Origin: Haemophilus sputorum CCUG 13788
GTDB lineage: Bacteria > Pseudomonadota > Gammaproteobacteria > Enterobacterales > Pasteurellaceae
DNA: 64,000 nt
Reading direction: 5' to 3'
NCBI RefSeq assembly: GCF_000238795.1
Contig: NZ_AFNK01000071.1
Span: 62,001 to 126,000, forward strand
This document shows, piece after piece, positions 1-64,000 of this stretch (its first letter is position 1; each line of letters starts with the position of its first letter). The position numbers were made by a program, and so were the translations under genes. The notes under the pieces were generated by a model that was not told where the DNA came from, did no database searches, and worked only from the letters and a program-made list of their open reading frames with translations.

Positions 1-474
1 AACAAAACTCTTCGCACGTACAACATCTAAGGTTGTTACACCAAAAAGCTTTCTTTTATCATAAATGCCTTTATTGCGTAATACTTGTGCAGCAATCGGT
101 ACTAAAGTGTTTACTGGGTTCGTGACAATACCGATACAAGCTTTAGGACAAATCTCCGCCACTTTCTCTACAAGGTTTTTAATAATTCCCGCGTTGATAT
201 TAAAGAGATCTGCACGAGTCATACCTGGTTTACGTGCAAGCCCTGCAGTAATTAGCACCATATGTGCATCCTCTAATGCTTTATCTAAGTCATCACCAGC
301 ATAACCTTTCACTTTTACAGCACTTGGGATGTGGCTAATATCCACCGCAACACCTGGGGTTACTGGAGAAATATCATATAAAGCTAGCTCTGATTCTGCA
401 GGTAAATTTAGCTTTAATAACAAAGCTAAAGTTTGACCAATACCACCAGCTGCACCTAAAAGCGTTAGTTTCAT
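1..474 (-). CDS. mdh: malate dehydrogenase, N-terminal part (cut by window edge)
   Basis: The first 158 codons of NAD-dependent malate dehydrogenase, which interconverts malate and oxaloacetate in the TCA cycle. The product begins [20 protein letters not shown], the Rossmann dinucleotide-binding loop of the E. coli Mdh type. It also shows the mobile-loop motif GLARKPGM and [12 protein letters not shown] before leaving the window. The start is the ATG read from 474. The C-terminal half, including the catalytic His, lies outside. It is transcribed away from gyrB, from which a terminator separates it. Confidence 0.95.
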
Positions 475-637
475 AACATCACCTCTTTAAATAAATATGA
501 ATAAATTTCAACTAATTTACATTTTAACGTAATTTTTTGAAAAATCTAATTAAAAATAGTTATGCTTGACATAAATCAACGACTATTTTTGCAAATTTTC
601 AAGAAAATTATCGCTAACCCAAAAATCACATTCCCAT

Positions 638-674
638 AAAAAAAAAGAAAGATAACTTTCGTCATCTTTCTTTT
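638..674 (-). terminator. intrinsic terminator of gyrB
   Basis: On the minus strand an 11-bp stem (AAAAGAAAGAT, 664-674, pairing with 643-653) is followed by a run of T read from the A tract at 638-646. It lies just past the gyrB stop codon. Confidence 0.8.
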
Positions 675-679
675 CTCTG

Positions 680-3118
<2,439 letters not shown>

Positions 3119-3211
3119 CTAACATAACAAAAAAATGGTGGCATTTATGCCAAAAATTGTTGGAATTATAGCAGAAAAACACTAAAAGGCGAAATATAAG
3201 ATAAAAAGGGA

Positions 3212-4021
3212 CTAAATCGCTAAACGATGCTCTCCCGCATAAATTGTGGCTCGCCCTTTTCTTGCAAATGCCAATAACGTAAATTGATTTTCTTTTGCTA
3301 AATTTACCGCCATTTCCGTTGTTGCAGAAATAGCACACAGCATTTCAATGCCAACAGCTAGACACTTTTGCACCATTTCAAAACTTGCCCGACTAGTCAC
3401 AAAGACAAATCCAACTGGTCGTTCTGCTTTTTCATACCAACCGATAAGTTTATCTAAAGCGACATGTCGCCCCACATCTTCTCGAATTGCCAGAAGCTTA
3501 CCGTCTAAGGAGAAAAAGGCTGCTGCATGGCTCGCGCCAGTTTCTTGCGCTAATGTTTGAGCTTGTTCTAATTGCGCTAAACATTCTGCCAAAATATGCG
3601 GGTTTACTTGTTTCAAGCGATCATTTTTTTGTGCTAATTGGCGACTTTGGTTTACCTGTTCTAGCTGCTCTACTCCACAAATGCCGCACCCTGTTCGGCC
3701 AGTCATCGCACGGCGTTTTTCTTTTAATGCAACAAAACAACGGGTTGCCATTTCAATTTGGACTTCCACCCCTTCACACTGAGGAACAATATCCATGCCG
3801 TAAATTTCAGATTTATTCGAAATAATGCCTTCGTTTAAAGAAAACCCAAGCGCAAAATCCTCTAAATCTTGCGGCGTTGCCATCATCACCGCATGGGAAA
3901 TACCGTTATACACTAAAGCCACTGGCACTTCAGCGATTACATTATCTTCCACTTTTGTTTGAACAAGCGCTTCGTTAGTTAATTGCAATTTAATTGCGGC
4001 AGTTTTGATTTTTGTCTGCAT
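3212..4021 (-). CDS. fdhD: formate dehydrogenase accessory sulfurtransferase FdhD
   Basis: Sulfur carrier that transfers sulfur from IscS to the molybdenum cofactor of formate dehydrogenase. At 269 aa it has the normal length. The catalytic CxxC is visible as GRTGCGICG (Cys112 and Cys115), followed by the conserved block [32 protein letters not shown] and [11 protein letters not shown]. It has its own intergenic gaps on both sides. No fdh structural gene is in the window, so its target enzyme is encoded elsewhere. Confidence 0.95.
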
Positions 4022-4081
4022 GCTTTTCTCAATTTCCAGATAACGGCAATCATTGCCTAAAATAATGGTAAATTATCTAAT

Positions 4082-4127
4082 AAAACAGACCGCTTGCAAG
4101 CCTTATATTGCTCACAAGCGGTCATTT
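4082..4127 (-). terminator. inverted USS pair forming purB terminator
   Basis: GACCGCTTG (4088-4096) and CAAGCGGTC (4115-4123) are perfect inverted copies of the Apl-type uptake signal. They can pair into a hairpin on the minus-strand transcript, followed by a U-rich tail (TGTTTTATT). It lies between the purB stop and the fdhD start. Confidence 0.7.
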
Positions 4128-4153
4128 TCTGATTAAATTTTACAAATTTCGGT

Positions 4154-5542
<1,389 letters not shown>

Positions 5543-5549
5543 TCAATGG

Positions 5550-6185
5550 TTAATAAATTGATTGAAAATGTTCACGTGCATGGTCAAAAATTTTACGGCG
5601 TGAAAATAAAAATTGCCAACGGGTACCGCCCACTTGCTGCCATAAAATCGCTGAACGAATACCAGCTAATAATACCGCACGAATTTTGTGTTGAATGTCT
5701 GGGCGAACTAAATAATCTTGTAATCCAAAGACGTGAATTTTTTGTCCAAGCGGGCTGATAATATCACTATAAATAGCGGCTAAATTTGCAATCATCTGAT
5801 CTGCCATCACATTATCATCATAAAGTGAAAGCTGACGTTTAATTTGCTGCAAACGCTGTGCTAACTGTGTTTTTGCGTCACTGTTTTGATTCAATTTACG
5901 CCCAAGCGCTAATAAGCTAATCCAATAACGCCCAATTTCGGTATCTAGCTTACCTTGGCCACTGCTAAGTTGCGCCATAGCGGTTTCAAATCCCACTTTC
6001 AAATTAGCAAGGCTATCGCCATAAACATTAAGCGTAGATTCTGGAGAAGTGACCAACAAACTTTTAATTAAAGTTTCAAAAGCCTCTTTCTGCTCTACTT
6101 GACCTGTATGTGCTAGCTCTTGCACTAATTTTGCAGCTTGGCAGACACCTGCATAAGCCATACTAATTTCTGAATAATTTGCCAT
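5550..6185 (-). CDS. hflD: high frequency lysogenization protein HflD homologue
   Basis: A 211-aa helical protein of the HflD/YcfC family. In E. coli it is a peripheral membrane protein that binds phage lambda CII and affects lysogenization; its role in Pasteurellaceae is not established. Family features include the N-terminal MAYAGVCQAAKLVQELAHTG and the central GKLDTEIGRYWISLLALGRKL and IYSDIISPLGQKIHVFG. It sits just upstream of purB as in E. coli, but mnmA, its usual upstream neighbour there, is replaced by cydC. Confidence 0.9.
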   Translation of the reverse strand: MANYSEISMAYAGVCQAAKLVQELAHTGQVEQKEAFETLIKSLLVTSPESTLNVYGDSLANLKVGFETAMAQLSSGQGKLDTEIGRYWISLLALGRKLNQNSDAKTQLAQRLQQIKRQLSLYDDNVMADQMIANLAAIYSDIISPLGQKIHVFGLQDYLVRPDIQHKIRAVLLAGIRSAILWQQVGGTRWQFLFSRRKIFDHAREHFQSIY

Positions 6186-6257
6186 ATACTACCATTTCAC
6201 AATTTCGTGAAAATATACCATTTTTTCGTTTTCTTTTAAATTAAGGTTGACAACAGG

Positions 6258-7922
6258 TTAATTGACTAATTGTCCATTATCTATCTGATAAATGCGATCA
6301 AACTCAGATAAACCTTTTAAGCGATGTGTAATCATCAATAGGGTTTTATTTGCACAATGCGATAAAATCAATCGTAAAATGAGCTGCTCGGTTTCACGAT
6401 CTAACCCTTCTGTTGGTTCATCTAATAAGATCACATCAGCCTGACTTAATAACACTCGTGCTAACCCTAAACGACGTTGCTCCCCGCCAGATAACGGTCG
6501 ACCACCTTCGCCTAACCAAAGAGATAGCCCCTCTTCGCTCAAATAAGCTAAACCAACTGTTTCTAACACCTCAAGTAATTGTGCATCTGAAGCATTTGGA
6601 TTCCCCATCAATAAATTTTGCTTTAATGAGGCATTAAAGATATGGACACGCTGGCTTAATGTGACTAAATGTTGACGTAACACCGCTTCCGGATAATCCG
6701 CAATTTCGCAATGATTCAACAAAATTCGACCGCTTGTAGGTGCATAATTTCGATTAAGTAGTTGGAATAAGGTGGATTTCCCACTTCCCGTTTTTCCTAC
6801 AATCGCAATTTTTTCACCTGCTTTAATGGATAGAGAGATCGATTTAGTTGCCATTTCTGATTGCATTGGATAGCAAAATGAAACTGAATCAAATTCAATT
6901 AAAGGCTGATTTAATACAACTTCTTGCCAAGTTGCTGAACCATTAAAACTCACTTGTGCGGGCTGTTCAGTAATTTCATTAAGGCGCTCAGCCGCTGCAA
7001 TGACTTGACCTAAGTGTAAAAATGCCACGCCAATCGGCATTAAAATTTCAGTTGATGCCATCACACAGAAAATCACTAACGCAATTAACGCTTGTGGATA
7101 ATCTGCCGTAGGGGCATGAATTGCGCTAGAAATTAAATAGATGACTACGCACAACAAGATACCATTTGAAAAAACTAATAAAGCATTTGATAAGCCTGTG
7201 AGATGACTCTCTTTACTTTGTTGTTCAAGCCATTGTTCTTCAGTTTTTTGCAGCTTCGATGTCATTTCTGGCACTAAACCAAATAACAAGAATTCTGCGT
7301 GTAATTGAATCCATTCAATAAACTGTGCACGATATTGCGCACGACTTTGTACGCTATTCTGTCCTAATTTTCTGCCTAAATGATAAAAAACGGTTGGAAA
7401 AATCGCTAATAAGGCTAATAACGTTCCGCAAATAATGACTGCAAGTAAGCCAGAAACAAAAGAAAGGCCAATAGCTATAAAGGCAATCACCATTAAGGCA
7501 CTCACAAATGGCGTAACCAAATTTAAATAAAGCGTATCTAACGTATCTACATCAGCCACTAAGCGATTCAATAATTCGCTATTACGATAACGCTTTAATC
7601 CACTTGGACTTAATGGAATCAATTTTTTAAAGATAGTCACGCGTAAATTAGCGAGCACTCTAAAAGTCGCATCATGAGTCACTAAACGTTCAAAATAACG
7701 AGAAACAGTCCGTCCAATCGCTAAACCACGTACACCAGAAGATGGGTAAAAGAAGTTAAAAACCAGTGCAGAACCAGCAAGAAAAGAAGCGGCAAGGAAC
7801 CAACCAGATAAACTTAACAAACCGATGCTAGCAGAAAGGCTGGTAATCGCTAAAATAACGCCGAGAAGTAAACGCCCCCAGTGGGTACGGTATAAGGAAA
7901 GAAAAGGTATCAGTGATTTCAT
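6258..7922 (-). CDS. cydC: ABC exporter subunit CydC (cysteine/glutathione export)
   Basis: One half of the heterodimeric CydDC ABC exporter, which moves reduced thiols to the periplasm and is needed to assemble cytochrome bd. The 554-aa protein has an N-terminal six-helix membrane domain (to about residue 320) and a C-terminal ATPase with Walker A GKTGSGKST, signature LSGGEQRRLGLARVLL, Walker B VILLDEPTEGLD and a switch His in MITHRLKG. The N-terminus LSLSGWFLAASFLAG is typical of CydC rather than CydD. cydD is not next to it: the upstream gene is dapA, in its own transcription unit. Confidence 0.93.
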   Translation of the reverse strand: MKSLIPFLSLYRTHWGRLLLGVILAITSLSASIGLLSLSGWFLAASFLAGSALVFNFFYPSSGVRGLAIGRTVSRYFERLVTHDATFRVLANLRVTIFKKLIPLSPSGLKRYRNSELLNRLVADVDTLDTLYLNLVTPFVSALMVIAFIAIGLSFVSGLLAVIICGTLLALLAIFPTVFYHLGRKLGQNSVQSRAQYRAQFIEWIQLHAEFLLFGLVPEMTSKLQKTEEQWLEQQSKESHLTGLSNALLVFSNGILLCVVIYLISSAIHAPTADYPQALIALVIFCVMASTEILMPIGVAFLHLGQVIAAAERLNEITEQPAQVSFNGSATWQEVVLNQPLIEFDSVSFCYPMQSEMATKSISLSIKAGEKIAIVGKTGSGKSTLFQLLNRNYAPTSGRILLNHCEIADYPEAVLRQHLVTLSQRVHIFNASLKQNLLMGNPNASDAQLLEVLETVGLAYLSEEGLSLWLGEGGRPLSGGEQRRLGLARVLLSQADVILLDEPTEGLDRETEQLILRLILSHCANKTLLMITHRLKGLSEFDRIYQIDNGQLVN

Positions 7923-8008
7923 TGAGGAATCTAATTAAATATTTGCAAAAAATTGTAACATTTTAACCGCTTGTTCGCGAGATTATGTCTGATTGTACCA
8001 AGAAAACG

Positions 8009-8043
8009 CAAAAAAAGCTCAATATTATCCATATTGAGCTTTT
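8009..8043 (-). terminator. intrinsic terminator of dapA
   Basis: A 13-bp inverted repeat (AAAAGCTCAATAT at 8013-8025 with its complement at 8031-8043) has an A tract on its left side, which gives a U tail on the dapA transcript. It lies 14 bp past the dapA stop. Confidence 0.85.
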
Positions 8044-8056
8044 ATGTTGAAAAAGA

Positions 8057-8944
8057 CTAAATCAATCCAGCTTGTTGTAATGCTTTTAATACCACTGGTT
8101 GTGCCGATTCTGATAAGGTTGTCAATGGTAAGCGTAAATTCGGCTCACTAATTAACCCTAATTTATAAGCTGCCCATTTAACTGGAATTGGGTTTGCTTC
8201 AATAAACAGATCGTGATGAAGTGCCATTAAACGCTGGTTAATCGCTTCTGCCTCTTCAAATTTACCAGCCAATGCAAGTTCACACATTTTTGCCATATCA
8301 GCTGCAGCAACGTTATTCGTAACAGAAATCACGCCTTGCCCACCTAATTTCATAGATTCTAAGCCGGTTGCATCATCACCGCTTAAGAAAATAAAATCTT
8401 CGCCTGCAAGTTGCTTAATAAGCGGTAAGCGACTTAAATCACCCGTCGCTTCTTTAACGCCCACAATATTTTCAATTTTAGATAAACGAGCAATCGTTTC
8501 TGGTTTTAAATCGCTACCAGTACGTCCTGGTACGTTATATAAAATTTGAGGTAAATCTGTTGATTCCGCAATTGCTTTATAATGCAGATACATGCCTTCT
8601 TGGGTTGGTTTATTGTAGTAGGGAACAACACTTAAACAACCTGCAACGCCTGAATTTGTTAATAATTTAGTCAGCGTGATAGCTTCACTTGTTGCATTAG
8701 AGCCTGTACCTGCGATCACCGGAATTCGTCCATCAGCAAATTCAACGGTTTTTTTAATCACTTTCACATTTTCATCAATGCTTAAAGTGGTTGATTCTCC
8801 TGTTGTTCCCACTGAGACAATCGCGTGCGTACCTGATTTTACATGATAATCTACTAAATTTTTTAATTCTGTGTAGTTTACTTCACCATGTGTCATTGGC
8901 GTAACGAGTGCAACAATACTGCCATGAAATAAAGGCATAGACAT
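8057..8944 (-). CDS. dapA: 4-hydroxy-tetrahydrodipicolinate synthase
   Basis: First committed enzyme of lysine/diaminopimelate synthesis, condensing pyruvate with aspartate semialdehyde. The 295-aa TIM-barrel protein shows the substrate-binding [11 protein letters not shown], the catalytic Tyr region [10 protein letters not shown] and the Schiff-base Lys in [16 protein letters not shown] lies 6-8 nt before the first ATG. It forms a single-gene unit with its own terminator. Confidence 0.97.
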
Positions 8945-9067
8945 AATATTTTCCTCTTTTTATGATGCTTGTGTGTTCAATAGCTTGCGCAATTCATTTG
9001 AAATATGCAAGTATTTTTTATTAAAAAATGTTTTTCAAACATCAATTAATATTGATGTGCTAAATTT

Positions 9068-10009
9068 TTAATCGTAAAGGCTTGGTGAATCCATATCTGG
9101 TCTAGTTTTAAAGCGACGATGTAGCCACATATATTGGCTTGGTGCTTGTAAAATTTCTTGCTCAACGAGCTGATTCATTTTTATAGCCGTATCATATTCA
9201 TTTTGGCAATTGCTAAAATCAACCATTGGGGAAATTTTTACCGTATAGCCAGAATAATCCGCATGACGAATTGGAGAGAATGGCACCACTACACTATTTG
9301 GTGCTGAACGCAGTAGCATATAACTACCTGTCGTTGTACACGCATCCTTTACTGCAAAAAACGGAACAAACACGCTATTTTTACGACCATAATCATGATC
9401 CGGTGCATACCAAATGGTTTCGCCTTTTTTCAACGCTTTAATCATGCCACGTAGATCTTTTCTATCTAACATCGATTTATTTGAACGCACTCGTCCGCGA
9501 AATTGAATCCAATCTAATAACGGATTATCGTTAGGGCGATACACGCCTATTCCTTGATGATGTAACCCAACAATTCTTGCACCTAATTCTAGTGTTAAAA
9601 AATGGACTCCAACAAAAATAATCCCTGTTTCTTCAGGTTGATTTTTCAGATGCTCTAACCCTTCAATACGAGACCATTTAAGAATTCGTTTATCGGACCA
9701 AAACCAAGCCATCCCAGTTTCAATAATCGCCATGCCGACAGATTCAATATTTTGGTCGATCAGACGATCAATTTCTGCTTGACTATAATGCGGAAAACAA
9801 AGTTCAAGATTACGGCGCGCAATACGAATACGACGTTTACCAAATCCCAATGCAGCAAAGATCTTGCCTAATCCTTTACCTATAAAGACTAATACTGGAT
9901 AAGGTAGGCAAAGTAGCAAACGGAAAAAAACTAATCCAATCCATAATCCCCAATAACGAGGATGAAGAAAATGCCATTGAAATGGCGGAAATTTACTCTT
10001 GCTGTCCAT
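9068..10009 (-). CDS. lpxL: lipid A acyltransferase (LpxL/HtrB family)
   Basis: Late acyltransferase of lipid A biosynthesis, which adds a secondary acyl chain to Kdo2-lipid IVA at the inner membrane. The 313-aa protein has an N-terminal membrane segment (about residues 20-50), the catalytic H-x4-E motif in VGVHFLTLELGARI, the conserved YRPNDNPLLDWIQFRGR, and WYAPDHDYGRKNSVFVPFF. It ends in MWLHRRFKTRPDMDSPSLYD, a tail very like H. influenzae HtrB. A GAGGGA box precedes the ATG. The H. influenzae resemblance favours lpxL over lpxM. Confidence 0.92.
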   Translation of the reverse strand: MDSKSKFPPFQWHFLHPRYWGLWIGLVFFRLLLCLPYPVLVFIGKGLGKIFAALGFGKRRIRIARRNLELCFPHYSQAEIDRLIDQNIESVGMAIIETGMAWFWSDKRILKWSRIEGLEHLKNQPEETGIIFVGVHFLTLELGARIVGLHHQGIGVYRPNDNPLLDWIQFRGRVRSNKSMLDRKDLRGMIKALKKGETIWYAPDHDYGRKNSVFVPFFAVKDACTTTGSYMLLRSAPNSVVVPFSPIRHADYSGYTVKISPMVDFSNCQNEYDTAIKMNQLVEQEILQAPSQYMWLHRRFKTRPDMDSPSLYD

Positions 10010-10170
10010 TATTCCCTCTTTTTGTTCAGATTATCAGCTAAGGGCATTTAAAAATGTTAACTTGATCACAAAATTCACTTTTATTCAGTAATCAGCCTTG
10101 ATATTTTCTTATGAAAAGCATACTTTAAAACTAAACCAAAACACAACCTAATCATAAAGAGGGCAACATT

Positions 10171-10455
10171 ATGACACTCAATATCTCTAGTAAACAAATG
10201 GACATTACCCCTGCTATTCGTAGTCATATTGAAGATCGTTTGGCAAAACTGGATAAATTCCATACCCAGCTCATCAATCCGCACTTTATGATTCATAAAC
10301 AACCTAATGACTATGAAGTAGAGGCAACTATCGGTTCTCCATTAGGTGATTTAGTTGCAAAAGCAACGCATGCTGATCTCTATACAGCAATCAATGAAGT
10401 TCAAACCAAATTAGAATCTCAACTAATTCGCTTAAAAGAGAAAAAAGAACATTAA
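10171..10455 (+). CDS. raiA: ribosome hibernation factor, RaiA/HPF family
   Basis: Small ribosome-binding protein that fills the decoding region of the 30S subunit in stationary phase or stress. The product begins MTLNISSKQMDITPAIRSHI and continues EDRLAKLDKF, the standard beta-alpha-beta-beta-beta-alpha start, and ends RLKEKKEH at 94 aa. It resembles the H. influenzae YfiA protein in sequence but lacks the C-terminal extension of RaiA/YfiA; the length is that of short HPF. In E. coli that tail separates RaiA (blocks dimerisation) from HPF (promotes 100S dimers), so function may lean to HPF. AGAGGG box before the ATG; divergent from lpxL. Confidence 0.88.
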   Translation: MTLNISSKQMDITPAIRSHIEDRLAKLDKFHTQLINPHFMIHKQPNDYEVEATIGSPLGDLVAKATHADLYTAINEVQTKLESQLIRLKEKKEH

Positions 10456-10477
10456 TTTCTCATTAAACTAATTGATT

Positions 10478-10514
10478 AACAGCTAATTGAGTTTACTTAA
10501 TTAGCTGTTTTTTA
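10478..10514 (+). terminator. intrinsic terminator after raiA
   Basis: AACAGCTAATT (10478-10488) pairs with AATTAGCTGTT (10499-10509) and a T tract follows (10508-10513). It overlaps the end of the convergent truA and could also serve that gene. Confidence 0.85.
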
Positions 10515-11303
10515 TGCTTCATCGGGCAAAAATAACGGACCGAGTGAACTATGTGGTAAGCCGAAATGTTCAGGATAAATCACATCAACTAAATACAACC
10601 CTTCAGCTTTTGCCGTTGGTGCCGCTAATGTCCTATCCTTTTGCTCTAGTAGCCATTTTATCCAAATAGGCGGTTGTTTACCTTGACCCACCTCAATTAA
10701 ACTGCCGACAATATTTCTGACCATATGATGAACAAAAGCATTAGCTTGAATATCGACAATAATATAATTCTGACGGCGGCTTACCTGAAGATGGTGTACA
10801 TTTCGCCACGGCGTATGTGATTGACATTTCGCAGCACGAAATGAGGTAAAATCATTTTCACCTAATAGATACTGCCCTGCCTCATACATTTTTTCATGAT
10901 CTAAATCGACATGATAATGCGATACCCCTTTAGGTAAAATGGCTGAGCGTAATTTTTGATTTAGAATAATATAACGATAACGTCTTGCCGTTGCGCTAAA
11001 TCTTGCATGAAATGAGTCATCTACTTCCACTGCCCATTTCACGGCAATATCATCTGGCAAATTAGCATTTGTACCAAAACACCAAGCTTGCATTGGACGA
11101 ATCGCATCGGTTTCAAAATGCACCACCTGTCCTGTACCATGCACGCCAGAATCGGTTCGACCTGCACAAAATACCTCAACGGGTACATTGGCAACCTTTG
11201 AAAGTGCCGTTTCTAATGTTTGTTGTACGCTTTCAACCTCATCTTGGCGTTGCCAACCAAAATAACGCGCGCCATCATATTCTATGCCTAATGCTATTTT
11301 CAT
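10512..11303 (-). CDS. truA: tRNA pseudouridine(38-40) synthase TruA
   Basis: Modifies uridines 38-40 in the anticodon arm of many tRNAs. The 263-aa protein has the nucleophile motif [18 protein letters not shown] (catalytic Asp51), the N-terminal [16 protein letters not shown] and the conserved [17 protein letters not shown] near the C-terminus. It is separated from folE by an inverted USS pair. Confidence 0.97.
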
Positions 11304-11317
11304 CTTTATTTAACGAA

Positions 11318-11362
11318 CAAGCGGTCGAATTTAGTCATTTTTTAACGAAATCAGACCGCTTG
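11318..11362 (-). terminator. inverted USS pair, probable folE terminator
   Basis: CAAGCGGTC (11318-11326) and GACCGCTTG (11354-11362) are inverted uptake signals between the folE stop (11368) and truA. They can form a hairpin on the folE transcript, although the loop is long (27 nt). Confidence 0.5.
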
Positions 11363-11367
11363 CAAAA

Positions 11368-12024
11368 TTATTTTTGAATTAACTGAAGAAATTCTTTGCG
11401 GGTTTCTCGATCATCTAAGAAAACACCACCGAATGCCGAGGTTATCGTATAACTATTTGTATCTTTTACCCCGCGGCATTTCACACAAAAGTGTGTTGCT
11501 TTAACATAAACCGCAACATCGTCAGTTTCTAAAATCGTTTGAAATGCGGTAAGAATCTGTTCAGTAAAACGCTCTTGAACCTGCGGACGTTGTGCAAAAA
11601 ATTGCACCACACGGTTAATTTTAGACAGCCCAATTACCCATTTTTTCGGGTAATATGCCACCGCAACTTTACCATCAATCGTCACAAAATGATGCTCACA
11701 GGTAGAAGTCAAAGTAATATCATCAACCAACACCATTTCACTTACTTTCATGCGATTTTCAATATTCGTAATTTTGGGGAATGTTGCATAATCTAACCCA
11801 CTGAAAATCTCATCAACATACATTTTTGCAAGGCGATGTGGCGTTTCTTCCAAACTGTCATCCGTTAAATCCAGCCCAAGTAATTCCATTACCTGTCGCA
11901 TATGAGATTGAATTTCTGCACGACGAGTATCTTTATCTTGAGTTAATTCAACTGTTGGGGTTTCAATGCCCTTAGCCAACAATGCTTGGCGAACTTTTTG
12001 CGCCTCAGTGGAGATAATGTTCAT
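11368..12024 (-). CDS. folE: GTP cyclohydrolase I
   Basis: Converts GTP to 7,8-dihydroneopterin triphosphate, the entry step to folate (and queuosine precursor) synthesis. The 218-aa protein carries the zinc-binding residues in [14 protein letters not shown] (Cys109, His112) and [10 protein letters not shown], plus [15 protein letters not shown] and [23 protein letters not shown]. An AGAGGA box precedes the ATG. Divergent from kdkA. Confidence 0.97.
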
Positions 12025-12088
12025 TCAGGTTCCTCTAAATTTGAGAGCGGAATTCTAGCAAATTGACATCAAAAAAAATAGCACTAAA

Positions 12089-12823
12089 ATGCGCTCATTC
12101 AGCTTAGATAATATTAATAACATGATTTACACGCACTTTAATTCAGATTTAGTTCCCACTGCCGAACAGTCATTTATCGAACAACTCTTTGCTTGCAAAA
12201 ATTTTGAAAAATCTGACCGCTTGTTAGGCTATTCAAAAGGACGCGGTATTACTTGGTTTTTAAATGCGCAACCCGAATTAGGGCGAGATATCGTTTTACG
12301 TCATTATTATCGAGGTGGATTATTTGGTAAATTAGTTAAAGATCAGTATTGGTTCCACTCATTTGCTCAAACTCGCGCAGCGCAAGAGTTTGATTTACTT
12401 AAACAAATGCACCAATGGGGGCTACCTGTTCCACAGCCTATAGCTTTTCAAATTGAAAAACATCACTGCTATTATCGTGCGGAAATTATGATTGAAAAGA
12501 TTCCTAATACGCAAGACCTAAGCAAATTATTACAACAAGCTACTCTTCCTCTTGCGCAATATCATCAAATTGGAAAGGTCATTCGTGCAATGCATGATCG
12601 CCAAGTTTGTCATACTGATCTAAATATTCATAACATCTTGCTTGATGAGAAAGGTCAATGTTGGCTGATTGATTTTGACAAATGTAAAATTCAACCTAAT
12701 GATGCTTGGAAAAAAGACAACCTCAACCGCCTTCTTCGCTCTTTTCACAAAGAGCAAACCCGCTTAGGTATTCATTTTAATGAAACCGATTGGCAAGCAA
12801 TTTGTGAAGGGTATGGGGAATAA
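12089..12823 (+). CDS. kdkA: 3-deoxy-D-manno-octulosonic acid kinase
   Basis: Phosphorylates the single Kdo residue of the inner-core lipopolysaccharide at O-4, a Haemophilus-type modification. The 244-aa protein has the conserved LRHYYRGGLFGKLVKDQYWF near residue 65-85 and a kinase catalytic loop and metal motif in VCHTDLNIHNILL and WLIDFDKC. The start is uncertain: the ATG at 12089 gives a product that aligns from end to end with the H. influenzae protein as I recall it. A second ATG at 12122 is possible, and neither has a clear Shine-Dalgarno. It is the last host gene before the CRISPR array. Confidence 0.88.
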   Translation: MRSFSLDNINNMIYTHFNSDLVPTAEQSFIEQLFACKNFEKSDRLLGYSKGRGITWFLNAQPELGRDIVLRHYYRGGLFGKLVKDQYWFHSFAQTRAAQEFDLLKQMHQWGLPVPQPIAFQIEKHHCYYRAEIMIEKIPNTQDLSKLLQQATLPLAQYHQIGKVIRAMHDRQVCHTDLNIHNILLDEKGQCWLIDFDKCKIQPNDAWKKDNLNRLLRSFHKEQTRLGIHFNETDWQAICEGYGE

Positions 12824-12852
12824 ATATAGATAGTTTTTCCTTTCTTAATCAA

Positions 12853-12884
12853 TTAAGTAAAAATAGCCACCCGAAGGTGGCTGC
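12853..12884 (-). terminator. degenerate last repeat acting as array terminator
   Basis: On the minus strand this reads GCAGCCACC-TTCG-GGTGGCT followed by ATTTTTACTT. Relative to the normal repeat, two stem positions changed in a compensating way, so the stem with its UUCG loop is kept while the 3' handle is lost and replaced by a T-rich tail. The 35-bp distance to the next repeat shows it is a true repeat position. The hairpin plus U tail is a typical intrinsic terminator for pre-crRNA; it lies 30 bp past the kdkA stop on the other strand. Confidence 0.75.
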
Positions 12885-13752
12885 ATCAAACATTGCTTTT
12901 AATTTCTCTTGATCGGCAAGTTTCAACACACAGCCGCCCGAAGGCGGCTGCGCGAGACAAACTTTGCACGCTCGACATTACTCAAAGTTTCAACACACAG
13001 CCGCTCGAAGGCGGCTGCTTTCCCATATTGATTGGATGCGAGCAAGATATAAAGTTTCAACACACAGCCGCTCGAAGGCGGCTGCAAGCAAGGGGCGCGG
13101 CTATGGTAATAGCCTAACCAGTTTCAACACACAGCCGCTCGAAGGCGGCTGCGCTTTGACTAATTCAGATAAAGCCCATTCATACGGTTTCAACACACAG
13201 CCGCTCGAAGGCGGCTGCCAACAAAAACGTATCACAACTGTTGTTATTGAAGTTTCAACACACAGCCGCCCGAAGGCGGCTGCGCATCTTGATCAAGAGT
13301 AGCGTTAATTGTTTCCGGTTTCAACACACAGCCGCCCGAAGGCGGCTGCGGGTAACTTCTTACGCGCGTGATCGCTATATGACGGTTTCAACACACAGCC
13401 GCCCGAAGGCGGCTGCTTCCATATGGATTCTCCTTGTTTACCATTTAAAAGTTTCAACACACAGCCGCCCGAAGGCGGCTGCGTGCGGAGTATTGGTGGC
13501 CTTTTTTGCATCCCTATCGTTTCAACACACAGCCGCCCGAAGGCGGCTGCTTTTGCGCCAGCGCCAGCAACTACTGGTGTAAAGTGTTTCAACACACAGC
13601 CGCCCGAAGGCGGCTGCTTGAGACTAAAGCGGAGGCAAGCCGCTTTTTTAATGTTTCAACACACAGCCGCCCGAAGGCGGCTGCGTTCGGGATTTTCGTA
13701 TTTTCTTGTAGCTCGCTATAGTTTCAACACACAGCCGCCCGAAGGCGGCTGC
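12853..13752 (-). CRISPR. type I-C CRISPR array, 13 perfect-length repeats plus one degenerate terminal repeat
   Basis: Repeats of 32 bp begin (plus strand) at 12920, 12987, 13054, 13121, 13187, 13252, 13318, 13385, 13451, 13519, 13586, 13653 and 13721; spacers are 33-36 bp. A degenerate repeat occupies 12853-12884, giving 13 spacers. Read on the minus strand the repeat starts GCAGCCGCC, has a TTCG loop, then GGCGGCTG and ends TGTGTTGAAAC. That is an 8-bp stem closed by a UUCG tetraloop and an 11-nt 3' part that would be the I-C crRNA 5' handle after Cas5c cleavage. The orientation follows from the cas operon, the leader beside cas2 and the decay at the far end. Repeats starting at 12987, 13054, 13121 and 13187 carry one substitution (GCTCGAAGG for GCCCGAAGG, plus strand). 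Confidence 0.98.
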
Positions 13753-13942
13753 TCCCTATATAAAAAGATGATAAAAATCAGTAAGTTATTTACTGTATTT
13801 CGCTATCCTTTAAAATATAAGGAGTATCAGGAAGTATAACTAACATTTAGTTGTTACACAAATTATTAACTTATTCAAATTGTTAAAGAAAATAAGGATC
13901 GCTATCCCATCAGGGTTTTAATGAGAACAATAGGTTAGCGAA
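13753..13942 (-). promoter_or_regulatory. CRISPR leader
   Basis: The 190-bp AT-rich stretch between the first (newest) repeat and the cas2 stop codon has no plausible gene and is where the I-C leader with the pre-crRNA promoter is expected. It contains an inverted repeat AACTAA-CAT-TTAGTT (about 13839-13853). The direct repeat TCGCTATCC occurs twice (near 13799 and 13900). These could be adaptation or transcription signals; I cannot assign them. Confidence 0.6.
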
Positions 13943-14236
13943 CTAAATGACAAGTATATCTTTAAATATATCAACAGCCGGTTTTGCGCCATGATGTTCC
14001 ACTTTATTACGCCATTTACTGCCTAAATGATAAAAACGCAGACTGTCACATGTGGGGTCGTAGGTTTCCAACAGTTTGTTTTTCAATATGACCCACTGGT
14101 CGGGCGTGACATCACATTCAAATACCGAATATTGCGCCCGCACGCCGTAATCTAAGCAATGTTTTGCGATGCGGCGCAATCGTGCTCGCCCGTTTGGATC
14201 GTCAAAAGAAATGTCGTAAGTAATCAGCATTAACAT
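13943..14236 (-). CDS. cas2: CRISPR-associated endonuclease Cas2 (type I-C)
   Basis: A 97-aa ferredoxin-fold protein that bridges two Cas1 dimers in the spacer integration complex. The first strand MLMLITYDISFDD carries the conserved Asp (Asp8), followed by RLRRIAKHCLDYGVRAQYSVFECDV and LRFYHLGSKW. It starts 3 bp after the cas1 stop and is the last gene before the leader. Confidence 0.97.
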   Translation of the reverse strand: MLMLITYDISFDDPNGRARLRRIAKHCLDYGVRAQYSVFECDVTPDQWVILKNKLLETYDPTCDSLRFYHLGSKWRNKVEHHGAKPAVDIFKDILVI

Positions 14237-14239
14237 AGT

Positions 14240-15253
14240 TTATCTCATCAAAAACGGCGGATATTCCGCTAAATCTCCGCGCAAGTGCCGCGCCAACAGC
14301 ATGGCCTGAATATACGGCAGCAGCCCGATTTCCACTTCCTCGCCTAAAAACGGATGAACGATTTTCTCCTGCTTCTTCGCCTGCAAAGCTTGGAACAAGA
14401 GCTTACGCGCATCGGCCTTCAGGCTCACCGCGCCACTCGCCTCGGTAACAAAATCCTGCGGTTTGATTTGTCCTCGGTTAATCAGCGACAACACCAACCT
14501 GTCTGCCGACCACGCGCGGAATTCTTCCAAAATATCCTGCGCCAAACTATCGCGCCCCGGTCGGTCGGCATGCAAAAAGCCCACCTGAGGGTCCAACCCC
14601 ACGCCTTGCAGCGCGCCACTGATATCCTTACCTAAAATGCTGTACACAAACGACAACAGCGCATTCACCCCGTCTCTGGGCGGACGGCGGTTGCGCCCGT
14701 CAAAAGAAAAACCGCTTTTTTCGCTCAAAAGCTGCCCGAACACGCCGAAATAACGCGCCGCCGCATCGCCCTCAATACCACGCACCACGTCTAGTTCGGC
14801 CGCGCCCTTCAACTGCCGCAGCGAAATATTCAAAGCATCGACCGCACTTTGAATCGCCGCATTCTCGCCGTAATTGCGAATCTGCCGCTGAAGCACCCGC
14901 TTACTCGCCTGAATCTTCGCCGCAATGATATTGCGTGCAATTGGCACGGGATTTTGCTCCGACACCCGATACTGCGCCCGACGCAACAGCACATTGCCGC
15001 TCTGCCGCCCCTGAAGCCGTCCCAGGAAACGTCCGTTTTCGGTAAAAAACGCCAAATTCACATTATTTTCACCGCAAAATCCCAACAAAAACGGCGATAC
15101 CAGCACATTCCCGAAACAGAAAATATGCCCGATGGAATGCACCGGCAACTGCGCCACCTTCTTACGCTCCTGCTCCACCACCAGCGTCTCCCGCTCCTTA
15201 TGCAGATAGCTGCCTTGGGTGGTGATATAGAGTGTGTTTTGCAGTTTGCGCAT
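14240..15253 (-). CDS. cas1: CRISPR-associated integrase Cas1 (type I-C)
   Basis: Metal-dependent integrase of new spacers. The chosen start at 15253 gives MRKLQNTLYITTQGSYLHKE, the usual I-C Cas1 beginning, and has a strong AAGGAG box about 8 nt upstream. A longer reading frame to 15304 adds 17 unlikely residues. The 337-aa product has the ligand regions VRGIEGDAAARYFG and GFLHADRPGRDSLAQDILEEFR. Its base composition is high: 35 of 60 bases at 14581-14640 are G or C, against 15 of 60 at 15541-15600 in the next gene upstream. It is separated from cas4 by two non-cas genes. Confidence 0.96.
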   Translation of the reverse strand: MRKLQNTLYITTQGSYLHKERETLVVEQERKKVAQLPVHSIGHIFCFGNVLVSPFLLGFCGENNVNLAFFTENGRFLGRLQGRQSGNVLLRRAQYRVSEQNPVPIARNIIAAKIQASKRVLQRQIRNYGENAAIQSAVDALNISLRQLKGAAELDVVRGIEGDAAARYFGVFGQLLSEKSGFSFDGRNRRPPRDGVNALLSFVYSILGKDISGALQGVGLDPQVGFLHADRPGRDSLAQDILEEFRAWSADRLVLSLINRGQIKPQDFVTEASGAVSLKADARKLLFQALQAKKQEKIVHPFLGEEVEIGLLPYIQAMLLARHLRGDLAEYPPFLMR

Positions 15254-15304
15254 GTAGAACTCCTTAAGGTTTGACAGCAGTTTTGTTTTGAACCGGCTTG
15301 TCAA

Positions 15305-15319
15305 TTTAGACTGTCTAAA
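15305..15319. promoter_or_regulatory. perfect palindrome upstream of cas1, possible operator
   Basis: TTTAGACTGTCTAAA is a perfect 7+1+7 palindrome. It lies 51 bp upstream of the cas1 start in the gap left after the two inserted genes, where a separate cas1-cas2 promoter could lie. On the minus strand TTGACA follows immediately (15298-15303), but I do not see a matching -10 box. A regulator-binding role is inference. Confidence 0.35.
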
Positions 15320-15396
15320 AAATCATACTTGTAGATAGCTTGAAATAAAAAGCAAATAATCCATCAATATACATGCCTAAATACACACTACGATTT

Positions 15397-16338
15397 TTAA
15401 TCAATTTTTATATTGCAATTTTTCGCAATACATTCTCCAAATGGAGTTAATGGCTTAATTAACGCGTCAAATTCAGAAACATCTATTTTCATAAATTCAA
15501 TAAACTCAATAAGATCTGGGAAGTCAGTTTTTATATTTTCTGTTTTATAATTATTTACGCCTAGAGAATCACCCAAAAGTTTTAACGTATTAATCTTATA
15601 AGATTTATCAGAAAAAACCATATTATTCAAAGCGAGTAAATCAATATTTACAGGGGAAGAAATATTCTCCATAAAGAATTTTGAAATACCGTTTATATAT
15701 TTCTTGTAAAGTTCCTTTGCCTGTTGTATTAAATTAGTTTGGGATTCTTTTGAATTAACATTACTAACAATCTTTTGATAAACGTTAAAAAAATCACTAT
15801 AAAACTCTCCATCATCATGCTGAACCGAAACATAAAGAGGCTTTCTAAGGCATTTGATGAAACACAAGAAAAACACCTGATCCTTGTTTAAGTATTTTAG
15901 ATATGATATAGCTTGATTGATTAAATAATCATTATTATTACTACTTAGTTTATCCATTAACAAATTTGCCAATACCTCATTTAATGAAATATCATTCTTT
16001 GTCCCAACTTGGTTAACCATTTCACTAATTAAACTTTGTACTTCAGAAGAAGCAAATCTTTTCTCCATTTCTTCATCAATTCGACCACTTACAGCCTCAT
16101 CGACAGTTGAATTTAGCTTTTCATGGAATTTAAATGCTAAATCTGCAATGGCTCTATATGATTCAGATCTTGCATTTTCTATCAAGCTAGGTAACTTATC
16201 AGAAAATAGTTCCTCAAATAGATTTTGAATTTCAGAAACTGAAAGCCCAATATTTATATTACCAGTGATGTCTCCTTGATTTTGTAAAGATACAGAATTT
16301 TCACCCTGAGATAATGTTAATTTTTTTCCCAAAACCAT
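15397..16338 (-). CDS. non-cas protein inserted in the cas operon (LPO_1073/Vpar_1526-like)
   Basis: A 313-aa protein of unknown function between cas4 and cas1. It opens with a motif rich in Q, N and G: SLQNQGDITGNINIGLS (about residues 17-33). A mostly helical body follows with the amphipathic EIQNLFEELFSDKLPSLIENARSESY-type helices and ISLNEVLANLLMDKLSS. The opening and the following F-x-E-x-F ... A-R-x-x-A pattern resemble, from memory, a hypothetical family called LPO_1073/Vpar_1526; no function is known for it. No signal peptide or membrane segment. Translation appears coupled to the small gene before it: 3-bp gap, with AAGGA overlapping that gene's stop. It is strikingly AT-rich compared with the cas genes. 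Confidence 0.7.
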   Translation of the reverse strand: MVLGKKLTLSQGENSVSLQNQGDITGNINIGLSVSEIQNLFEELFSDKLPSLIENARSESYRAIADLAFKFHEKLNSTVDEAVSGRIDEEMEKRFASSEVQSLISEMVNQVGTKNDISLNEVLANLLMDKLSSNNNDYLINQAISYLKYLNKDQVFFLCFIKCLRKPLYVSVQHDDGEFYSDFFNVYQKIVSNVNSKESQTNLIQQAKELYKKYINGISKFFMENISSPVNIDLLALNNMVFSDKSYKINTLKLLGDSLGVNNYKTENIKTDFPDLIEFIEFMKIDVSEFDALIKPLTPFGECIAKNCNIKID

Positions 16339-16341
16339 TTT

Positions 16342-16605
16342 TTAATCCTTTTTGTTTATTTGATTAATATTTATGTTGCCATTAATTTTTCCAGAATTTT
16401 GAATATTTTGTATATTATCTCCATTTAAATTAGCACTTATATTATTTTTAACAAATCTATCTCTCATGTAACTAGCTCCAAATAATAACGACAAAGCACC
16501 AAATATCATGGACCAGCTATTAGGATTCAATCCCAGAAAAGACTTATCAAAAATATTTGTAATAAAAGCCAAAAGCAACCAAACAATAACGAAAAATATT
16601 TTCAT
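16342..16605 (-). CDS. small two-helix membrane protein with GNINI tail, inserted in the cas operon
   Basis: The chosen start at 16605 has a perfect AGGAG box 5 nt away and gives 87 aa: MKIFFVIVWLLLAFITNIF (first membrane helix), a short loop LGLNPNSW, a second hydrophobic helix SMIFGALSLLFGASYM, then a polar tail. The tail ends NSGKINGNININQINKKD and shares its Q-N-x-G-x-I-x-G-N-I-N-I pattern with the N-terminus of the neighbouring 313-aa protein. A longer frame to 16647 would overlap the end of cas4 and is less likely. I know no family for it. The pair looks like a membrane anchor plus a cytosolic partner. Confidence 0.65.
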   Translation of the reverse strand: MKIFFVIVWLLLAFITNIFDKSFLGLNPNSWSMIFGALSLLFGASYMRDRFVKNNISANLNGDNIQNIQNSGKINGNININQINKKD

Positions 16606-16630
16606 ATATTCTCCTAAAAATACCAATAAA

Positions 16631-17287
16631 TCAAAAGCATTTACCAAACAACTCCGCTACATACCCCACACTCCTATCCCGTTTCCCCAGCAACTCCGGC
16701 TGGCAAATCTCCACCAGCGAGCAGGCTTTGCAGCGTTTGCCGTAGTCGGGCGGCGGAGTTTGTCCGCTGTTTAGAAGTTCGCGCACGGCGGCGATGGTGG
16801 CGAGAGTTTGGGTGCGTAGGTCGTCTGAAAACACGACGGGGATACGGTGGCGGGTTTGCATATACCACAGCGCGCCATCAGAGACGATTTGCCCCGTCAT
16901 TTCTTCCAGGCACAAGCCTTGGGCGCAAAGCTGGATTTCGTCCATCGGGTCGGGTTTGGGCTTGCCACGTTTGTATTCCACGGGTTTCAGACGGCCTGTT
17001 TTTGTATCCACTTCCACCAAATCCAACACGCCGCTGATGCCCAGCTTCTCCGCCGACACATGCACCGTCCGCTCAAAGCGCACGCCCTTGCGCGTTTCCG
17101 GCTCGCCCGAATCCACCCGCTCATGCAGCGCCTTTCCCTGCGCGGTCAAATAGTTCTCCGCCCACGCCTGCTCGTTGTGAATCAACGCGCATTGGCGCGG
17201 ACAAAAGGCGTAGTGTTGCAGGGCGGAAAGGGGAATCAGACGCGTGTCCTGATTGTCCCCTTGGCTTTCGGTTGAAAGTGCGGTCAT
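16631..17287 (-). CDS. cas4: CRISPR-associated exonuclease Cas4 (type I-C)
   Basis: Fe-S cluster, RecB-like nuclease that trims prespacers and checks the PAM during adaptation. The 218-aa protein shows the N-terminal cysteine motif FCPRQCAL (Cys29, Cys33), the nuclease motif GVLDLVEV ... VEYKRGKPK and the C-terminal cluster cysteines Cys186, Cys189 and Cys195 in KRCKACSLVEICQ. It begins 13 bp after the cas7 stop. Two DUS 12-mers lie inside it and a H. influenzae-type USS overlaps its start codon. Its normal partner cas1 is displaced by 1.4 kb. Confidence 0.95.
   Translation of the reverse strand: MTALSTESQGDNQDTRLIPLSALQHYAFCPRQCALIHNEQAWAENYLTAQGKALHERVDSGEPETRKGVRFERTVHVSAEKLGISGVLDLVEVDTKTGRLKPVEYKRGKPKPDPMDEIQLCAQGLCLEEMTGQIVSDGALWYMQTRHRIPVVFSDDLRTQTLATIAAVRELLNSGQTPPPDYGKRCKACSLVEICQPELLGKRDRSVGYVAELFGKCF
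16818..16829 (+). other. Neisseriaceae DNA uptake sequence (perfect AGGTCGTCTGAA)
   Basis: Perfect match to the 12-mer uptake sequence dialect of Neisseria mucosa-type species. It lies inside cas4 and is foreign to Pasteurellaceae. Confidence 0.85.
16986..16997 (-). other. Neisseriaceae DNA uptake sequence (perfect AGGCCGTCTGAA)
   Basis: Perfect AG-type 12-mer DUS read on the minus strand inside cas4, where the coding reads through the motif without disturbing the frame. Confidence 0.85.
17276..17284 (+). other. H. influenzae-type uptake signal (AAGTGCGGT) at the cas4 start
   Basis: AAGTGCGGT, followed by CA and a T-rich stretch, matches the Hin-type USS including its downstream AT tract. 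It overlaps the start codon of cas4. The rest of the window uses the Apl-type signal, so this one stands out. Confidence 0.6.
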
Positions 17288-17300
17288 TTTTTTAAATATT

Positions 17301-18140
17301 TTAGAAGCCGTCGATTTCTTGCGGAGTTAAACCATCAAGTTTTTCCAGTTCATAGCTACCATCGGCATTCACTTTCAGGCTGCCATGCACTTTAGCGGAA
17401 GAGTATTGTCCTGATTTGCTGTTGTGCTCCCACCAGATGAGTTTCAACACCTGCATGCTGCCTTCGGGGCGGGCGGATGATGCGTCGCCTTCAAAGAGTT
17501 TGGTGAGTACGGCTTTGATTTTTTCGGCATCGTCGTCTGAAAAGCCGGTGCGCTCGGCAAGCTGCGGCGACATCGCACCAAAGGCAATGTACACGCCGTG
17601 ATCGACGCGGTGTTTCATGCCCATGGTGTCGGAGCTTTTTTTCGTGCCATCGCCTTCGCCGCTGACGCTTTTGGTGATTTGGGTGCTGGTAATGTTTATC
17701 GGCTCAACGCTGAATGCGGATTGAATGGTAACGGGGCCGCGCACGGCGATGGATATGCCGCTGCTGCCGTCGCCGCTGAATGCAAAGACTTGTCCGAAGC
17801 TACGTACGTCCAGCCATTTTTCACAGGCTTTCTTGGCGGTATCATCTTTGTTGGCTTTTTTGGCGTTAAAGGCATCCGCACCCAAGCCGACATCTTTGTC
17901 TTTAGCACGGTTGGCTAGGCTGGTCATGCCATCGGTTTTCTTTTCGTCCGATTGTACAAAAATGCTCTCGCCACCGTCTTGCAGGCGGTCGCGGATTTTA
18001 CGTTTCAAGCACACATCGGTCATTTCGCCGAAACCTTGGAAATCAGCACGCGGGCGGTTGCCGTTTAAAGGGTCGCCGTTAGGGTTGGCGTTGGTTACTT
18101 TCAGAATGAGGGCGAAGTCGATTTTTTTGGTTAAGCTCAT
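17301..18140 (-). CDS. cas7: Cas7 (Csd2), type I-C Cascade backbone subunit
   Basis: Forms the helical backbone that coats the crRNA spacer. The 279-aa RAMP protein has the typical opening DFALILKVTNANPNGDPLNGNRPR, the conserved CLKRKIRDRLQD, and DVRSFGQVFAFSG in the middle. It ends LDGLTPQEIDGF. An AAAGGA box precedes the ATG, 22 bp after the cas8c stop. A near match to the uptake sequence (core GTCGTCTGAA, 17532-17541) lies inside it. Confidence 0.95.
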   Translation of the reverse strand: MSLTKKIDFALILKVTNANPNGDPLNGNRPRADFQGFGEMTDVCLKRKIRDRLQDGGESIFVQSDEKKTDGMTSLANRAKDKDVGLGADAFNAKKANKDDTAKKACEKWLDVRSFGQVFAFSGDGSSGISIAVRGPVTIQSAFSVEPINITSTQITKSVSGEGDGTKKSSDTMGMKHRVDHGVYIAFGAMSPQLAERTGFSDDDAEKIKAVLTKLFEGDASSARPEGSMQVLKLIWWEHNSKSGQYSSAKVHGSLKVNADGSYELEKLDGLTPQEIDGF

Positions 18141-18162
18141 TTTGGTTTTCCTTTAAGTTGGA

Positions 18163-20199
18163 TTATTCATCAGTTTTGGATTTGTTGGCGGAAAGCTCGG
18201 CAATACGGCGGGCTATTTCCATTTTTTGGCAGTGATAGCCCAAAAGAAATTCACCGCTTAATTTGTCGTCTCGGGTGAAATCATTGACTTCAAATAACTC
18301 GACAATTTCACTAATGGCGTCTTTATAGAAATCTTTTCCTTGACTCGTTAAATAATTTCTATACGGTACCAACTTCTCACTTTCAAGATTTCTCCATGTG
18401 CTATATGGTCTTTGTGCAAATTGCTGGAAATAACGTTCTGCATTAGTTGCTCGAGTCGGTGTTTTTTTGCCATTCTGCAAATATAAGGCATACCACTCCA
18501 TGCTTTCTGCTTGTGCAATTAATCGACCATACAAATAATCGCGCGAGCGGTTTTTAGTATCTAAACTCATAGAATATCTCCGTTGTAATGTATATTTACG
18601 GGCGTACCAACCTTTGTATAAGGCACAGGCGACGCCGATGTTTCTTTGCCAATTTTCAGAGCGGATTTTTTCTCCGTCTTCGGGGCGATGATTTGCAAAA
18701 GGATTACAGGCTACCTGAAAACTTTTTTGCACCAAGTCATAAGGGATCTGCACCGATTTACCACCTGAAATCACAGGCAGAAGGCGGGCATAAAGCTGTC
18801 TTCTCGATTTTCTGTCCTTATCTCCAAACTCCGTCTTGGTTAACACTACTTCTGCAATACGTTCTAAGGACGGTGCAGCAAAAATCCAAGAGGATTTATA
18901 TTTTTGATACCAAGCAAAATCATCCTGCCATTCGTCTAAATCTCGGAAATAATCATCCCTTAATTTCTCTTGATAAAATGTCAAAGACATTCTGCCACCC
19001 GTTTTCGATGGCTCATCAACCATTAATAAAGAAATCTGCTCATTAGCTGCCAGCTTTTCTTTATAGCCATGGAATTTTTTCTTTAATTGTTCCACAGTTT
19101 TTAGACCAAGATCAGCTGAATGATCAATATTATCTTTCGCAAATAAAGAAGTATAAACGACATCGTCTTGATAAAGATCTGATAGAAGTTTATCTTCATC
19201 CGATATGCAATTGCTCGACCAAGCTAAAATTACTTGCTTACCATTTCGTATTCCTTGTCGATTAATCATCCATTTCAATACGCTAAATGCCTTCTGTGAA
19301 GCATTTTTTCCTAGTATCACAGCCTGACTGCCTAATTCTGATTTAGCTCCATTATCTTTATCACCATAAAATCTTCCTCTAAAGGTAAATCCGGTATCAT
19401 CGTTAGCTGAAACCAATTTGGCATTACCGTTTATTTTCGGATAGGCTTCAGTCGGATAATCTAAATCTCCGGTAATACAACATAAAGATTTATGGCGACC
19501 TTTTTGTATCAGACTTTCTTGATACTCAATCCACTGATTCTGTATCCGCGGCTTATTCCATAGATCAGAATGTAGATCGTTAGGTATTTCAACAGCCCAT
19601 ATAACAGTCAAGCTAAAAGGATCATTTTTTCCAGACGACAATATATTGTCTTTGAAAGAAAAAATCTGTTTCGCTAACAAATCTTCAATCAATGAGCCTT
19701 TTTGAATATATTGCAAAACAATTTTTAATTCTGGTAGGTTACTAAATTGAACCCAATTGAATAATTGTTCTTCATAAGCTATAAAACTTTCCTTATATTC
19801 TTGCTTTTGTTTATCTAGAAATTGTCGCTTCTTATCTTCTGAGCCTACTAAAAATTCTTGCCATTTTTTTCCGCCTTTTTGTGGAGCTCTCTTCTTTGCC
19901 ACTTCGCTAATATATTCAATAGTCAGATATTTTTCTGCCGTTTTAGCAATATATTTCAAACTATCATGAAGTGCACTAGGAGCTATTGTTGAACCTGCTT
20001 TATTTAATACGTTTTCAGGTGCCTGAATAGGTAATTGTCTTTTAATTGATTCTGCATGAACAAGCTCCGCTTTGTCATTTAAAACTACTCTTAAGTGAAC
20101 CGCTTTAGACATATGAAACGGCAATGCCAAGTCTTCATCATCCAAACCTTGTTCTTGGACATATTCATACGTCTGATAAAGTTTCTGCATCCAGCTCAT
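18163..20199 (-). CDS. cas8c: Cas8c (Csd1), type I-C Cascade large subunit
   Basis: Large subunit that recognises the PAM and also carries the internal translation start for Cas11c in characterised I-C systems. At 678 aa it is somewhat longer than the approximately 600 aa usual for the family. It opens MSWMQKLYQTYEYVQEQ and contains LKWMINRQGI and the C-terminal ARRIAELSANKSKTDE. Its ATG overlaps the cas5c stop by 4 bp (ATGA). Its middle is AT-rich (17 of 60 G or C at 19621-19680), unlike cas4 and cas1, and it contains AGGCTACCTGAA at 18708. Confidence 0.9.
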   Translation of the reverse strand: MSWMQKLYQTYEYVQEQGLDDEDLALPFHMSKAVHLRVVLNDKAELVHAESIKRQLPIQAPENVLNKAGSTIAPSALHDSLKYIAKTAEKYLTIEYISEVAKKRAPQKGGKKWQEFLVGSEDKKRQFLDKQKQEYKESFIAYEEQLFNWVQFSNLPELKIVLQYIQKGSLIEDLLAKQIFSFKDNILSSGKNDPFSLTVIWAVEIPNDLHSDLWNKPRIQNQWIEYQESLIQKGRHKSLCCITGDLDYPTEAYPKINGNAKLVSANDDTGFTFRGRFYGDKDNGAKSELGSQAVILGKNASQKAFSVLKWMINRQGIRNGKQVILAWSSNCISDEDKLLSDLYQDDVVYTSLFAKDNIDHSADLGLKTVEQLKKKFHGYKEKLAANEQISLLMVDEPSKTGGRMSLTFYQEKLRDDYFRDLDEWQDDFAWYQKYKSSWIFAAPSLERIAEVVLTKTEFGDKDRKSRRQLYARLLPVISGGKSVQIPYDLVQKSFQVACNPFANHRPEDGEKIRSENWQRNIGVACALYKGWYARKYTLQRRYSMSLDTKNRSRDYLYGRLIAQAESMEWYALYLQNGKKTPTRATNAERYFQQFAQRPYSTWRNLESEKLVPYRNYLTSQGKDFYKDAISEIVELFEVNDFTRDDKLSGEFLLGYHCQKMEIARRIAELSANKSKTDE
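18708..18719 (+). other. Neisseriaceae-type uptake sequence AGGCTACCTGAA
   Basis: This 12-mer equals the Eikenella-type DUS dialect as I remember it, and is one base from the Simonsiella type (AGGCTGCCTGAA). It lies inside cas8c. Confidence 0.6.
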
Positions 20200-20927
20200 A
20201 ACCCCAGCTCCTTGGCTTCATCTTCCACCAGTTCCACATTCTCGCCGCGCTTAAACGGTTTTTCAGGCTTCATTTTACGGATAAATCGAGTTTTTAGACG
20301 ACCTTCTGTGTCATTGATGCTTGGAAATTCAATCACACCATTTTGCATATTCGCCATCCAAAAACGACTGACCAATTCAGGCTTTCCAGTTTCTTCGGGA
20401 TAGCCGAAACTATGGAACATCAGGCCAAAATCTAAATTATCGATTTCATCGTAAAACCCTTCGCCTTCGCCGAAAGTGCATGGCTCGACATAGCCTTGGC
20501 AATCGCGCGTGCCAAGAAAAATATCCTGCCGCCCGCCACGTTCCAACATTCTTCTGGCAATGGCGATATGTTTGCCGAAATTGCGGTCGCCTGCCAATTC
20601 TTCCCAATGATCATTCCATTCAAAATGGGCTTCTACTTGGTATTCCACGTCCTGCAAAAAGGTGTAAATCGCCAAAGTATTGCCGCCGTTCCAATCCAGT
20701 GGCTTGGTGGACTTGCTTTGGGTGCGGATGGGTTTCATCACACGGATGCGGTCGATATACCAAATCAAGGTGGGTTTCCAATAGATGCTCTTAACGATGC
20801 CTTTAATGGCTTCGTATGTCGGCACTTGGTAGCTGAATTTTTCGCCGCCAATTTTGGTGACGGGGTCGGTAAACAAGGCTTGCCGCCCCCAGACACGGAA
20901 ACTGAATTTATGGTTGTTATAGTCCAT
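20196..20927 (-). CDS. cas5c: Cas5c (Cas5d), pre-crRNA processing endonuclease
   Basis: In type I-C this protein replaces Cas6: it cleaves the repeat at the 3' base of its hairpin and stays bound to the 11-nt handle. The start at 20927 (MDYNNHKFSFRVWGRQALF) has AAGGAGT 5 nt upstream, overlapping the cas3 stop; the longer frame from 20951 is not needed. The 243-aa protein has the conserved KIGGEKFSYQVPTYEAIKGI, the RTQSKSTKPL region and LGTRDCQGYVEPC. The residues used for catalysis (Tyr, Lys, His in characterised Cas5c) are plausible within VPTYEAIKG and the later HFEWND region. Confidence 0.94.
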   Translation of the reverse strand: MDYNNHKFSFRVWGRQALFTDPVTKIGGEKFSYQVPTYEAIKGIVKSIYWKPTLIWYIDRIRVMKPIRTQSKSTKPLDWNGGNTLAIYTFLQDVEYQVEAHFEWNDHWEELAGDRNFGKHIAIARRMLERGGRQDIFLGTRDCQGYVEPCTFGEGEGFYDEIDNLDFGLMFHSFGYPEETGKPELVSRFWMANMQNGVIEFPSINDTEGRLKTRFIRKMKPEKPFKRGENVELVEDEAKELGL

Positions 20928-20935
20928 ATTACTCC

Positions 20936-23428
20936 TTAAGATATATAGCAAGTCATTTCGCTTATCTTATCTAAAGACAAGCCGAATTCATTGTTGTAAT
21001 GGCATTCATCTAGATAATAAATGCCCGAACCTTTAATGGTTTCATGCAGAGCTTTTTTCTCTTGTAACTTATTCCACACTTTTGGAAAGACGTTCACGCT
21101 GTAAGACTGGGCTTTTTTCTTTGCTTCACTCATCTCTTTTACATCCCACGCCCCACATAAAGTAGTGATGTATTCCTTGCCTTTACCATACGGCACAATC
21201 ACGGAGCGGGTTGGAGCATCAATAACTTGGAAAATACGTCCTGCACTTTTAAAGGACTGCATAAGTAACGGATATAAATCACGCTTTCTCAAAATATCAT
21301 TCTTGAAATAGCCTTTAAATTTTGCTCCGGCATTGAAGCAGTTATCGCTTAACCAGTGCAGTAAACCATCATTTTTGTCTTTTTCATTTATGAGATATAC
21401 CATCTCATCGCTACGATTATAAAAATAAAGCTCAAAATATCGACTCATGGCTTTGGGCTGTAATATATCTTTTTCTTCAAACTCTCTGAAAATAGTTGCC
21501 GCTTTTTCCTTCCCAACTGCAATGTCAGGAAGTATCTGTGAGAAATCTGTCTCCTGTAAATTCAATACATAAACCAATCCTTTATCTACTTCTTTATGCC
21601 GGTTGCAACGCCCCGCCGCTTGGGCAATGCTGTCCAATCCGCCCAAAGCACGAATCACGCAAGCCATGGAAATATCCACGCCTGCTTCAATCAACTTGGT
21701 GCTGATGCAGATAACTGGTTCTTTGTTTTCTAGACGAGCTTTGATAGTGTCAAAAATCGCTTTGCGGTGCGCCGCGCATTGGTGGGTGCTTAAATGAAAC
21801 AAGGCCTCTGGCGGCACATTCTGCTTTTGGCAATATTGATAAAGCTCCTGCGCCCATTTTTTTGTATTGACGATAAACAGGCAGCTTGGGGTCGTCTGAA
21901 ATTGTTCCAGCAAAAATGTGCCTGCTTCTTCCACATTCCAACCGCCTGATTTTTCGTTGAATCGGATTTCTACGCGTGATAAATCAGCAAATAATTTATC
22001 TAAATCCTGATACTTGCCCATGATTTCAGCGTTTTCAGGCAATCTTAACAAACCACGTGCGGTAATGGCTCCCCTTTTATCTTCAGGAAAATTCTGCAAA
22101 CCCAATTCGCCGAGCAAAGGCTGCGTCGCCGTACACAAAACCGCCGTGCTTTTACCGAATTTCGTTAGCCAATTTAATACGTTGCAAAACAGATGGACGC
22201 ATTTCACCGGCAAAGTTTGAATTTCATCAAAAATCAAAACGCTATTGGTCATGGGGTGGATATGGCGCGCGCCGCGCGTACCGCCGCCGAACCACGCATC
22301 TAGAAACTGCACCATCGTGGTGAAGACAATGGGTTTATCCCAGTTTTCGCACAGCAGTTTGTCCTGCCAGCTTTGCTTTTCGGGTTCTAGATTAGAATGA
22401 TGTTCCAGTACCCAATCTTCGCCAAGAATTTCGCGTACGACTTGGGCGTTTTGATCGATGATGGAAGTATAGGGAATGATGTAGATGATGCGATCTAGAT
22501 TGTGCTTTTGCGCATGATGAAGGGCATAGCGCAGACTGGCCAATGTTTTACCGCCGCCGGTCGGCACTGTGAGTGTATAAATACCTTGAGGGTCGACCGC
22601 TCTTTTTAGACAGTCGCTGGAAATTCGACGGCGGATTTCGTCAATAGGATAACGGTTTTGAAAACCTGCTAATTTGGCTTCCACTTGATCAATCACCATT
22701 TGCCAATCAGGTTTTTCCGTCAAGCGACGGACTTCTTTTTGCGCTTCCCGTTCAAAATCCGAACTGTTGATACGATCGGCATCAATCAGGCAGCTGAATA
22801 AAAAGCGGGTCAGGCAGCCGAGATAGAATTCTTTAATTTTGTCATTAGTCGTTGAATCGGAAAGTATCAGTTTTACTGCTTTGAGCAGGTTGCGAATCAG
22901 GTTTTCTCCTGCCAATTCATGTGCTTTTTGCTGAACGACTTCATCGGCATTTTGCTCGCATTCTGCCAAATGCGTCAGTTCATCAGTTTTATTAAACCGC
23001 TCAATCCATTTCGGATTACCCTCTCCATCCAAACAGTCAATCAAGCCTTCACCGTGGTGTGATGCTATGCATAAACCCAGCATTTGTCCGAACAATTCGC
23101 CGATGCCCTGCTCTGCACCAATTTTTCTCAATTCGCGGTAAACCCATTGTGCACCGGCGGTGGAATGATCCACTTTACTGCCGTTCGGCGTACTTTCTTC
23201 ATCATCCAAGTCAGGATTGAACAACCCAGTTTCATCGTGGATATATTTTTGGAATTTGTGAGAATATTTGCCGAAATCGTGCATGAGTCCGAGTAACTCG
23301 CCCTCCTGCTCCAAATCCAGCTTGGCTGCCAATAATTTGGCGATCTCGGAGGTTTCCGTCAGATGGGTTTGCAAAGATTGCGGTTGCCCGTCTGCTTTGC
23401 GGACATGGGCTATATAGTTGAAATTCAC
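20936..23428 (-). CDS. cas3: Cas3 helicase-nuclease (type I-C)
   Basis: Effector that unwinds and degrades target DNA after Cascade binding. The 830-aa protein has an N-terminal HD nuclease domain (His22 in QTHLTETS, HD at 50-51 in GLMHDFGKYSHKF), then the SF2 helicase: Walker A in TVPTGGGKTLASLRYAL, the DExx box LIFDEIQTLP, STKLIEAGVDISMACVIRA and the Arg-finger motif QAAGRCNRH. The start is GTG with GGAG 7 nt upstream. It is intact and is the first complete gene of the operon. GGGTCGTCTGAA at 21889 is one base from a DUS. Confidence 0.96.
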   Translation of the reverse strand: MNFNYIAHVRKADGQPQSLQTHLTETSEIAKLLAAKLDLEQEGELLGLMHDFGKYSHKFQKYIHDETGLFNPDLDDEESTPNGSKVDHSTAGAQWVYRELRKIGAEQGIGELFGQMLGLCIASHHGEGLIDCLDGEGNPKWIERFNKTDELTHLAECEQNADEVVQQKAHELAGENLIRNLLKAVKLILSDSTTNDKIKEFYLGCLTRFLFSCLIDADRINSSDFEREAQKEVRRLTEKPDWQMVIDQVEAKLAGFQNRYPIDEIRRRISSDCLKRAVDPQGIYTLTVPTGGGKTLASLRYALHHAQKHNLDRIIYIIPYTSIIDQNAQVVREILGEDWVLEHHSNLEPEKQSWQDKLLCENWDKPIVFTTMVQFLDAWFGGGTRGARHIHPMTNSVLIFDEIQTLPVKCVHLFCNVLNWLTKFGKSTAVLCTATQPLLGELGLQNFPEDKRGAITARGLLRLPENAEIMGKYQDLDKLFADLSRVEIRFNEKSGGWNVEEAGTFLLEQFQTTPSCLFIVNTKKWAQELYQYCQKQNVPPEALFHLSTHQCAAHRKAIFDTIKARLENKEPVICISTKLIEAGVDISMACVIRALGGLDSIAQAAGRCNRHKEVDKGLVYVLNLQETDFSQILPDIAVGKEKAATIFREFEEKDILQPKAMSRYFELYFYNRSDEMVYLINEKDKNDGLLHWLSDNCFNAGAKFKGYFKNDILRKRDLYPLLMQSFKSAGRIFQVIDAPTRSVIVPYGKGKEYITTLCGAWDVKEMSEAKKKAQSYSVNVFPKVWNKLQEKKALHETIKGSGIYYLDECHYNNEFGLSLDKISEMTCYIS
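21889..21900 (+). other. near-perfect Neisseriaceae uptake sequence (one mismatch) in cas3
   Basis: GGGTCGTCTGAA differs from AGGTCGTCTGAA only in the first base. A similar one-mismatch copy (TTTAGACGACCT, minus-strand orientation) lies in cas5c at 20293-20304. Confidence 0.6.
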
Positions 23429-23519
23429 ATCGATTCTCCAAATTCAAAACGCGCAAAATTTAACGAACAAGCTATATAAATTAGCTTGAAGTGTTGAAAA
23501 GTCGAAAATCTGTGGAATG

Positions 23520-23531
23520 AGGTCGTCTGAA
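23520..23531 (+). other. Neisseriaceae DNA uptake sequence (perfect AGGTCGTCTGAA)
   Basis: Perfect 12-mer in the tail of the cas3 relic, close to the point where homology to Cas3 stops. Confidence 0.85.
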
Positions 23532-23672
23532 AAGTTGTCAGCGGTCAAGCGCATAACGGTGGCTTGGGCAACGCTGTCTAAGCCTGCTTCGGCACGCATT
23601 ACCAGCGGGAAATCCACATCCACACCGGCTTCAATTAATGAAGTGGCGATGACGCGGTAGGATTTACCGTTT

Positions 23673-23684
23673 TTCAGACGACCT
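23673..23684 (-). other. Neisseriaceae DNA uptake sequence (perfect AGGTCGTCTGAA)
   Basis: Perfect 12-mer on the minus strand, in opposite orientation to the copy at 23520, inside the cas3 relic (encoding the GRLKNG stretch). Confidence 0.85.
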
Positions 23685-23824
23685 CGGCTCTCATCGAACT
23701 TTTGGCTGCGGTGTTTGGCACACATTAGGATGGTTAGGTGGAACGTGCCGTCAAGATGTTTATCTTGCGCAGAATGGGCGTAGTATGATTGAGTTTGAAT
23801 ATAGCAAGAAGAAGTTTCGTCCAT

Positions 23825-23890
23825 ATTTTAATCCTTAAAATATACGTTAAACATGAATTTTTTATTATAGTAATTGTCTAAGTCAAATTT
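23825..23890 (-). promoter_or_regulatory. probable cas operon promoter region
   Basis: AT-rich gap between the cas3 relic and the divergent ytfE. On the minus strand a good -10 (TATAAT, 23864-23869) lies upstream of the relic. The only TTGACT (23881-23886) is 11 bp away, too close for a normal -35, so the assignment is tentative. Confidence 0.35.
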
Positions 23891-24087
23891 ATATAACATT
23901 AAGATTAAAATGACAATAGCAATTCTAAAATTGTTTGAAGTTTATGAATTTCACTCCAAAATTATCCGTTTTAGTCAATAAAGAATACGAACACATACCC
24001 ATTTTTGATTATTCTCTCTTTCTTCCTCTCGGCGTAAAATCCTTATATATAACTCAACTATTTTTCCTTTCTTTTATGGAGCTGATT

Positions 24088-24654
24088 ATGTCCTATCAAG
24101 ATTTAACTTTAGGTGAAATTGCCACCAAATTACCTCGTTCAACTTCTCTATTTTTAAAATTAGGGTTGGATTTCTGCTGTGGTGGAAAACAAACTTTAGC
24201 TGCTGCAGCGCAAGCTAAAGGATTAGATGTAAGCGTGATTGAAGCTTCTCTTGCTGTAATTGCGGAACAGCCAAGTGAATCAACCCGTAACTGGTCTGAA
24301 GCTCCGTTAGCGGAAATTGTTGATTTTATTATTCCGCGTTATCACAACACGCACCGTGAGCAATTACCGGATCTGATTATGATGGCGGAAAAAGTAGAAA
24401 GCGTACATCAAGATCATCCTAACTGCCCGAAAGGTTTAGCTTATATTGTGCGTAAAGTTTATGATGATTTAACAAATCATATGATGAAAGAAGAGCAAGT
24501 GTTATTCCCATTGATTAAATCTGGTCGAGGCCCAATGGCTGCAATGCCAATTTCAGTGATGGAATCTGAGCATGATGAAGCCGGCCGAGATTTAGAGGAT
24601 ATTCAAAAATTAACGAATAACCTTACTCCGCCAGAAGGTGCTTGCAATACTTAA
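24088..24654 (+). pseudogene. ytfE: iron-sulfur cluster repair di-iron protein YtfE, 3' truncated
   Basis: YtfE/ScdA/RIC proteins repair Fe-S clusters damaged by nitric oxide or oxidants. The start at 24088 ([24 protein letters not shown] 6 nt upstream) is the family's usual one. The [10 protein letters not shown] motif and most hemerythrin-like ligands ([38 protein letters not shown]) are present. The product stops at 188 aa after PPEGACNT, where the family continues into the last helix with a His and a Glu iron ligand. The sequence after the stop is the inside of a TonB-dependent receptor, so the gene's end has been lost by recombination. Confidence 0.85.
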
Positions 24655-25994
24655 GCTATACCGTACCTTCTGCCCCTAATGGCAAAACTAACTTAAACCC
24701 AGCATGGATTGGTCAAACAACGCGTGATGAAACTGTGATGGGAACCTTTGAATATGATTTACCATACAACATGATGCTTTCAGGTGGTTTAGGTCATATG
24801 GAATCAAGATACGATGGTGCATTTGGTCAAATCACTTCAATTAAACAAAATGGTAATTTTGATGTAACGGGTATTCGTGGCTTTGATTTCCGCACCCGCA
24901 CAACCAGTGGCAACCTGAAATTACAAGGTGAATTAGCTACGGGCCTAGTTTCTCACAACTGGAACCTTTCTTATGATCAAGTGGTTCGTCAACGTGACCA
25001 CGATAATAGTGCAAAAACCAATGGTCGTATTTCTGGCGGTTCTATTTATTCACCAACTTTTGGCAATCTTGCTTCAAGCTTTAGTTTAGCGCCAACCACT
25101 CAAAACACCGACAGCAAACTTACCGCTCGCAGCTTTGCGTTTGCTGACACACTTGGTTTTATAGAAGATAGCCTTCGCTTAACCCTGGGTGGACGTTTCC
25201 AATGGATTAAGCAATTAGACAAAACTGATGGCACAAAATTAACAGCTAACCGTTTCAGCCCAATGGTGGCATTAGCATATAGTGTAAATCCAGATACCGT
25301 TTTCTACAGTAACTATTTAGAAGATTTAGAACCAGGTAATGCCGATCCAGAAACTGGGGAAATGAATAGCCCACGCGTGAGTAAACAACTTGAAGTCGGT
25401 GTACGTAAAAACTGGGATGAATGGCTAACCACCACTTTAAGCGTTTATGAAATCCGTCGTCCAGGCATCATTCGTGGTAATACCAAGGCGATGAAATCAC
25501 TGGCAGGTAAAGAACACGGAAAAGAACGTAATCGTGGCGTAGAATTCAATGCCTATGCAAGCTTGTTAAACAATAGCCTACGTCCATCTATCGGCATGGC
25601 ATATAACCAAGCGAAAGTATTTGATTTCCCAACCTTTAAAGACACGATTATTAACGGTGTACAAGTAACCAGCCCACGCTGGATTGCGAAATCTGCTATT
25701 GAATGGGATCCTGCATTTGTACCAAACTTAACCTTAAATGCAGCACTACAATACTACGGTAGCTCTTACCAAGATACAGCTGCAAACTACAAATTGCCTT
25801 CTTACACCACTGTAGATTTCGGCGCAAAATATGTAGTAAAAATGGGTGATAAACAAAGCCTAACTTTCCGTGGTGGCGTTGAAAATGCCTTCAACAAACA
25901 CTACTGGCAAGTTCAACGTGGACAATATGACCGCAGCTTTGCGGTGTTAGGTATGCCACGTACTTACTGGGCAAATATGGAATATTCATTCTAA
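24651..25994 (+). pseudogene. TonB-dependent siderophore receptor, 5' truncated
   Basis: About 447 codons of the beta-barrel of a ferric siderophore receptor (ferrichrome/FhuA-like type) that imports iron chelates across the outer membrane. Seen are FRTRTTSGNLKLQGELATGL, LRLTLGGRFQW, NPDTVFYSNYLEDLEPG, SKQLEVGVRKNW and the barrel end VENAFNKHYWQVQRG ... WANMEYSF with the terminal Phe. The signal peptide, TonB box and plug domain are absent. The frame joins the ytfE fragment at 24651 with no start codon of its own. It cannot make a working receptor. Confidence 0.85.
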
Positions 25995-26004
25995 ACATAA
26001 AAAA

Positions 26005-26089
26005 ACAAGCGGTCTCATTTTGGTAAATTTTTACGAAAATTCGACCGCTTGCATCGTAATCAAGAAGGTGTGCCTCGCGCGCACCTTTT
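26005..26089 (+). terminator. inverted USS pair and adjacent hairpin after the receptor remnant
   Basis: CAAGCGGTC (26006-26014) and GACCGCTTG (26043-26051) form one inverted pair. Next to it AAGGTGTGC (26065-26073) pairs with GCGCACCTT (26079-26087), followed by TT(T)T. Together they separate the receptor remnant from the ABC transporter gene. Confidence 0.65.
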
Positions 26090-26122
26090 GTCATAGAGAT
26101 TTTATCTAACATTCTACCATTC

Positions 26123-27904
26123 ATGAATTGGCAAACTGAACTCAACCAAAGTTTTTCTTGGCTGATAATGGCGCTTATTTATGCCTCATGTGGGCTAGTG
26201 ATTAGCGCTTATCTAATCCGCCAAACACCCTTCGGGCAGAAATTCTGGCATATTACCCGCCCTTGTTGGCAAAAAGCTAATCAACCTAAAGCCATCGTCT
26301 TGGCATTATTACTTCTCTTAATGGTGTTACTTGAAGTGCGCATTAGCGTGCTTAATTCTTTTTTTTACAACGGATTATATAAATCCTTGCAAGACAAAGA
26401 TGCCAGTGCCTTTTGGTTCTTTGCGGGCATCAATGCACTTTTAGTCATCACTAAAATCATTCACTCTATTCTCAACTATTTTCTGACCCAAATGGTTGAA
26501 ATTCGATGGCTGGAAAGTTTAAATAAAGAGATGTTATTGCGTTGGTTAAACAACAAAAATTACTTTCGTGTTCAATATGAGAAAGAATTACCAGATAACA
26601 TCGACCAACGTATTGAACAAGATGCCACAGCATTCATTTCAGGAACCATTGAAATGGTGCGCGGTGTCGTTAATTCGGTGGTTGCGACAATTGAATTTAC
26701 CATTATTCTTTGGGGGCTTTCAGGTATTCTTCCGCTATTTGGCCTTGAAATACCAAAAGGCGTCGTGTTCTTTATCTATCTTTTTATTTTGATTGCTACT
26801 ACCTTGTCAATTTGGATTGGTCGCCCACTGATCAATCTCAACTTTAATAAAGAAAAACTACAAGGGGATTATCGTTATTCTCTGATTCGTGTTCAAGATA
26901 ACGCTGAAAGTATCGCGTTTTATTCAGGCGAAGAGAAAGAACAGACGCATTTGCAACATAAATTTGAGGCAATTATTCAAAATCGTTGGAAAATTGTGCG
27001 CAAAATGTTGGGATTAGATGGATTTAATACTGGGGTCACGCAAATCGCAATGATCCTGCCGCTGATGCTACAAGCGCCGCGCTTCTTTGCAGGTAGTGCC
27101 AGCCTTGGGGATATGCACCAAACGGTTCAATCATTTAACCGTTTAATGCGCGCGCTCTCATTTTTCCGCCTGTTTTATGAGGAATTTACCCTTTATCAAG
27201 CCAGGTTAAATCGTCTTTATGGCTTTTTTACAACCTTAGATAACCTAGATGCACTACCAGAAAAGAAACCTATGCCTTGTGCAAATGGCTTCCATCTTAA
27301 AAATTTTGGGTTAAAAGATGTTGAAGGTAAAGTGCTACTACAAGATATCAATATTGAGTTACAAGCAGGAGATGCATTGCTGATTCAAGGCGCCTCAGGT
27401 GCCGGTAAAACGACCTTGTTAAAGGCACTTGCAGGTATCTACCCGTTTGAAACGTTTGGTGAGGCTGAACATACTTGTACTGATTCGCAATTGTTCTTAC
27501 CTCAGCGACCTTATATGCCACAAGGCACCTTACGTGAGGCAATTTGCTACCCTCACCTTGAAGCAACTGATTTTGAAATTAAGCAAGCGATGGAAGTGTG
27601 TGCATTAGATAAATATACACACGCACTTGATATCGAGACTGATTGGCAAGCAACACTCTCTCCCGGTGAATTACAACGTGTTGCGTTCGTGCGTATTATT
27701 CTAGCGAAACCTAAATTGATTTTCCTAGATGAAACCACTTCTGCCTTAGATGAACCAACTGAGGCGGTGCTTTATCGAACCGTAAAACATTGGTTGCCGG
27801 AGAGTATTATCATCAGTGTTGGTCATCGTGGTACCTTACAAAGTTTCCATAATAAACAGCTCATGTTAGGTAAGCCTCGTTATGAATGCGCTTATGCGAT
27901 TTAG
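26123..27904 (+). CDS. ABC transporter permease/ATPase, SbmA/BacA-YddA type
   Basis: A 593-aa half transporter resembling the H. influenzae HI0036 type. An N-terminal SbmA/BacA-like membrane domain with about six helices (to about residue 320; TFGQKFWHITRPCW-like N-terminus, QRIEQDATAFISGTIEMVRG and FNKEKLQGDYRYSLIRVQDNAESIAFYSGE) precedes an ATPase with Walker A GASGAGKTT, a divergent signature LSPGELQRVAFVRII and Walker B LIFLDETTSALDEPTE. Substrate unknown; members move peptides or vitamin-like compounds. It follows a siderophore receptor, so iron-chelate handling is possible but not shown. Intact. Confidence 0.85.
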   Translation: MNWQTELNQSFSWLIMALIYASCGLVISAYLIRQTPFGQKFWHITRPCWQKANQPKAIVLALLLLLMVLLEVRISVLNSFFYNGLYKSLQDKDASAFWFFAGINALLVITKIIHSILNYFLTQMVEIRWLESLNKEMLLRWLNNKNYFRVQYEKELPDNIDQRIEQDATAFISGTIEMVRGVVNSVVATIEFTIILWGLSGILPLFGLEIPKGVVFFIYLFILIATTLSIWIGRPLINLNFNKEKLQGDYRYSLIRVQDNAESIAFYSGEEKEQTHLQHKFEAIIQNRWKIVRKMLGLDGFNTGVTQIAMILPLMLQAPRFFAGSASLGDMHQTVQSFNRLMRALSFFRLFYEEFTLYQARLNRLYGFFTTLDNLDALPEKKPMPCANGFHLKNFGLKDVEGKVLLQDINIELQAGDALLIQGASGAGKTTLLKALAGIYPFETFGEAEHTCTDSQLFLPQRPYMPQGTLREAICYPHLEATDFEIKQAMEVCALDKYTHALDIETDWQATLSPGELQRVAFVRIILAKPKLIFLDETTSALDEPTEAVLYRTVKHWLPESIIISVGHRGTLQSFHNKQLMLGKPRYECAYAI

Positions 27905-27908
27905 TTTT

Positions 27909-27941
27909 TACAAGCGGTCAAATTTTTTCGACCGCTTGCAA
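27909..27941 (+). terminator. inverted USS pair terminator after the ABC transporter
   Basis: CAAGCGGTC (27911-27919) and GACCGCTTG (27930-27938) enclose a T-rich loop, 6 bp past the stop codon. Confidence 0.65.
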
Positions 27942-27991
27942 ATTTATACTAGATTTTTGGTTGTTTTTTTGGCATAATTTCGCCCGTTTTT

Positions 27992-28163
27992 CGTCTATCT
28001 AATAGACGTTAAACAGGATTTATTTTTTAACACTAAAACACACACATATCATCAGCTAGAGATTGGGGTGCGAGAAATCGTTGATTTTCTAGGATATGTG
28101 GAGGCTAAACCCCGTCTTGTCTTTCATAAGTGGCAAGGCAAACAACATAAAAGGAAAATTCTT
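27992..28163 (+). promoter_or_regulatory. structured 5' leader of rpsB (S2 autoregulation region)
   Basis: The leader begins with a hairpin (CGTCTAT 27992-27998, ATAGACG 28002-28008). A closed domain follows: GGGGT (28065-28069) pairs with ACCCC (28109-28113), and inside it AGAAATC pairs with GATTTTCT (about 28073-28090). The rpsB-tsf leader of gammaproteobacteria is known to bind free S2 for feedback control; the conserved-looking structure here fits that role. A long open frame through it from 28068 is not the gene start. Confidence 0.6.
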
Positions 28164-28874
28164 ATGGCACAAGTTTCTATGCGCGATATGCTTAACGCGG
28201 GCGTTCACTATGGTCACCAAACTCGTTACTGGAACCCAAAAATGAAACCATTCATTTTCGGTGCGCGTAACGGTGTTCACGTAATCAACTTAGAAAAAAC
28301 TTTACCATTATTCAACGAAGCATTAGCTGAGTTAACTCGCATTTCAAGCAACAACGGTAAAGTATTATTCGTTGGTACAAAACGTGCAGCATCTGAAGCA
28401 GTTAAAGCAGCAGCAGTAGAATGCCAACAATTCTACGTTAACCACCGTTGGTTAGGTGGTATGTTGACTAACTGGAAAACTGTTCGTCAATCAATCAAAC
28501 GTTTAAAAGATTTAGAAGCTCAAACTCAAGACGGTACTTTTGACAAAATCACTAAAAAAGAAGCGTTAATGCGTACCCGTGAGTTAGAAAAATTAGAGTT
28601 AAGCTTAGGCGGTATCAAAGATATGAACGGCTTACCTGATGCAATTTTTGTAATCGGTGCAGACCACGAACATATCGCAATCAAAGAAGCAAACAACTTA
28701 GGTATTCCTGTATTTGCTATCGTTGATACCAACTCTACACCGGATGGCGTAAACTACATCATTCCTGGTAACGATGACGCAACTCGTGCGATCCAACTTT
28801 ACTTAGATTCAGCTGTAGCTGCAATCAAAGAAGGTAAAGGTTCAAACGTTGAAGCTGAATTAGCAGCTGAATAA
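28164..28874 (+). CDS. rpsB: 30S ribosomal protein S2
   Basis: The 236-aa small-subunit protein starts at 28164 ([21 protein letters not shown]) with AAAAGGAAAATTCTT upstream. It contains [38 protein letters not shown] and [27 protein letters not shown]. An upstream extension of 32 codons in the same frame is leader sequence. It is co-transcribed with tsf. Confidence 0.98.
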
Positions 28875-28901
28875 TTCTGAGGCTTTAGCCCTTCATTTAC
28901 C

Positions 28902-28934
28902 AAAAACAGGGGCAAAATATCGTCCCTGTTTTCT
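28902..28934 (+). terminator. attenuator between rpsB and tsf
   Basis: AAAACAGGG (28903-28911) pairs with CCCTGTTTT (28924-28932), followed by CTTAT. A partial terminator between these genes is known in E. coli and adjusts the S2 to EF-Ts ratio; the same role is inferred here. Confidence 0.65.
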
Positions 28935-28962
28935 TATCTAAATTTATTCTGAGGATATTAAA

Positions 28963-29814
28963 ATGGCTGAAATTACAGCATCATTAGTAAAAGAACTTCG
29001 TGAGCGTACTGGCGCTGGCATGATGGAATGTAAAAAAGCGTTAGTAGAAGCAAACGGTGATATCGAATTAGCAATCGACAACATGCGTAAATCAGGTCAA
29101 GCTAAAGCAGCTAAAAAAGCTGGTCGTGTAGCAGCTGAAGGCGTAATCGTTGCACGCGTTGGCGCAGGTTTCGGCGTATTAGTTGAAATGAACTGTGAAA
29201 CTGACTTCGTAGCAAAAGATGCTGGCTTCTTAGGCTTAGCAAACGAAGTTGTTGATTTTGCTGCAGCAAACAAAGGCACCACTATCGATGCATTAAAAGC
29301 ACAATTTGAAGAAAAACGTGCTGCATTAGTAGCAAAAATCGGTGAAAACATGGATATCCGCCGTGTTCAATACTTAGAAGGCCAAGTAATCGCACAATAC
29401 TTACACGGTGCAAAAATCGGTGTATTAGTTGCTGGTGAAGGTTCTGAAGATGAATTGAAAAAAGTTGCAATGCACGTTGCTGCTTCTAAACCAGAATTCG
29501 TTAACCCAGAAGATGTTTCTGCAGATGTAGTAGAACACGAACGTCAAATCCAAATTGACATCGCAATCAACTCTGGTAAACCAAAAGAAATCGCAGAAAA
29601 AATGGTTGAAGGCCGTATGAAGAAATTCACCGGTGAAGTTTCATTAACCGGTCAAGCATTTGTAATGGATCCTTCACAATCTGTAGGTGACTACTTAAAA
29701 TCTGTAAATACTAAAGTTTCTAACTTCATCCGTTTAGAAGTTGGTGAAGGTATCGAGAAAGTTGAAGAAGATTTCGCAGCAGAAGTTGCAAAAATCACTG
29801 GCGGTAACGCTTAA
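28963..29814 (+). CDS. tsf: translation elongation factor Ts
   Basis: Nucleotide exchange factor for EF-Tu. The 283-aa protein has the N-terminal UBA-like domain with the signature [17 protein letters not shown], the core motif [11 protein letters not shown] that contacts EF-Tu, and ends [17 protein letters not shown]. It follows rpsB by 88 bp in the universal operon order. Confidence 0.98.
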
Positions 29815-29831
29815 TTTTCTCTAGAGAATAC

Positions 29832-29862
29832 AAAAAAGCAGATCATTGTGATCTGCTTTTTT
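29832..29862 (+). terminator. intrinsic terminator of rpsB-tsf
   Basis: AGCAGATCA (29837-29845) pairs with TGATCTGCT (29849-29857), flanked by A and T tracts. Confidence 0.9.
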
Positions 29863-29928
29863 ATTTTGCTTTTTCTCCACCTCTACTACAAGCAGCTCGG
29901 TCTATTAGGCTAGCTTGAAAACTAGAAA

Positions 29929-30606
29929 CTACCGATACAAATCTAGCAATGGTGAGGAAAATGGCGTCCAATAAACACCTTTCAGCCCACTTTCTACTAA
30001 TCGGTCATTTAACCAAGTATTGCAAGTATTAAATAAATGATAACGCCCTTTCGCTTCGTAAAAAGCATCATTAGACTGATAATGAATACCTTTAAGTAAG
30101 ATAGTTTTCCCATCTTCTTGCTTAAAACTCTCCGATAGCAATTTTGTTAACCGTTGATATTGCTCAGAAGTAGCAGAAAATTTCACGATATAATCATCTT
30201 CTTTTGGTTCAAAGTTATAATATGTGATATGAATCAGTGTGCGATTTAACCCACTTAATGCCCCAAGTGCATTAGATACACTTAAATCTTTCCATTCTGG
30301 CGTGTACAAATAAAAATTACGCTCCCCCCATCCTAACCCGACATAGGCTACATTGGCATCATCAGTAATAGTATCGACTGGATTTACAACACTAGTCCAA
30401 TCAAAAATCTCATTTTTCAAGGGCATAACCACATCAGTATGAACGCCATTACTGACTAAAAATAGCGTAATTTCCCCTTTTGGCTGCGCCTGATTAACCG
30501 GTAACGAAGCGAAAATCCAAGCGGCTAAAAGATAAGAGAAAACAAAAAGTAGAAAGATTAGCAGCCACTTACCGATTTTTTTAAGCAATTTAGTTAAAAA
30601 ACACAT
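29929..30606 (-). CDS. DUF2459 family membrane-anchored protein
   Basis: A 225-aa protein with one N-terminal membrane segment (LLIFLLFVFSYLLAAWIFASL, about residues 14-34) and a conserved periplasmic domain. The domain has the DUF2459/TIGR02117 motifs VSNGVHTDVVMPL, YVGLGWGERNFYLYTPEW, LIHITYYNFEP and FNTCNTWLNDRLVESGL. The Cys and His residues give it a cysteine-peptidase-like look but its function is unknown. It begins the accessory stretch after tsf. Confidence 0.8.
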   Translation of the reverse strand: MCFLTKLLKKIGKWLLIFLLFVFSYLLAAWIFASLPVNQAQPKGEITLFLVSNGVHTDVVMPLKNEIFDWTSVVNPVDTITDDANVAYVGLGWGERNFYLYTPEWKDLSVSNALGALSGLNRTLIHITYYNFEPKEDDYIVKFSATSEQYQRLTKLLSESFKQEDGKTILLKGIHYQSNDAFYEAKGRYHLFNTCNTWLNDRLVESGLKGVYWTPFSSPLLDLYR

Positions 30607-30809
30607 TATTTAGGTTTTATAAAAAATTAACGATTTCATCTTGTTATTCTCCATCAAATTAGCCATTTTTTCATTAAATTTTACCTAGTTGCTATTCAAT
30701 TTACTTAGTTTCTCCTATTAGCAAAAATGACTATTTAATAGTAGCAGAAATGAATTGTATCGGTATAATATGTAGGCTAATAAATCTATTCATTAACTAA
30801 GGAATTAAC

Positions 30810-31295
30810 ATGAAAAAAATCTCCACATTTGCTTTAGTCGCAATGATTTCATCAGCAACCTTTGCCGCATCAACATCAACTCAAGAAGATAAATCAGAAA
30901 ATGCTGCTCTGCCAACGATTTATCTCTCTGTTTTCGATAAAACACAAGATCCATCTCCAGATTTAAACAAAAAAGAACTCTCTCGTTCAAATAAAAATGA
31001 GCAAATCTGCTGGGTGGCAACGGGCACATTTGCAGAACAAGAAACCGTAAAAGAAATATTCCACTCGCCAGCAAAAATGAAATTTACCATAAACAACATT
31101 GAGGGCGCTAAAGTAGTTTCATCATCAGATAAAAAAGTTCATACCATCACCTATACTCGCCCAACAATAGAAAACGGTAAATATATGATGAACTGTTGGT
31201 TATTAGACAATCAAGATCCTATCGGTAAATATGTTCTTACCGTTAAAATTGGTGAAAAAGAATTAGAAAAACAAGTTTTCTACGTTAAAAAATAA
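30810..31295 (+). CDS. small exported protein, paralogue A (unknown function)
   Basis: A 161-aa protein with a classic signal peptide (MKKISTFALVAMISSATFA, cleavage before ASTS) and an AAGGA box. The mature domain shows LSVFDKTQDPSPDLNKKELS, RSNKNEQICWVATG and DPIGKYVLTVKIG. Two Cys in C-W contexts (ICWVATG, NCWLLD) could form a disulfide in the periplasm. Strongly similar to the protein encoded at 32899-33366 in opposite orientation. I recognise no named family. Confidence 0.75.
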   Translation: MKKISTFALVAMISSATFAASTSTQEDKSENAALPTIYLSVFDKTQDPSPDLNKKELSRSNKNEQICWVATGTFAEQETVKEIFHSPAKMKFTINNIEGAKVVSSSDKKVHTITYTRPTIENGKYMMNCWLLDNQDPIGKYVLTVKIGEKELEKQVFYVKK

Positions 31296-31309
31296 TTTTT
31301 CATCTTAAA

Positions 31310-31360
31310 ATGACCATGTTTCTGGAATATGCCTTCTCTAACATGGTCATATTCTATTTT
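31310..31360 (+). terminator. hairpin after exported protein A
   Basis: ATGACCATGTT (31310-31320) and AACATGGTCAT (31340-31350) form a perfect 11-bp stem with a 19-nt loop, followed by ATTCTATTTT. Confidence 0.6.
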
Positions 31361-31408
31361 GCTTTACCAGTAACAGCTATATAAATAATCTCAAGCGGTT
31401 ATTTTCTT

Positions 31409-32257
31409 TTATTCTTTTACTAAATTCACTCTTTCGCTAATATCCTTTAAGTTAGAATATTGTTCAACTAATCTCGGGACATCATCTAAGCTCATCGCAA
31501 ACATCCATAGATAAGTGCTAACTGAATAAATATGCCCAGCATTTACATTGCCTTGAATCGCCATCCATGAAAAAGCAAATCCAAAAAGTATACTCATGGC
31601 AATGCCAACAGCTAAATACCCGATTGCCTCTCGATTAGAAATCAATATCCGAAAACGTGCCATTAAATCATAATGCCGCCAAAGCTGATTAGATTTTCCT
31701 TCCTTAATAAAGTAATTATCTTTTTCTAATCGATTATTTAAACGAAAGTAAAGTGATTCACTCATTGCTACAAAACTAGGGAGTAACCAACTAAACAATG
31801 CCAAAATAATTAAAGCCAATACACCTGCCCAGAACTCTAAAACAAGTAACATTACACAAGCACCCAAAATAGAAGCAATAGACGTTGCTGCAATTGGTAA
31901 ATGTTCTTCAAAGAAATTAACAAATTCTCTAGACAGCGCTACCCGAGCAGTAATTGCCGAATGTAATATTTGCTTTTCTCGTTGTTCTAATACTACAGGA
32001 ACAGCAATTTGAGTATAGATTTTTGTAAAAGTGCGGGTATCTACTGCCCGCCGTAATGCACCTATCATCCACATCAATAGCACAACTAAACCATACATTA
32101 ATGATTGAAAAATATTGCCGTCTATAACCGCATTAATAACCCATCCACCAAAAACTGGATAAATCATTAATAATAGATTTTCTGCTCCAACTAAGCCCAA
32201 AGTCACCAATAATTTTCTTTGATGAGTTTTAGCTATATTTGTTAACATTCTCCACAT
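31409..32257 (-). CDS. ABC transporter six-TM domain protein without ATPase
   Basis: A 282-aa integral membrane protein with five to six hydrophobic segments and the fold signs of an ABC exporter membrane domain (PVFGGWVINAVIDGN, REFVNFFEEHLPIAATSIASILGAC, YSVSTYLWMFAMSLDDVPRLVEQYSNL). It ends DISERVNLVKE, where an exporter would continue into its nucleotide-binding domain. This is the normal length of a stand-alone family (ABC_membrane_3-like), so it is probably not truncated. Divergent from the MarR regulator, which likely controls it. Substrate unknown. Confidence 0.75.
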   Translation of the reverse strand: MWRMLTNIAKTHQRKLLVTLGLVGAENLLLMIYPVFGGWVINAVIDGNIFQSLMYGLVVLLMWMIGALRRAVDTRTFTKIYTQIAVPVVLEQREKQILHSAITARVALSREFVNFFEEHLPIAATSIASILGACVMLLVLEFWAGVLALIILALFSWLLPSFVAMSESLYFRLNNRLEKDNYFIKEGKSNQLWRHYDLMARFRILISNREAIGYLAVGIAMSILFGFAFSWMAIQGNVNAGHIYSVSTYLWMFAMSLDDVPRLVEQYSNLKDISERVNLVKE

Positions 32258-32399
32258 AACGCCATAAAAGTCCTAAAAATTACTAATCCAAAAAGTCTAA
32301 TCCATTTGAAAATCAAAAACAAGTAAATTTTAAGACTATTTATTTGATTATATAAACATGCTACAATTTTATTGAATACAAAAAGAGTAAGGAATGTTA

Positions 32400-32858
32400 A
32401 TGTATAGTTTTGATCTTATCGGGAAACATATTGGGGAAATAGATGCTGTAATGGACAGTTGGATTAGCGAATTAGGACTAAGCTATGCACATTTTGCTGT
32501 ACTCTATACGCTTGCTTCTACCCCTAATCAGCAATGTACACAAAAGGAAATTTGCGATATTCACTACCTCCCAAAACAAACTGTATTTAATATTTGTAAA
32601 GATTATCGAGAAAGAGGCTGGATTGAATTTAAAATAAGTGAAACAGACAAACGTGAACGAATCATGTGCTTAACTGATTCAGGTAAAATACAAGCTGAAC
32701 CTGTCATGCAGAATACTAATCTATTGTGTGATAATGCACTAGCAACTTTTGGTGAAGAAAAAACGACCCAATTATTTACGCTAATGCATGAATTTAGCCA
32801 AATCTGCCAAAGTGAAATACTACGCTTAAAGAAAGATAATAAAAAAAGCCATGTATAG
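32400..32858 (+). CDS. MarR family transcriptional regulator
   Basis: A winged-helix repressor of about 152 aa. The start at 32400 has AAGGA 6 nt upstream; an ATG at 32394 overlaps that box and is less likely. Domain signs: FAVLYTLASTPNQQCTQKEICD, LPKQTVFNICKDYRERGWIEF (recognition helix) and SETDKRERIMCLTDSGK (wing). It faces the six-TM gene across a 142-bp divergent promoter region and plausibly regulates it and itself. Confidence 0.85.
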   Translation: MYSFDLIGKHIGEIDAVMDSWISELGLSYAHFAVLYTLASTPNQQCTQKEICDIHYLPKQTVFNICKDYRERGWIEFKISETDKRERIMCLTDSGKIQAEPVMQNTNLLCDNALATFGEEKTTQLFTLMHEFSQICQSEILRLKKDNKKSHV

Positions 32859-32882
32859 ATTGTGAAAATCTAAAACATGGCA
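32842..32882 (-). terminator. intrinsic terminator of exported protein B gene
   Basis: GCCATGT (32849-32855) and ACATGGC (32876-32882) with an inner AGATT/AAATCT stem form a long hairpin. The A tract at 32842-32848 gives the U tail on the minus strand. It overlaps the end of the convergent MarR gene. Confidence 0.75.
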
Positions 32883-32898
32883 GTTGTAATGGTAGAAA

Positions 32899-33366
32899 TT
32901 ATTTCCCAACATAGAAAACTTGTTTTTCCAATTCATGTTTACCAATTTTCACAGTAAGAACATATTTACCAATCGGATCTTGCGGCTCAAATTCCCAACA
33001 ATTTGACATTGTATTCGGAGTCTTTCTTGGATTAGTATAAGTAACTGAATTGACTTTTTTATCTGGAGATGAAACCAATTTGGCGTTTTTCAAATCATCT
33101 GTAGACAATTCATGTATTCCTTCAGCTTCAAGAGTTTCAGTGACAATTTCCTGCTCATCAAATATCCCTGTCGCCACCCAGCACACTAACTCATTTTTAT
33201 TTGAACGAGAAATTTCTTTTTTATGTAAATCTGGAGAGGGATTTTGTCTTTTATCAAAAACGGAGAGGATAATCTCTGGAGTGTCTCTTGACATCGCTGA
33301 TACTTCTGTAACAAATGTCGCTGATAAAACGGTTGTGATCAAAGCCAATATTAAATTCTTTTTCAT
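32899..33366 (-). CDS. small exported protein, paralogue B (unknown function)
   Basis: A 155-aa paralogue of the protein at 30810-31295. The start at 33366 has AAGGA 6 nt away and gives the signal peptide MKKNLILALITTVLSATFVT ending EVSA. The same blocks recur: LSVFDKRQNPSPDLHKKEIS, RSNKNELVCWVATG, DKKVNSVTYTNP, NCWEFEPQDPIGKYVLTVKIG and LEKQVFYV. Both Cys are kept while the middle has diverged, as expected for an old tandem or inverted duplication. Function unknown. Confidence 0.75.
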   Translation of the reverse strand: MKKNLILALITTVLSATFVTEVSAMSRDTPEIILSVFDKRQNPSPDLHKKEISRSNKNELVCWVATGIFDEQEIVTETLEAEGIHELSTDDLKNAKLVSSPDKKVNSVTYTNPRKTPNTMSNCWEFEPQDPIGKYVLTVKIGKHELEKQVFYVGK

Positions 33367-33451
33367 GCTCATTCCTTAATCAATAAATTCCTTTTGCAAA
33401 TTTTAAGAAAAAAATAACCGCTTGCAATAAACTGCAAACGGTTATTTCAAG

Positions 33452-34210
33452 TTAACCCAATAGCTGTTTTGCAGCTTCTACAACAACAGAAACTGCTTTT
33501 TCTTCAGTTTCTTTCATTGTCGCTTCATTTGGGATTTCTTGCTGAGTACGGTTAACAATCACGCCTGCAACCATACCCGCTTTTAAGCCTAAAGCCGCAC
33601 ACATCGTAAATAAAGTTGCAGACTCCATTTCGTAGTTCATTACGTTGAGATCTTGCCACAGTTTTAACAAGCCTTGATAGTCTTTATAAACTTTACCACT
33701 ATAAGTGTCATAACGTTCTTGACCTGGGTAGAATGTATCTGATGATGCTGTAATACCAACATAAGGCGTTACGCCTTTTTGTTTTGCTGCTTGGTAGAGT
33801 GCCGTTGTACATTCAAAGTTTGCCGCCGCTGGATACGCTAATGGGGCAAAATGTTGACTTGCACCATCTAAACGAACTGAAGCAGTAGTGATTAAAATAT
33901 CCCCTACGTTAATATGCGGTTGAATGGCACCAGTAGTTCCAATACGTAAGAAAGTACGAACACCTAGTTGAGCCAATTCTTCCACACAAATTGAGGTTGA
34001 AGGCCCACCAATACCCGTTGAGCAAACCACAATCGGCTGACCATTGATATAACCTAACCAAGAGTTATATTCACGAGTGCTCGCTAAAAATTCAGGATTA
34101 TCTAATTGTTTAGCAATGCGCTCGCTACGAGCTGGATCTCCAGGAACAATTGCTAATGTTGCACCTTTTAATTGCGCTTTAGTTAAATTAAGATGAAATA
34201 CATCTGACAT
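33452..34210 (-). CDS. udp: uridine phosphorylase
   Basis: Splits uridine to uracil and ribose-1-phosphate in pyrimidine salvage. The 252-aa protein starts at 34210 ([18 protein letters not shown]) with AAGGAG 7 nt upstream; the apparent upstream TTG start is not needed. It has the family signature [20 protein letters not shown], the phosphate loop [13 protein letters not shown], and [17 protein letters not shown]. Confidence 0.96.
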
Positions 34211-34241
34211 AGTCAATCTCCTTATTTTCGATCGATTAAAA

Positions 34242-35726
34242 TTATTTCTTAGTAATTGCGCCTAAAATTCCACGCATAATCTGTTTAGTAACCTGATTAC
34301 GTAAATTACGTCCTACTTGTTGGGCTACCTGACTTACCATTTGTTCCGCTAGCGATTGTTCTTTTTTCTTTTTGGTACCAAAAATTGAAGAAAGCATGCC
34401 ACCTAAGAATCCTTCATCCTCTTCTTCCACTTTCTCTGCTGTTGCCACTTGTTGCTGACCATTTAATACTTCAAAAGCAGACTCATTATCAACATATTGG
34501 CTGTAATATGCATATAAATCATCTTGTTTTACTAAGGCATTTCGCTCTTCATTACTCAATGGTGCCAACTGACTTTTCGGTGGGTAAACCATAGCAATTT
34601 CTACTGGTGTTGGCATTCCTTTTTCATCTAAAATTGAGATAAGCGCTTCACCAACACCTAAAGTGGTAATCGCTTCTACAACATTCACGCCAGGGTTTGC
34701 ACGGAATGTTTCGGCAGCGGATTTTACTGCTTTTTGATCGCGTGGAGTAAAGGCTCTTAACGCATGCTGAATACGGTTACCTAATTGACCTAATACTGAT
34801 TCAGGTAAATCTAGCGGATTTTGTGTTACGAAATAAACACCCACACCTTTAGAACGAATTAAGCGAACAACTTGCTCAATTTTATCTACCAATACTTTTG
34901 GCGCACCGTCAAATAATAAATGCGCTTCATCAAAAAATAGTACAAATTTCGGTTTTTCTAAATCGCCTACTTCCGGCAACGTTTCGAATAACTCAGCCAT
35001 AAACCAAAGCAAGAACGCACCATACATACGCGTAGAGTTCACTAATTTTTCTGAATTTAAAATATTGATAACGCCTTTGCCATCTCGGGTTTGTAACCAA
35101 TCTTGCAAATTTAATGCTGGCTCGCCAAATAATTTCTCTGCACCTTCATTTTCAAGGGTTAATAATGCACGTTGAATCGCACCAATACTCGCGGCTGAAA
35201 CATTGCCATATTCCACTTGGAACGCTTTAGCATTATCTGCAACAAACTTAAGCATTGATCGCAAATCTTTCAGATCGATGAGTAATAAGCCTTTATCATC
35301 AGCTACACGGAAAACTAAATTTAATAAACCTTCTTGTGTGTCATTTAAATTAAGTAAGCGAGAAAGCAACATCGGCCCCATTTCAGAAATCGTTGTTCTT
35401 AATGGGATACCTGTTTCACCAAATACATCCCAATAAGAGACTGGATAACCGCTTAAATAATCCTCTCCGCCTAAATTAAATTGGTTAATACGTTCTGCAA
35501 CTTTTCCACTAAATCCGCCCGCTTGTGCAAGGCCTGAAAGGTCACCTTTCACATCTGCTAAAAAAACTGGTACGCCATCATCACTAAAAGCCTCTGCTAA
35601 TTTGCGTAACGTGACTGTTTTACCCGTTCCTGTTGCACCAGTAATTAAACCATGACGGTTTGCCATTTTAGAATTTAATGAAATAATTTGCCCATTTTTA
35701 CTTTGAGCGATGCCATAGTGTGCCAT
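34242..35726 (-). CDS. yjgR: HerA/FtsK-like ATPase, YjgR (DUF853) family
   Basis: A 494-aa P-loop NTPase with Walker [19 protein letters not shown] (about residue 30), [17 protein letters not shown], the Walker [17 protein letters not shown] and [32 protein letters not shown]-terminal Gln/Lys-rich tail probably folds as a separate small domain. Its cellular role is not established. Confidence 0.9.
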
Positions 35727-35753
35727 AATTGATTCTCTTGTAGTTTTAAAAGG

Positions 35754-36194
35754 CTATGCCTTTTTAATGCCATATTTAAAGCCGTTTTCCCACTGCTGTT
35801 GGTATTGATGCGTATGAGAAAGCGTATTGCGACAATAGTTCACACGCTGTTGATACATTGCCTCTTTTTGATAACGGAAAGATTTCCCTACCCGATAGCC
35901 GTCTAAATACCAATCATCTGGTTCACTGCATTGGGCAGTATTTAATCTGACCGTTGTTACCATATTTTCTGTTGTCGTATTAGGAACTCGTTTGGCTCGA
36001 GTTTTCTTTGATTTTTTCACCAGCGCATTTTGTTGCGGACTTTCTTTCAAAACAGGGACACCTTGACGCTCTTCTGGTTCGAATAACTTATCTAAGTTAT
36101 TTAAATCTTCTAACACAGTATCCAAATTGGCTGTTCCACATGCACTAAGCAAGAAAGAGAACAAAATCCCTAAAATCCATCTTTTTCTAAGCAT
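35754..36194 (-). CDS. small lipoprotein (DUF2799-like)
   Basis: The start at 36194 gives a 146-aa protein with a lipoprotein signal peptide (MLRKRWILGILFSFLLSAC, lipobox LSAC). The mature part has CSEPDDWYLDGYRVGKSFRYQ and a C-terminal GFKYGIKKA. The C ... D-W-Y-x-x-G-Y-x-x-G pattern resembles DUF2799 lipoproteins; I am only moderately sure. The gene follows rhlB by 10 bp; a longer frame running into rhlB is unlikely. No clear Shine-Dalgarno, so translation may depend on rhlB. Confidence 0.7.
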   Translation of the reverse strand: MLRKRWILGILFSFLLSACGTANLDTVLEDLNNLDKLFEPEERQGVPVLKESPQQNALVKKSKKTRAKRVPNTTTENMVTTVRLNTAQCSEPDDWYLDGYRVGKSFRYQKEAMYQQRVNYCRNTLSHTHQYQQQWENGFKYGIKKA

Positions 36195-36204
36195 AAAGCG
36201 GTTA

Positions 36205-37428
36205 TTAACGTTTGCGTTTATTTGGAGAATAACTTCTTGTCCGTGGTTGTGAAACTTTCGGTAAATGTAATAGCGCTTGGCTATCATACTGACTAACCGG
36301 AATGGCATGGCCAATATATTCTTCAATCGCCGGTAAGTTCACGGCATAACGTTCACAAGCAAAACTAATTGAATGACCACTCTCGCCTGCTCGCCCTGTT
36401 CGCCCGATACGATGAACATAGTCTTCTCGATCATCTGGTAAATCGTAGTTAAATACATGAGTTACTTGCGGAATATGCAATCCGCGCGCAGCGACATCAG
36501 TTGCAACCAAAATATCAACATTGCCCGCGGTAAATCCTTCCAAGATCGCTACACGTTTTTTCTGAGGGATATCTCCCGTTAATAATCCAACACGATGCCC
36601 ATCTGCTTGTAAATAACGCCAAATTTCTTCACATTTATGTTTCGTATTACTAAAAATAATACAACGTTCTGGCCATTCTTCTTCTAAAAGGGTTAGCAAA
36701 AGCGCCATTTTGTCTTCATTAGATGGATAAAATAATTCTTCTTTAATGCGATGCCCTGTGCGCTGCAATGGTTCGACTTCAACATATTGCGCTTCATGCA
36801 TATCTTCATAAGCTAACTCTCTAACTCTTGGTGAAAGTGTAGCTGAGAAAAGTAAAGTCAAACGCTGTTCCGGCTTCGGTGATTTACGCATTAAATAGCG
36901 GATATCTTTAATAAAACCTAAATCGAACATACGATCCGCTTCATCAAGCACAATAACTTGTACGCAATCAAGGTTAATAATCCCTTGTTTGACATAATCA
37001 ATCATGCGTCCAGTTGTCCCTACTAAAATATCAACCCCTTGCGTAATCGTATTCACTTGCTGATCATACCCTTCCCCACCATAAGCAAGTGCTAATTGTA
37101 GCCCAGTATCACGTAGTAATTTTTCAGCATCATGCGCAATTTGAATACTCAGCTCACGAGTAGGCGACATAATTATCGCGCGCGGTTGATTGGCTTTTTT
37201 CTCAATAGGATGCGTTAATAAATAATGGACGGTGGCAATTAAAAATGCCATGGTTTTTCCCGTACCAGTTTGCGCTTGTCCTGCGACATCTTTGCCTAAT
37301 AAAGTAATAGGCAATGTTTTCGCCTGAATCGGTGTGCAAAATTCAAAGCCGCTTTGATTCAGTGAAGCGACAATTTTTTCATGAATCGGTAAATCTGAAA
37401 AACGTGTTTCAGTGAGGTGTTTAGACAT
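36205..37428 (-). CDS. rhlB: ATP-dependent RNA helicase RhlB
   Basis: DEAD-box helicase that unwinds RNA for the degradosome in enterobacteria. The 407-aa protein has all family motifs: Q motif [69 protein letters not shown] and [17 protein letters not shown]. Its sequence is closest to E. coli RhlB ([16 protein letters not shown]-like block) rather than SrmB or RhlE. A GAGGA box precedes the ATG. Confidence 0.95.
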
Positions 37429-37486
37429 AAATATTTCCTCTTAATATCATTCTTGGAAAGATACCACAAAGCGCCACAGAAAGCGA

Positions 37487-37535
37487 AAAAAGCGGTCGAA
37501 TTTGCAACATTTTTTGCAAATCAGACCGCTTTTTA
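37487..37535 (-). terminator. inverted USS hairpin after recO
   Basis: AAAAAGCGGTC (37487-37497) pairs with GACCGCTTTTT (37524-37534), with an inner TTTGCAA/TTGCAAA stem. A long perfect hairpin with a U-rich minus-strand end. Confidence 0.75.
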
Positions 37536-37556
37536 AACGCTTTAGAAAGCCTGTTG

Positions 37557-38285
37557 TTATCCGCTTTTTAACTTATTCGGCAAAATAGTTTGAAAGAGCT
37601 CTCGACTTTTTAATGGCTGTGAGCCCAAATAAGGTTTTAATACCATTCGGGTAAACCGCTTTGCTGCTTGTTGTGTGGATTTCTCGCTAAAATCTAAGGC
37701 TTCAAAAGCCAATAAATCTTTACCTAAGAAACTCAAATTGTTCTGTAAAAGTGAAGCAATAAATCCTTCGTTTTCTCGAAATTGATACCACATATTCGCT
37801 AAAACAGGTTCGCCAGTCGCCGCACAATGCGTAAAATCAACGCCATAGCCTAACGCTTTTAACGTATGAAATTCGAAAGTTCGTAAAGTCGGTTCAAGTT
37901 GATTAGGTTGCACCGCTAAACTCGTTAAACATTGCAAATACTGCTGAAATAACTGCGGGTAAGGCGTTTGATTTTCTAGCACCCGAGTGAGCACTTCATT
38001 GACATAAAAACCACTATATAAAGCCATTGGCATCATCGGCAGTGTCATTGAAATAGCTTCCGCTTTGGTTAACGTTTTCAACTCGCCCTTTCCCGTCCAA
38101 CGCAAAAGCAGAGGCGTAAAAGACTGCAATACGGCTTTTAACGGAGATTTCCCTCGTCTTGCCCCTTTAGCCAATAAAGTTAAACGCCCATGATGCTCCG
38201 TAAAGAAATCGACGAGCAAGCTACTTTCGCTATATTCTCGTCGATGCAACACAAAAGCACGTTCTAACGGAATGCTTTCATTCAT
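37557..38285 (-). CDS. recO: DNA repair protein RecO
   Basis: Loads RecA with RecR at gaps and promotes annealing. The 242-aa protein has the N-terminal OB-fold block [49 protein letters not shown], and the zinc-less Cys/His region [17 protein letters not shown]. It lies 23 bp after era, the usual rnc-era-recO order. Confidence 0.95.
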
Positions 38286-38308
38286 ACCAAGTTCCGATTC
38301 AGAGGGTA

Positions 38309-39214
38309 CTATTCGTCCATGTAACCAAGGCTACGTAAAGCACGCTCATCATCTGCCCAACCAGATTTTACTTTTACCCAAAGTTCAAGGTGTACTTGAG
38401 CATCAAATAAACGTTCCATGTCTGCACGCGCTTCAATACCGATGGTTTTGATCTTCTGCCCTTTAGCACCAATCACCATTTTTTTCTGCCCTTCGCGCTC
38501 AACTAAAATCAAGCCGTTAATTTCATAAACACCACGCTCATTAACTTTGAATTGTTCAATTTCTACCGTCACAGAATAAGGTAATTCTTCTCCTGTAAAA
38601 CGCATCAATTTTTCACGAATAATTTCCGATGCCATAAAGCGTTGGCTACGATCTGTTACATATTCTTCTGGGAAATGATGAACGCCTTCACGTAAAGAAT
38701 CACGCACAATTTTTTGCAGAATATGAACGTTTTTACCACGTTGAGCTGAAATCGGCAGAATCTCAACAAAATCAAATTTTTGTGATAATTCGGTAATATG
38801 TGGCAATAATTCATCTTTTTCTTTTACATTGTCGATTTTGTTGATCGCTAACACAACAGGCGCTTTGGCTGCACGCAATTTGTTTAGTACCATTTCATCA
38901 TCTTCAGTCCATTTGGTTCCTTCAACCACAAAGATAATCAAATCCACATCACCAATAGCAGAACTGGCTGCACGGTTCATTAAACGGTTAATTGCACGTT
39001 TTTCTTCAATATGTAACCCTGGCGTATCCACATAGATCGCTTGATAAGCGCCTTCAGTATGAATGCCGACAATACGGTGGCGAGTCGTTTGTGCTTTACG
39101 TGAAGTAATTGAGATCTTTTGCCCAAGGATTTTATTTAATAAGGTCGATTTCCCTACGTTAGGACGCCCAACAATGGCAATAAAGCCACAATAAGTTTTT
39201 TGATTTTCTGTCAT
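38309..39214 (-). CDS. era: GTPase Era
   Basis: Ribosome assembly GTPase that binds 16S rRNA. The 301-aa protein has G1 [11 protein letters not shown]3 DTPG in [24 protein letters not shown]4 NKID and a C-terminal KH domain with [22 protein letters not shown]. It follows rnc in the standard operon. Confidence 0.98.
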
Positions 39215-39262
39215 TTTGTATTCCTATTCATTCAATTGCCCACTTAGTCGGGCAATTATGGA

Positions 39263-39934
39263 TTATTTTTTCGTAATTGCCGCTAGCACTTGTTCCGCCG
39301 CATTTTGTTCCGCTTTACGGCGACTTGTCCCACTACCAATAAATAGCATATCAAGCTGGGTAACTTGGCAGCTTACTTTAAAAGTTTGATTATGCGCTTC
39401 GCCTTTAATATCAATCACTTCATAGATTGGCAAAGGCTGTTTCCGACTTTGTAAAAATTCTTGTAAACGCGTTTTAGGATCTTTCTGTGCTTCGCCCGGT
39501 TTAATTTCTGCAAGGAATCCCGCATACCAGTCATATACCTTCTGCATGGCTTGCTCAATTCCCTTATCAAGATAAATCGCAGCAATAATGGCTTCTACAC
39601 AGTCCGCTAAAATGGACTCTCGACGATGGCCTCCACTTTTTAACTCGCCCGGCCCTAATTTTAGAAATTCTCCTAAGTTAAATTCACGCGCAATCATTGC
39701 TAAAGTGTGTTCACGCACTAAAGTCGCACGCATTCGGCTTAACTCGCCTTCATTAGCTTTTGGAAATTGGTCAAATAACGCTTTGCCGATAGCAAAATTC
39801 AGGATGGAGTCGCCCAAAAATTCAAGACGCTCATTATTTTTTGATGCCGCACTGCGGTGGGTTAAGGCTTGAGTGAGGTAATCAAGGGTTTCAAATTGAT
39901 AACCCAATTTTTTCTGTAATCGTTCTAATTGCAT
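39263..39934 (-). CDS. rnc: ribonuclease III
   Basis: Double-strand-specific RNase for rRNA and mRNA maturation. The 223-aa protein has the catalytic signature [36 protein letters not shown] and a C-terminal dsRNA-binding domain ending [20 protein letters not shown]. It is located between lepB and era as in enterobacteria. Confidence 0.98.
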
Positions 39935-39993
39935 AATTTTTTGGGATTTCCCAAGTTTTTGTTACAAAGGGCATTGCTTGCCCTTCAAAGGTT

Positions 39994-40040
39994 TAAAGCG
40001 GTCAGATTTGCAAAACATTTTGCAAATTTAACCGCTTGTT
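39994..40040 (-). terminator. inverted USS hairpin after lepB
   Basis: AAGCGGT (39996-40002) and ACCGCTT (40031-40037), extended by GATTTGCAAAA/TTTTGCAAATT, form a long hairpin directly past the lepB stop. Some read-through into rnc is expected. Confidence 0.65.
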
Positions 40041-40042
40041 AA

Positions 40043-40999
40043 TTATTGAATTGAGGTAAACATTCTCTCAAAACGTAAACCTTTCGGGAACTCATTTGGT
40101 TTTTTATCTAAACTTAACCAAATAAATGTCGCTTTACCTACAATATTTTTCTCTGGTACGAATCCCCAAAAACGGCTGTCTTCACTGTTATCGCGGTTAT
40201 CGCCCATCACAAAATAATATCCTTCCGGCACCAACCATTCATTCGTTGGCTGGCCTTCTTGTTGGAAGAAGTAAGGCGCGTAATGGAATGCGTTAGGGTG
40301 GTTGAGAATTTGATGTGTAATGTCGCCAATTTCAGTTTTCTCAATTTGCATTTCGCCACGATAGAAGAAATCTGGATTAGCTTTTGCACCTTCGTATTGG
40401 AATACTTTAACCGTACCATCTTTATGCGTTACAGTTAAAGATTGATTCGCTTCATCATATTTAACTCTATCGCCACCGATTCCGACAATACGCTTAATGT
40501 AATCCACACCCGACATATTATCGCCTTTCGCATCCAATTCTTTCGCTATAATTGAACGTTGCTGTGGAGAACTTTCTAATAAAGCTTGTTTAGGTGTTTT
40601 AAAAACAATTACATCGCCACGTTCGGGACGTCCTGTTTCAATTAGCGTATTTTGCCAAATGGGATCTTTGATGCCATAAGAAAATTTATTCACAACCAAG
40701 AAATCACCGACACGCAACGTAGGCTCCATTGAACCACTTGGGATTTGAAAGGGTTCAAAAATGAAAGAACGTAAAATGGTGACTAACGTTAACACCCCAA
40801 ACAGCGAACTAAAAAATTCGCTGATGCCGTTTTTCTTCTCTTTAGCGCTACTGCATTTCTCATATAACCAGCAACCACCGCAAATAATCACGAGGCCAAC
40901 AAGGATAATCGAAATGCCGTTTGGAATTTGTAGTGAATCCAACCATTTCCAAATTCCATACAATACACCAATAAATACTACCGGTATAACTACTCCCAT
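40043..40999 (-). CDS. lepB: signal peptidase I
   Basis: Removes signal peptides of exported proteins at the periplasmic face of the inner membrane. The 318-aa protein has two N-terminal membrane helices, the catalytic Ser90 in FQIPSGSMEPTLRVGDFLVV, the catalytic Lys169 in SGVDYIKRIVGIGGDRV, and GDNRDNSEDSRFWG. An AAGGAG box precedes the ATG. It lies between lepA and rnc. Confidence 0.97.
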   Translation of the reverse strand: MGVVIPVVFIGVLYGIWKWLDSLQIPNGISIILVGLVIICGGCWLYEKCSSAKEKKNGISEFFSSLFGVLTLVTILRSFIFEPFQIPSGSMEPTLRVGDFLVVNKFSYGIKDPIWQNTLIETGRPERGDVIVFKTPKQALLESSPQQRSIIAKELDAKGDNMSGVDYIKRIVGIGGDRVKYDEANQSLTVTHKDGTVKVFQYEGAKANPDFFYRGEMQIEKTEIGDITHQILNHPNAFHYAPYFFQQEGQPTNEWLVPEGYYFVMGDNRDNSEDSRFWGFVPEKNIVGKATFIWLSLDKKPNEFPKGLRFERMFTSIQ

Positions 41000-41023
41000 A
41001 ATGGGTCTCCTTTTATCAAAAAA

Positions 41024-41066
41024 TTGCGGTCAATTTGCAAAATTTGCATCTTATCTGACCGCTTGC
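41024..41066 (-). terminator. inverted USS element between lepA and lepB
   Basis: GCGGTCA (41026-41032) and TGACCGC (41056-41062) with an inner TTTGCAAA match form a hairpin between the lepA stop and the lepB start. It is probably a partial terminator or processing site. Confidence 0.5.
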
Positions 41067-41092
41067 ATAAGGGGAAATTCCAGATTAAATCA

Positions 41093-42886
41093 CTAATCTT
41101 TACCAACATGAAGAATCGCTAAGAACGCTTCTTGCGGAACTTCTACGTTACCGAGTGATTTCATGCGTTTTTTACCCTCTTTTTGTTTTTGAAGGAGTTT
41201 TTTCTTACGGCTTACGTCACCACCATAACATTTTGCTAATACGTTTTTACGTAATTGTTTTACGGTTGAACGCGCAATAATATGGTTCCCAATCGCCGCT
41301 TGAATCGCAATATCAAATTGTTGGCGTGGAATTAAATCTTTCATTTTTTCCACCAATTCGCGTCCGCGATATGGTGCATTATCTTTATGCACAATCAGCG
41401 CTAATGCATCAACACGATCGCCGTTGATCATAATATCTACGCGAACCATATCCGCCGTTTGGAAACGTTTGAAACCATAATCTAACGAAGCATAACCACG
41501 AGAGGTAGATTTTAAGCGATCGAAGAAATCTAATACCACTTCGCCCATTGGAATTTCATACGTTAGCGCAATCTGGTTACCGTGATAAACCATGTTGGTT
41601 TGTACACCACGTTTTTCCACACAAAGCGTAATCACATTACCTAAAAACTCTTGTGGCACAAGCATATTACATTCAGCAATCGGCTCACGAATTTCACTAA
41701 TGTTGCTAATTGGTGGTAATTTTGCTGGGCTATCGACATACACCTTTTCGCCATTGGTTTGTAGGACTTCATAAACTACGGTCGGTGCTGTTGTAATGAG
41801 ATCTAAATCATACTCACGCTCTAAACGCTCTTGAATGATCTCCATATGCAATAAGCCTAAGAAACCACAACGGAAACCAAAGCCTAATGCCGTGGAGTTT
41901 TCTGGTTCGTAGAATAATGAAGCATCATTTAAACTTAATTTGCCAAGCGCATCACGGAAAGCTTCATAATCATCTGAGCTAATTGGGAATAAACCTGCAT
42001 AAACTTGCGGTTTAACTTTTTTAAAGCCCGGCAGGACTTCTGTTGCTGAATTGTGATGATGGGTTAAGGTATCCCCTACTGGTGCCCCTAAAATATCTTT
42101 AATTGCACAAACAACCCAGCCCACTTCACCAGTTTTAAGTTCGGTGGTATCTTCTTGTTTAGGTGTGAAAATACCAAGACGATCAACATTGTACGATTGC
42201 CCTGTACTCATCACTTTGATCTTATCGCCTTTTTTAATCACGCCATTTTTCACACGAACTAATGACACCACGCCTAAATAGTTATCAAACCAAGAGTCAA
42301 TAATCAGTGCTTGTAATGGTGCTTCTGGATCACCTTCTGGTGCAGGAATTTTGTGAACAATTTCTTCTAACACATCTTCAATACCAACACCTGTTTTTGC
42401 CGAACAGCGTACCGCTTCCATTGCATCAATTCCAACGATGTCTTCAATTTCTTCCGCTACACGTTCAGGATCGGCTGCAGGTAAGTCAATTTTGTTTAAA
42501 ATTGGCACCACTTCTAAATCCATTTCAATTGCGGTATAGCAATTTGCTAAGGTTTGCGCTTCTACCCCTTGCCCTGCATCAACAACTAATAATGCGCCTT
42601 CACAAGCCGCTAATGAACGAGATACTTCATAGGAAAAGTCCACGTGTCCTGGAGTATCGATGAAGTTAAGCTGATAGGTTTCACCATCTTTCGCTTTATA
42701 ATTTAAGGTTACGCTTTGTGCTTTGATGGTAATACCACGTTCGCGCTCAAGATCCATTGAATCTAATACTTGCGCTGCCATTTCGCGGTCAGATAAACCA
42801 CCACAGGTTTGAATTAAACGGTCTGATAAAGTTGATTTACCGTGGTCGATATGCGCGATAATTGAAAAGTTACGAATATTTTTCAT
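41093..42886 (-). CDS. lepA: elongation factor 4 (LepA)
   Basis: Ribosome-associated GTPase of the EF-G family. The start at 42886 ([20 protein letters not shown]) matches the family; an ATG two codons upstream is also possible. The 597-aa protein has G1 AHIDHGKST, the switch [33 protein letters not shown] and the LepA-specific C-terminus [19 protein letters not shown]. lepA-lepB-rnc-era-recO follow in the classical order. Confidence 0.98.
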
Positions 42887-42998
42887 GTTCATAAGGGCAA
42901 AAAATGTCCTGTTAATTATTTAATAAGCCAAAAATTTAATCGGGTGATTTTACTTGAAATTAAAGGCTTTGGAAAGGAAGAGTAAGGGGAGAAATGAA

Positions 42999-43046
42999 AC
43001 AAGCGGTTAATTTGTCAGATTTTTTTGCAAATTAACCGCTTGATAA
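42999..43046 (-). terminator. perfect 15-bp inverted USS hairpin after the Na+/alanine symporter gene
   Basis: CAAGCGGTTAATTTG (43000-43014) pairs perfectly with CAAATTAACCGCTTG (43028-43042), directly after the symporter stop codon. Confidence 0.75.
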
Positions 43047-43048
43047 AA

Positions 43049-44494
43049 TTATTCTTTAGATTTCCAAACTAACGGGTCAACGCCGCGATGGATTAGATCT
43101 TTATGTTCTTCAATTCTAAAGACTGGTTCTTCGCCATTTTTAGCTTGTTGTAGATAATCTTTTAATACACGCCAAACTAATGGTGACAAAATTAAAATCG
43201 CAATGAGGTTAATAACAGCCATTGATGCCATGATGGTATCAGCAAATGCCCAAACAATCCCGCCATCACGTACTGCACCAAAGTAAACGAAGAATAATAC
43301 AACTGCTCTAAAGCTCCAAACAAACCATGCTTTGTTTCTGATATAGCGAATGTTGGTTTCTGCGTAAGCATAGTTCCCAATAATTGAGGTATAGCAGAAT
43401 AGTAAGAGAATAAAAGCAAGGAAGTGTACGCCGAAATCACCTAAGTGATATTGCAATGCCGTTTGGGTAAGCTCAACCCCTTTTAAGGTTTGGCTGCCAT
43501 AGTTATCTGACATTAAAATAATGACTGCAGTACAGCTACAAACGACCATCGTATCCACAAATACACCAAGCATTTGGATTAAGCCTTGGCTTACTGGGTG
43601 TTTTGCATCTGAAGTTGCTGCTGAGTTTGGTGCAGAACCCATACCCGCTTCATTAGAGAATAAACCACGTTTAATCCCCATCAGCATCGTTTTAGAAACT
43701 AAGCTACCGAACATTCCACCAGCTACCGCAGAGAAATCAAAAGCGCTATCAATAATTAAGCTGAACATAGCAGGCACACGACTCATGTTCATTCCTAAAA
43801 TAATCACTGCGATAATTAAATAAAACAGCGCCATCATAGGAACAACTCTAGAAGAAACTTGCCCAATGCGTTTTACCCCACCAGCAATAATGATGCCAGT
43901 TAAGATTACTAAAACAGCACCAACATATTCGCCTTTCCAGCCCCATGCGTTGGTTGTTGCGGCAACAATGGAGTTAGATTGCACTGCATTGAATGCAAAA
44001 CCGAAAGTAAAAATTAAAGTTACCGCAAAAGCAATTGCCATCGGTTTAAATTTTAAACCACGAGTGATGTAGTAAGCAGGCCCACCACGAAACATCCCAT
44101 TCGGATCACGCGTTTTATAAAGCTGCGCTAAAGTTGATTCTGCAAATGCTGAGCTCATCCCAATAAATGCCGTAACCCACATCCAAAATACCGCACCTGG
44201 CCCACCTAATGCGATAGCAGTCGCTACCCCACCAATATTACCCACACCTACACGGCTAGCAAGCCCTGTTGCGAAAGCTTGGAATGGTGTTAACGAATCG
44301 CCTTCTGCAGCGCGCCCCCCCCACATCTCACGAATACTTCTAGGCAACAAGCGTAGCTGCACTAAGCCGGTCGTAATGGTAAAGAACATTCCCACACCAA
44401 GGAGTAACAAAATAGTTATATCCCAAAGTGGCCCATCTACGGTATTTACGAACCAGGTTAATAGATTTTCAAACCCTGAAATAATGGTATCCAT
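43049..44494 (-). CDS. sodium:alanine/glycine symporter (AGCS family)
   Basis: A 481-aa polytopic membrane protein that imports alanine or glycine with Na+. Family motifs: GLASRVGVGNIGGVATAIALGGPGAVFWMW, RGGPAYYITRGL, FSNEAGMGSAPNSAATSDAKHPVSQGL and LLFCYTSIIGNYAYAETN. It is like H. influenzae HI0183. A run of eight G on the coding strand (44315-44322) lies in the codons for W-G-G-R near residue 60. An AGTGAGG box precedes the ATG. The upstream gap is too short and featureless for a glycine riboswitch. Confidence 0.92.
   Translation of the reverse strand: MDTIISGFENLLTWFVNTVDGPLWDITILLLLGVGMFFTITTGLVQLRLLPRSIREMWGGRAAEGDSLTPFQAFATGLASRVGVGNIGGVATAIALGGPGAVFWMWVTAFIGMSSAFAESTLAQLYKTRDPNGMFRGGPAYYITRGLKFKPMAIAFAVTLIFTFGFAFNAVQSNSIVAATTNAWGWKGEYVGAVLVILTGIIIAGGVKRIGQVSSRVVPMMALFYLIIAVIILGMNMSRVPAMFSLIIDSAFDFSAVAGGMFGSLVSKTMLMGIKRGLFSNEAGMGSAPNSAATSDAKHPVSQGLIQMLGVFVDTMVVCSCTAVIILMSDNYGSQTLKGVELTQTALQYHLGDFGVHFLAFILLLFCYTSIIGNYAYAETNIRYIRNKAWFVWSFRAVVLFFVYFGAVRDGGIVWAFADTIMASMAVINLIAILILSPLVWRVLKDYLQQAKNGEEPVFRIEEHKDLIHRGVDPLVWKSKE
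44315..44322 (-). repeat. homopolymer G8 tract inside the symporter gene
   Basis: Eight consecutive G on the coding strand in the first fifth of the gene. Such tracts can slip and switch genes off; eight is at the short end. Confidence 0.6.
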
Positions 44495-44594
44495 AAGACC
44501 TCACTATGTTAAATGCTAAAAAATGAACTTTTTGCATTGTAACGAATTTTCAACATTTGAAAAGTTTTTTAAATCTAATTCATAAAAAAGTCAG

Positions 44595-45593
44595 CTAGCG
44601 TTTAAAAAACGTATTTGGTACATTTTCTGTTAAAAAGCTGCTATGCAGTAACAATATTGCCATGACAACAAGTAATAAACCTAGTCCAAACTTAATTATC
44701 GAAAGCAAACGGCGGTTTGTTTTTGTGGAAAAATAAAAGCGACTTAAAGAAACAGCTTTTTGTCTAAGTCCCAATACCAATAAAGCGAACAAGCAAAGTG
44801 TGATACCAGTGCCTAACGCCATGGCCATCGCAGAAAGCATTCCCCAAGCATAAATATCTAATGTGTAGGCCAAAAATAAGACTAAAATGGCACCAGAACA
44901 AGGGCGAATACCAATACTGAAAATTAACATTAATGATGTCCGCCAGTCTTGTGGCTTCTGAAGTTCTGCTTGAGAAGGCAAATGTTGATGGCCACAACCA
45001 CAACTATCATGAGATGACGATATATTCAAAGAAGAGCGTGTTACAAGCGGTCGATTTTGCACATTTTTTTGCAAAGGCGTGAAATGACGGAACTGCATTT
45101 TAGGAGTGCTCGCTTTACGCTGAGCTTGATAAGCGCGATAAACCCAATAAAGCCCGAAAAGTAACATCAGAGCAAAACTCATCCGCTCAACCCAAAGCAA
45201 TGTTAAGTTAAAATACTGTCTAGATAAGGTAAATACCACTACAATCACAGAAACCAATGAAACCGCAACTAAGCCCTGCACCAACGCTGATGCTAAACTA
45301 ATTTTCATGGCATGTTTGATTGCTGTATTTTCCAATGATAAATAGCTACTTAAAATTACCTTACCATGTCCAGGTCCAACCGCATGAAAAACGCCATAGA
45401 GGAAGCTAATTCCAGCTAATGTCCAGCCTGCTTGCTGCTCATGCGCTTTTAAGGCATGTAAGGCGGAAGATAAGCTTAAGTTAAAACTTTTTTGCCATTC
45501 CATCACCTGATAAAGTAATGTCGGATAGAGCCAATAAAGCCCGACAGCTATTATCAATAACAAAATGACGCTTAATCCTGTTTTTACTCGCAT
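44595..45593 (-). CDS. zevB: inner-membrane zinc transport protein ZevB (NicO/RcnA-like)
   Basis: A 332-aa NicO-superfamily membrane protein with motifs GVFHAVGPGHGKVILSSYLS and IGIRPCSGAILVLFLAYT. A metal-binding loop rich in His and Cys (SSHDSCGCGHQHLPS, about residue 195-210) lies in the middle. With the periplasmic protein encoded just upstream it matches the H. influenzae HI1248/HI1249 pair, described as ZevAB and linked to zinc uptake under zinc limitation. Its start overlaps the end of zevA by 10 bp, showing translational coupling. Confidence 0.85.
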   Translation of the reverse strand: MRVKTGLSVILLLIIAVGLYWLYPTLLYQVMEWQKSFNLSLSSALHALKAHEQQAGWTLAGISFLYGVFHAVGPGHGKVILSSYLSLENTAIKHAMKISLASALVQGLVAVSLVSVIVVVFTLSRQYFNLTLLWVERMSFALMLLFGLYWVYRAYQAQRKASTPKMQFRHFTPLQKNVQNRPLVTRSSLNISSSHDSCGCGHQHLPSQAELQKPQDWRTSLMLIFSIGIRPCSGAILVLFLAYTLDIYAWGMLSAMAMALGTGITLCLFALLVLGLRQKAVSLSRFYFSTKTNRRLLSIIKFGLGLLLVVMAILLLHSSFLTENVPNTFFKR

Positions 45594-46207
45594 ACCATTA
45601 TTACTCGTTGTGCAAATTGACGCCCTAATGAAAGATCATCAGGTGTCTCATTTTTATCTAAATTAGACGCATAAAGGCGCAGCGATTGATCGACTTTTGG
45701 CTGTTCAATACGAATCTGACATGCGCTATTACTAATACTGACATCACTATGGCGATTATATTCAATGCCCATGTAATAAGTTGGCTCATAACTCATCAGT
45801 GTGGCTGGCGCATTTTTTAATTCTTGCGGCGTTTCTAAATAAAATTTCACCCTAAACACAATGCGGTTTTGCGCAATCTCAAATGCATAGTCTGTTGGTT
45901 TATCCGTAAATTTCTGCAACTCTCCGTTAGCATTATAAAGATAGCTAAAATAATGCTCATTTTTTGCCGTATCAATCATCTCTTGAGTGATCTTCTTTTT
46001 GGTTTCCTCTGGATTTTTACTGCTTTTTACTTCGTAAATTAATTCAGCGGAAGCAATTTCATCTAAAGTCCAATGCATCTGAAACCCTGTGAGTTGAGTT
46101 TCTTGCATGAGTGCTTTTGTTTGAATATCTAAAAACGAATGAGGATGGGCGCTTGCCTCTGTAGCAAACCATAAACTAGATAATGCAAAAATTGCGCGAA
46201 ATTTCAT
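45584..46207 (-). CDS. zevA: periplasmic zinc-associated protein ZevA (DUF1007)
   Basis: The start at 46207 (MKFRAIFALSSLWFATEASA) has GGGA 7 nt upstream; an ATG four codons earlier has no such box. The signal peptide ends at SA-HPHSF, leaving the mature N-terminus HPHSFLD rich in His as in DUF1007 proteins. The rest shows MHWTLDEIASAELI and MGIEYNRHSDVSIS, and two Cys near the end. Partner of ZevB. Confidence 0.85.
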   Translation of the reverse strand: MKFRAIFALSSLWFATEASAHPHSFLDIQTKALMQETQLTGFQMHWTLDEIASAELIYEVKSSKNPEETKKKITQEMIDTAKNEHYFSYLYNANGELQKFTDKPTDYAFEIAQNRIVFRVKFYLETPQELKNAPATLMSYEPTYYMGIEYNRHSDVSISNSACQIRIEQPKVDQSLRLYASNLDKNETPDDLSLGRQFAQRVIMVCE

Positions 46208-46245
46208 TTTTATTCCCATTTGGTGATTTTAATCGGCTAGATAAG

Positions 46246-46278
46246 AAAAAAGCGAACCGTTTAAAAACGATTCGCTGA
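46246..46278 (-). terminator. intrinsic terminator of rnpB
   Basis: AGCGAA-CGTTT pairs with AAACG-TTCGCT (46251-46276); the A tract at 46246-46251 gives the U tail for the minus strand. It follows the 3' end of the RNase P RNA. Confidence 0.8.
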
Positions 46279-46280
46279 AA

Positions 46281-46662
<382 letters not shown>

Positions 46663-46704
46663 CTAGTATAGCGAATCTAGATTGAAATAGCTATATGTAG
46701 ATTT

Positions 46705-48123
46705 TTAAGCTTTCAAAAGTTGAATTGCACAAGCGGTCAATTTAACCAGATCTTTTACGCCTTTATTTTGTTCAATTCCAGAGTTGAGATCAACCCCTAA
46801 GCAGCCTTGTGCTAAGGCTTGCTCAATATTATCAGGCGAAATTCCGCCCGCTAATAAAGCTTTATTTTTAAGACTTTGCGGAATAAGCGACCAATCAAAC
46901 GTTTTGCCCGTCCCCCCCTGTTGTGTGCCATGTTGTGAATCTAAAACATAACGACTCACGCGAGGGTTTTCCGTAAAGTGAATTTGGCCAGCTTCTGTTG
47001 ATACTGATAATGCCTTCCAGATTTGAATACCTTCGCCTAATTTTTCGGCTAATTCGGCAATATAGATCTCATCTTCATCACCATGAAGCTGCACCGCAAA
47101 TAGCGAAAGTTGTTTTGCAATTTTCTCAACAAATTCGACCGCTTGATTTTGGAATACGCCCACATAGCGCAGTGGTGCATGCACAACTAACTCTTGTGCT
47201 TGGCGTAGTGAAAGCTGACGCGGTGAACCTTCTGCAAAAATCAATCCGCCATATAAATAACCTAACTGATAAACCGCTTGAATATCTTCAATACGAGTAA
47301 GCCCGCAAACTTTATTCTCACCATAAATCACATTTCTTACTGCATTATTGAGATCTGAACTTCCCATTAAGCTACTGCCAATCAAAAATGCTTTGGCAAA
47401 TGGCTTGATTGTTTTAACTTGTTGGTGATCATAAATCCCCGATTCCGAGACTAAACAAACATCAGACGGAATTTGTGCTTGATATTTTTCAACAAGCTGT
47501 ACAATGCGATTCATATCAATGGTTAGTGTATGAAGATCACGATTGTTTACCCCAATGACTTTTGCACCTAATGCTAATGCCCGTTCAAATTCGGCTTCGT
47601 TACTGGTTTCCGTTAAAATGCCCATACCTAATGAGTGTGCTACGTCTGCTAGTTCACGATAAGTTTCATCATCTAATACTGAAAGCATCAATAAAATCGC
47701 ATCGGCTTGATGAAAACGCGCTAAATAGACTTGATAAGCAGAAATCATGAAATCTTTGCATAAAATCGGCTGGCTGGTTTGCGCACTAACTTGGTTTAAA
47801 TAAGCAAAATCGCCTTGGAAATATTGTTCATCGGTCAGTACGGAAATTGCAGTAGCATAATGTTTATACACTTGCGCAATCGCATCTAAATCAAATTCAG
47901 CACGAATTAAGCCCTTTGACGGTGAAGCTTTTTTACACTCTAAAATATACGCGGGTACATCATGCGTGCCTTGCTTCATTGCCGCATAAAAGTTACGTTC
48001 ACTTTTTGTGATTTTCGCTTGAAATTCGGAAAGCGGGAATGCTTGTTGCTTCTGCGCTACCCAAATCGCTTTATCTTGCACAATTTTTTGTAAGATTGTT
48101 GGTTGTGTTTGTAATTGTTGCAT
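46705..48123 (-). CDS. trpC: bifunctional indole-3-glycerol phosphate synthase / phosphoribosylanthranilate isomerase
   Basis: Catalyses two consecutive steps of tryptophan synthesis. The 472-aa protein has a TrpC domain (residues about 1-255: [65 protein letters not shown]) fused to a TrpF domain (about 256-472: [57 protein letters not shown]). This fusion is normal for the group. No other trp gene is adjacent. A G7 run occurs near 46912-46918. Confidence 0.96.
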
Positions 48124-48190
48124 TAGTCGAACCTGCTTAAAAGTGTTAAAATTGCGTTCAATATTACCTTACTCATTTAAAATAGAAAAT

Positions 48191-48502
48191 ATGGAATCTC
48201 GTTTAAAACAACATTTAATTGATTTAGAAACAGCCTTAAAAGCGCATAAACAATGGGAGTCGATTGCCCCAAGCGCAGAGGCTTTAGCAAGTACTCAACC
48301 GTTTTGTGTAGAATCATTAAGCCCAACACAATGGCTACAATGGATCTTTATTCCTCGCATGCATGCTTTATTAGAAGCTAAAGCCACATTGCCTCGTAAT
48401 TTTGCTATTACGCCTTATTTGGAAGAAGCATTAAAAAACGAAATCTATCTAAGTGCGATTACACAACCTGTGCTAGCCATTGAATTATTGCTGAAAGATT
48501 AA
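48191..48502 (+). CDS. yqcC: YqcC family protein (DUF446)
   Basis: A 103-aa protein of unknown function. The start at 48191 gives MESRLKQHLIDLETALKAHK and then the family's STQPFCVESLSPTQWLQWIFIPRMHALLE, close to E. coli YqcC. It ends 3 bp before truC, the same pairing as yqcC-truC in E. coli. Confidence 0.88.
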   Translation: MESRLKQHLIDLETALKAHKQWESIAPSAEALASTQPFCVESLSPTQWLQWIFIPRMHALLEAKATLPRNFAITPYLEEALKNEIYLSAITQPVLAIELLLKD

Positions 48503-48505
48503 GCC

Positions 48506-49252
48506 ATGCTGTTAGATATTCTTTATCAAGATGAGGAGCTGATTGCAATCAATAAACCGGCGGGAATGTTGGTTCATCGCAGTTGGTTAGATAAGCATGA
48601 AACCCAATTTGCCATGCAAACATTGCGCGATCAAATTGGTCAGCATGTTTTTCCGATTCATCGCTTAGACCGCCCAACCTCAGGTGTATTGCTTTTTGCG
48701 CTAAATAGTGAAATGGCACGCTTAATGAGCGAACAATTTGAACAGCATCAAACACAAAAAAGTTATTTGGCGGTTGTGCGTGGCTATTTAGAGGGAGAAG
48801 GCGAAATTGATTATCCGCTGAAAGTGATTTTAGATAAGATTGCGGATAAATTCAGCCAAGAGAAAGAGGCTCAGCAAGCGGTCACTTTTTATCGACAACT
48901 TGCAAAAGTCGAAATGCCTTATCCAGCGGGAAAACATAGTTCTGCTCGTTATAGTTTGGTCGCACTTTTCCCAAAAACTGGACGAAAACATCAACTCAGA
49001 CGGCATATGAAACATCTGTTTCATCCGATTATGGGCGACAGTAAATATGGCGATTTACACCAAAATCGCGCATTAACTACACATACTGGATGCTCACGTT
49101 TAATGTTGCATGCTTATCAGCTAAGTTTTAAGCACCCCAAAACGCAACAAGTAATTACAATTTGCGCCCCACTAGATGAACAATGGCAACAACTTTGCCA
49201 ACATTTTAATTGGCCGATTCAGCATATTTTATCAGGAGCATTAAATGGATGA
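48506..49252 (+). CDS. truC: tRNA pseudouridine(65) synthase TruC
   Basis: RluA-family synthase modifying U65 of tRNA. The 248-aa protein has INKPAGMLVHRS, the catalytic Asp motif PIHRLDRPTSGVLLFAL, TGRKHQLRRHMKHLFHPIMGDSKYGD and LMLHAYQLSFKHP. Its last codons overlap the start of the small yoaH-like gene. Confidence 0.95.
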   Translation: MLLDILYQDEELIAINKPAGMLVHRSWLDKHETQFAMQTLRDQIGQHVFPIHRLDRPTSGVLLFALNSEMARLMSEQFEQHQTQKSYLAVVRGYLEGEGEIDYPLKVILDKIADKFSQEKEAQQAVTFYRQLAKVEMPYPAGKHSSARYSLVALFPKTGRKHQLRRHMKHLFHPIMGDSKYGDLHQNRALTTHTGCSRLMLHAYQLSFKHPKTQQVITICAPLDEQWQQLCQHFNWPIQHILSGALNG

Positions 49253-49397
49253 CGCGTTACTTTCACTCACACATGAACAGCAACAAGCTGCCGTAGAAGA
49301 GATTCAAAAGCTTGCCCAACAAGGCATTCCAATGGGCGAAGCAATTCAAATTATTGCCAATCGCTTACGCGAGCAACATCAAGCGAATAAGCCATAA
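49245..49397 (+). CDS. yoaH: YoaH-like UPF0181 family small protein
   Basis: A 50-aa gene too short for most ORF callers. The product begins MDDALLSLTHEQQQAAVEEI and continues QKLAQQGIPMGEAIQIIANRL, matching the UPF0181/YoaH family pattern (SLTHEQQQ-A-V-x-x-I-Q). The ATG overlaps the truC stop by 8 bp and is preceded by AGGAG, so the genes are coupled. Function unknown. Confidence 0.85.
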   Translation: MDDALLSLTHEQQQAAVEEIQKLAQQGIPMGEAIQIIANRLREQHQANKP

Positions 49398-49401
49398 AAC
49401 A

Positions 49402-49424
49402 AAACGCCGATAAACGGCGTTTTT
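49402..49424. terminator. bidirectional terminator between yoaH and rdgB
   Basis: AAACGCCG (49402-49409) pairs with CGGCGTTT (49415-49422), with A and T tracts on both sides. It serves the two convergent units. Confidence 0.85.
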
Positions 49425-49426
49425 GA

Positions 49427-50017
49427 TTAACGGCTTAATTGTGCTTTTAATAAAGCTAAGGCATTCCCACGGTGAGACACCGATTTTTTCTCTGCCGATG
49501 ACAACTCTGCAAAAGTGCATCCTTTAGGTGGATAGAAAAAGAGAGAGTCATAACCAAAGCCATTTTCGCCGCGTTCTTCATACAAAATTTCACCCTGACA
49601 TTCGCCTAATGCAATAATTGGGTTCGGGTCTGTCTCATGGCGTAAGAAAACTAAACAGCAGACGAATTTTGCTTGGCGATCTGTTTTATCTGTCATTTCT
49701 CGTAAAAGTTTTTGACGATTTTGTGCATCATCGGCCTCTTCACCTGCATAACGCGCAGAATAAAGCCCTGGTGCACCACCTAATGCCAAAACAGCTAAGC
49801 CGGAATCATCGGCAATCGCAGGTAAACCAGTCATTTTAGAAGCATAACGTGCTTTTAATAATGCATTTTCTACAAAAGTTAACCCGGTTTCTTCTGGCGA
49901 ATCTAAGTTAAATTCACTTTGTGCCAACACTTCAAAGCCAAAACTTCCTAGCACATCTGCCATCTCTTTGACTTTGCCTTGGTTTCCTGTGGCAAGTACT
50001 ACTTTCATTTTATCCAT
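49427..50017 (-). CDS. rdgB: dITP/XTP pyrophosphatase RdgB
   Basis: House-cleaning enzyme that hydrolyses ITP, dITP and XTP. The start at 50017 ([20 protein letters not shown]) has AAGGA 7 nt away; upstream in-frame ATGs are unlikely. The 196-aa protein contains the family blocks [49 protein letters not shown] and [15 protein letters not shown], and SHRGNAL near the end. Confidence 0.95.
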
Positions 50018-50027
50018 TGGATTTTCC

Positions 50028-50561
50028 TTATTCATTTTTCTGAGTTTCAATGCCTTTTTGGTAAGACATCATCAATAATGTTCGCCAGCAATCAGGTTCT
50101 TGCTCTGTTTGCTTCATATTTGCAATATTGAGAAAACGCCCCCATTCAGCAAAACCATGCTTTTTCATCAAATTCTGACTGACTTCATTTAATTCAAACA
50201 CATATGCCATCAAAGTATGGATGCCATGGTTAAGCATTTCTGCTTGCATAAATTCAATAATTTGAGAGCCATAGCCTTTGCCTTTAGCCTCTTCAGCCAA
50301 ATAGATGCTGATTTCTGAAGTTGGTGCAAATGCTGCGCGCTCATAAAACGGAGAAAAACTAAACCAACCTGCAACACCAGTTTCATCTTCCACTGTCCAA
50401 ATAGGATATTTCTCACTGGTTAAATGAAAATCGAACCACGCACGGCGATTTTCTTTGGTCGCGAAAGTTAAATCCGCCGTGATTTGTTTAGTTGGAATCG
50501 CTAAGTTATAAATAGCTAAAATGGCTTCAAAATCCGCTTCTGTTGATTTGCGAATTTGCAT
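50028..50561 (-). CDS. GNAT family N-acetyltransferase
   Basis: A 177-aa acetyltransferase of the phosphinothricin acetyltransferase-like branch: [59 protein letters not shown] (acetyl-CoA loop) and [13 protein letters not shown]. Substrate unknown. An AAGGAG box precedes the ATG; it ends 10 bp before rdgB, so the two are probably co-transcribed. Confidence 0.88.
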
Positions 50562-50616
50562 GGTTATTTTCTCTCCTTATCTCTTTTATCTCAATTTGCA
50601 AAAATCCAAAAAAATC

Positions 50617-52344
50617 CTACCGCTTGCTCGCTAAATTTGGCAAGACAACTTTTATCATCGTGCCTGATATGCCTTCTTCTTCAGGACGATCACCAATACT
50701 TAACTCACCATTAAGCTCTGAAGCGCGCTCTTTCATAATCATGAGCCCATAATGTCCACTAGGCTCAATCGCTTGGCCAATTCCCTTACCGTTATCGCGA
50801 ATAATCAGACAAGGTTCTCCATCAGCGTTAATCTCTGCGATAACCTCAATCAATGAAGCGTTTGCATGTTTAATTGCATTGGTAACGGCTTCACGAACAA
50901 TTTGTAGCACATGCACTTGTTGTTGAGCATTAAACATTAACGATGGCAATCGACAATCTAGCACTATTTTTGCTGATGTTCGGCTTCGTAAGCTATCCAA
51001 AACATTTTCTAATGCCCGTGTAAGATTTGCTTCTTCAATCGTTAATCGGAATGTAGAAAGTAGCTCTCTTAATTGGCTATAAGCACCATTTAACGCTTGT
51101 TCTAAGTCTGACAAAATTGCTTTTTGATTCGCTAACTTTTGCGGGTCTTCACAATTTCGTTTTAATAAACTCACTTGAATTTTCAAGAACGTAAGCGATT
51201 GTGCTAAAGAATCATGCAACTCACGCGCGATGATCGCCCGCTCTTCCATTAAAATCAGTTGTTGTTGCTGTTTATGATTTTGTACTACATAAATGCTACG
51301 TCCAATCATTTCTGCGACACTGTGAATTAAACGCTCATCTGGACAAAGCAATGAGGATTTCCAGCGCAACATCGCAACTTTTTCATTCTCAATCGCAATT
51401 TCATGATAACGCCATGCTTTTAACAGATCGTTATCTAATTCAACATTCCAATAATCTGCGCCATAAACATCAATACCAATTCCAATAAGCTGCTCATTAT
51501 TTAAAACCGTTTCTAATACCTGTTTCAATAAGCTTTGGTTAATTGGTTTAGAAGTTAAAATTTGGGAACAATGATAAAGCACCATCAATGAACGGTTTAC
51601 TGCCGTAAGACGACGAGTTTTATCCTGCACTTTATCTTCTAATGAGGTGTAAAAACGGCTGAGTTCATCGGCCATTTCAGTAAATGCGCGAGAAAAAACG
51701 CCCAATTCATTCGGTTCATCCGTTGCTAATTGAATGTGGTTAAAATCTCGATTTTGCACCTGTTGGCTGGCTGTAACTAATTTATCTAAATGTCGAATAA
51801 CGTGGCGACGTGTGTACCATACGCCATAATAAGCGAGCGCGACAATCAGCAACATAGAAAGCACGATAATGCCAATCGCAATATCTAGTTTGCGCTCTGC
51901 TTGTTTTTGTAATGCCACAACAAATTGATCGGCTTTATCCACGTAATTGCTAATATTCGCAGAATAACTGGCTTTATCCTGTTTAAGAATATAATCTGCC
52001 ATTTCTTGCCAGTCTGCTTTAAGCTCTTTATAGCTCTCTTGCATTTCACTTGAAACAAGCCAACTTGAGGAAAAGGCACGTTTTTCTAATTGTTGAAGGT
52101 CGTTTTGATAATCAGCTAAGCGTTCAGGTAACCGTGCAGGGTATTGATCCATTTCATATAAAAAACGGTAGCTTTGGAAACGCAAAGAGCCTGATAAGTT
52201 TATCAGGCTAGCATCGGATTGGTTGCTCCACATAATGCCAAAAGAGATGACACTAATCAGTGTAGCAAAGGCAATCATAATAAAGAAATAACGCCCAATG
52301 CGATAAGCAATCGAGTGTTTAGACTGAGTAAGTACGCTACGCAT
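50617..52344 (-). CDS. narQ: nitrate/nitrite sensor histidine kinase NarQ
   Basis: Membrane kinase sensing nitrate/nitrite and phosphorylating NarP for anaerobic respiration control. The 575-aa protein has an N-terminal helix, a periplasmic domain with the nitrate-binding P-box LSGSLRFQSYRFLYEM, a second helix near residue 160-180, HAMP, then a HisKA_3 dimerisation domain with the phospho-accepting His in IARELHDSLAQSLTFLKIQ. The ATPase shows VREAVTNAIKHANA and DNGKGIG. Its start overlaps the ybhA stop by one base (TAATG). No regulator gene is adjacent. Confidence 0.92.
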   Translation of the reverse strand: MRSVLTQSKHSIAYRIGRYFFIMIAFATLISVISFGIMWSNQSDASLINLSGSLRFQSYRFLYEMDQYPARLPERLADYQNDLQQLEKRAFSSSWLVSSEMQESYKELKADWQEMADYILKQDKASYSANISNYVDKADQFVVALQKQAERKLDIAIGIIVLSMLLIVALAYYGVWYTRRHVIRHLDKLVTASQQVQNRDFNHIQLATDEPNELGVFSRAFTEMADELSRFYTSLEDKVQDKTRRLTAVNRSLMVLYHCSQILTSKPINQSLLKQVLETVLNNEQLIGIGIDVYGADYWNVELDNDLLKAWRYHEIAIENEKVAMLRWKSSLLCPDERLIHSVAEMIGRSIYVVQNHKQQQQLILMEERAIIARELHDSLAQSLTFLKIQVSLLKRNCEDPQKLANQKAILSDLEQALNGAYSQLRELLSTFRLTIEEANLTRALENVLDSLRSRTSAKIVLDCRLPSLMFNAQQQVHVLQIVREAVTNAIKHANASLIEVIAEINADGEPCLIIRDNGKGIGQAIEPSGHYGLMIMKERASELNGELSIGDRPEEEGISGTMIKVVLPNLASKR

Positions 52345-53162
52345 TAGAGATCAAAAAGCGTTTTTAAGGTTTGAGCAATACTATCTTCACTATTTGGTCC
52401 GATAGTTTGTTTAGCAGCAGCTTGAACATCGGTTTCAGAACCTGCCATTGCAATTCCTAATCCGACCGCTTGTAACATAGAAATATCATTAAAGTTATCG
52501 CCAAAAGCAACAACCGCTTGCGGATCAATATTTTCCATTTCTAACAATTCTAATAATCGCGTGCCTTTGCCATTACCAACCGCGGTAATATCAACTCTAT
52601 CAACCCAAGACCATTCAGCACTAACTTGATCGGTTGGCAAGGTTTCAACAAAAGCACGCATTTTAGCTAAATCAGGATCACTAATCAGCACTTTCCAAAC
52701 TGTTATACCTTTATCAATTTCTTGTTGGAATTTTTCTACTTGATGGACATCTGGGCGAACCGCTTCAGGGCAACTCGCAACCCATTTTTGGAATTTGGTA
52801 AAATGTGGATTTAACTGTTCATAGGTCATTGCATCACGAAAATAAACTGCTGTATGAATGCCCTGTGCTTGCGCACTGTTAATTAAGGAGGAGGCAAGTG
52901 TAGGTGAAAGCGGATTGCCTGCTAATACTTTTTCTTGTTTAAAATCGTAAAGATAAGTGCCGTTACAACAAACAACCGGTGTATCTAAATCAATTTCTGC
53001 ATAATAAGGTCGCACAGCCGTATGATGGCGTCCTGTCACAAAAAAGACCTTAATGCCTTTAGCTCGCGCTTTCTCAATAGCTTCTTTGCTAGAAGCTAAA
53101 ATTGTGGCATTCGGAGAAAGTAGAGTGCCGTCAAGGTCAAATGCGATAGCCTGATATTGCAT
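52344..53162 (-). CDS. ybhA: HAD phosphatase, YbhA-type (pyridoxal phosphate phosphatase)
   Basis: A 272-aa Cof-type HAD hydrolase. The nucleophile motif AFDLDGTLLSPN, VTGRHHTAVRPYYAEIDLDTPVVCCNGTYLYDF and the metal motif AFGDNFNDISMLQAVG match E. coli YbhA closely, which dephosphorylates pyridoxal phosphate. The substrate is inferred from this similarity. An AAGGA box precedes the ATG; it overlaps narQ by one base, so the two are co-expressed. Confidence 0.85.
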   Translation of the reverse strand: MQYQAIAFDLDGTLLSPNATILASSKEAIEKARAKGIKVFFVTGRHHTAVRPYYAEIDLDTPVVCCNGTYLYDFKQEKVLAGNPLSPTLASSLINSAQAQGIHTAVYFRDAMTYEQLNPHFTKFQKWVASCPEAVRPDVHQVEKFQQEIDKGITVWKVLISDPDLAKMRAFVETLPTDQVSAEWSWVDRVDITAVGNGKGTRLLELLEMENIDPQAVVAFGDNFNDISMLQAVGLGIAMAGSETDVQAAAKQTIGPNSEDSIAQTLKTLFDL

Positions 53163-53195
53163 AAATCGTTCCTTATTCTGATAGTTAACAAGAAA

Positions 53196-53222
53196 TAAAA
53201 AAGGGCAGCTTTCGCTACCCTT
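53196..53222 (-). terminator. intrinsic terminator of the OmpA-like lipoprotein gene
   Basis: On the minus strand AAGGGTAGC-GAAA-GCTGCCCTT followed by a T run forms a 9-bp stem with a GNRA loop and one G-U pair. Confidence 0.85.
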
Positions 53223-53254
53223 CTCATTCTACTGAGTATTCAATACCCTGTAAA

Positions 53255-54106
53255 TTATTTATTACCGTTGTTGTAAGCCGGAGTTTGGTAAAGTGGCGCT
53301 GGACCATTAGGACCTGCAACGTTAGCACCTTCTTGTTGTGTTAATACGTTACCACTTGCAGAAATGATTACACGACGGTTAGGACGTAAACAATCTTTCT
53401 CTGCTTGACCTTTCATACCTGCACAAGCTTTAACTTGGTTTGCTTTACCGTGACCGATTGCCTCGAATTCAGCGTTCACGCCTTGTTCGATTAAGCGGTT
53501 TTTCACGCGGTTAGCACGACGGTTAGATAAGTCTAAGTTATATGCTACTGAACCTAAACGGTCTGTATAACCTTCAATTTTAACTTTTGCAGCACCAGAA
53601 GATTTTAATTGTTGAGCAACGTTATCAACCACTTCACGACCTTTCGCAGTTAAAGTATCTTTATCGAAGTCGAATAAGAAGTCACCGCTTAAGTTAAATG
53701 AAGAGTTACCATTACAACCATTCGGGTACCAGAAGAAGCTTTGTGCGTTCATGTTTTTGTCAAATAAAATTTTGTATTGACAAATTTTGTGCACGCCTTG
53801 CTCACGGTAGTTAAACGCGTAATCCCATTCACGCACGCCGTATAAACCTTCTTCAAAGTGTGGGCGACCAATTAGGTTATAGATTTGGTCTTTGTTCATA
53901 CCACGTTCAATTTGACGCACATTTTCCCAGTTTGGCCATGAACCAAATTGTGAACCATCATGGTTAAATTCAGATTCGGCAATTTTAGGGAACACTGGGT
54001 TCTCCGTAGTACCTTCATCTGTCACCTTGCTTAAATTACCACAAGCTGCGACTGCAAGTGCTACACTTGAAAGTAATAATCCACGAAAAACAGCTGTTTT
54101 TTTCAT
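53255..54106 (-). CDS. outer-membrane lipoprotein with BamE-like and OmpA domains
   Basis: A 283-aa lipoprotein with a signal peptide and lipobox (LAVAACGN). A BamE/SmpA-like fold follows (NVRQIERGMNKDQIYNLIGRPHFEEGLYGVREWDYAFNY), then a C-terminal OmpA peptidoglycan-binding domain (FDKDTLTAKGREVVDNVAQQL, IEGYTDRLGSVAYNLDLSNRRANRVKNRLIEQGV, NRRVIISASG). It probably ties the outer membrane to the cell wall; the combination is known in Pasteurellaceae. Single-gene unit with its own terminator. Confidence 0.88.
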   Translation of the reverse strand: MKKTAVFRGLLLSSVALAVAACGNLSKVTDEGTTENPVFPKIAESEFNHDGSQFGSWPNWENVRQIERGMNKDQIYNLIGRPHFEEGLYGVREWDYAFNYREQGVHKICQYKILFDKNMNAQSFFWYPNGCNGNSSFNLSGDFLFDFDKDTLTAKGREVVDNVAQQLKSSGAAKVKIEGYTDRLGSVAYNLDLSNRRANRVKNRLIEQGVNAEFEAIGHGKANQVKACAGMKGQAEKDCLRPNRRVIISASGNVLTQQEGANVAGPNGPAPLYQTPAYNNGNK

Positions 54107-54223
54107 CGTTATTTATTCCTTTATTTGAGTTAAAACTTTTCAGCTCATCAGTTCTAGTTGAATTGAGGCTTTCAAATTCTACAACACTCTTTTTTCTAAT
54201 TCTAGTTTTATCTATGATATTTA

Positions 54224-55939
54224 TTAAACAATTACGCTTTCAACCCGCAATTGTAAATTACGGTTACCTTTGTATTCATTTATGTCAAGTTTATAAACTA
54301 ATTTAGCCTGTTTTAAGGAAAAATCAGGGAAAAATCGAGTATCAACATTAAACCAAATTGCATCAAATAATTGGCCATAGGCATTTTCCACCATCATTTT
54401 TAAATGCTTGCCTGCTAATAATCTTTGTTGCAAAAGGCGAAAATCCCCTTCAAAAGTCGGTTCAGGGAAATGCTGTCCCCAAGGGCCAGATTGTTGTAAT
54501 AATTCTGCAATTTCGAGAGAAAATTCACCCGCTTTTAATTCACCATCGGTGTAAATAATCCCTTTTAATTGTTCTGGCGTTAACATCTCATCAATCGTTT
54601 CATCAAAGACTTTTTGAAAAGCGCTTAAATTAGCTTGATGTAAGGTTAAACCTGCCGCCATGGCATGCCCGCCAAACTTTAAAATCAGGTTTGGATGTTG
54701 TGAATCAATTCGTTCTAACACATCTCGCATATGCAATCCGCTAATTGAACGGGCAGAGCCTTTTAAATATTCACTCTCATCAGATTCTTGCGCAAACACA
54801 ATAACCGGACGATGAAATTGATCTTTAATGCGAGAAGCTAAAATACCAATAACACCTTGATGCCAATCAGGTTGATAAAGCACAATGCCATGCGCCTGTG
54901 CTTCTTGATTAAGTTGTGGTAATTTAGCACAAATGGCTAACGCTTCAGCCTTCATCTCTTGTTCAAAAGATTTTCGGGTTTGATTCAGTTCATCTAACTC
55001 TAAAGCTAATTGACGCGCTAAATCCATATTGTCAGTTAATAACAACTCCACACCTAATGACATATTTTCTAAACGTCCAGCAGCATTCAATCTAGGTGCA
55101 ATTGCAAAACCCAAATCACTTGCTTGCAAAGAATCTAAACTACGTTTTCCCACCTCAATTAAAGCCCGAATGCCTGGACGACAATATCCAGCGCGAATTC
55201 TTGCTAATCCTTGCTGAACTAAAATGCGGTTATTCTGATCAAGTGGCACAACATCAGCCACCGTTCCTAATGCAACAAGATCTAATAAATTCGCAATATT
55301 CGGTTCTTTTCCATTAAATAGATTACGTTCACGCATTTGGGCTCTTAATGCCATCATGACATAAAAAGTCACACCAACTCCAGCAAGTGATTTAGACGGA
55401 AACTCACAATCAACTAAATTAGGATTCACCATTGCATCTGCATCAGGAAGCTGTTCTGCTGGTAAATGGTGATCGGTAACCAATACCTGAACACCATGCG
55501 ATTTTAATAATGCAATGCCTTCAAAAGATGAGATCCCATTATCCACAGTCATCACTAAATCAGCGCCTTTTGCTAATACCATTTTAGCAACCGCAACACT
55601 TAAACCATAGCCTTGCGAGAAACGATCTGGGATTAAATACGCCACATGCTTAAAACCAAACTGGCGTAAAGCTAACATCGCCAATGCTGTGCTAGTTGCA
55701 CCATCTGCATCAAAATCGCCCACAATGACAATCCGCTTTTGTGTTTGAAAAGCTCCTAAAAGCAACTCAACTGCTGGCTCAATATTTGCTAGTCGATTAG
55801 GGGTAAGTAAGGCGGGGAAAGTATGCACAAGCTCTTCGGGAGATTTCACTCCGCGACTTTGGTATAAACGATTGAGTAATGGATGATCTGATAGATGCGC
55901 GGTTGTCTGTCTAGCGCGTTGCTGAATAATAGGCTGCAC
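54224..55939 (-). CDS. recJ: single-stranded DNA exonuclease RecJ
   Basis: 5'-3' ssDNA exonuclease acting in RecFOR recombination and mismatch repair. The 571-aa DHH protein has IVGDFDADGATSTALAMLAL (motif I), TVDNGISSFEGI, VTDHHLPAEQLPDADAMVNPN (DHH) and the DHHA1 motif LILKFGGHAMAAGLTL. The start appears to be GTG at 55939, with GAGAAC upstream. It follows dsbC. Confidence 0.95.
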   Translation of the reverse strand: MQPIIQQRARQTTAHLSDHPLLNRLYQSRGVKSPEELVHTFPALLTPNRLANIEPAVELLLGAFQTQKRIVIVGDFDADGATSTALAMLALRQFGFKHVAYLIPDRFSQGYGLSVAVAKMVLAKGADLVMTVDNGISSFEGIALLKSHGVQVLVTDHHLPAEQLPDADAMVNPNLVDCEFPSKSLAGVGVTFYVMMALRAQMRERNLFNGKEPNIANLLDLVALGTVADVVPLDQNNRILVQQGLARIRAGYCRPGIRALIEVGKRSLDSLQASDLGFAIAPRLNAAGRLENMSLGVELLLTDNMDLARQLALELDELNQTRKSFEQEMKAEALAICAKLPQLNQEAQAHGIVLYQPDWHQGVIGILASRIKDQFHRPVIVFAQESDESEYLKGSARSISGLHMRDVLERIDSQHPNLILKFGGHAMAAGLTLHQANLSAFQKVFDETIDEMLTPEQLKGIIYTDGELKAGEFSLEIAELLQQSGPWGQHFPEPTFEGDFRLLQQRLLAGKHLKMMVENAYGQLFDAIWFNVDTRFFPDFSLKQAKLVYKLDINEYKGNRNLQLRVESVIV

Positions 55940-55964
55940 AATGTTCTCTAAAAATTTTCTAATA

Positions 55965-56012
55965 TAAAGCGGTCTGATTTGGTAAAAATTTTACAAAATC
56001 AGACCGCTTGTG
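55965..56012 (-). terminator. inverted USS hairpin after dsbC
   Basis: AAGCGGTCTGATTT (55967-55980) pairs with AAATCAGACCGCTT (55996-56009), a perfect 14-bp stem between the dsbC stop and the recJ start. Confidence 0.7.
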
Positions 56013-56043
56013 TCTATAAATAGAATATTTCGTAAATCGGGGT

Positions 56044-56736
56044 TTATTCGCTTAACATTTTCGCTAATTCTTTAGCCGGCACATATCCCCCGATAACTTC
56101 CCCTTTATCCGTGACCATATATGGTGTACCCGTTACGCCAAATTGAATCCCTAATTCATAATGTTTTTTCACCAGATTTGGGGTTTTTAACTCTTTTGGT
56201 AAGTTACCCGCTTCAGCATCTTCTAATGCTTTCATACGATCTTTAGCTTGCCAAATTGCTTCCATTTGTTTTGCTGTTTGAGTGTTTACGCCCGCACGAG
56301 GAAACGCTAAGAAACGTAATGTAATCCCTTCTTCGTTATAAGCTTTGACATTTTCAAATAAAATATGGCAATAGTGGCAAGTAATATCCATAAATACAGT
56401 CACAACATGTTTTTCTTGTTTTGCTGGATAAATAATCATTTCATTACTTAACGCATTAAGGCTTGCCATTTGTGCTTTATGTGTAATGTCTGTCGCTTTA
56501 CCGTTTTTTAATTCCAGAACGTTAAAATTACCTTGCACAACATATTGACCATTCTCGCTAATGTGTACTATACCTTCATTCGAGGTTGCCAATCTAAACC
56601 CTGGTAAAGGCGATTCAGACAAACGAACATTCGTTGCCCCGATTTTTTCTAAGCTGCTTTTTAATGAAGCATCATCTGCCATCGCCGAGCCTGCGAATAA
56701 TGATAAGGCTAATAAGGCAATTTTGGTCTTTTTCAT
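56044..56736 (-). CDS. dsbC: thiol:disulfide isomerase DsbC
   Basis: Periplasmic disulfide isomerase. The 230-aa protein has a signal peptide (MKKTKIALLALSLFAGSAMA), an N-terminal dimerisation domain (to about residue 80) and a thioredoxin domain with active site MDITCHYCHIL and the cis-Pro loop FGVTGTPYMVTDKGEVIGGY. The upstream mepM ends 18 bp away, so co-transcription is likely; dsbC-recJ is the order in E. coli. Confidence 0.96.
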   Translation of the reverse strand: MKKTKIALLALSLFAGSAMADDASLKSSLEKIGATNVRLSESPLPGFRLATSNEGIVHISENGQYVVQGNFNVLELKNGKATDITHKAQMASLNALSNEMIIYPAKQEKHVVTVFMDITCHYCHILFENVKAYNEEGITLRFLAFPRAGVNTQTAKQMEAIWQAKDRMKALEDAEAGNLPKELKTPNLVKKHYELGIQFGVTGTPYMVTDKGEVIGGYVPAKELAKMLSE

Positions 56737-56754
56737 TTAATTTTCCTATTTCAA

Positions 56755-58302
56755 TTAAAGTTTAAGTTTCGCTTCCACGCTTTTCGCGCGTTCTAAGAAG
56801 TTTTTACGTTCTTTGCTTTCCATTCCGGTTCCAGATCCCGGTAATTTAACAGTCATCGGGTTAACTGGACGTCCGTTAATATGGAATTCATAGTGTAAGT
56901 GTGGCCCCGTCGAGCCACCTGTGTTTCCAGAAAGCGCAATACGCTCCCCTTTTTTCACTGATTGTCCAGCTCTGACAAGCGGTTTACTCAAGTGCATATA
57001 AACAGTCGTAATATGTCCATGGCGAACCTTAATGTAGCGCCCCGCGCCTCGTGCTTGGAATGCCACATGTTCAACTACCCCATCACTAGGTGCGATAACT
57101 GGTGTACCCGTTGGTACGCCAAAGTCCACGCCATTATGCGGGCGAACTCGCTTAGTAATTGGATGGAGTCGTCTTGGATTATATGGGGATGATACTCGTG
57201 CATTAAATAAAAGCGGAATTCGCGCAAATCCTCGGCTTAAGGTTTCCCCGTGTGAGCTATAATAACGTCCGTTATCCGCTTGAATTGCATAATATTTTTT
57301 GCCTTCGTTAGAAACCAAAATCCCTTCCACATTTCCTAAATCAGTCACAGTGCCGTTGATATATTCTCGTTTCACCAAAATAGCAAAACGATCTCCTTTT
57401 TTCAATTTGCTAGTTGCAATTTGTGACTGTAATCCGACCGCTAGTTGGTTAATTTGGCGATCCGATAGCCCAACATCTTTTAAGCTAGACGCAAAACTGC
57501 CCTGAATCACACCACGAACTACATCTTGACGCCATACCCCTTGCTTCTCAATTTTTTGATAAGCAAAGCTACCGTTACTTTGGCGTTCGTAAATACGTTC
57601 TTCTTTTTCAGAAACCAACCAGTTCATATATTCTAGTTCGCCGTGTTTATCCAACACCCAATAAAATTGCTGTCCAGCCTCCAAATTCCCAAGTGAAGGA
57701 TATTGGCGGATTAAGGCTTTAGCAACAGAATTACCTAAACCAGATTGTTCTAATACGTCTTTTAATTTATCCCCTTTGGTAACCGTATAGCTAAATTGGT
57801 CTTGAATGCGTAGCGCTTCATCGGCAACATCTAGCAAATCTTCAATTACTTTTTCTGCTTCTGCTGGTAGTTTTTCTTCAGGTTTATCATCTGTTTTCGC
57901 AGTTTCATCGCCTTCTTCTGCATCATCTTCAGAAGCTAATTCATCATCATAAGAAGTCGCATTTTGATCTTCTTTACCCATGCTTTCAGACTCTTCATCT
58001 GCTTCCTGTTCTTCTGGTTCGTTTGATTGCGCTGTTTGTATTTCGTTCGGATCAGTTGCTTTTATTGATTCTGTTGGCGTATCGTTTACTATCGTTTGAG
58101 TTTCTGTCTGAGTTTCCGTTGCTGCCGGCGCGCGCTCTTCTAACGCAACATAAGCCTGTTGCTCAGGCTCATTTACTGGCGTTTGATTTTTGACGGCAAG
58201 TAAAATACCGATACAAACAGAAAAAATCGCAGAAAGAAACAAGATCACTTTTAAGCGATTTTTTTTCTTTCTCCGATCTCTGGCTAAAATAACGTGTTGC
58301 AA
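56755..58302 (-). CDS. mepM: murein DD-endopeptidase MepM (M23 family)
   Basis: Periplasmic endopeptidase that cuts peptidoglycan cross-links for cell growth. The 515-aa protein has a short basic N-terminus, one membrane helix (about residues 19-40), a long acidic linker rich in E, D and T (about 48-150), an OapA/LysM-like domain ([21 protein letters not shown]) and a C-terminal M23 domain. The zinc motif lies in [30 protein letters not shown] and [20 protein letters not shown]. The start is TTG at 58302 with AGGA 8 nt upstream. Divergent from znuC, as in H. influenzae. Confidence 0.93.
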
Positions 58303-58425
58303 AATATATCCTAATTCTTTTTCTTTTAAATGCTAATTATTGACAAAATCGTGGCTCAAAAATTCATTCTTGTCATTTTAATCAAAATCCGCTAATTTGA
58401 TGAGGATTTTTCTTAATTTCTTATT

Positions 58426-59235
58426 ATGATGCAAATTTCTAAACTCACGCCTATTTCATCAAAAAATACTACTGCGCAAGGAGAACCGTTGGTTCAGCTC
58501 AAGCATATTGACGTCTCTTTTAACGGCAATCATGCGTTACAAAATATCAATCTTGCCATTTATCCAAATTCAATTACAACCATTGTAGGTCCGAATGGCG
58601 GCGGCAAATCAACCTTGCTTAAGGTACTTTTGAAGTTACTCACACCTACAAAAGGCAGCGTTATTCATCAAAAAGGCTTAAAAATCGGCTATGTTCCTCA
58701 GAAGTTACATCTTGATCATTCAATGCCGATTACCGTGCATAAGTTTTTATCACTCAAGCCCAATTGTACTGAAACGAATATCCAAGAAGTTTTAACGCTA
58801 CTCTCGATTACGCATTTAACCGAAAATAGCATGCAAAAACTTTCCGGTGGAGAATTACAGCGTGTGCTTTTAGCGCGTGCAATTTTAAATCACCCACAAC
58901 TGTTAGTGCTTGATGAACCAATGCAAGGTGTGGATATTACAGGGCAAACGGAACTCTATCAACTACTAAATCACACTAGAAGCTGGTTAAATTGCGCAAT
59001 TTTAATGGTTTCGCACGATTTAAATATCGTAATGGCCAATACCGATGAGGTATTATGTGTAAACAAACACATCTGTTGCGCGGGTTCTCCAGAAATGATT
59101 ACCAATGATCCGCATTTTATTCATTTCTTTGGTGACCAATTTGCGAAGAACGTAGCCTTTTACTCACATCACCATAATCACCACCATAATTTACATGGCG
59201 ATATCTGTAGTGGTGTTTGTCAGTGTGAAAAATAA
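58426..59235 (+). CDS. znuC: zinc ABC transporter ATP-binding protein ZnuC
   Basis: Cytoplasmic ATPase of the ZnuABC high-affinity zinc importer. The 269-aa protein has Walker [13 protein letters not shown], signature [16 protein letters not shown], Walker [12 protein letters not shown] and switch SHDLNIV. The C-terminus is metal-rich ([25 protein letters not shown]-type tail with six His and four Cys). znuA and znuB are not in the window. No clear Zur box was recognised upstream. Confidence 0.93.
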
Positions 59236-59424
59236 GCATAACAAGCGGTTAAATTTTTCCAATATTTTGCTAATTTTTATGTAAATAAGAGCTAAAAGGG
59301 AGAAGTACTTCTTTTTTTGTTGTTTTTTTGTTAAAAAAATTCAAAAATCTGACTTAGCTCACATTATTTACTTTTGCTTTCGGGTATAATGCGCCTAATC
59401 TCCCTCAACACAGGTTAGGTTCAT

Positions 59425-62238
59425 ATGCAAAAACAATACAAAAACTTTGATGATTGGTTAGCGTCTTCTCCATTTGGGGGAAGCAACCAGTCCTATATTG
59501 AAGAAATCTACGAACAATATTTGGACGATCCTCACTCCGTTGACCCTTCATGGCAAGCCGTCTTTAATAGTTTCCCGACAACCTCAGTGGTTGAACAACC
59601 CCACTCTCAAGTTCGTGATTATTTCCGAAAATTAGCCCGCGAAAACATTCCAGAATCCATTAATGTTGTTGACCCAGATGCAGGTGCGCGCCAAGTGCGT
59701 TTATTGCAATGGATTAACGCCTATCGTTTCCGTGGCTATACGCAGGCAAATCTTGACCCATTAGGCTATTATCGTTGGAAAACCTCTAGCGTGCCGGAAT
59801 TAGACTATCAAAGCCATGGCTTTAGCGAGCAAGATCTCAATGAAACCGTGACCGTTGGGAAATATGTTTATGGCAAAGACACCATGAAATTAGGTGAACT
59901 TGCCGAAGCGTTAAAGGAAACCTATTTAGGTACTATCGGCCTAGAATTTATGCATGTTCAAGATATGGAACAGCGTAACTGGCTACAAAGCAAAATTGAA
60001 ACCATCAATAACAAACCGTTATTTACAAAAGCGGAAAAAGTAAATCTATTAGAAGAGTTAACTGCTGCAGATGGTTTAGAACGTTATATTGGTGCGAAAT
60101 TCCCTGGTGCAAAACGTTTCTCTTTAGAGGGATCTGATGCCTTTATTCCAATGATGAAAGAGATTATCCGCCATGCAAGCCGTAATGGCATTAAAGATAT
60201 CGTTATGGGAATGGCACACCGTGGTCGCTTAAATATGTTGGTTAACGTATTAGGTAAACGCCCTGAGAATCTCTTTGATGAATTTGCCGGTAAACACGCA
60301 CATGATAATCGTACTGGTGATGTAAAATATCACCAAGGTTTCTCTTCAGATTTTGCGGTTGATGACAAACGCGTACACCTTACCCTCGCCTTTAACCCAT
60401 CTCACTTAGAAATTGTAAGCCCTGTGGTCATTGGTGCTGTGCGTGCTCGCCAAGAACGCATAGGCGATAAAGAATTCGAGAAGGTGTTAGCAATTACCGT
60501 ACATGGAGATTCTGCTATTACGGGTCAAGGTGTTGTACAAGAAACGTTGAATATGTCTAACGCGCGTGGTTATCGTGTTGGTGGTACGATTCGTATTGTG
60601 ATCAATAACCAAATTGGTTTCACGACATCTAATCCGAACGACACCCGTTCAACCGAATTCTGTACCGATATTGCGAAAATGATCCAAGCACCGATTATTC
60701 ATGTTAACGGCGATGATCCAGAAGCAGTCGCATTTGCAGCAAGAATGGCGGTGGAATATCGTACAAAATTCAAACGAGATATTTTCATTGACCTCATTTC
60801 ATATCGTCGTCATGGTCATAATGAAGCCGATGAACCATTAGCAACTCAACCTATGATGTATAGCATCATTAAAAAACATCCAACGCCACGTAAAGTTTAT
60901 GCAGATCGCTTAACCGCAGAAGGTGTCTTAAATCAAGATGAAGCCACCGAGATGATGAATAACTACCGCGATGCCTTAGATAAAGGCGAATGCGTTGTGC
61001 CTGAATGGCGTGAAATGGATATGGCTGCGGTAGATTGGTTGCAATACCTTAACTACGACTGGACTGCGGAATATGAAAACAAATTCCCTGTAGATCGCTT
61101 TACCACTTTAGCAAAACGTGTTTCAGAATATCCTGAAAACGTAAAAGCACATTCTCGTGTTGAAAAAATCTATGCTGATCGTAAAGAGATGGCTGATGGT
61201 AAAAAATTGCTCGATTGGGGTATGGCTGAAACCATGGCGTACGCAACCTTATTAGATGAAGGCACTCATGTACGTATTTCAGGCGAAGATGCTGGCCGTG
61301 GTACATTCTTCCACCGCCATGCTGTAGTCCATAACCAAAACGATGGCACAGGCTTTGTACCATTAACCCATTTACATGCTAACCAAGGTCGCTTCCAAGT
61401 ATGGGATTCCGTACTCTCTGAAGAAGCCGTGCTTGCATTTGAATATGGTTTTGCAACCACCGATCCGAAAACCTTAACTATTTGGGAAGCTCAATTTGGT
61501 GACTTTGCTAACGGTGCACAAATTGTGATTGACCAATTTATTAGCTCGGGCGAACAAAAATGGGGCAGAATGTGTGGCTTAGTCATGTTATTACCACACG
61601 GCTATGAAGGACAAGGCCCTGAGCACTCCTCTGCTCGTCTTGAACGTTACCTACAACTTTGTGCTGAACAAAATATTCAGGTATGTATCCCGAGTACACC
61701 TGCACAGGTTTACCATATGTTACGTCGCCAAGCATTACGCAAAATGCGTCGTCCATTAGTTGCGATTTCTCCAAAATCATTATTACGCCATCCATTAGCT
61801 GTTTCGCGTTTAGAAGAACTGACCGATGGTACATTCCAAAATGTGATTGGCGAAATTGATGAAATTAACCCTAAAGCAGTGAAACGCGTTATTCTTTGTT
61901 CAGGTAAAGTCTATTACGACTTACTTGAAGAGCGCCGTAAAAATAATCAAACCGACATTGCGATTATTCGTATCGAACAACTTTATCCATTCCCTTATAC
62001 CGATATGGCAAAAGTGCTTGAACCTTATGCGCATGTTACAGATTTCGTTTGGTGCCAAGAAGAACCATTAAACCAAGGGGCGTGGTATTGTAGTAAACAT
62101 AACTTTGAAGCTTCTATTCCAAAAGGCGCTTCATTGACTTTAGTCAGCCGCCCTGCATCAGCATCACCAGCGGTGGGTTATGTTTCATTACATAATCAGC
62201 AACAACGTGAAATCATTGAAAAAGCATTAAGTTTATAA
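59425..62238 (+). CDS. sucA: 2-oxoglutarate dehydrogenase E1 component
   Basis: Thiamine diphosphate-dependent decarboxylase of the 2-oxoglutarate dehydrogenase complex (TCA cycle). The 937-aa protein shows DWLASSPFGGSNQSYIEEIY, the conserved GMAHRGRLNMLVNV, ThDP site SYRRHGHNEADEPLATQPMMY, EYGFATTDPKTLTIWEAQFGDFANGAQI and the pyrimidine-binding Glu region. It is transcribed with sucB, 69 bp away. Confidence 0.98.
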   Translation: MQKQYKNFDDWLASSPFGGSNQSYIEEIYEQYLDDPHSVDPSWQAVFNSFPTTSVVEQPHSQVRDYFRKLARENIPESINVVDPDAGARQVRLLQWINAYRFRGYTQANLDPLGYYRWKTSSVPELDYQSHGFSEQDLNETVTVGKYVYGKDTMKLGELAEALKETYLGTIGLEFMHVQDMEQRNWLQSKIETINNKPLFTKAEKVNLLEELTAADGLERYIGAKFPGAKRFSLEGSDAFIPMMKEIIRHASRNGIKDIVMGMAHRGRLNMLVNVLGKRPENLFDEFAGKHAHDNRTGDVKYHQGFSSDFAVDDKRVHLTLAFNPSHLEIVSPVVIGAVRARQERIGDKEFEKVLAITVHGDSAITGQGVVQETLNMSNARGYRVGGTIRIVINNQIGFTTSNPNDTRSTEFCTDIAKMIQAPIIHVNGDDPEAVAFAARMAVEYRTKFKRDIFIDLISYRRHGHNEADEPLATQPMMYSIIKKHPTPRKVYADRLTAEGVLNQDEATEMMNNYRDALDKGECVVPEWREMDMAAVDWLQYLNYDWTAEYENKFPVDRFTTLAKRVSEYPENVKAHSRVEKIYADRKEMADGKKLLDWGMAETMAYATLLDEGTHVRISGEDAGRGTFFHRHAVVHNQNDGTGFVPLTHLHANQGRFQVWDSVLSEEAVLAFEYGFATTDPKTLTIWEAQFGDFANGAQIVIDQFISSGEQKWGRMCGLVMLLPHGYEGQGPEHSSARLERYLQLCAEQNIQVCIPSTPAQVYHMLRRQALRKMRRPLVAISPKSLLRHPLAVSRLEELTDGTFQNVIGEIDEINPKAVKRVILCSGKVYYDLLEERRKNNQTDIAIIRIEQLYPFPYTDMAKVLEPYAHVTDFVWCQEEPLNQGAWYCSKHNFEASIPKGASLTLVSRPASASPAVGYVSLHNQQQREIIEKALSL

Positions 62239-62307
62239 TCGCATAAACGATTGATGATAACCGAAGCAAATTCTTTCTTCGGTTATCCATAAAAAAGGAA
62301 GAACAAA

Positions 62308-63534
62308 ATGACTATTGAAATTCTTACTCCCGTATTACCTGAATCTGTAGCTGATGCGACTGTCGCAACTTGGCATAAAAAAGCTGGGGACCGCATTAAG
62401 CGCGATGAAGTTTTAGTGGAAATTGAAACGGATAAAGTGGTATTAGAAGTGCCGGCACCGGTTGATGGTGTATTAGCTGAAATTTTACAAGAAACTGGCG
62501 CAACCGTTATTTCACAACAAGTTTTAGGTAAAATTTCTACACAACAAGCGGGCGATATTATTGAAACTTCTGCAAAACCTGATGTAGAACCAACCCCGAG
62601 CGATCGCCACACTTCTGCGATTGAAAACGACCATTCTGATGCAGATTCTCAAGGCCCAGCCATTCGCCGTTTATTAGCTGAACACGGGATTGAAGCACAC
62701 AAAGTACAAGGCACTGGCGTGGGCGGTCGTTTAACGCGCGAAGATATCAATGCTTATATTGCTAAACAACAAGCACAAACTGCAAGAACTGAAGCAAGCG
62801 AATCCAATACAATCAGCACCGTTGCTTACTCTGCACGTAGTGAAAAACGCGTGCCGATGACCCGTTTACGTAAACGTATCGCAGAACGTTTATTAGAAGC
62901 GAAAAACAGTACTGCAATGCTTACCACCTTTAATGAAGTGGATATGAAACCGATTATGGATTTACGCAAAACTTATGGCGATAAATTCGAAAAACAACAT
63001 GGTGTGCGATTAGGCTTTATGTCGTTCTACATTAAAGCTGTGGTGGAAGCATTAAAACGCTATCCTGAAGTTAACGCGTCTATTGATGGCGACGATGTGG
63101 TTTATCACAACTATTTCGACATCAGTATTGCTGTTTCTACCCCACGCGGTTTAGTTACTCCAGTAGTACGCAACTGCGACAAACTTTCGATGGCAGATAT
63201 TGAAAAAACCATCAAAGTGTTAGCTGAAAAAGGGCGTGACGGCAAACTCACCGTAGAAGATTTAACTGGTGGTAACTTCACGATTACCAATGGTGGTGTT
63301 TTTGGTTCATTGATGTCTACGCCAATTATCAACCCACCGCAAAGCGCCATTTTAGGCATGCATGCGATTAAAGAGCGTCCTGTTGCTGTAGATGGTCAGG
63401 TGGTAATTCGCCCAATGATGTATTTAGCGCTTTCTTACGATCACCGTTTAATTGATGGTCGTGAGTCTGTCGGCTTCTTAGTTGCTGTACGTGATTTATT
63501 AGAAGATCCAACACGCTTATTACTTGAAATTTAA
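62308..63534 (+). CDS. sucB: 2-oxoglutarate dehydrogenase E2 (dihydrolipoyl succinyltransferase)
   Basis: E2 core of the complex, transferring succinyl to CoA. The 408-aa protein has one lipoyl domain with [22 protein letters not shown] (lipoyl Lys), a peripheral subunit-binding domain ([30 protein letters not shown]) and the catalytic domain with [25 protein letters not shown] and [11 protein letters not shown]. An AAGGAAG box precedes the ATG. Confidence 0.98.
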
Positions 63535-63642
63535 GCCTTTTTACTAATGGCCGTTTGAAATAAACAAGCGGTCATTTTTATACTGGCATTTGCAAATTTT
63601 CACAAAAATTTAGTCTCGACTTATTTAGTAAAAGGAGAAGGT

Positions 63643-64000
63643 ATGAATCTACATGAATACCAAGCCAAACAGATTTTAGCGGAATATCAACTTCCAATTA
63701 GCCAAGGTATTGTATGCCAATCTGCCGATGAAGTTGCCAGTGCTTTAAAACGCCTAAACGGTGAATCATGGGCAGCCAAATGTCAGATTCATGGTGGTGG
63801 TCGAGGAAAAGCCGGTGGTGTGAAATTAGTTCACAATGAAGAAGAAGCTCGTCGCTTTGCCGATCTTTGGTTAGGTCAACGTTTAGTGACTTTCCAAACC
63901 GATGCGCAAGGCCAGCCTGTTGATTACATTTACATTGAAGAAACCTGTCAAATTGCACAAGAACTTTATTTAAGTGCCGTGATTGACCGCAGTGCACAAA
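63643..64000 (+). CDS. sucC: succinyl-CoA ligase beta subunit, N-terminal part (cut by window edge)
   Basis: The ATG at 63643 has AAGGAGAAGG just upstream. The visible 119 codons encode MNLHEYQAKQILAEYQLPIS, the ATP-grasp start WAAKCQIHGGGRGKAGGVKLV and YIEETCQIAQELYLSAVIDRS, typical of SucC. The rest lies beyond the window. The order sucA-sucB-sucC is normal; the sucB-sucC gap (108 bp) holds one USS. Confidence 0.95.
   Translation, partial: MNLHEYQAKQILAEYQLPISQGIVCQSADEVASALKRLNGESWAAKCQIHGGGRGKAGGVKLVHNEEEARRFADLWLGQRLVTFQTDAQGQPVDYIYIEETCQIAQELYLSAVIDRSAQ

Follow-up and report, generated by a model that had tools for sequence, protein, structure and literature searches.

Pairs of the HET-S/HELLP and NLR/Bell kinds are thought to act by a disturbance of the membrane that is templated by a short motif. 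The bacterial NLR/Bell amyloid signalosomes and their BASS motifs were reportedly described by Dyrka et al. in 2020. In these signalosomes, the two genes are adjacent or overlapping, and the motif is found at the N-terminus of the NLR protein and at the C-terminus of the Bell protein, which carries the membrane helix (accessible text of PMC7889193). The same text places BASS-type pairs mainly in filamentous bacteria, and the accessible parts of PMC8086366 and PMC12261475 treat such signalosomes as well. Defence genes also have known places of residence. For example, the space between the A and Q genes of P2 phages is a hotspot for defence cargo (available portions of PMC9122126 and PMC9519451).

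The pair of genes considered here recalls both themes. It lies in the window, by which we mean the whole stretch of 64,000 nucleotides of Haemophilus sputorum DNA that was analysed, and it interrupts a complete type I-C operon with the order cas3-cas5-cas8-cas7-cas4-[small gene-313-aa gene]-cas1-cas2. Each of the cas genes has a match to an NCBIfam model, and a CRISPR array with 13 exact repeat cores (12920-13721) adjoins the operon after cas2. The features of the locus are as follows.

14240 to 15253, minus strand: cas1 (type I-C), the downstream edge of the slot; TIGR03640, E 1.2e-145 (match from 15232; start at 15253)
15254 to 16630, minus strand: the cas4/cas1 cargo slot as filled in the window genome, from the comparison with 55 other loci
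15397 to 16338, minus strand: LPO_1073/Vpar_1526 family gene, 313 aa; NF045477, E 9.2e-15; proposed sensor or receptor
15397 to 16248, minus strand: body of the LPO_1073 protein, helical with a long first helix in the modelled homologue (L015)
16249 to 16305, minus strand: N-terminal shared motif, residues 12-30 of the LPO_1073 protein, GENSVSLQNQGDITGNINI; BLASTP against the small protein
16342 to 16605, minus strand: gene of the small membrane protein, 87 aa, hydrophobic at its N-terminus and with the motif towards its C-terminus; putative effector at the membrane
16366 to 16422, minus strand: C-terminal shared motif, residues 62-80 of the small protein, GDNIQNIQNSGKINGNINI; BLASTP against the 313-aa protein
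16631 to 17287, minus strand: cas4, the upstream edge of the slot; TIGR00372, E 6.4e-41
16986 to 16995, minus strand: DUS-like uptake sequence core GCCGTCTGAA within cas4; 1 match against 0.08 expected, found in 8 of 100 shuffles
17276 to 17284, plus strand: uptake sequence core AAGTGCGGT at the start of cas4; 2 in the window against 0.45 expected, with 6 of 100 shuffles reaching 2

The first-pass annotation had described two tightly coupled, AT-rich genes of 87 and 313 codons running in the same direction between cas4 and cas1. The coordinates and the short gaps proved correct (25 bp between cas4 and the small gene, 3 bp between the small gene and the 313-aa gene), as did the contrast in G+C content (15 of 60 against 35 of 60 in cas1). 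A longer gap of 143 bp separates the 313-aa gene from cas1. The G+C content of the module as a whole is 27.6%, a value as low as which is found in just 2 of 1256 windows of equal length. Sequences resembling ribosome-binding sites precede both starts. The small protein has 87 aa when read from its ATG, and an alternative upstream TTG would extend it to 101 aa. The shared strand, the short gaps and the lack of any terminator-like site on the cas strand within the module make transcription together with the cas genes plausible. It stays at plausible because three promoter-like matches on the cas strand lie inside the module (the region has 12 in total, against 7.9 expected). Elsewhere in the window, a 126-aa ORF at 23444-23824 resembles a piece of the Cas3 helicase and lies beside the full cas3; it is perhaps the remnant of a second cas3.

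The interruption had been regarded as unusual, since cas4, cas1 and cas2 normally adjoin in such loci. This is true outside the family of the host: of the 25 loci there whose cas1 is similar, 23 show a cas4-cas1 gap between -10 and 18 bp, a further one lacks a cas4 match in its stretch, and the last gives a meaningless value. Within the family it does not hold. The sample consisted of 55 cas4 places in 52 other genomes, counting L108, which has degenerate cas genes and a negative gap, and in 42 of these 55 the gap exceeds 300 bp, with a median of 1056 bp. The neighbouring junctions rarely open in this way, as gaps of more than 300 bp are seen in 0 of 51 cas7-cas4 junctions and 2 of 53 cas1-cas2 junctions. 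Within this sample, the slot appears to be specific to the lineage.

What fills the slot is varied. The cargo of 39 loci amounts to 56 ORFs with a length of 60 aa or more, which fall into 45 clusters, and 52 of the 56 are read in the direction of the cas genes. Where one genome has two operons, the cargo of the two differs (L055/L056, L078/L084 and L087/L089). A Pfam search covered 40 representatives of the 45 clusters (the other five have 74-139 aa). It recognised DarT with Macro, SMODS with SLATT_4, SLATT_5, a CAP12-type TIR, an OLD TOPRIM with AAA_15, GmrSD twice, a reverse transcriptase, HNH_5, PIN_12, NYN-LOTUS, Fic, RhuM, Nmad2 and others, together with an HxlR regulator, a transposase and methyltransferases, which are not defence genes; 12 of the 40 representatives had no Pfam match. 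When PADLOC was applied to the 40 representatives plus the window protein, 252 models matched at least one of these 41 proteins, and the best 25 of the 252 include AbiP2, DarTG, Old, a CBASS cyclase, a 2TM effector, PD-T4-7 and candidate PDC systems. In the family of the host, the cas4/cas1 junction is therefore a slot for diverse cargo, defence genes included. The P2 A-Q (old/tin) and P4 psu-int hotspots likewise hold short, swappable cargo, much of it for defence, between two conserved genes (available portions of PMC9122126 and PMC9519451). The cas4/cas1 slot differs in being inside a CRISPR operon.

Some of the other cargo deserves a look in its own right. Candidates with no Pfam match over the cut-off are the proteins of 573 aa in L058, 249 aa in L077 and 589 aa in L075. 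An N-terminal NFYGTTQIVNGDVHNVN that resembles another short motif is found in a cargo protein of 222 aa (L076, 4965-5633), which is also hydrophobic in two stretches. In L080 (1275-3147), overlapping genes encode a protein with a membrane helix and a HATPase_c protein, possibly a two-gene system that has not been described. As for the literature, a search of the titles and abstract openings of openly available papers found no description of the pair or of the cas4/cas1 slot, and neither is mentioned in the accessible part of PMC5704561. For LPO_1073 itself, the titles and abstract openings yielded an outer-membrane proteome paper and no account of the pair.

How might cargo enter and leave such a slot? 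The uptake-core matches in the window alone are weak. In the cas4 genes of the 42 cargo-bearing loci, GCCGTCTGAA occurs 15 times against 0.10 in shuffles, GTCGTCTGAA 23 times against 0.00 and AAGTGCGGT 19 times against 0.23, counts that are not independent of each other because the loci are related. In 11 of the 42 loci (against 0.00), the core AAGTGCGGT is also found at most 120 bp upstream of cas1, and cas1 itself contains it 12 times against 0.57, with almost none of the other cores. We take GCCGTCTGAA to be the Neisseriaceae-type DUS core and AAGTGCGGT to be the Haemophilus-type (Pasteurellaceae) USS core; the latter is not abundant in the window genome (84 occurrences, with 49 for its reversed control). 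The presence of AAGTGCGGT in cas4 and before cas1 of many loci hints at an exchange of these operons. Since the uptake cores lie far above the shuffles in cas4 and, in the case of AAGTGCGGT, before cas1, natural transformation, acting through homology in cas4 and cas1 and through the uptake sequences, is the likely route by which cargo would be exchanged.

The larger protein of the pair does belong to the LPO_1073/Vpar_1526 family (NF045477), as had been proposed, with 55 bits against a curated cut-off of 45 over residues 31-201. The model covers part of the body alone and is silent on both the membrane partner and the motif. The window genome has a single copy. The protein also matches phrog_19542 (E 5.9e-8). 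It has no Pfam match over the cut-off and, in Pfam, no NTPase domain, and PADLOC-DB 2.0.0 contains 0 families that match either protein of the module at E up to 5. A tblastn search with the 313-aa protein against plasmids and phages returned no match, and a first viral scan was likewise empty. The P-loop pattern (G-x4-G-K-S/T) is absent from all 23 of 23 LPO_1073 proteins, and the polar residues that are almost invariant in the body (R118, E133, Q145 and H189 in L015 numbering) form no recognisable catalytic motif.

Structure prediction gives a poor model for the window protein (pLDDT 40.6) and a better one for the L015 homologue, with a mean pLDDT of 84.2 and a pTM of 0.77. In the latter, the motif region has block means of 44-51 pLDDT and is followed by a helix of 45 residues and then by a helical body. 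Foldseek found no match for the L015 model in the PDB at E up to 0.001, and no fold was recognised in BFVD either; its best VIA match (Z 7.6) is inside the range for chance matches between helical proteins, and among solved structures the best sequence match has an E of 0.25. We had taken the body to resemble Abi_alpha (PF14337) and DUF2806 (PF10987). Comparison by hhalign gave probabilities of 0.1% and 0.7% for the two, using shallow profiles with 4 rows and with 7; a wrong ORF (L185) is among the 7, and Abi_alpha and DUF2806 themselves reach just 3.1% with each other, so the comparison has little power.

The small protein has no Pfam match over the cut-off. It had been called a two-helix protein, and the first hydrophobic stretch is indeed clear (best 19-residue mean of 2.3). 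The second helix is likely and not certain because the second stretch stays below 1.4 on the same scale. Across the loci that were read, the small proteins have about 60-93 aa and consist of a hydrophobic part followed by a tail. The 19-residue mean hydropathy is at least 1.6 in 15 of 24 and at least 1.4 in 19 of 24; those of L003, L010, L011, L142 and L171 are below 1.4, yet they have the same WIFSG-type stretch. The anchor comes in two forms, either as a single stretch of the NxEWIFSGxG type or as a longer form with two stretches (in the window, E. coli, Glaciecola and Pantoea), and it looks exchangeable. A search with the WIFSG membrane-helix pattern matched one more LPO_1073 pair (L171), a receiver-like protein (L169), a chance ORF (L170) and a stretch with no ORF over the matched site (L172). 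In L169 (11227-11841), the WIFSG-type helix opens the receiver-like protein, which lies beside a 349-aa protein. This type of anchor may thus be common to other signalling systems as well.

The two genes recur together, which the first-pass annotation had named as a sign of a system. All 24 of the 24 distinct, intact LPO_1073 loci that were read have the same layout, with a small ORF that overlaps the LPO_1073 gene or stops up to 9 nt before it (counted from the first possible start), and both motifs. These loci are the window, the genomes L003 and L004, E. coli prophages, Pantoea, Marinobacter with Marinobacterium, Halopseudomonas, a Saccharospirillaceae MAG, Glaciecola, Streptomyces tauricus, the genomes L137-L142 and L144, and seven viral contigs. 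Copies that are nearly identical count as one locus (L008 with L009; L007 and L019-L023 with L005; L016, L017, L024, L159-L161 and L165 with L015; L156 and L164 with L014; L157 and L163 with L018; L167 with L166; L154 with L137). The count excludes L143/L151, in which LPO_1073 is truncated, L145, which is below the cut-off and has an internal stop, and the phage record H33.

The way in which the loci were found matters for this count. The small protein played no part in the search for 23 of the 24; L171 alone came from the membrane-helix pattern. Ten loci (window included) were found with NF045477; in the window, this profile starts to match past the motif. The loci on genome contigs came from two body patterns followed by confirmation with full-length tblastn, and those of E. 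coli and Pantoea from full-length tblastn. The loci from some of the viral scans are biased for the motif because the LPO_1073 motif itself served as a search pattern there.

The family is rare and patchy, being found in 1 of 140 genomes of the bacterial family of the host, in 3 of 398 genomes of a phylum sample and in 10 of 394 genomes of one order (one of these ten below the cut-off). The surroundings of the pair vary as well. A terminase gene lies near the pair in L149, and tyrosine integrases (Phage_integrase plus Phage_int_SAM_4) lie near those of L147, L009 and L011. Because these three look to us like integron integrases, the pair may travel as an integron cassette, too. When 95 of the 112 listed ORFs that flank LPO_1073 elsewhere were run through PADLOC, 26 families were found among them, compared with 252 models for the 41 proteins of the slot analysis, so these neighbourhoods are only weakly defence-like.

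What the two proteins share is a motif of about 20 residues, rich in N, Q, G, S and T, at the C-terminus of the small protein and at the N-terminus of LPO_1073. Its consensus is about Q-x-x-G-x-N-S-T-x-I-Q-x-G-x-x-V. In the window, GDNIQNIQNSGKINGNINI and GENSVSLQNQGDITGNINI are identical at 11 of 19 positions (BLASTP E 2e-4). A profile of all small-protein tails matches a profile of all LPO_1073 heads with an E of 4e-12. A DNA pattern for the motif matched two LPO_1073 loci that were already known and two stretches with no such ORF.

The motif is common to both partners, and it is also matched between them. Over 23 pairs (L171 was left out), the similarity of tail to head averages 52.8 for cognate and 38.2 for non-cognate combinations (z 7.4; 0 of 20,000 permutations). 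For 13 divergent pairs the z is 5.9, and for eleven, with the window and Pantoea removed, it is 4.6. As a control, the membrane part was compared with the post-motif part of the partner, and the scores were 15.7 for cognate and 15.0 for non-cognate combinations. The cognate motif is ranked first in 7 of 23 pairs and within the top three in 13 of 23; L015 pairs poorly, with a cognate rank of 14 of 19. Relatedness alone does not seem to be the cause of the match. Set against the head from the nearest relative, the cognate head wins in 17 of the 23 pairs, with 3 ties and 3 losses, and where a fairly close relative exists (body score of at least 0.36, n = 16) the tally is 10 wins, 3 ties and 3 losses.

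Another of these pairs occupies a slot of a different kind. In E. coli, the genes (81 and 285 residues) lie between those for the replication endonuclease (P2 A) and the portal protein (Q) of a P2-like prophage, so the A-Q hotspot holds the pair itself. This copy is annotated in NZ_CP028732. A search of 5426 E. coli genomes found 1239 that match some of the query and 6 that match at least 80% of it; among the matches listed, 29 of 30 cover about 45-75 bases at the edge of the query and no more.

Compared to the BASS-type NLR/Bell systems, the similarities are in the layout. The genes are adjacent or overlapping (a gap of 3 bp in the window, and elsewhere from an overlap to a gap of 9 nt), and a similar short motif ends the membrane-helix protein and begins its partner, with motif types that vary between systems. 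The differences are in the parts. The partner is an LPO_1073 protein, with no NTPase of the NLR type (NACHT/NB-ARC); the putative effector consists of a hydrophobic anchor and the motif, leaving no room for a Bell bundle; and some hosts, for example E. coli, are unicellular, in contrast to the mainly filamentous hosts of BASS pairs. Because the NLR ATPase and the Bell bundle are missing, we do not file the pair as a member of BASS, and it works like one at most. The activation of a membrane executioner by a templating motif, if it takes place here, would also be like that of the fungal HET-S/HELLP-NLR pairs and the metazoan RHIM necrosome (accessible text of PMC7889193), from which the pair differs in the sequence of the motif and in being a bacterial two-gene unit.

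The pair recurs as a unit, its motif is matched between partners, the N-terminus of the small protein is hydrophobic in most members, and the genomic slots are of the defence type. The presence of the pair in two independent slots for defence cargo, cas4/cas1 and P2 A-Q, suggests a role in defence, and because of it an accessory, membrane-acting defence unit, one of the possibilities raised by the first-pass annotation, is the best reading. In its full form, which we hold with slightly more belief than doubt, the pair would be a mobile two-component anti-phage unit, with LPO_1073 sensing, the membrane protein executing and the templating of one motif by the other coupling the two. The cytosolic body of LPO_1073, which is helical and lacks a P-loop, would respond to a cue of infection, and this response would release the disordered motif at its N-terminus or bring copies of it together. 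An ordered beta assembly, presumably amyloid in nature, could then form from this motif and act as a template on which the tail motif of the small protein takes up an identical fold. As a result, the membrane helices would cluster, the inner membrane would be permeabilised or disturbed and the infected cell would be stopped. LPO_1073 is assigned the part of the sensor for lack of another candidate, and the roles could be reversed.

The strongest competitor, which we consider possible though on the doubtful side, is that the motif is a plain homotypic tether that keeps LPO_1073 at the membrane at all times. The body of LPO_1073 would then be the effector, for example by binding a phage or host protein or nucleic acid. 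The evidence on the motifs is one of sequence similarity, and the variation of the anchor between one WIFSG-type helix and the two-stretch form fits a tether because such variation is expected if only anchoring matters. Yet motifs of this composition and length, at opposite ends of adjacent gene products and disordered in one model, have the layout of amyloid signalling, and an effector body sits poorly with conserved polar positions that form no recognised catalytic motif. A toxin-antitoxin or addiction pair, in which LPO_1073 restrains a membrane toxin for the stability of the element and defence is at most secondary, seems unlikely to us. A small hydrophobic protein encoded first, genes that overlap or abut, and the finding of the pair beside integrases, within prophages and in a prophage carried by a plasmid are all in keeping with it, but both proteins carry the same motif instead of a neutralising domain, and both of the slots are defence-cargo slots.

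Two further explanations look much weaker. One holds that the pair is neutral or housekeeping cargo, carried along by a variable slot. It would then have company in the regulator, transposase and methyltransferases found there, but the partner-specific match of the motifs is kept across phyla, which argues for selection on the pair, and the patchy spread (3 of 398 and 10 of 394 genomes) is unlike that of a housekeeping gene; we regard this account as improbable. Least credible of all is a CRISPR accessory factor or modulator of adaptation, which the first-pass annotation had also offered and which the position between cas4 and cas1 and the possible co-transcription would favour. LPO_1073 is found in 1 of the 140 family genomes and this cas4 in 53 of them (window genome included, at E 1e-20), the same slot holds unrelated cargo in relatives, and no cas gene was recognised in those flanks of other pairs that were read. 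In G377, the pair and a type I-C cas1 are on one contig about 2.2 Mb apart.

Taken together with the defence reading, the slot allows a wider and more tentative proposal, one that we would sooner doubt than believe. Amyloid-signalling immunity would exist in a form free of NLRs and in unicellular hosts, E. coli among them, and the cas operons of this family would offer docking places where interchangeable suicide systems come under the control of CRISPR expression, as a second line for when CRISPR fails. The cas4/cas1 slot, rich in defence genes and placed within a CRISPR operon, supplies a list of candidate systems and raises the question of whether cas expression controls the cargo. If the proposal is true, bacterial prion-like immune signalling needs neither an NLR ATPase nor a multicellular host, and the prophage pair of E. 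coli would be a minimal system for an ordinary laboratory strain.
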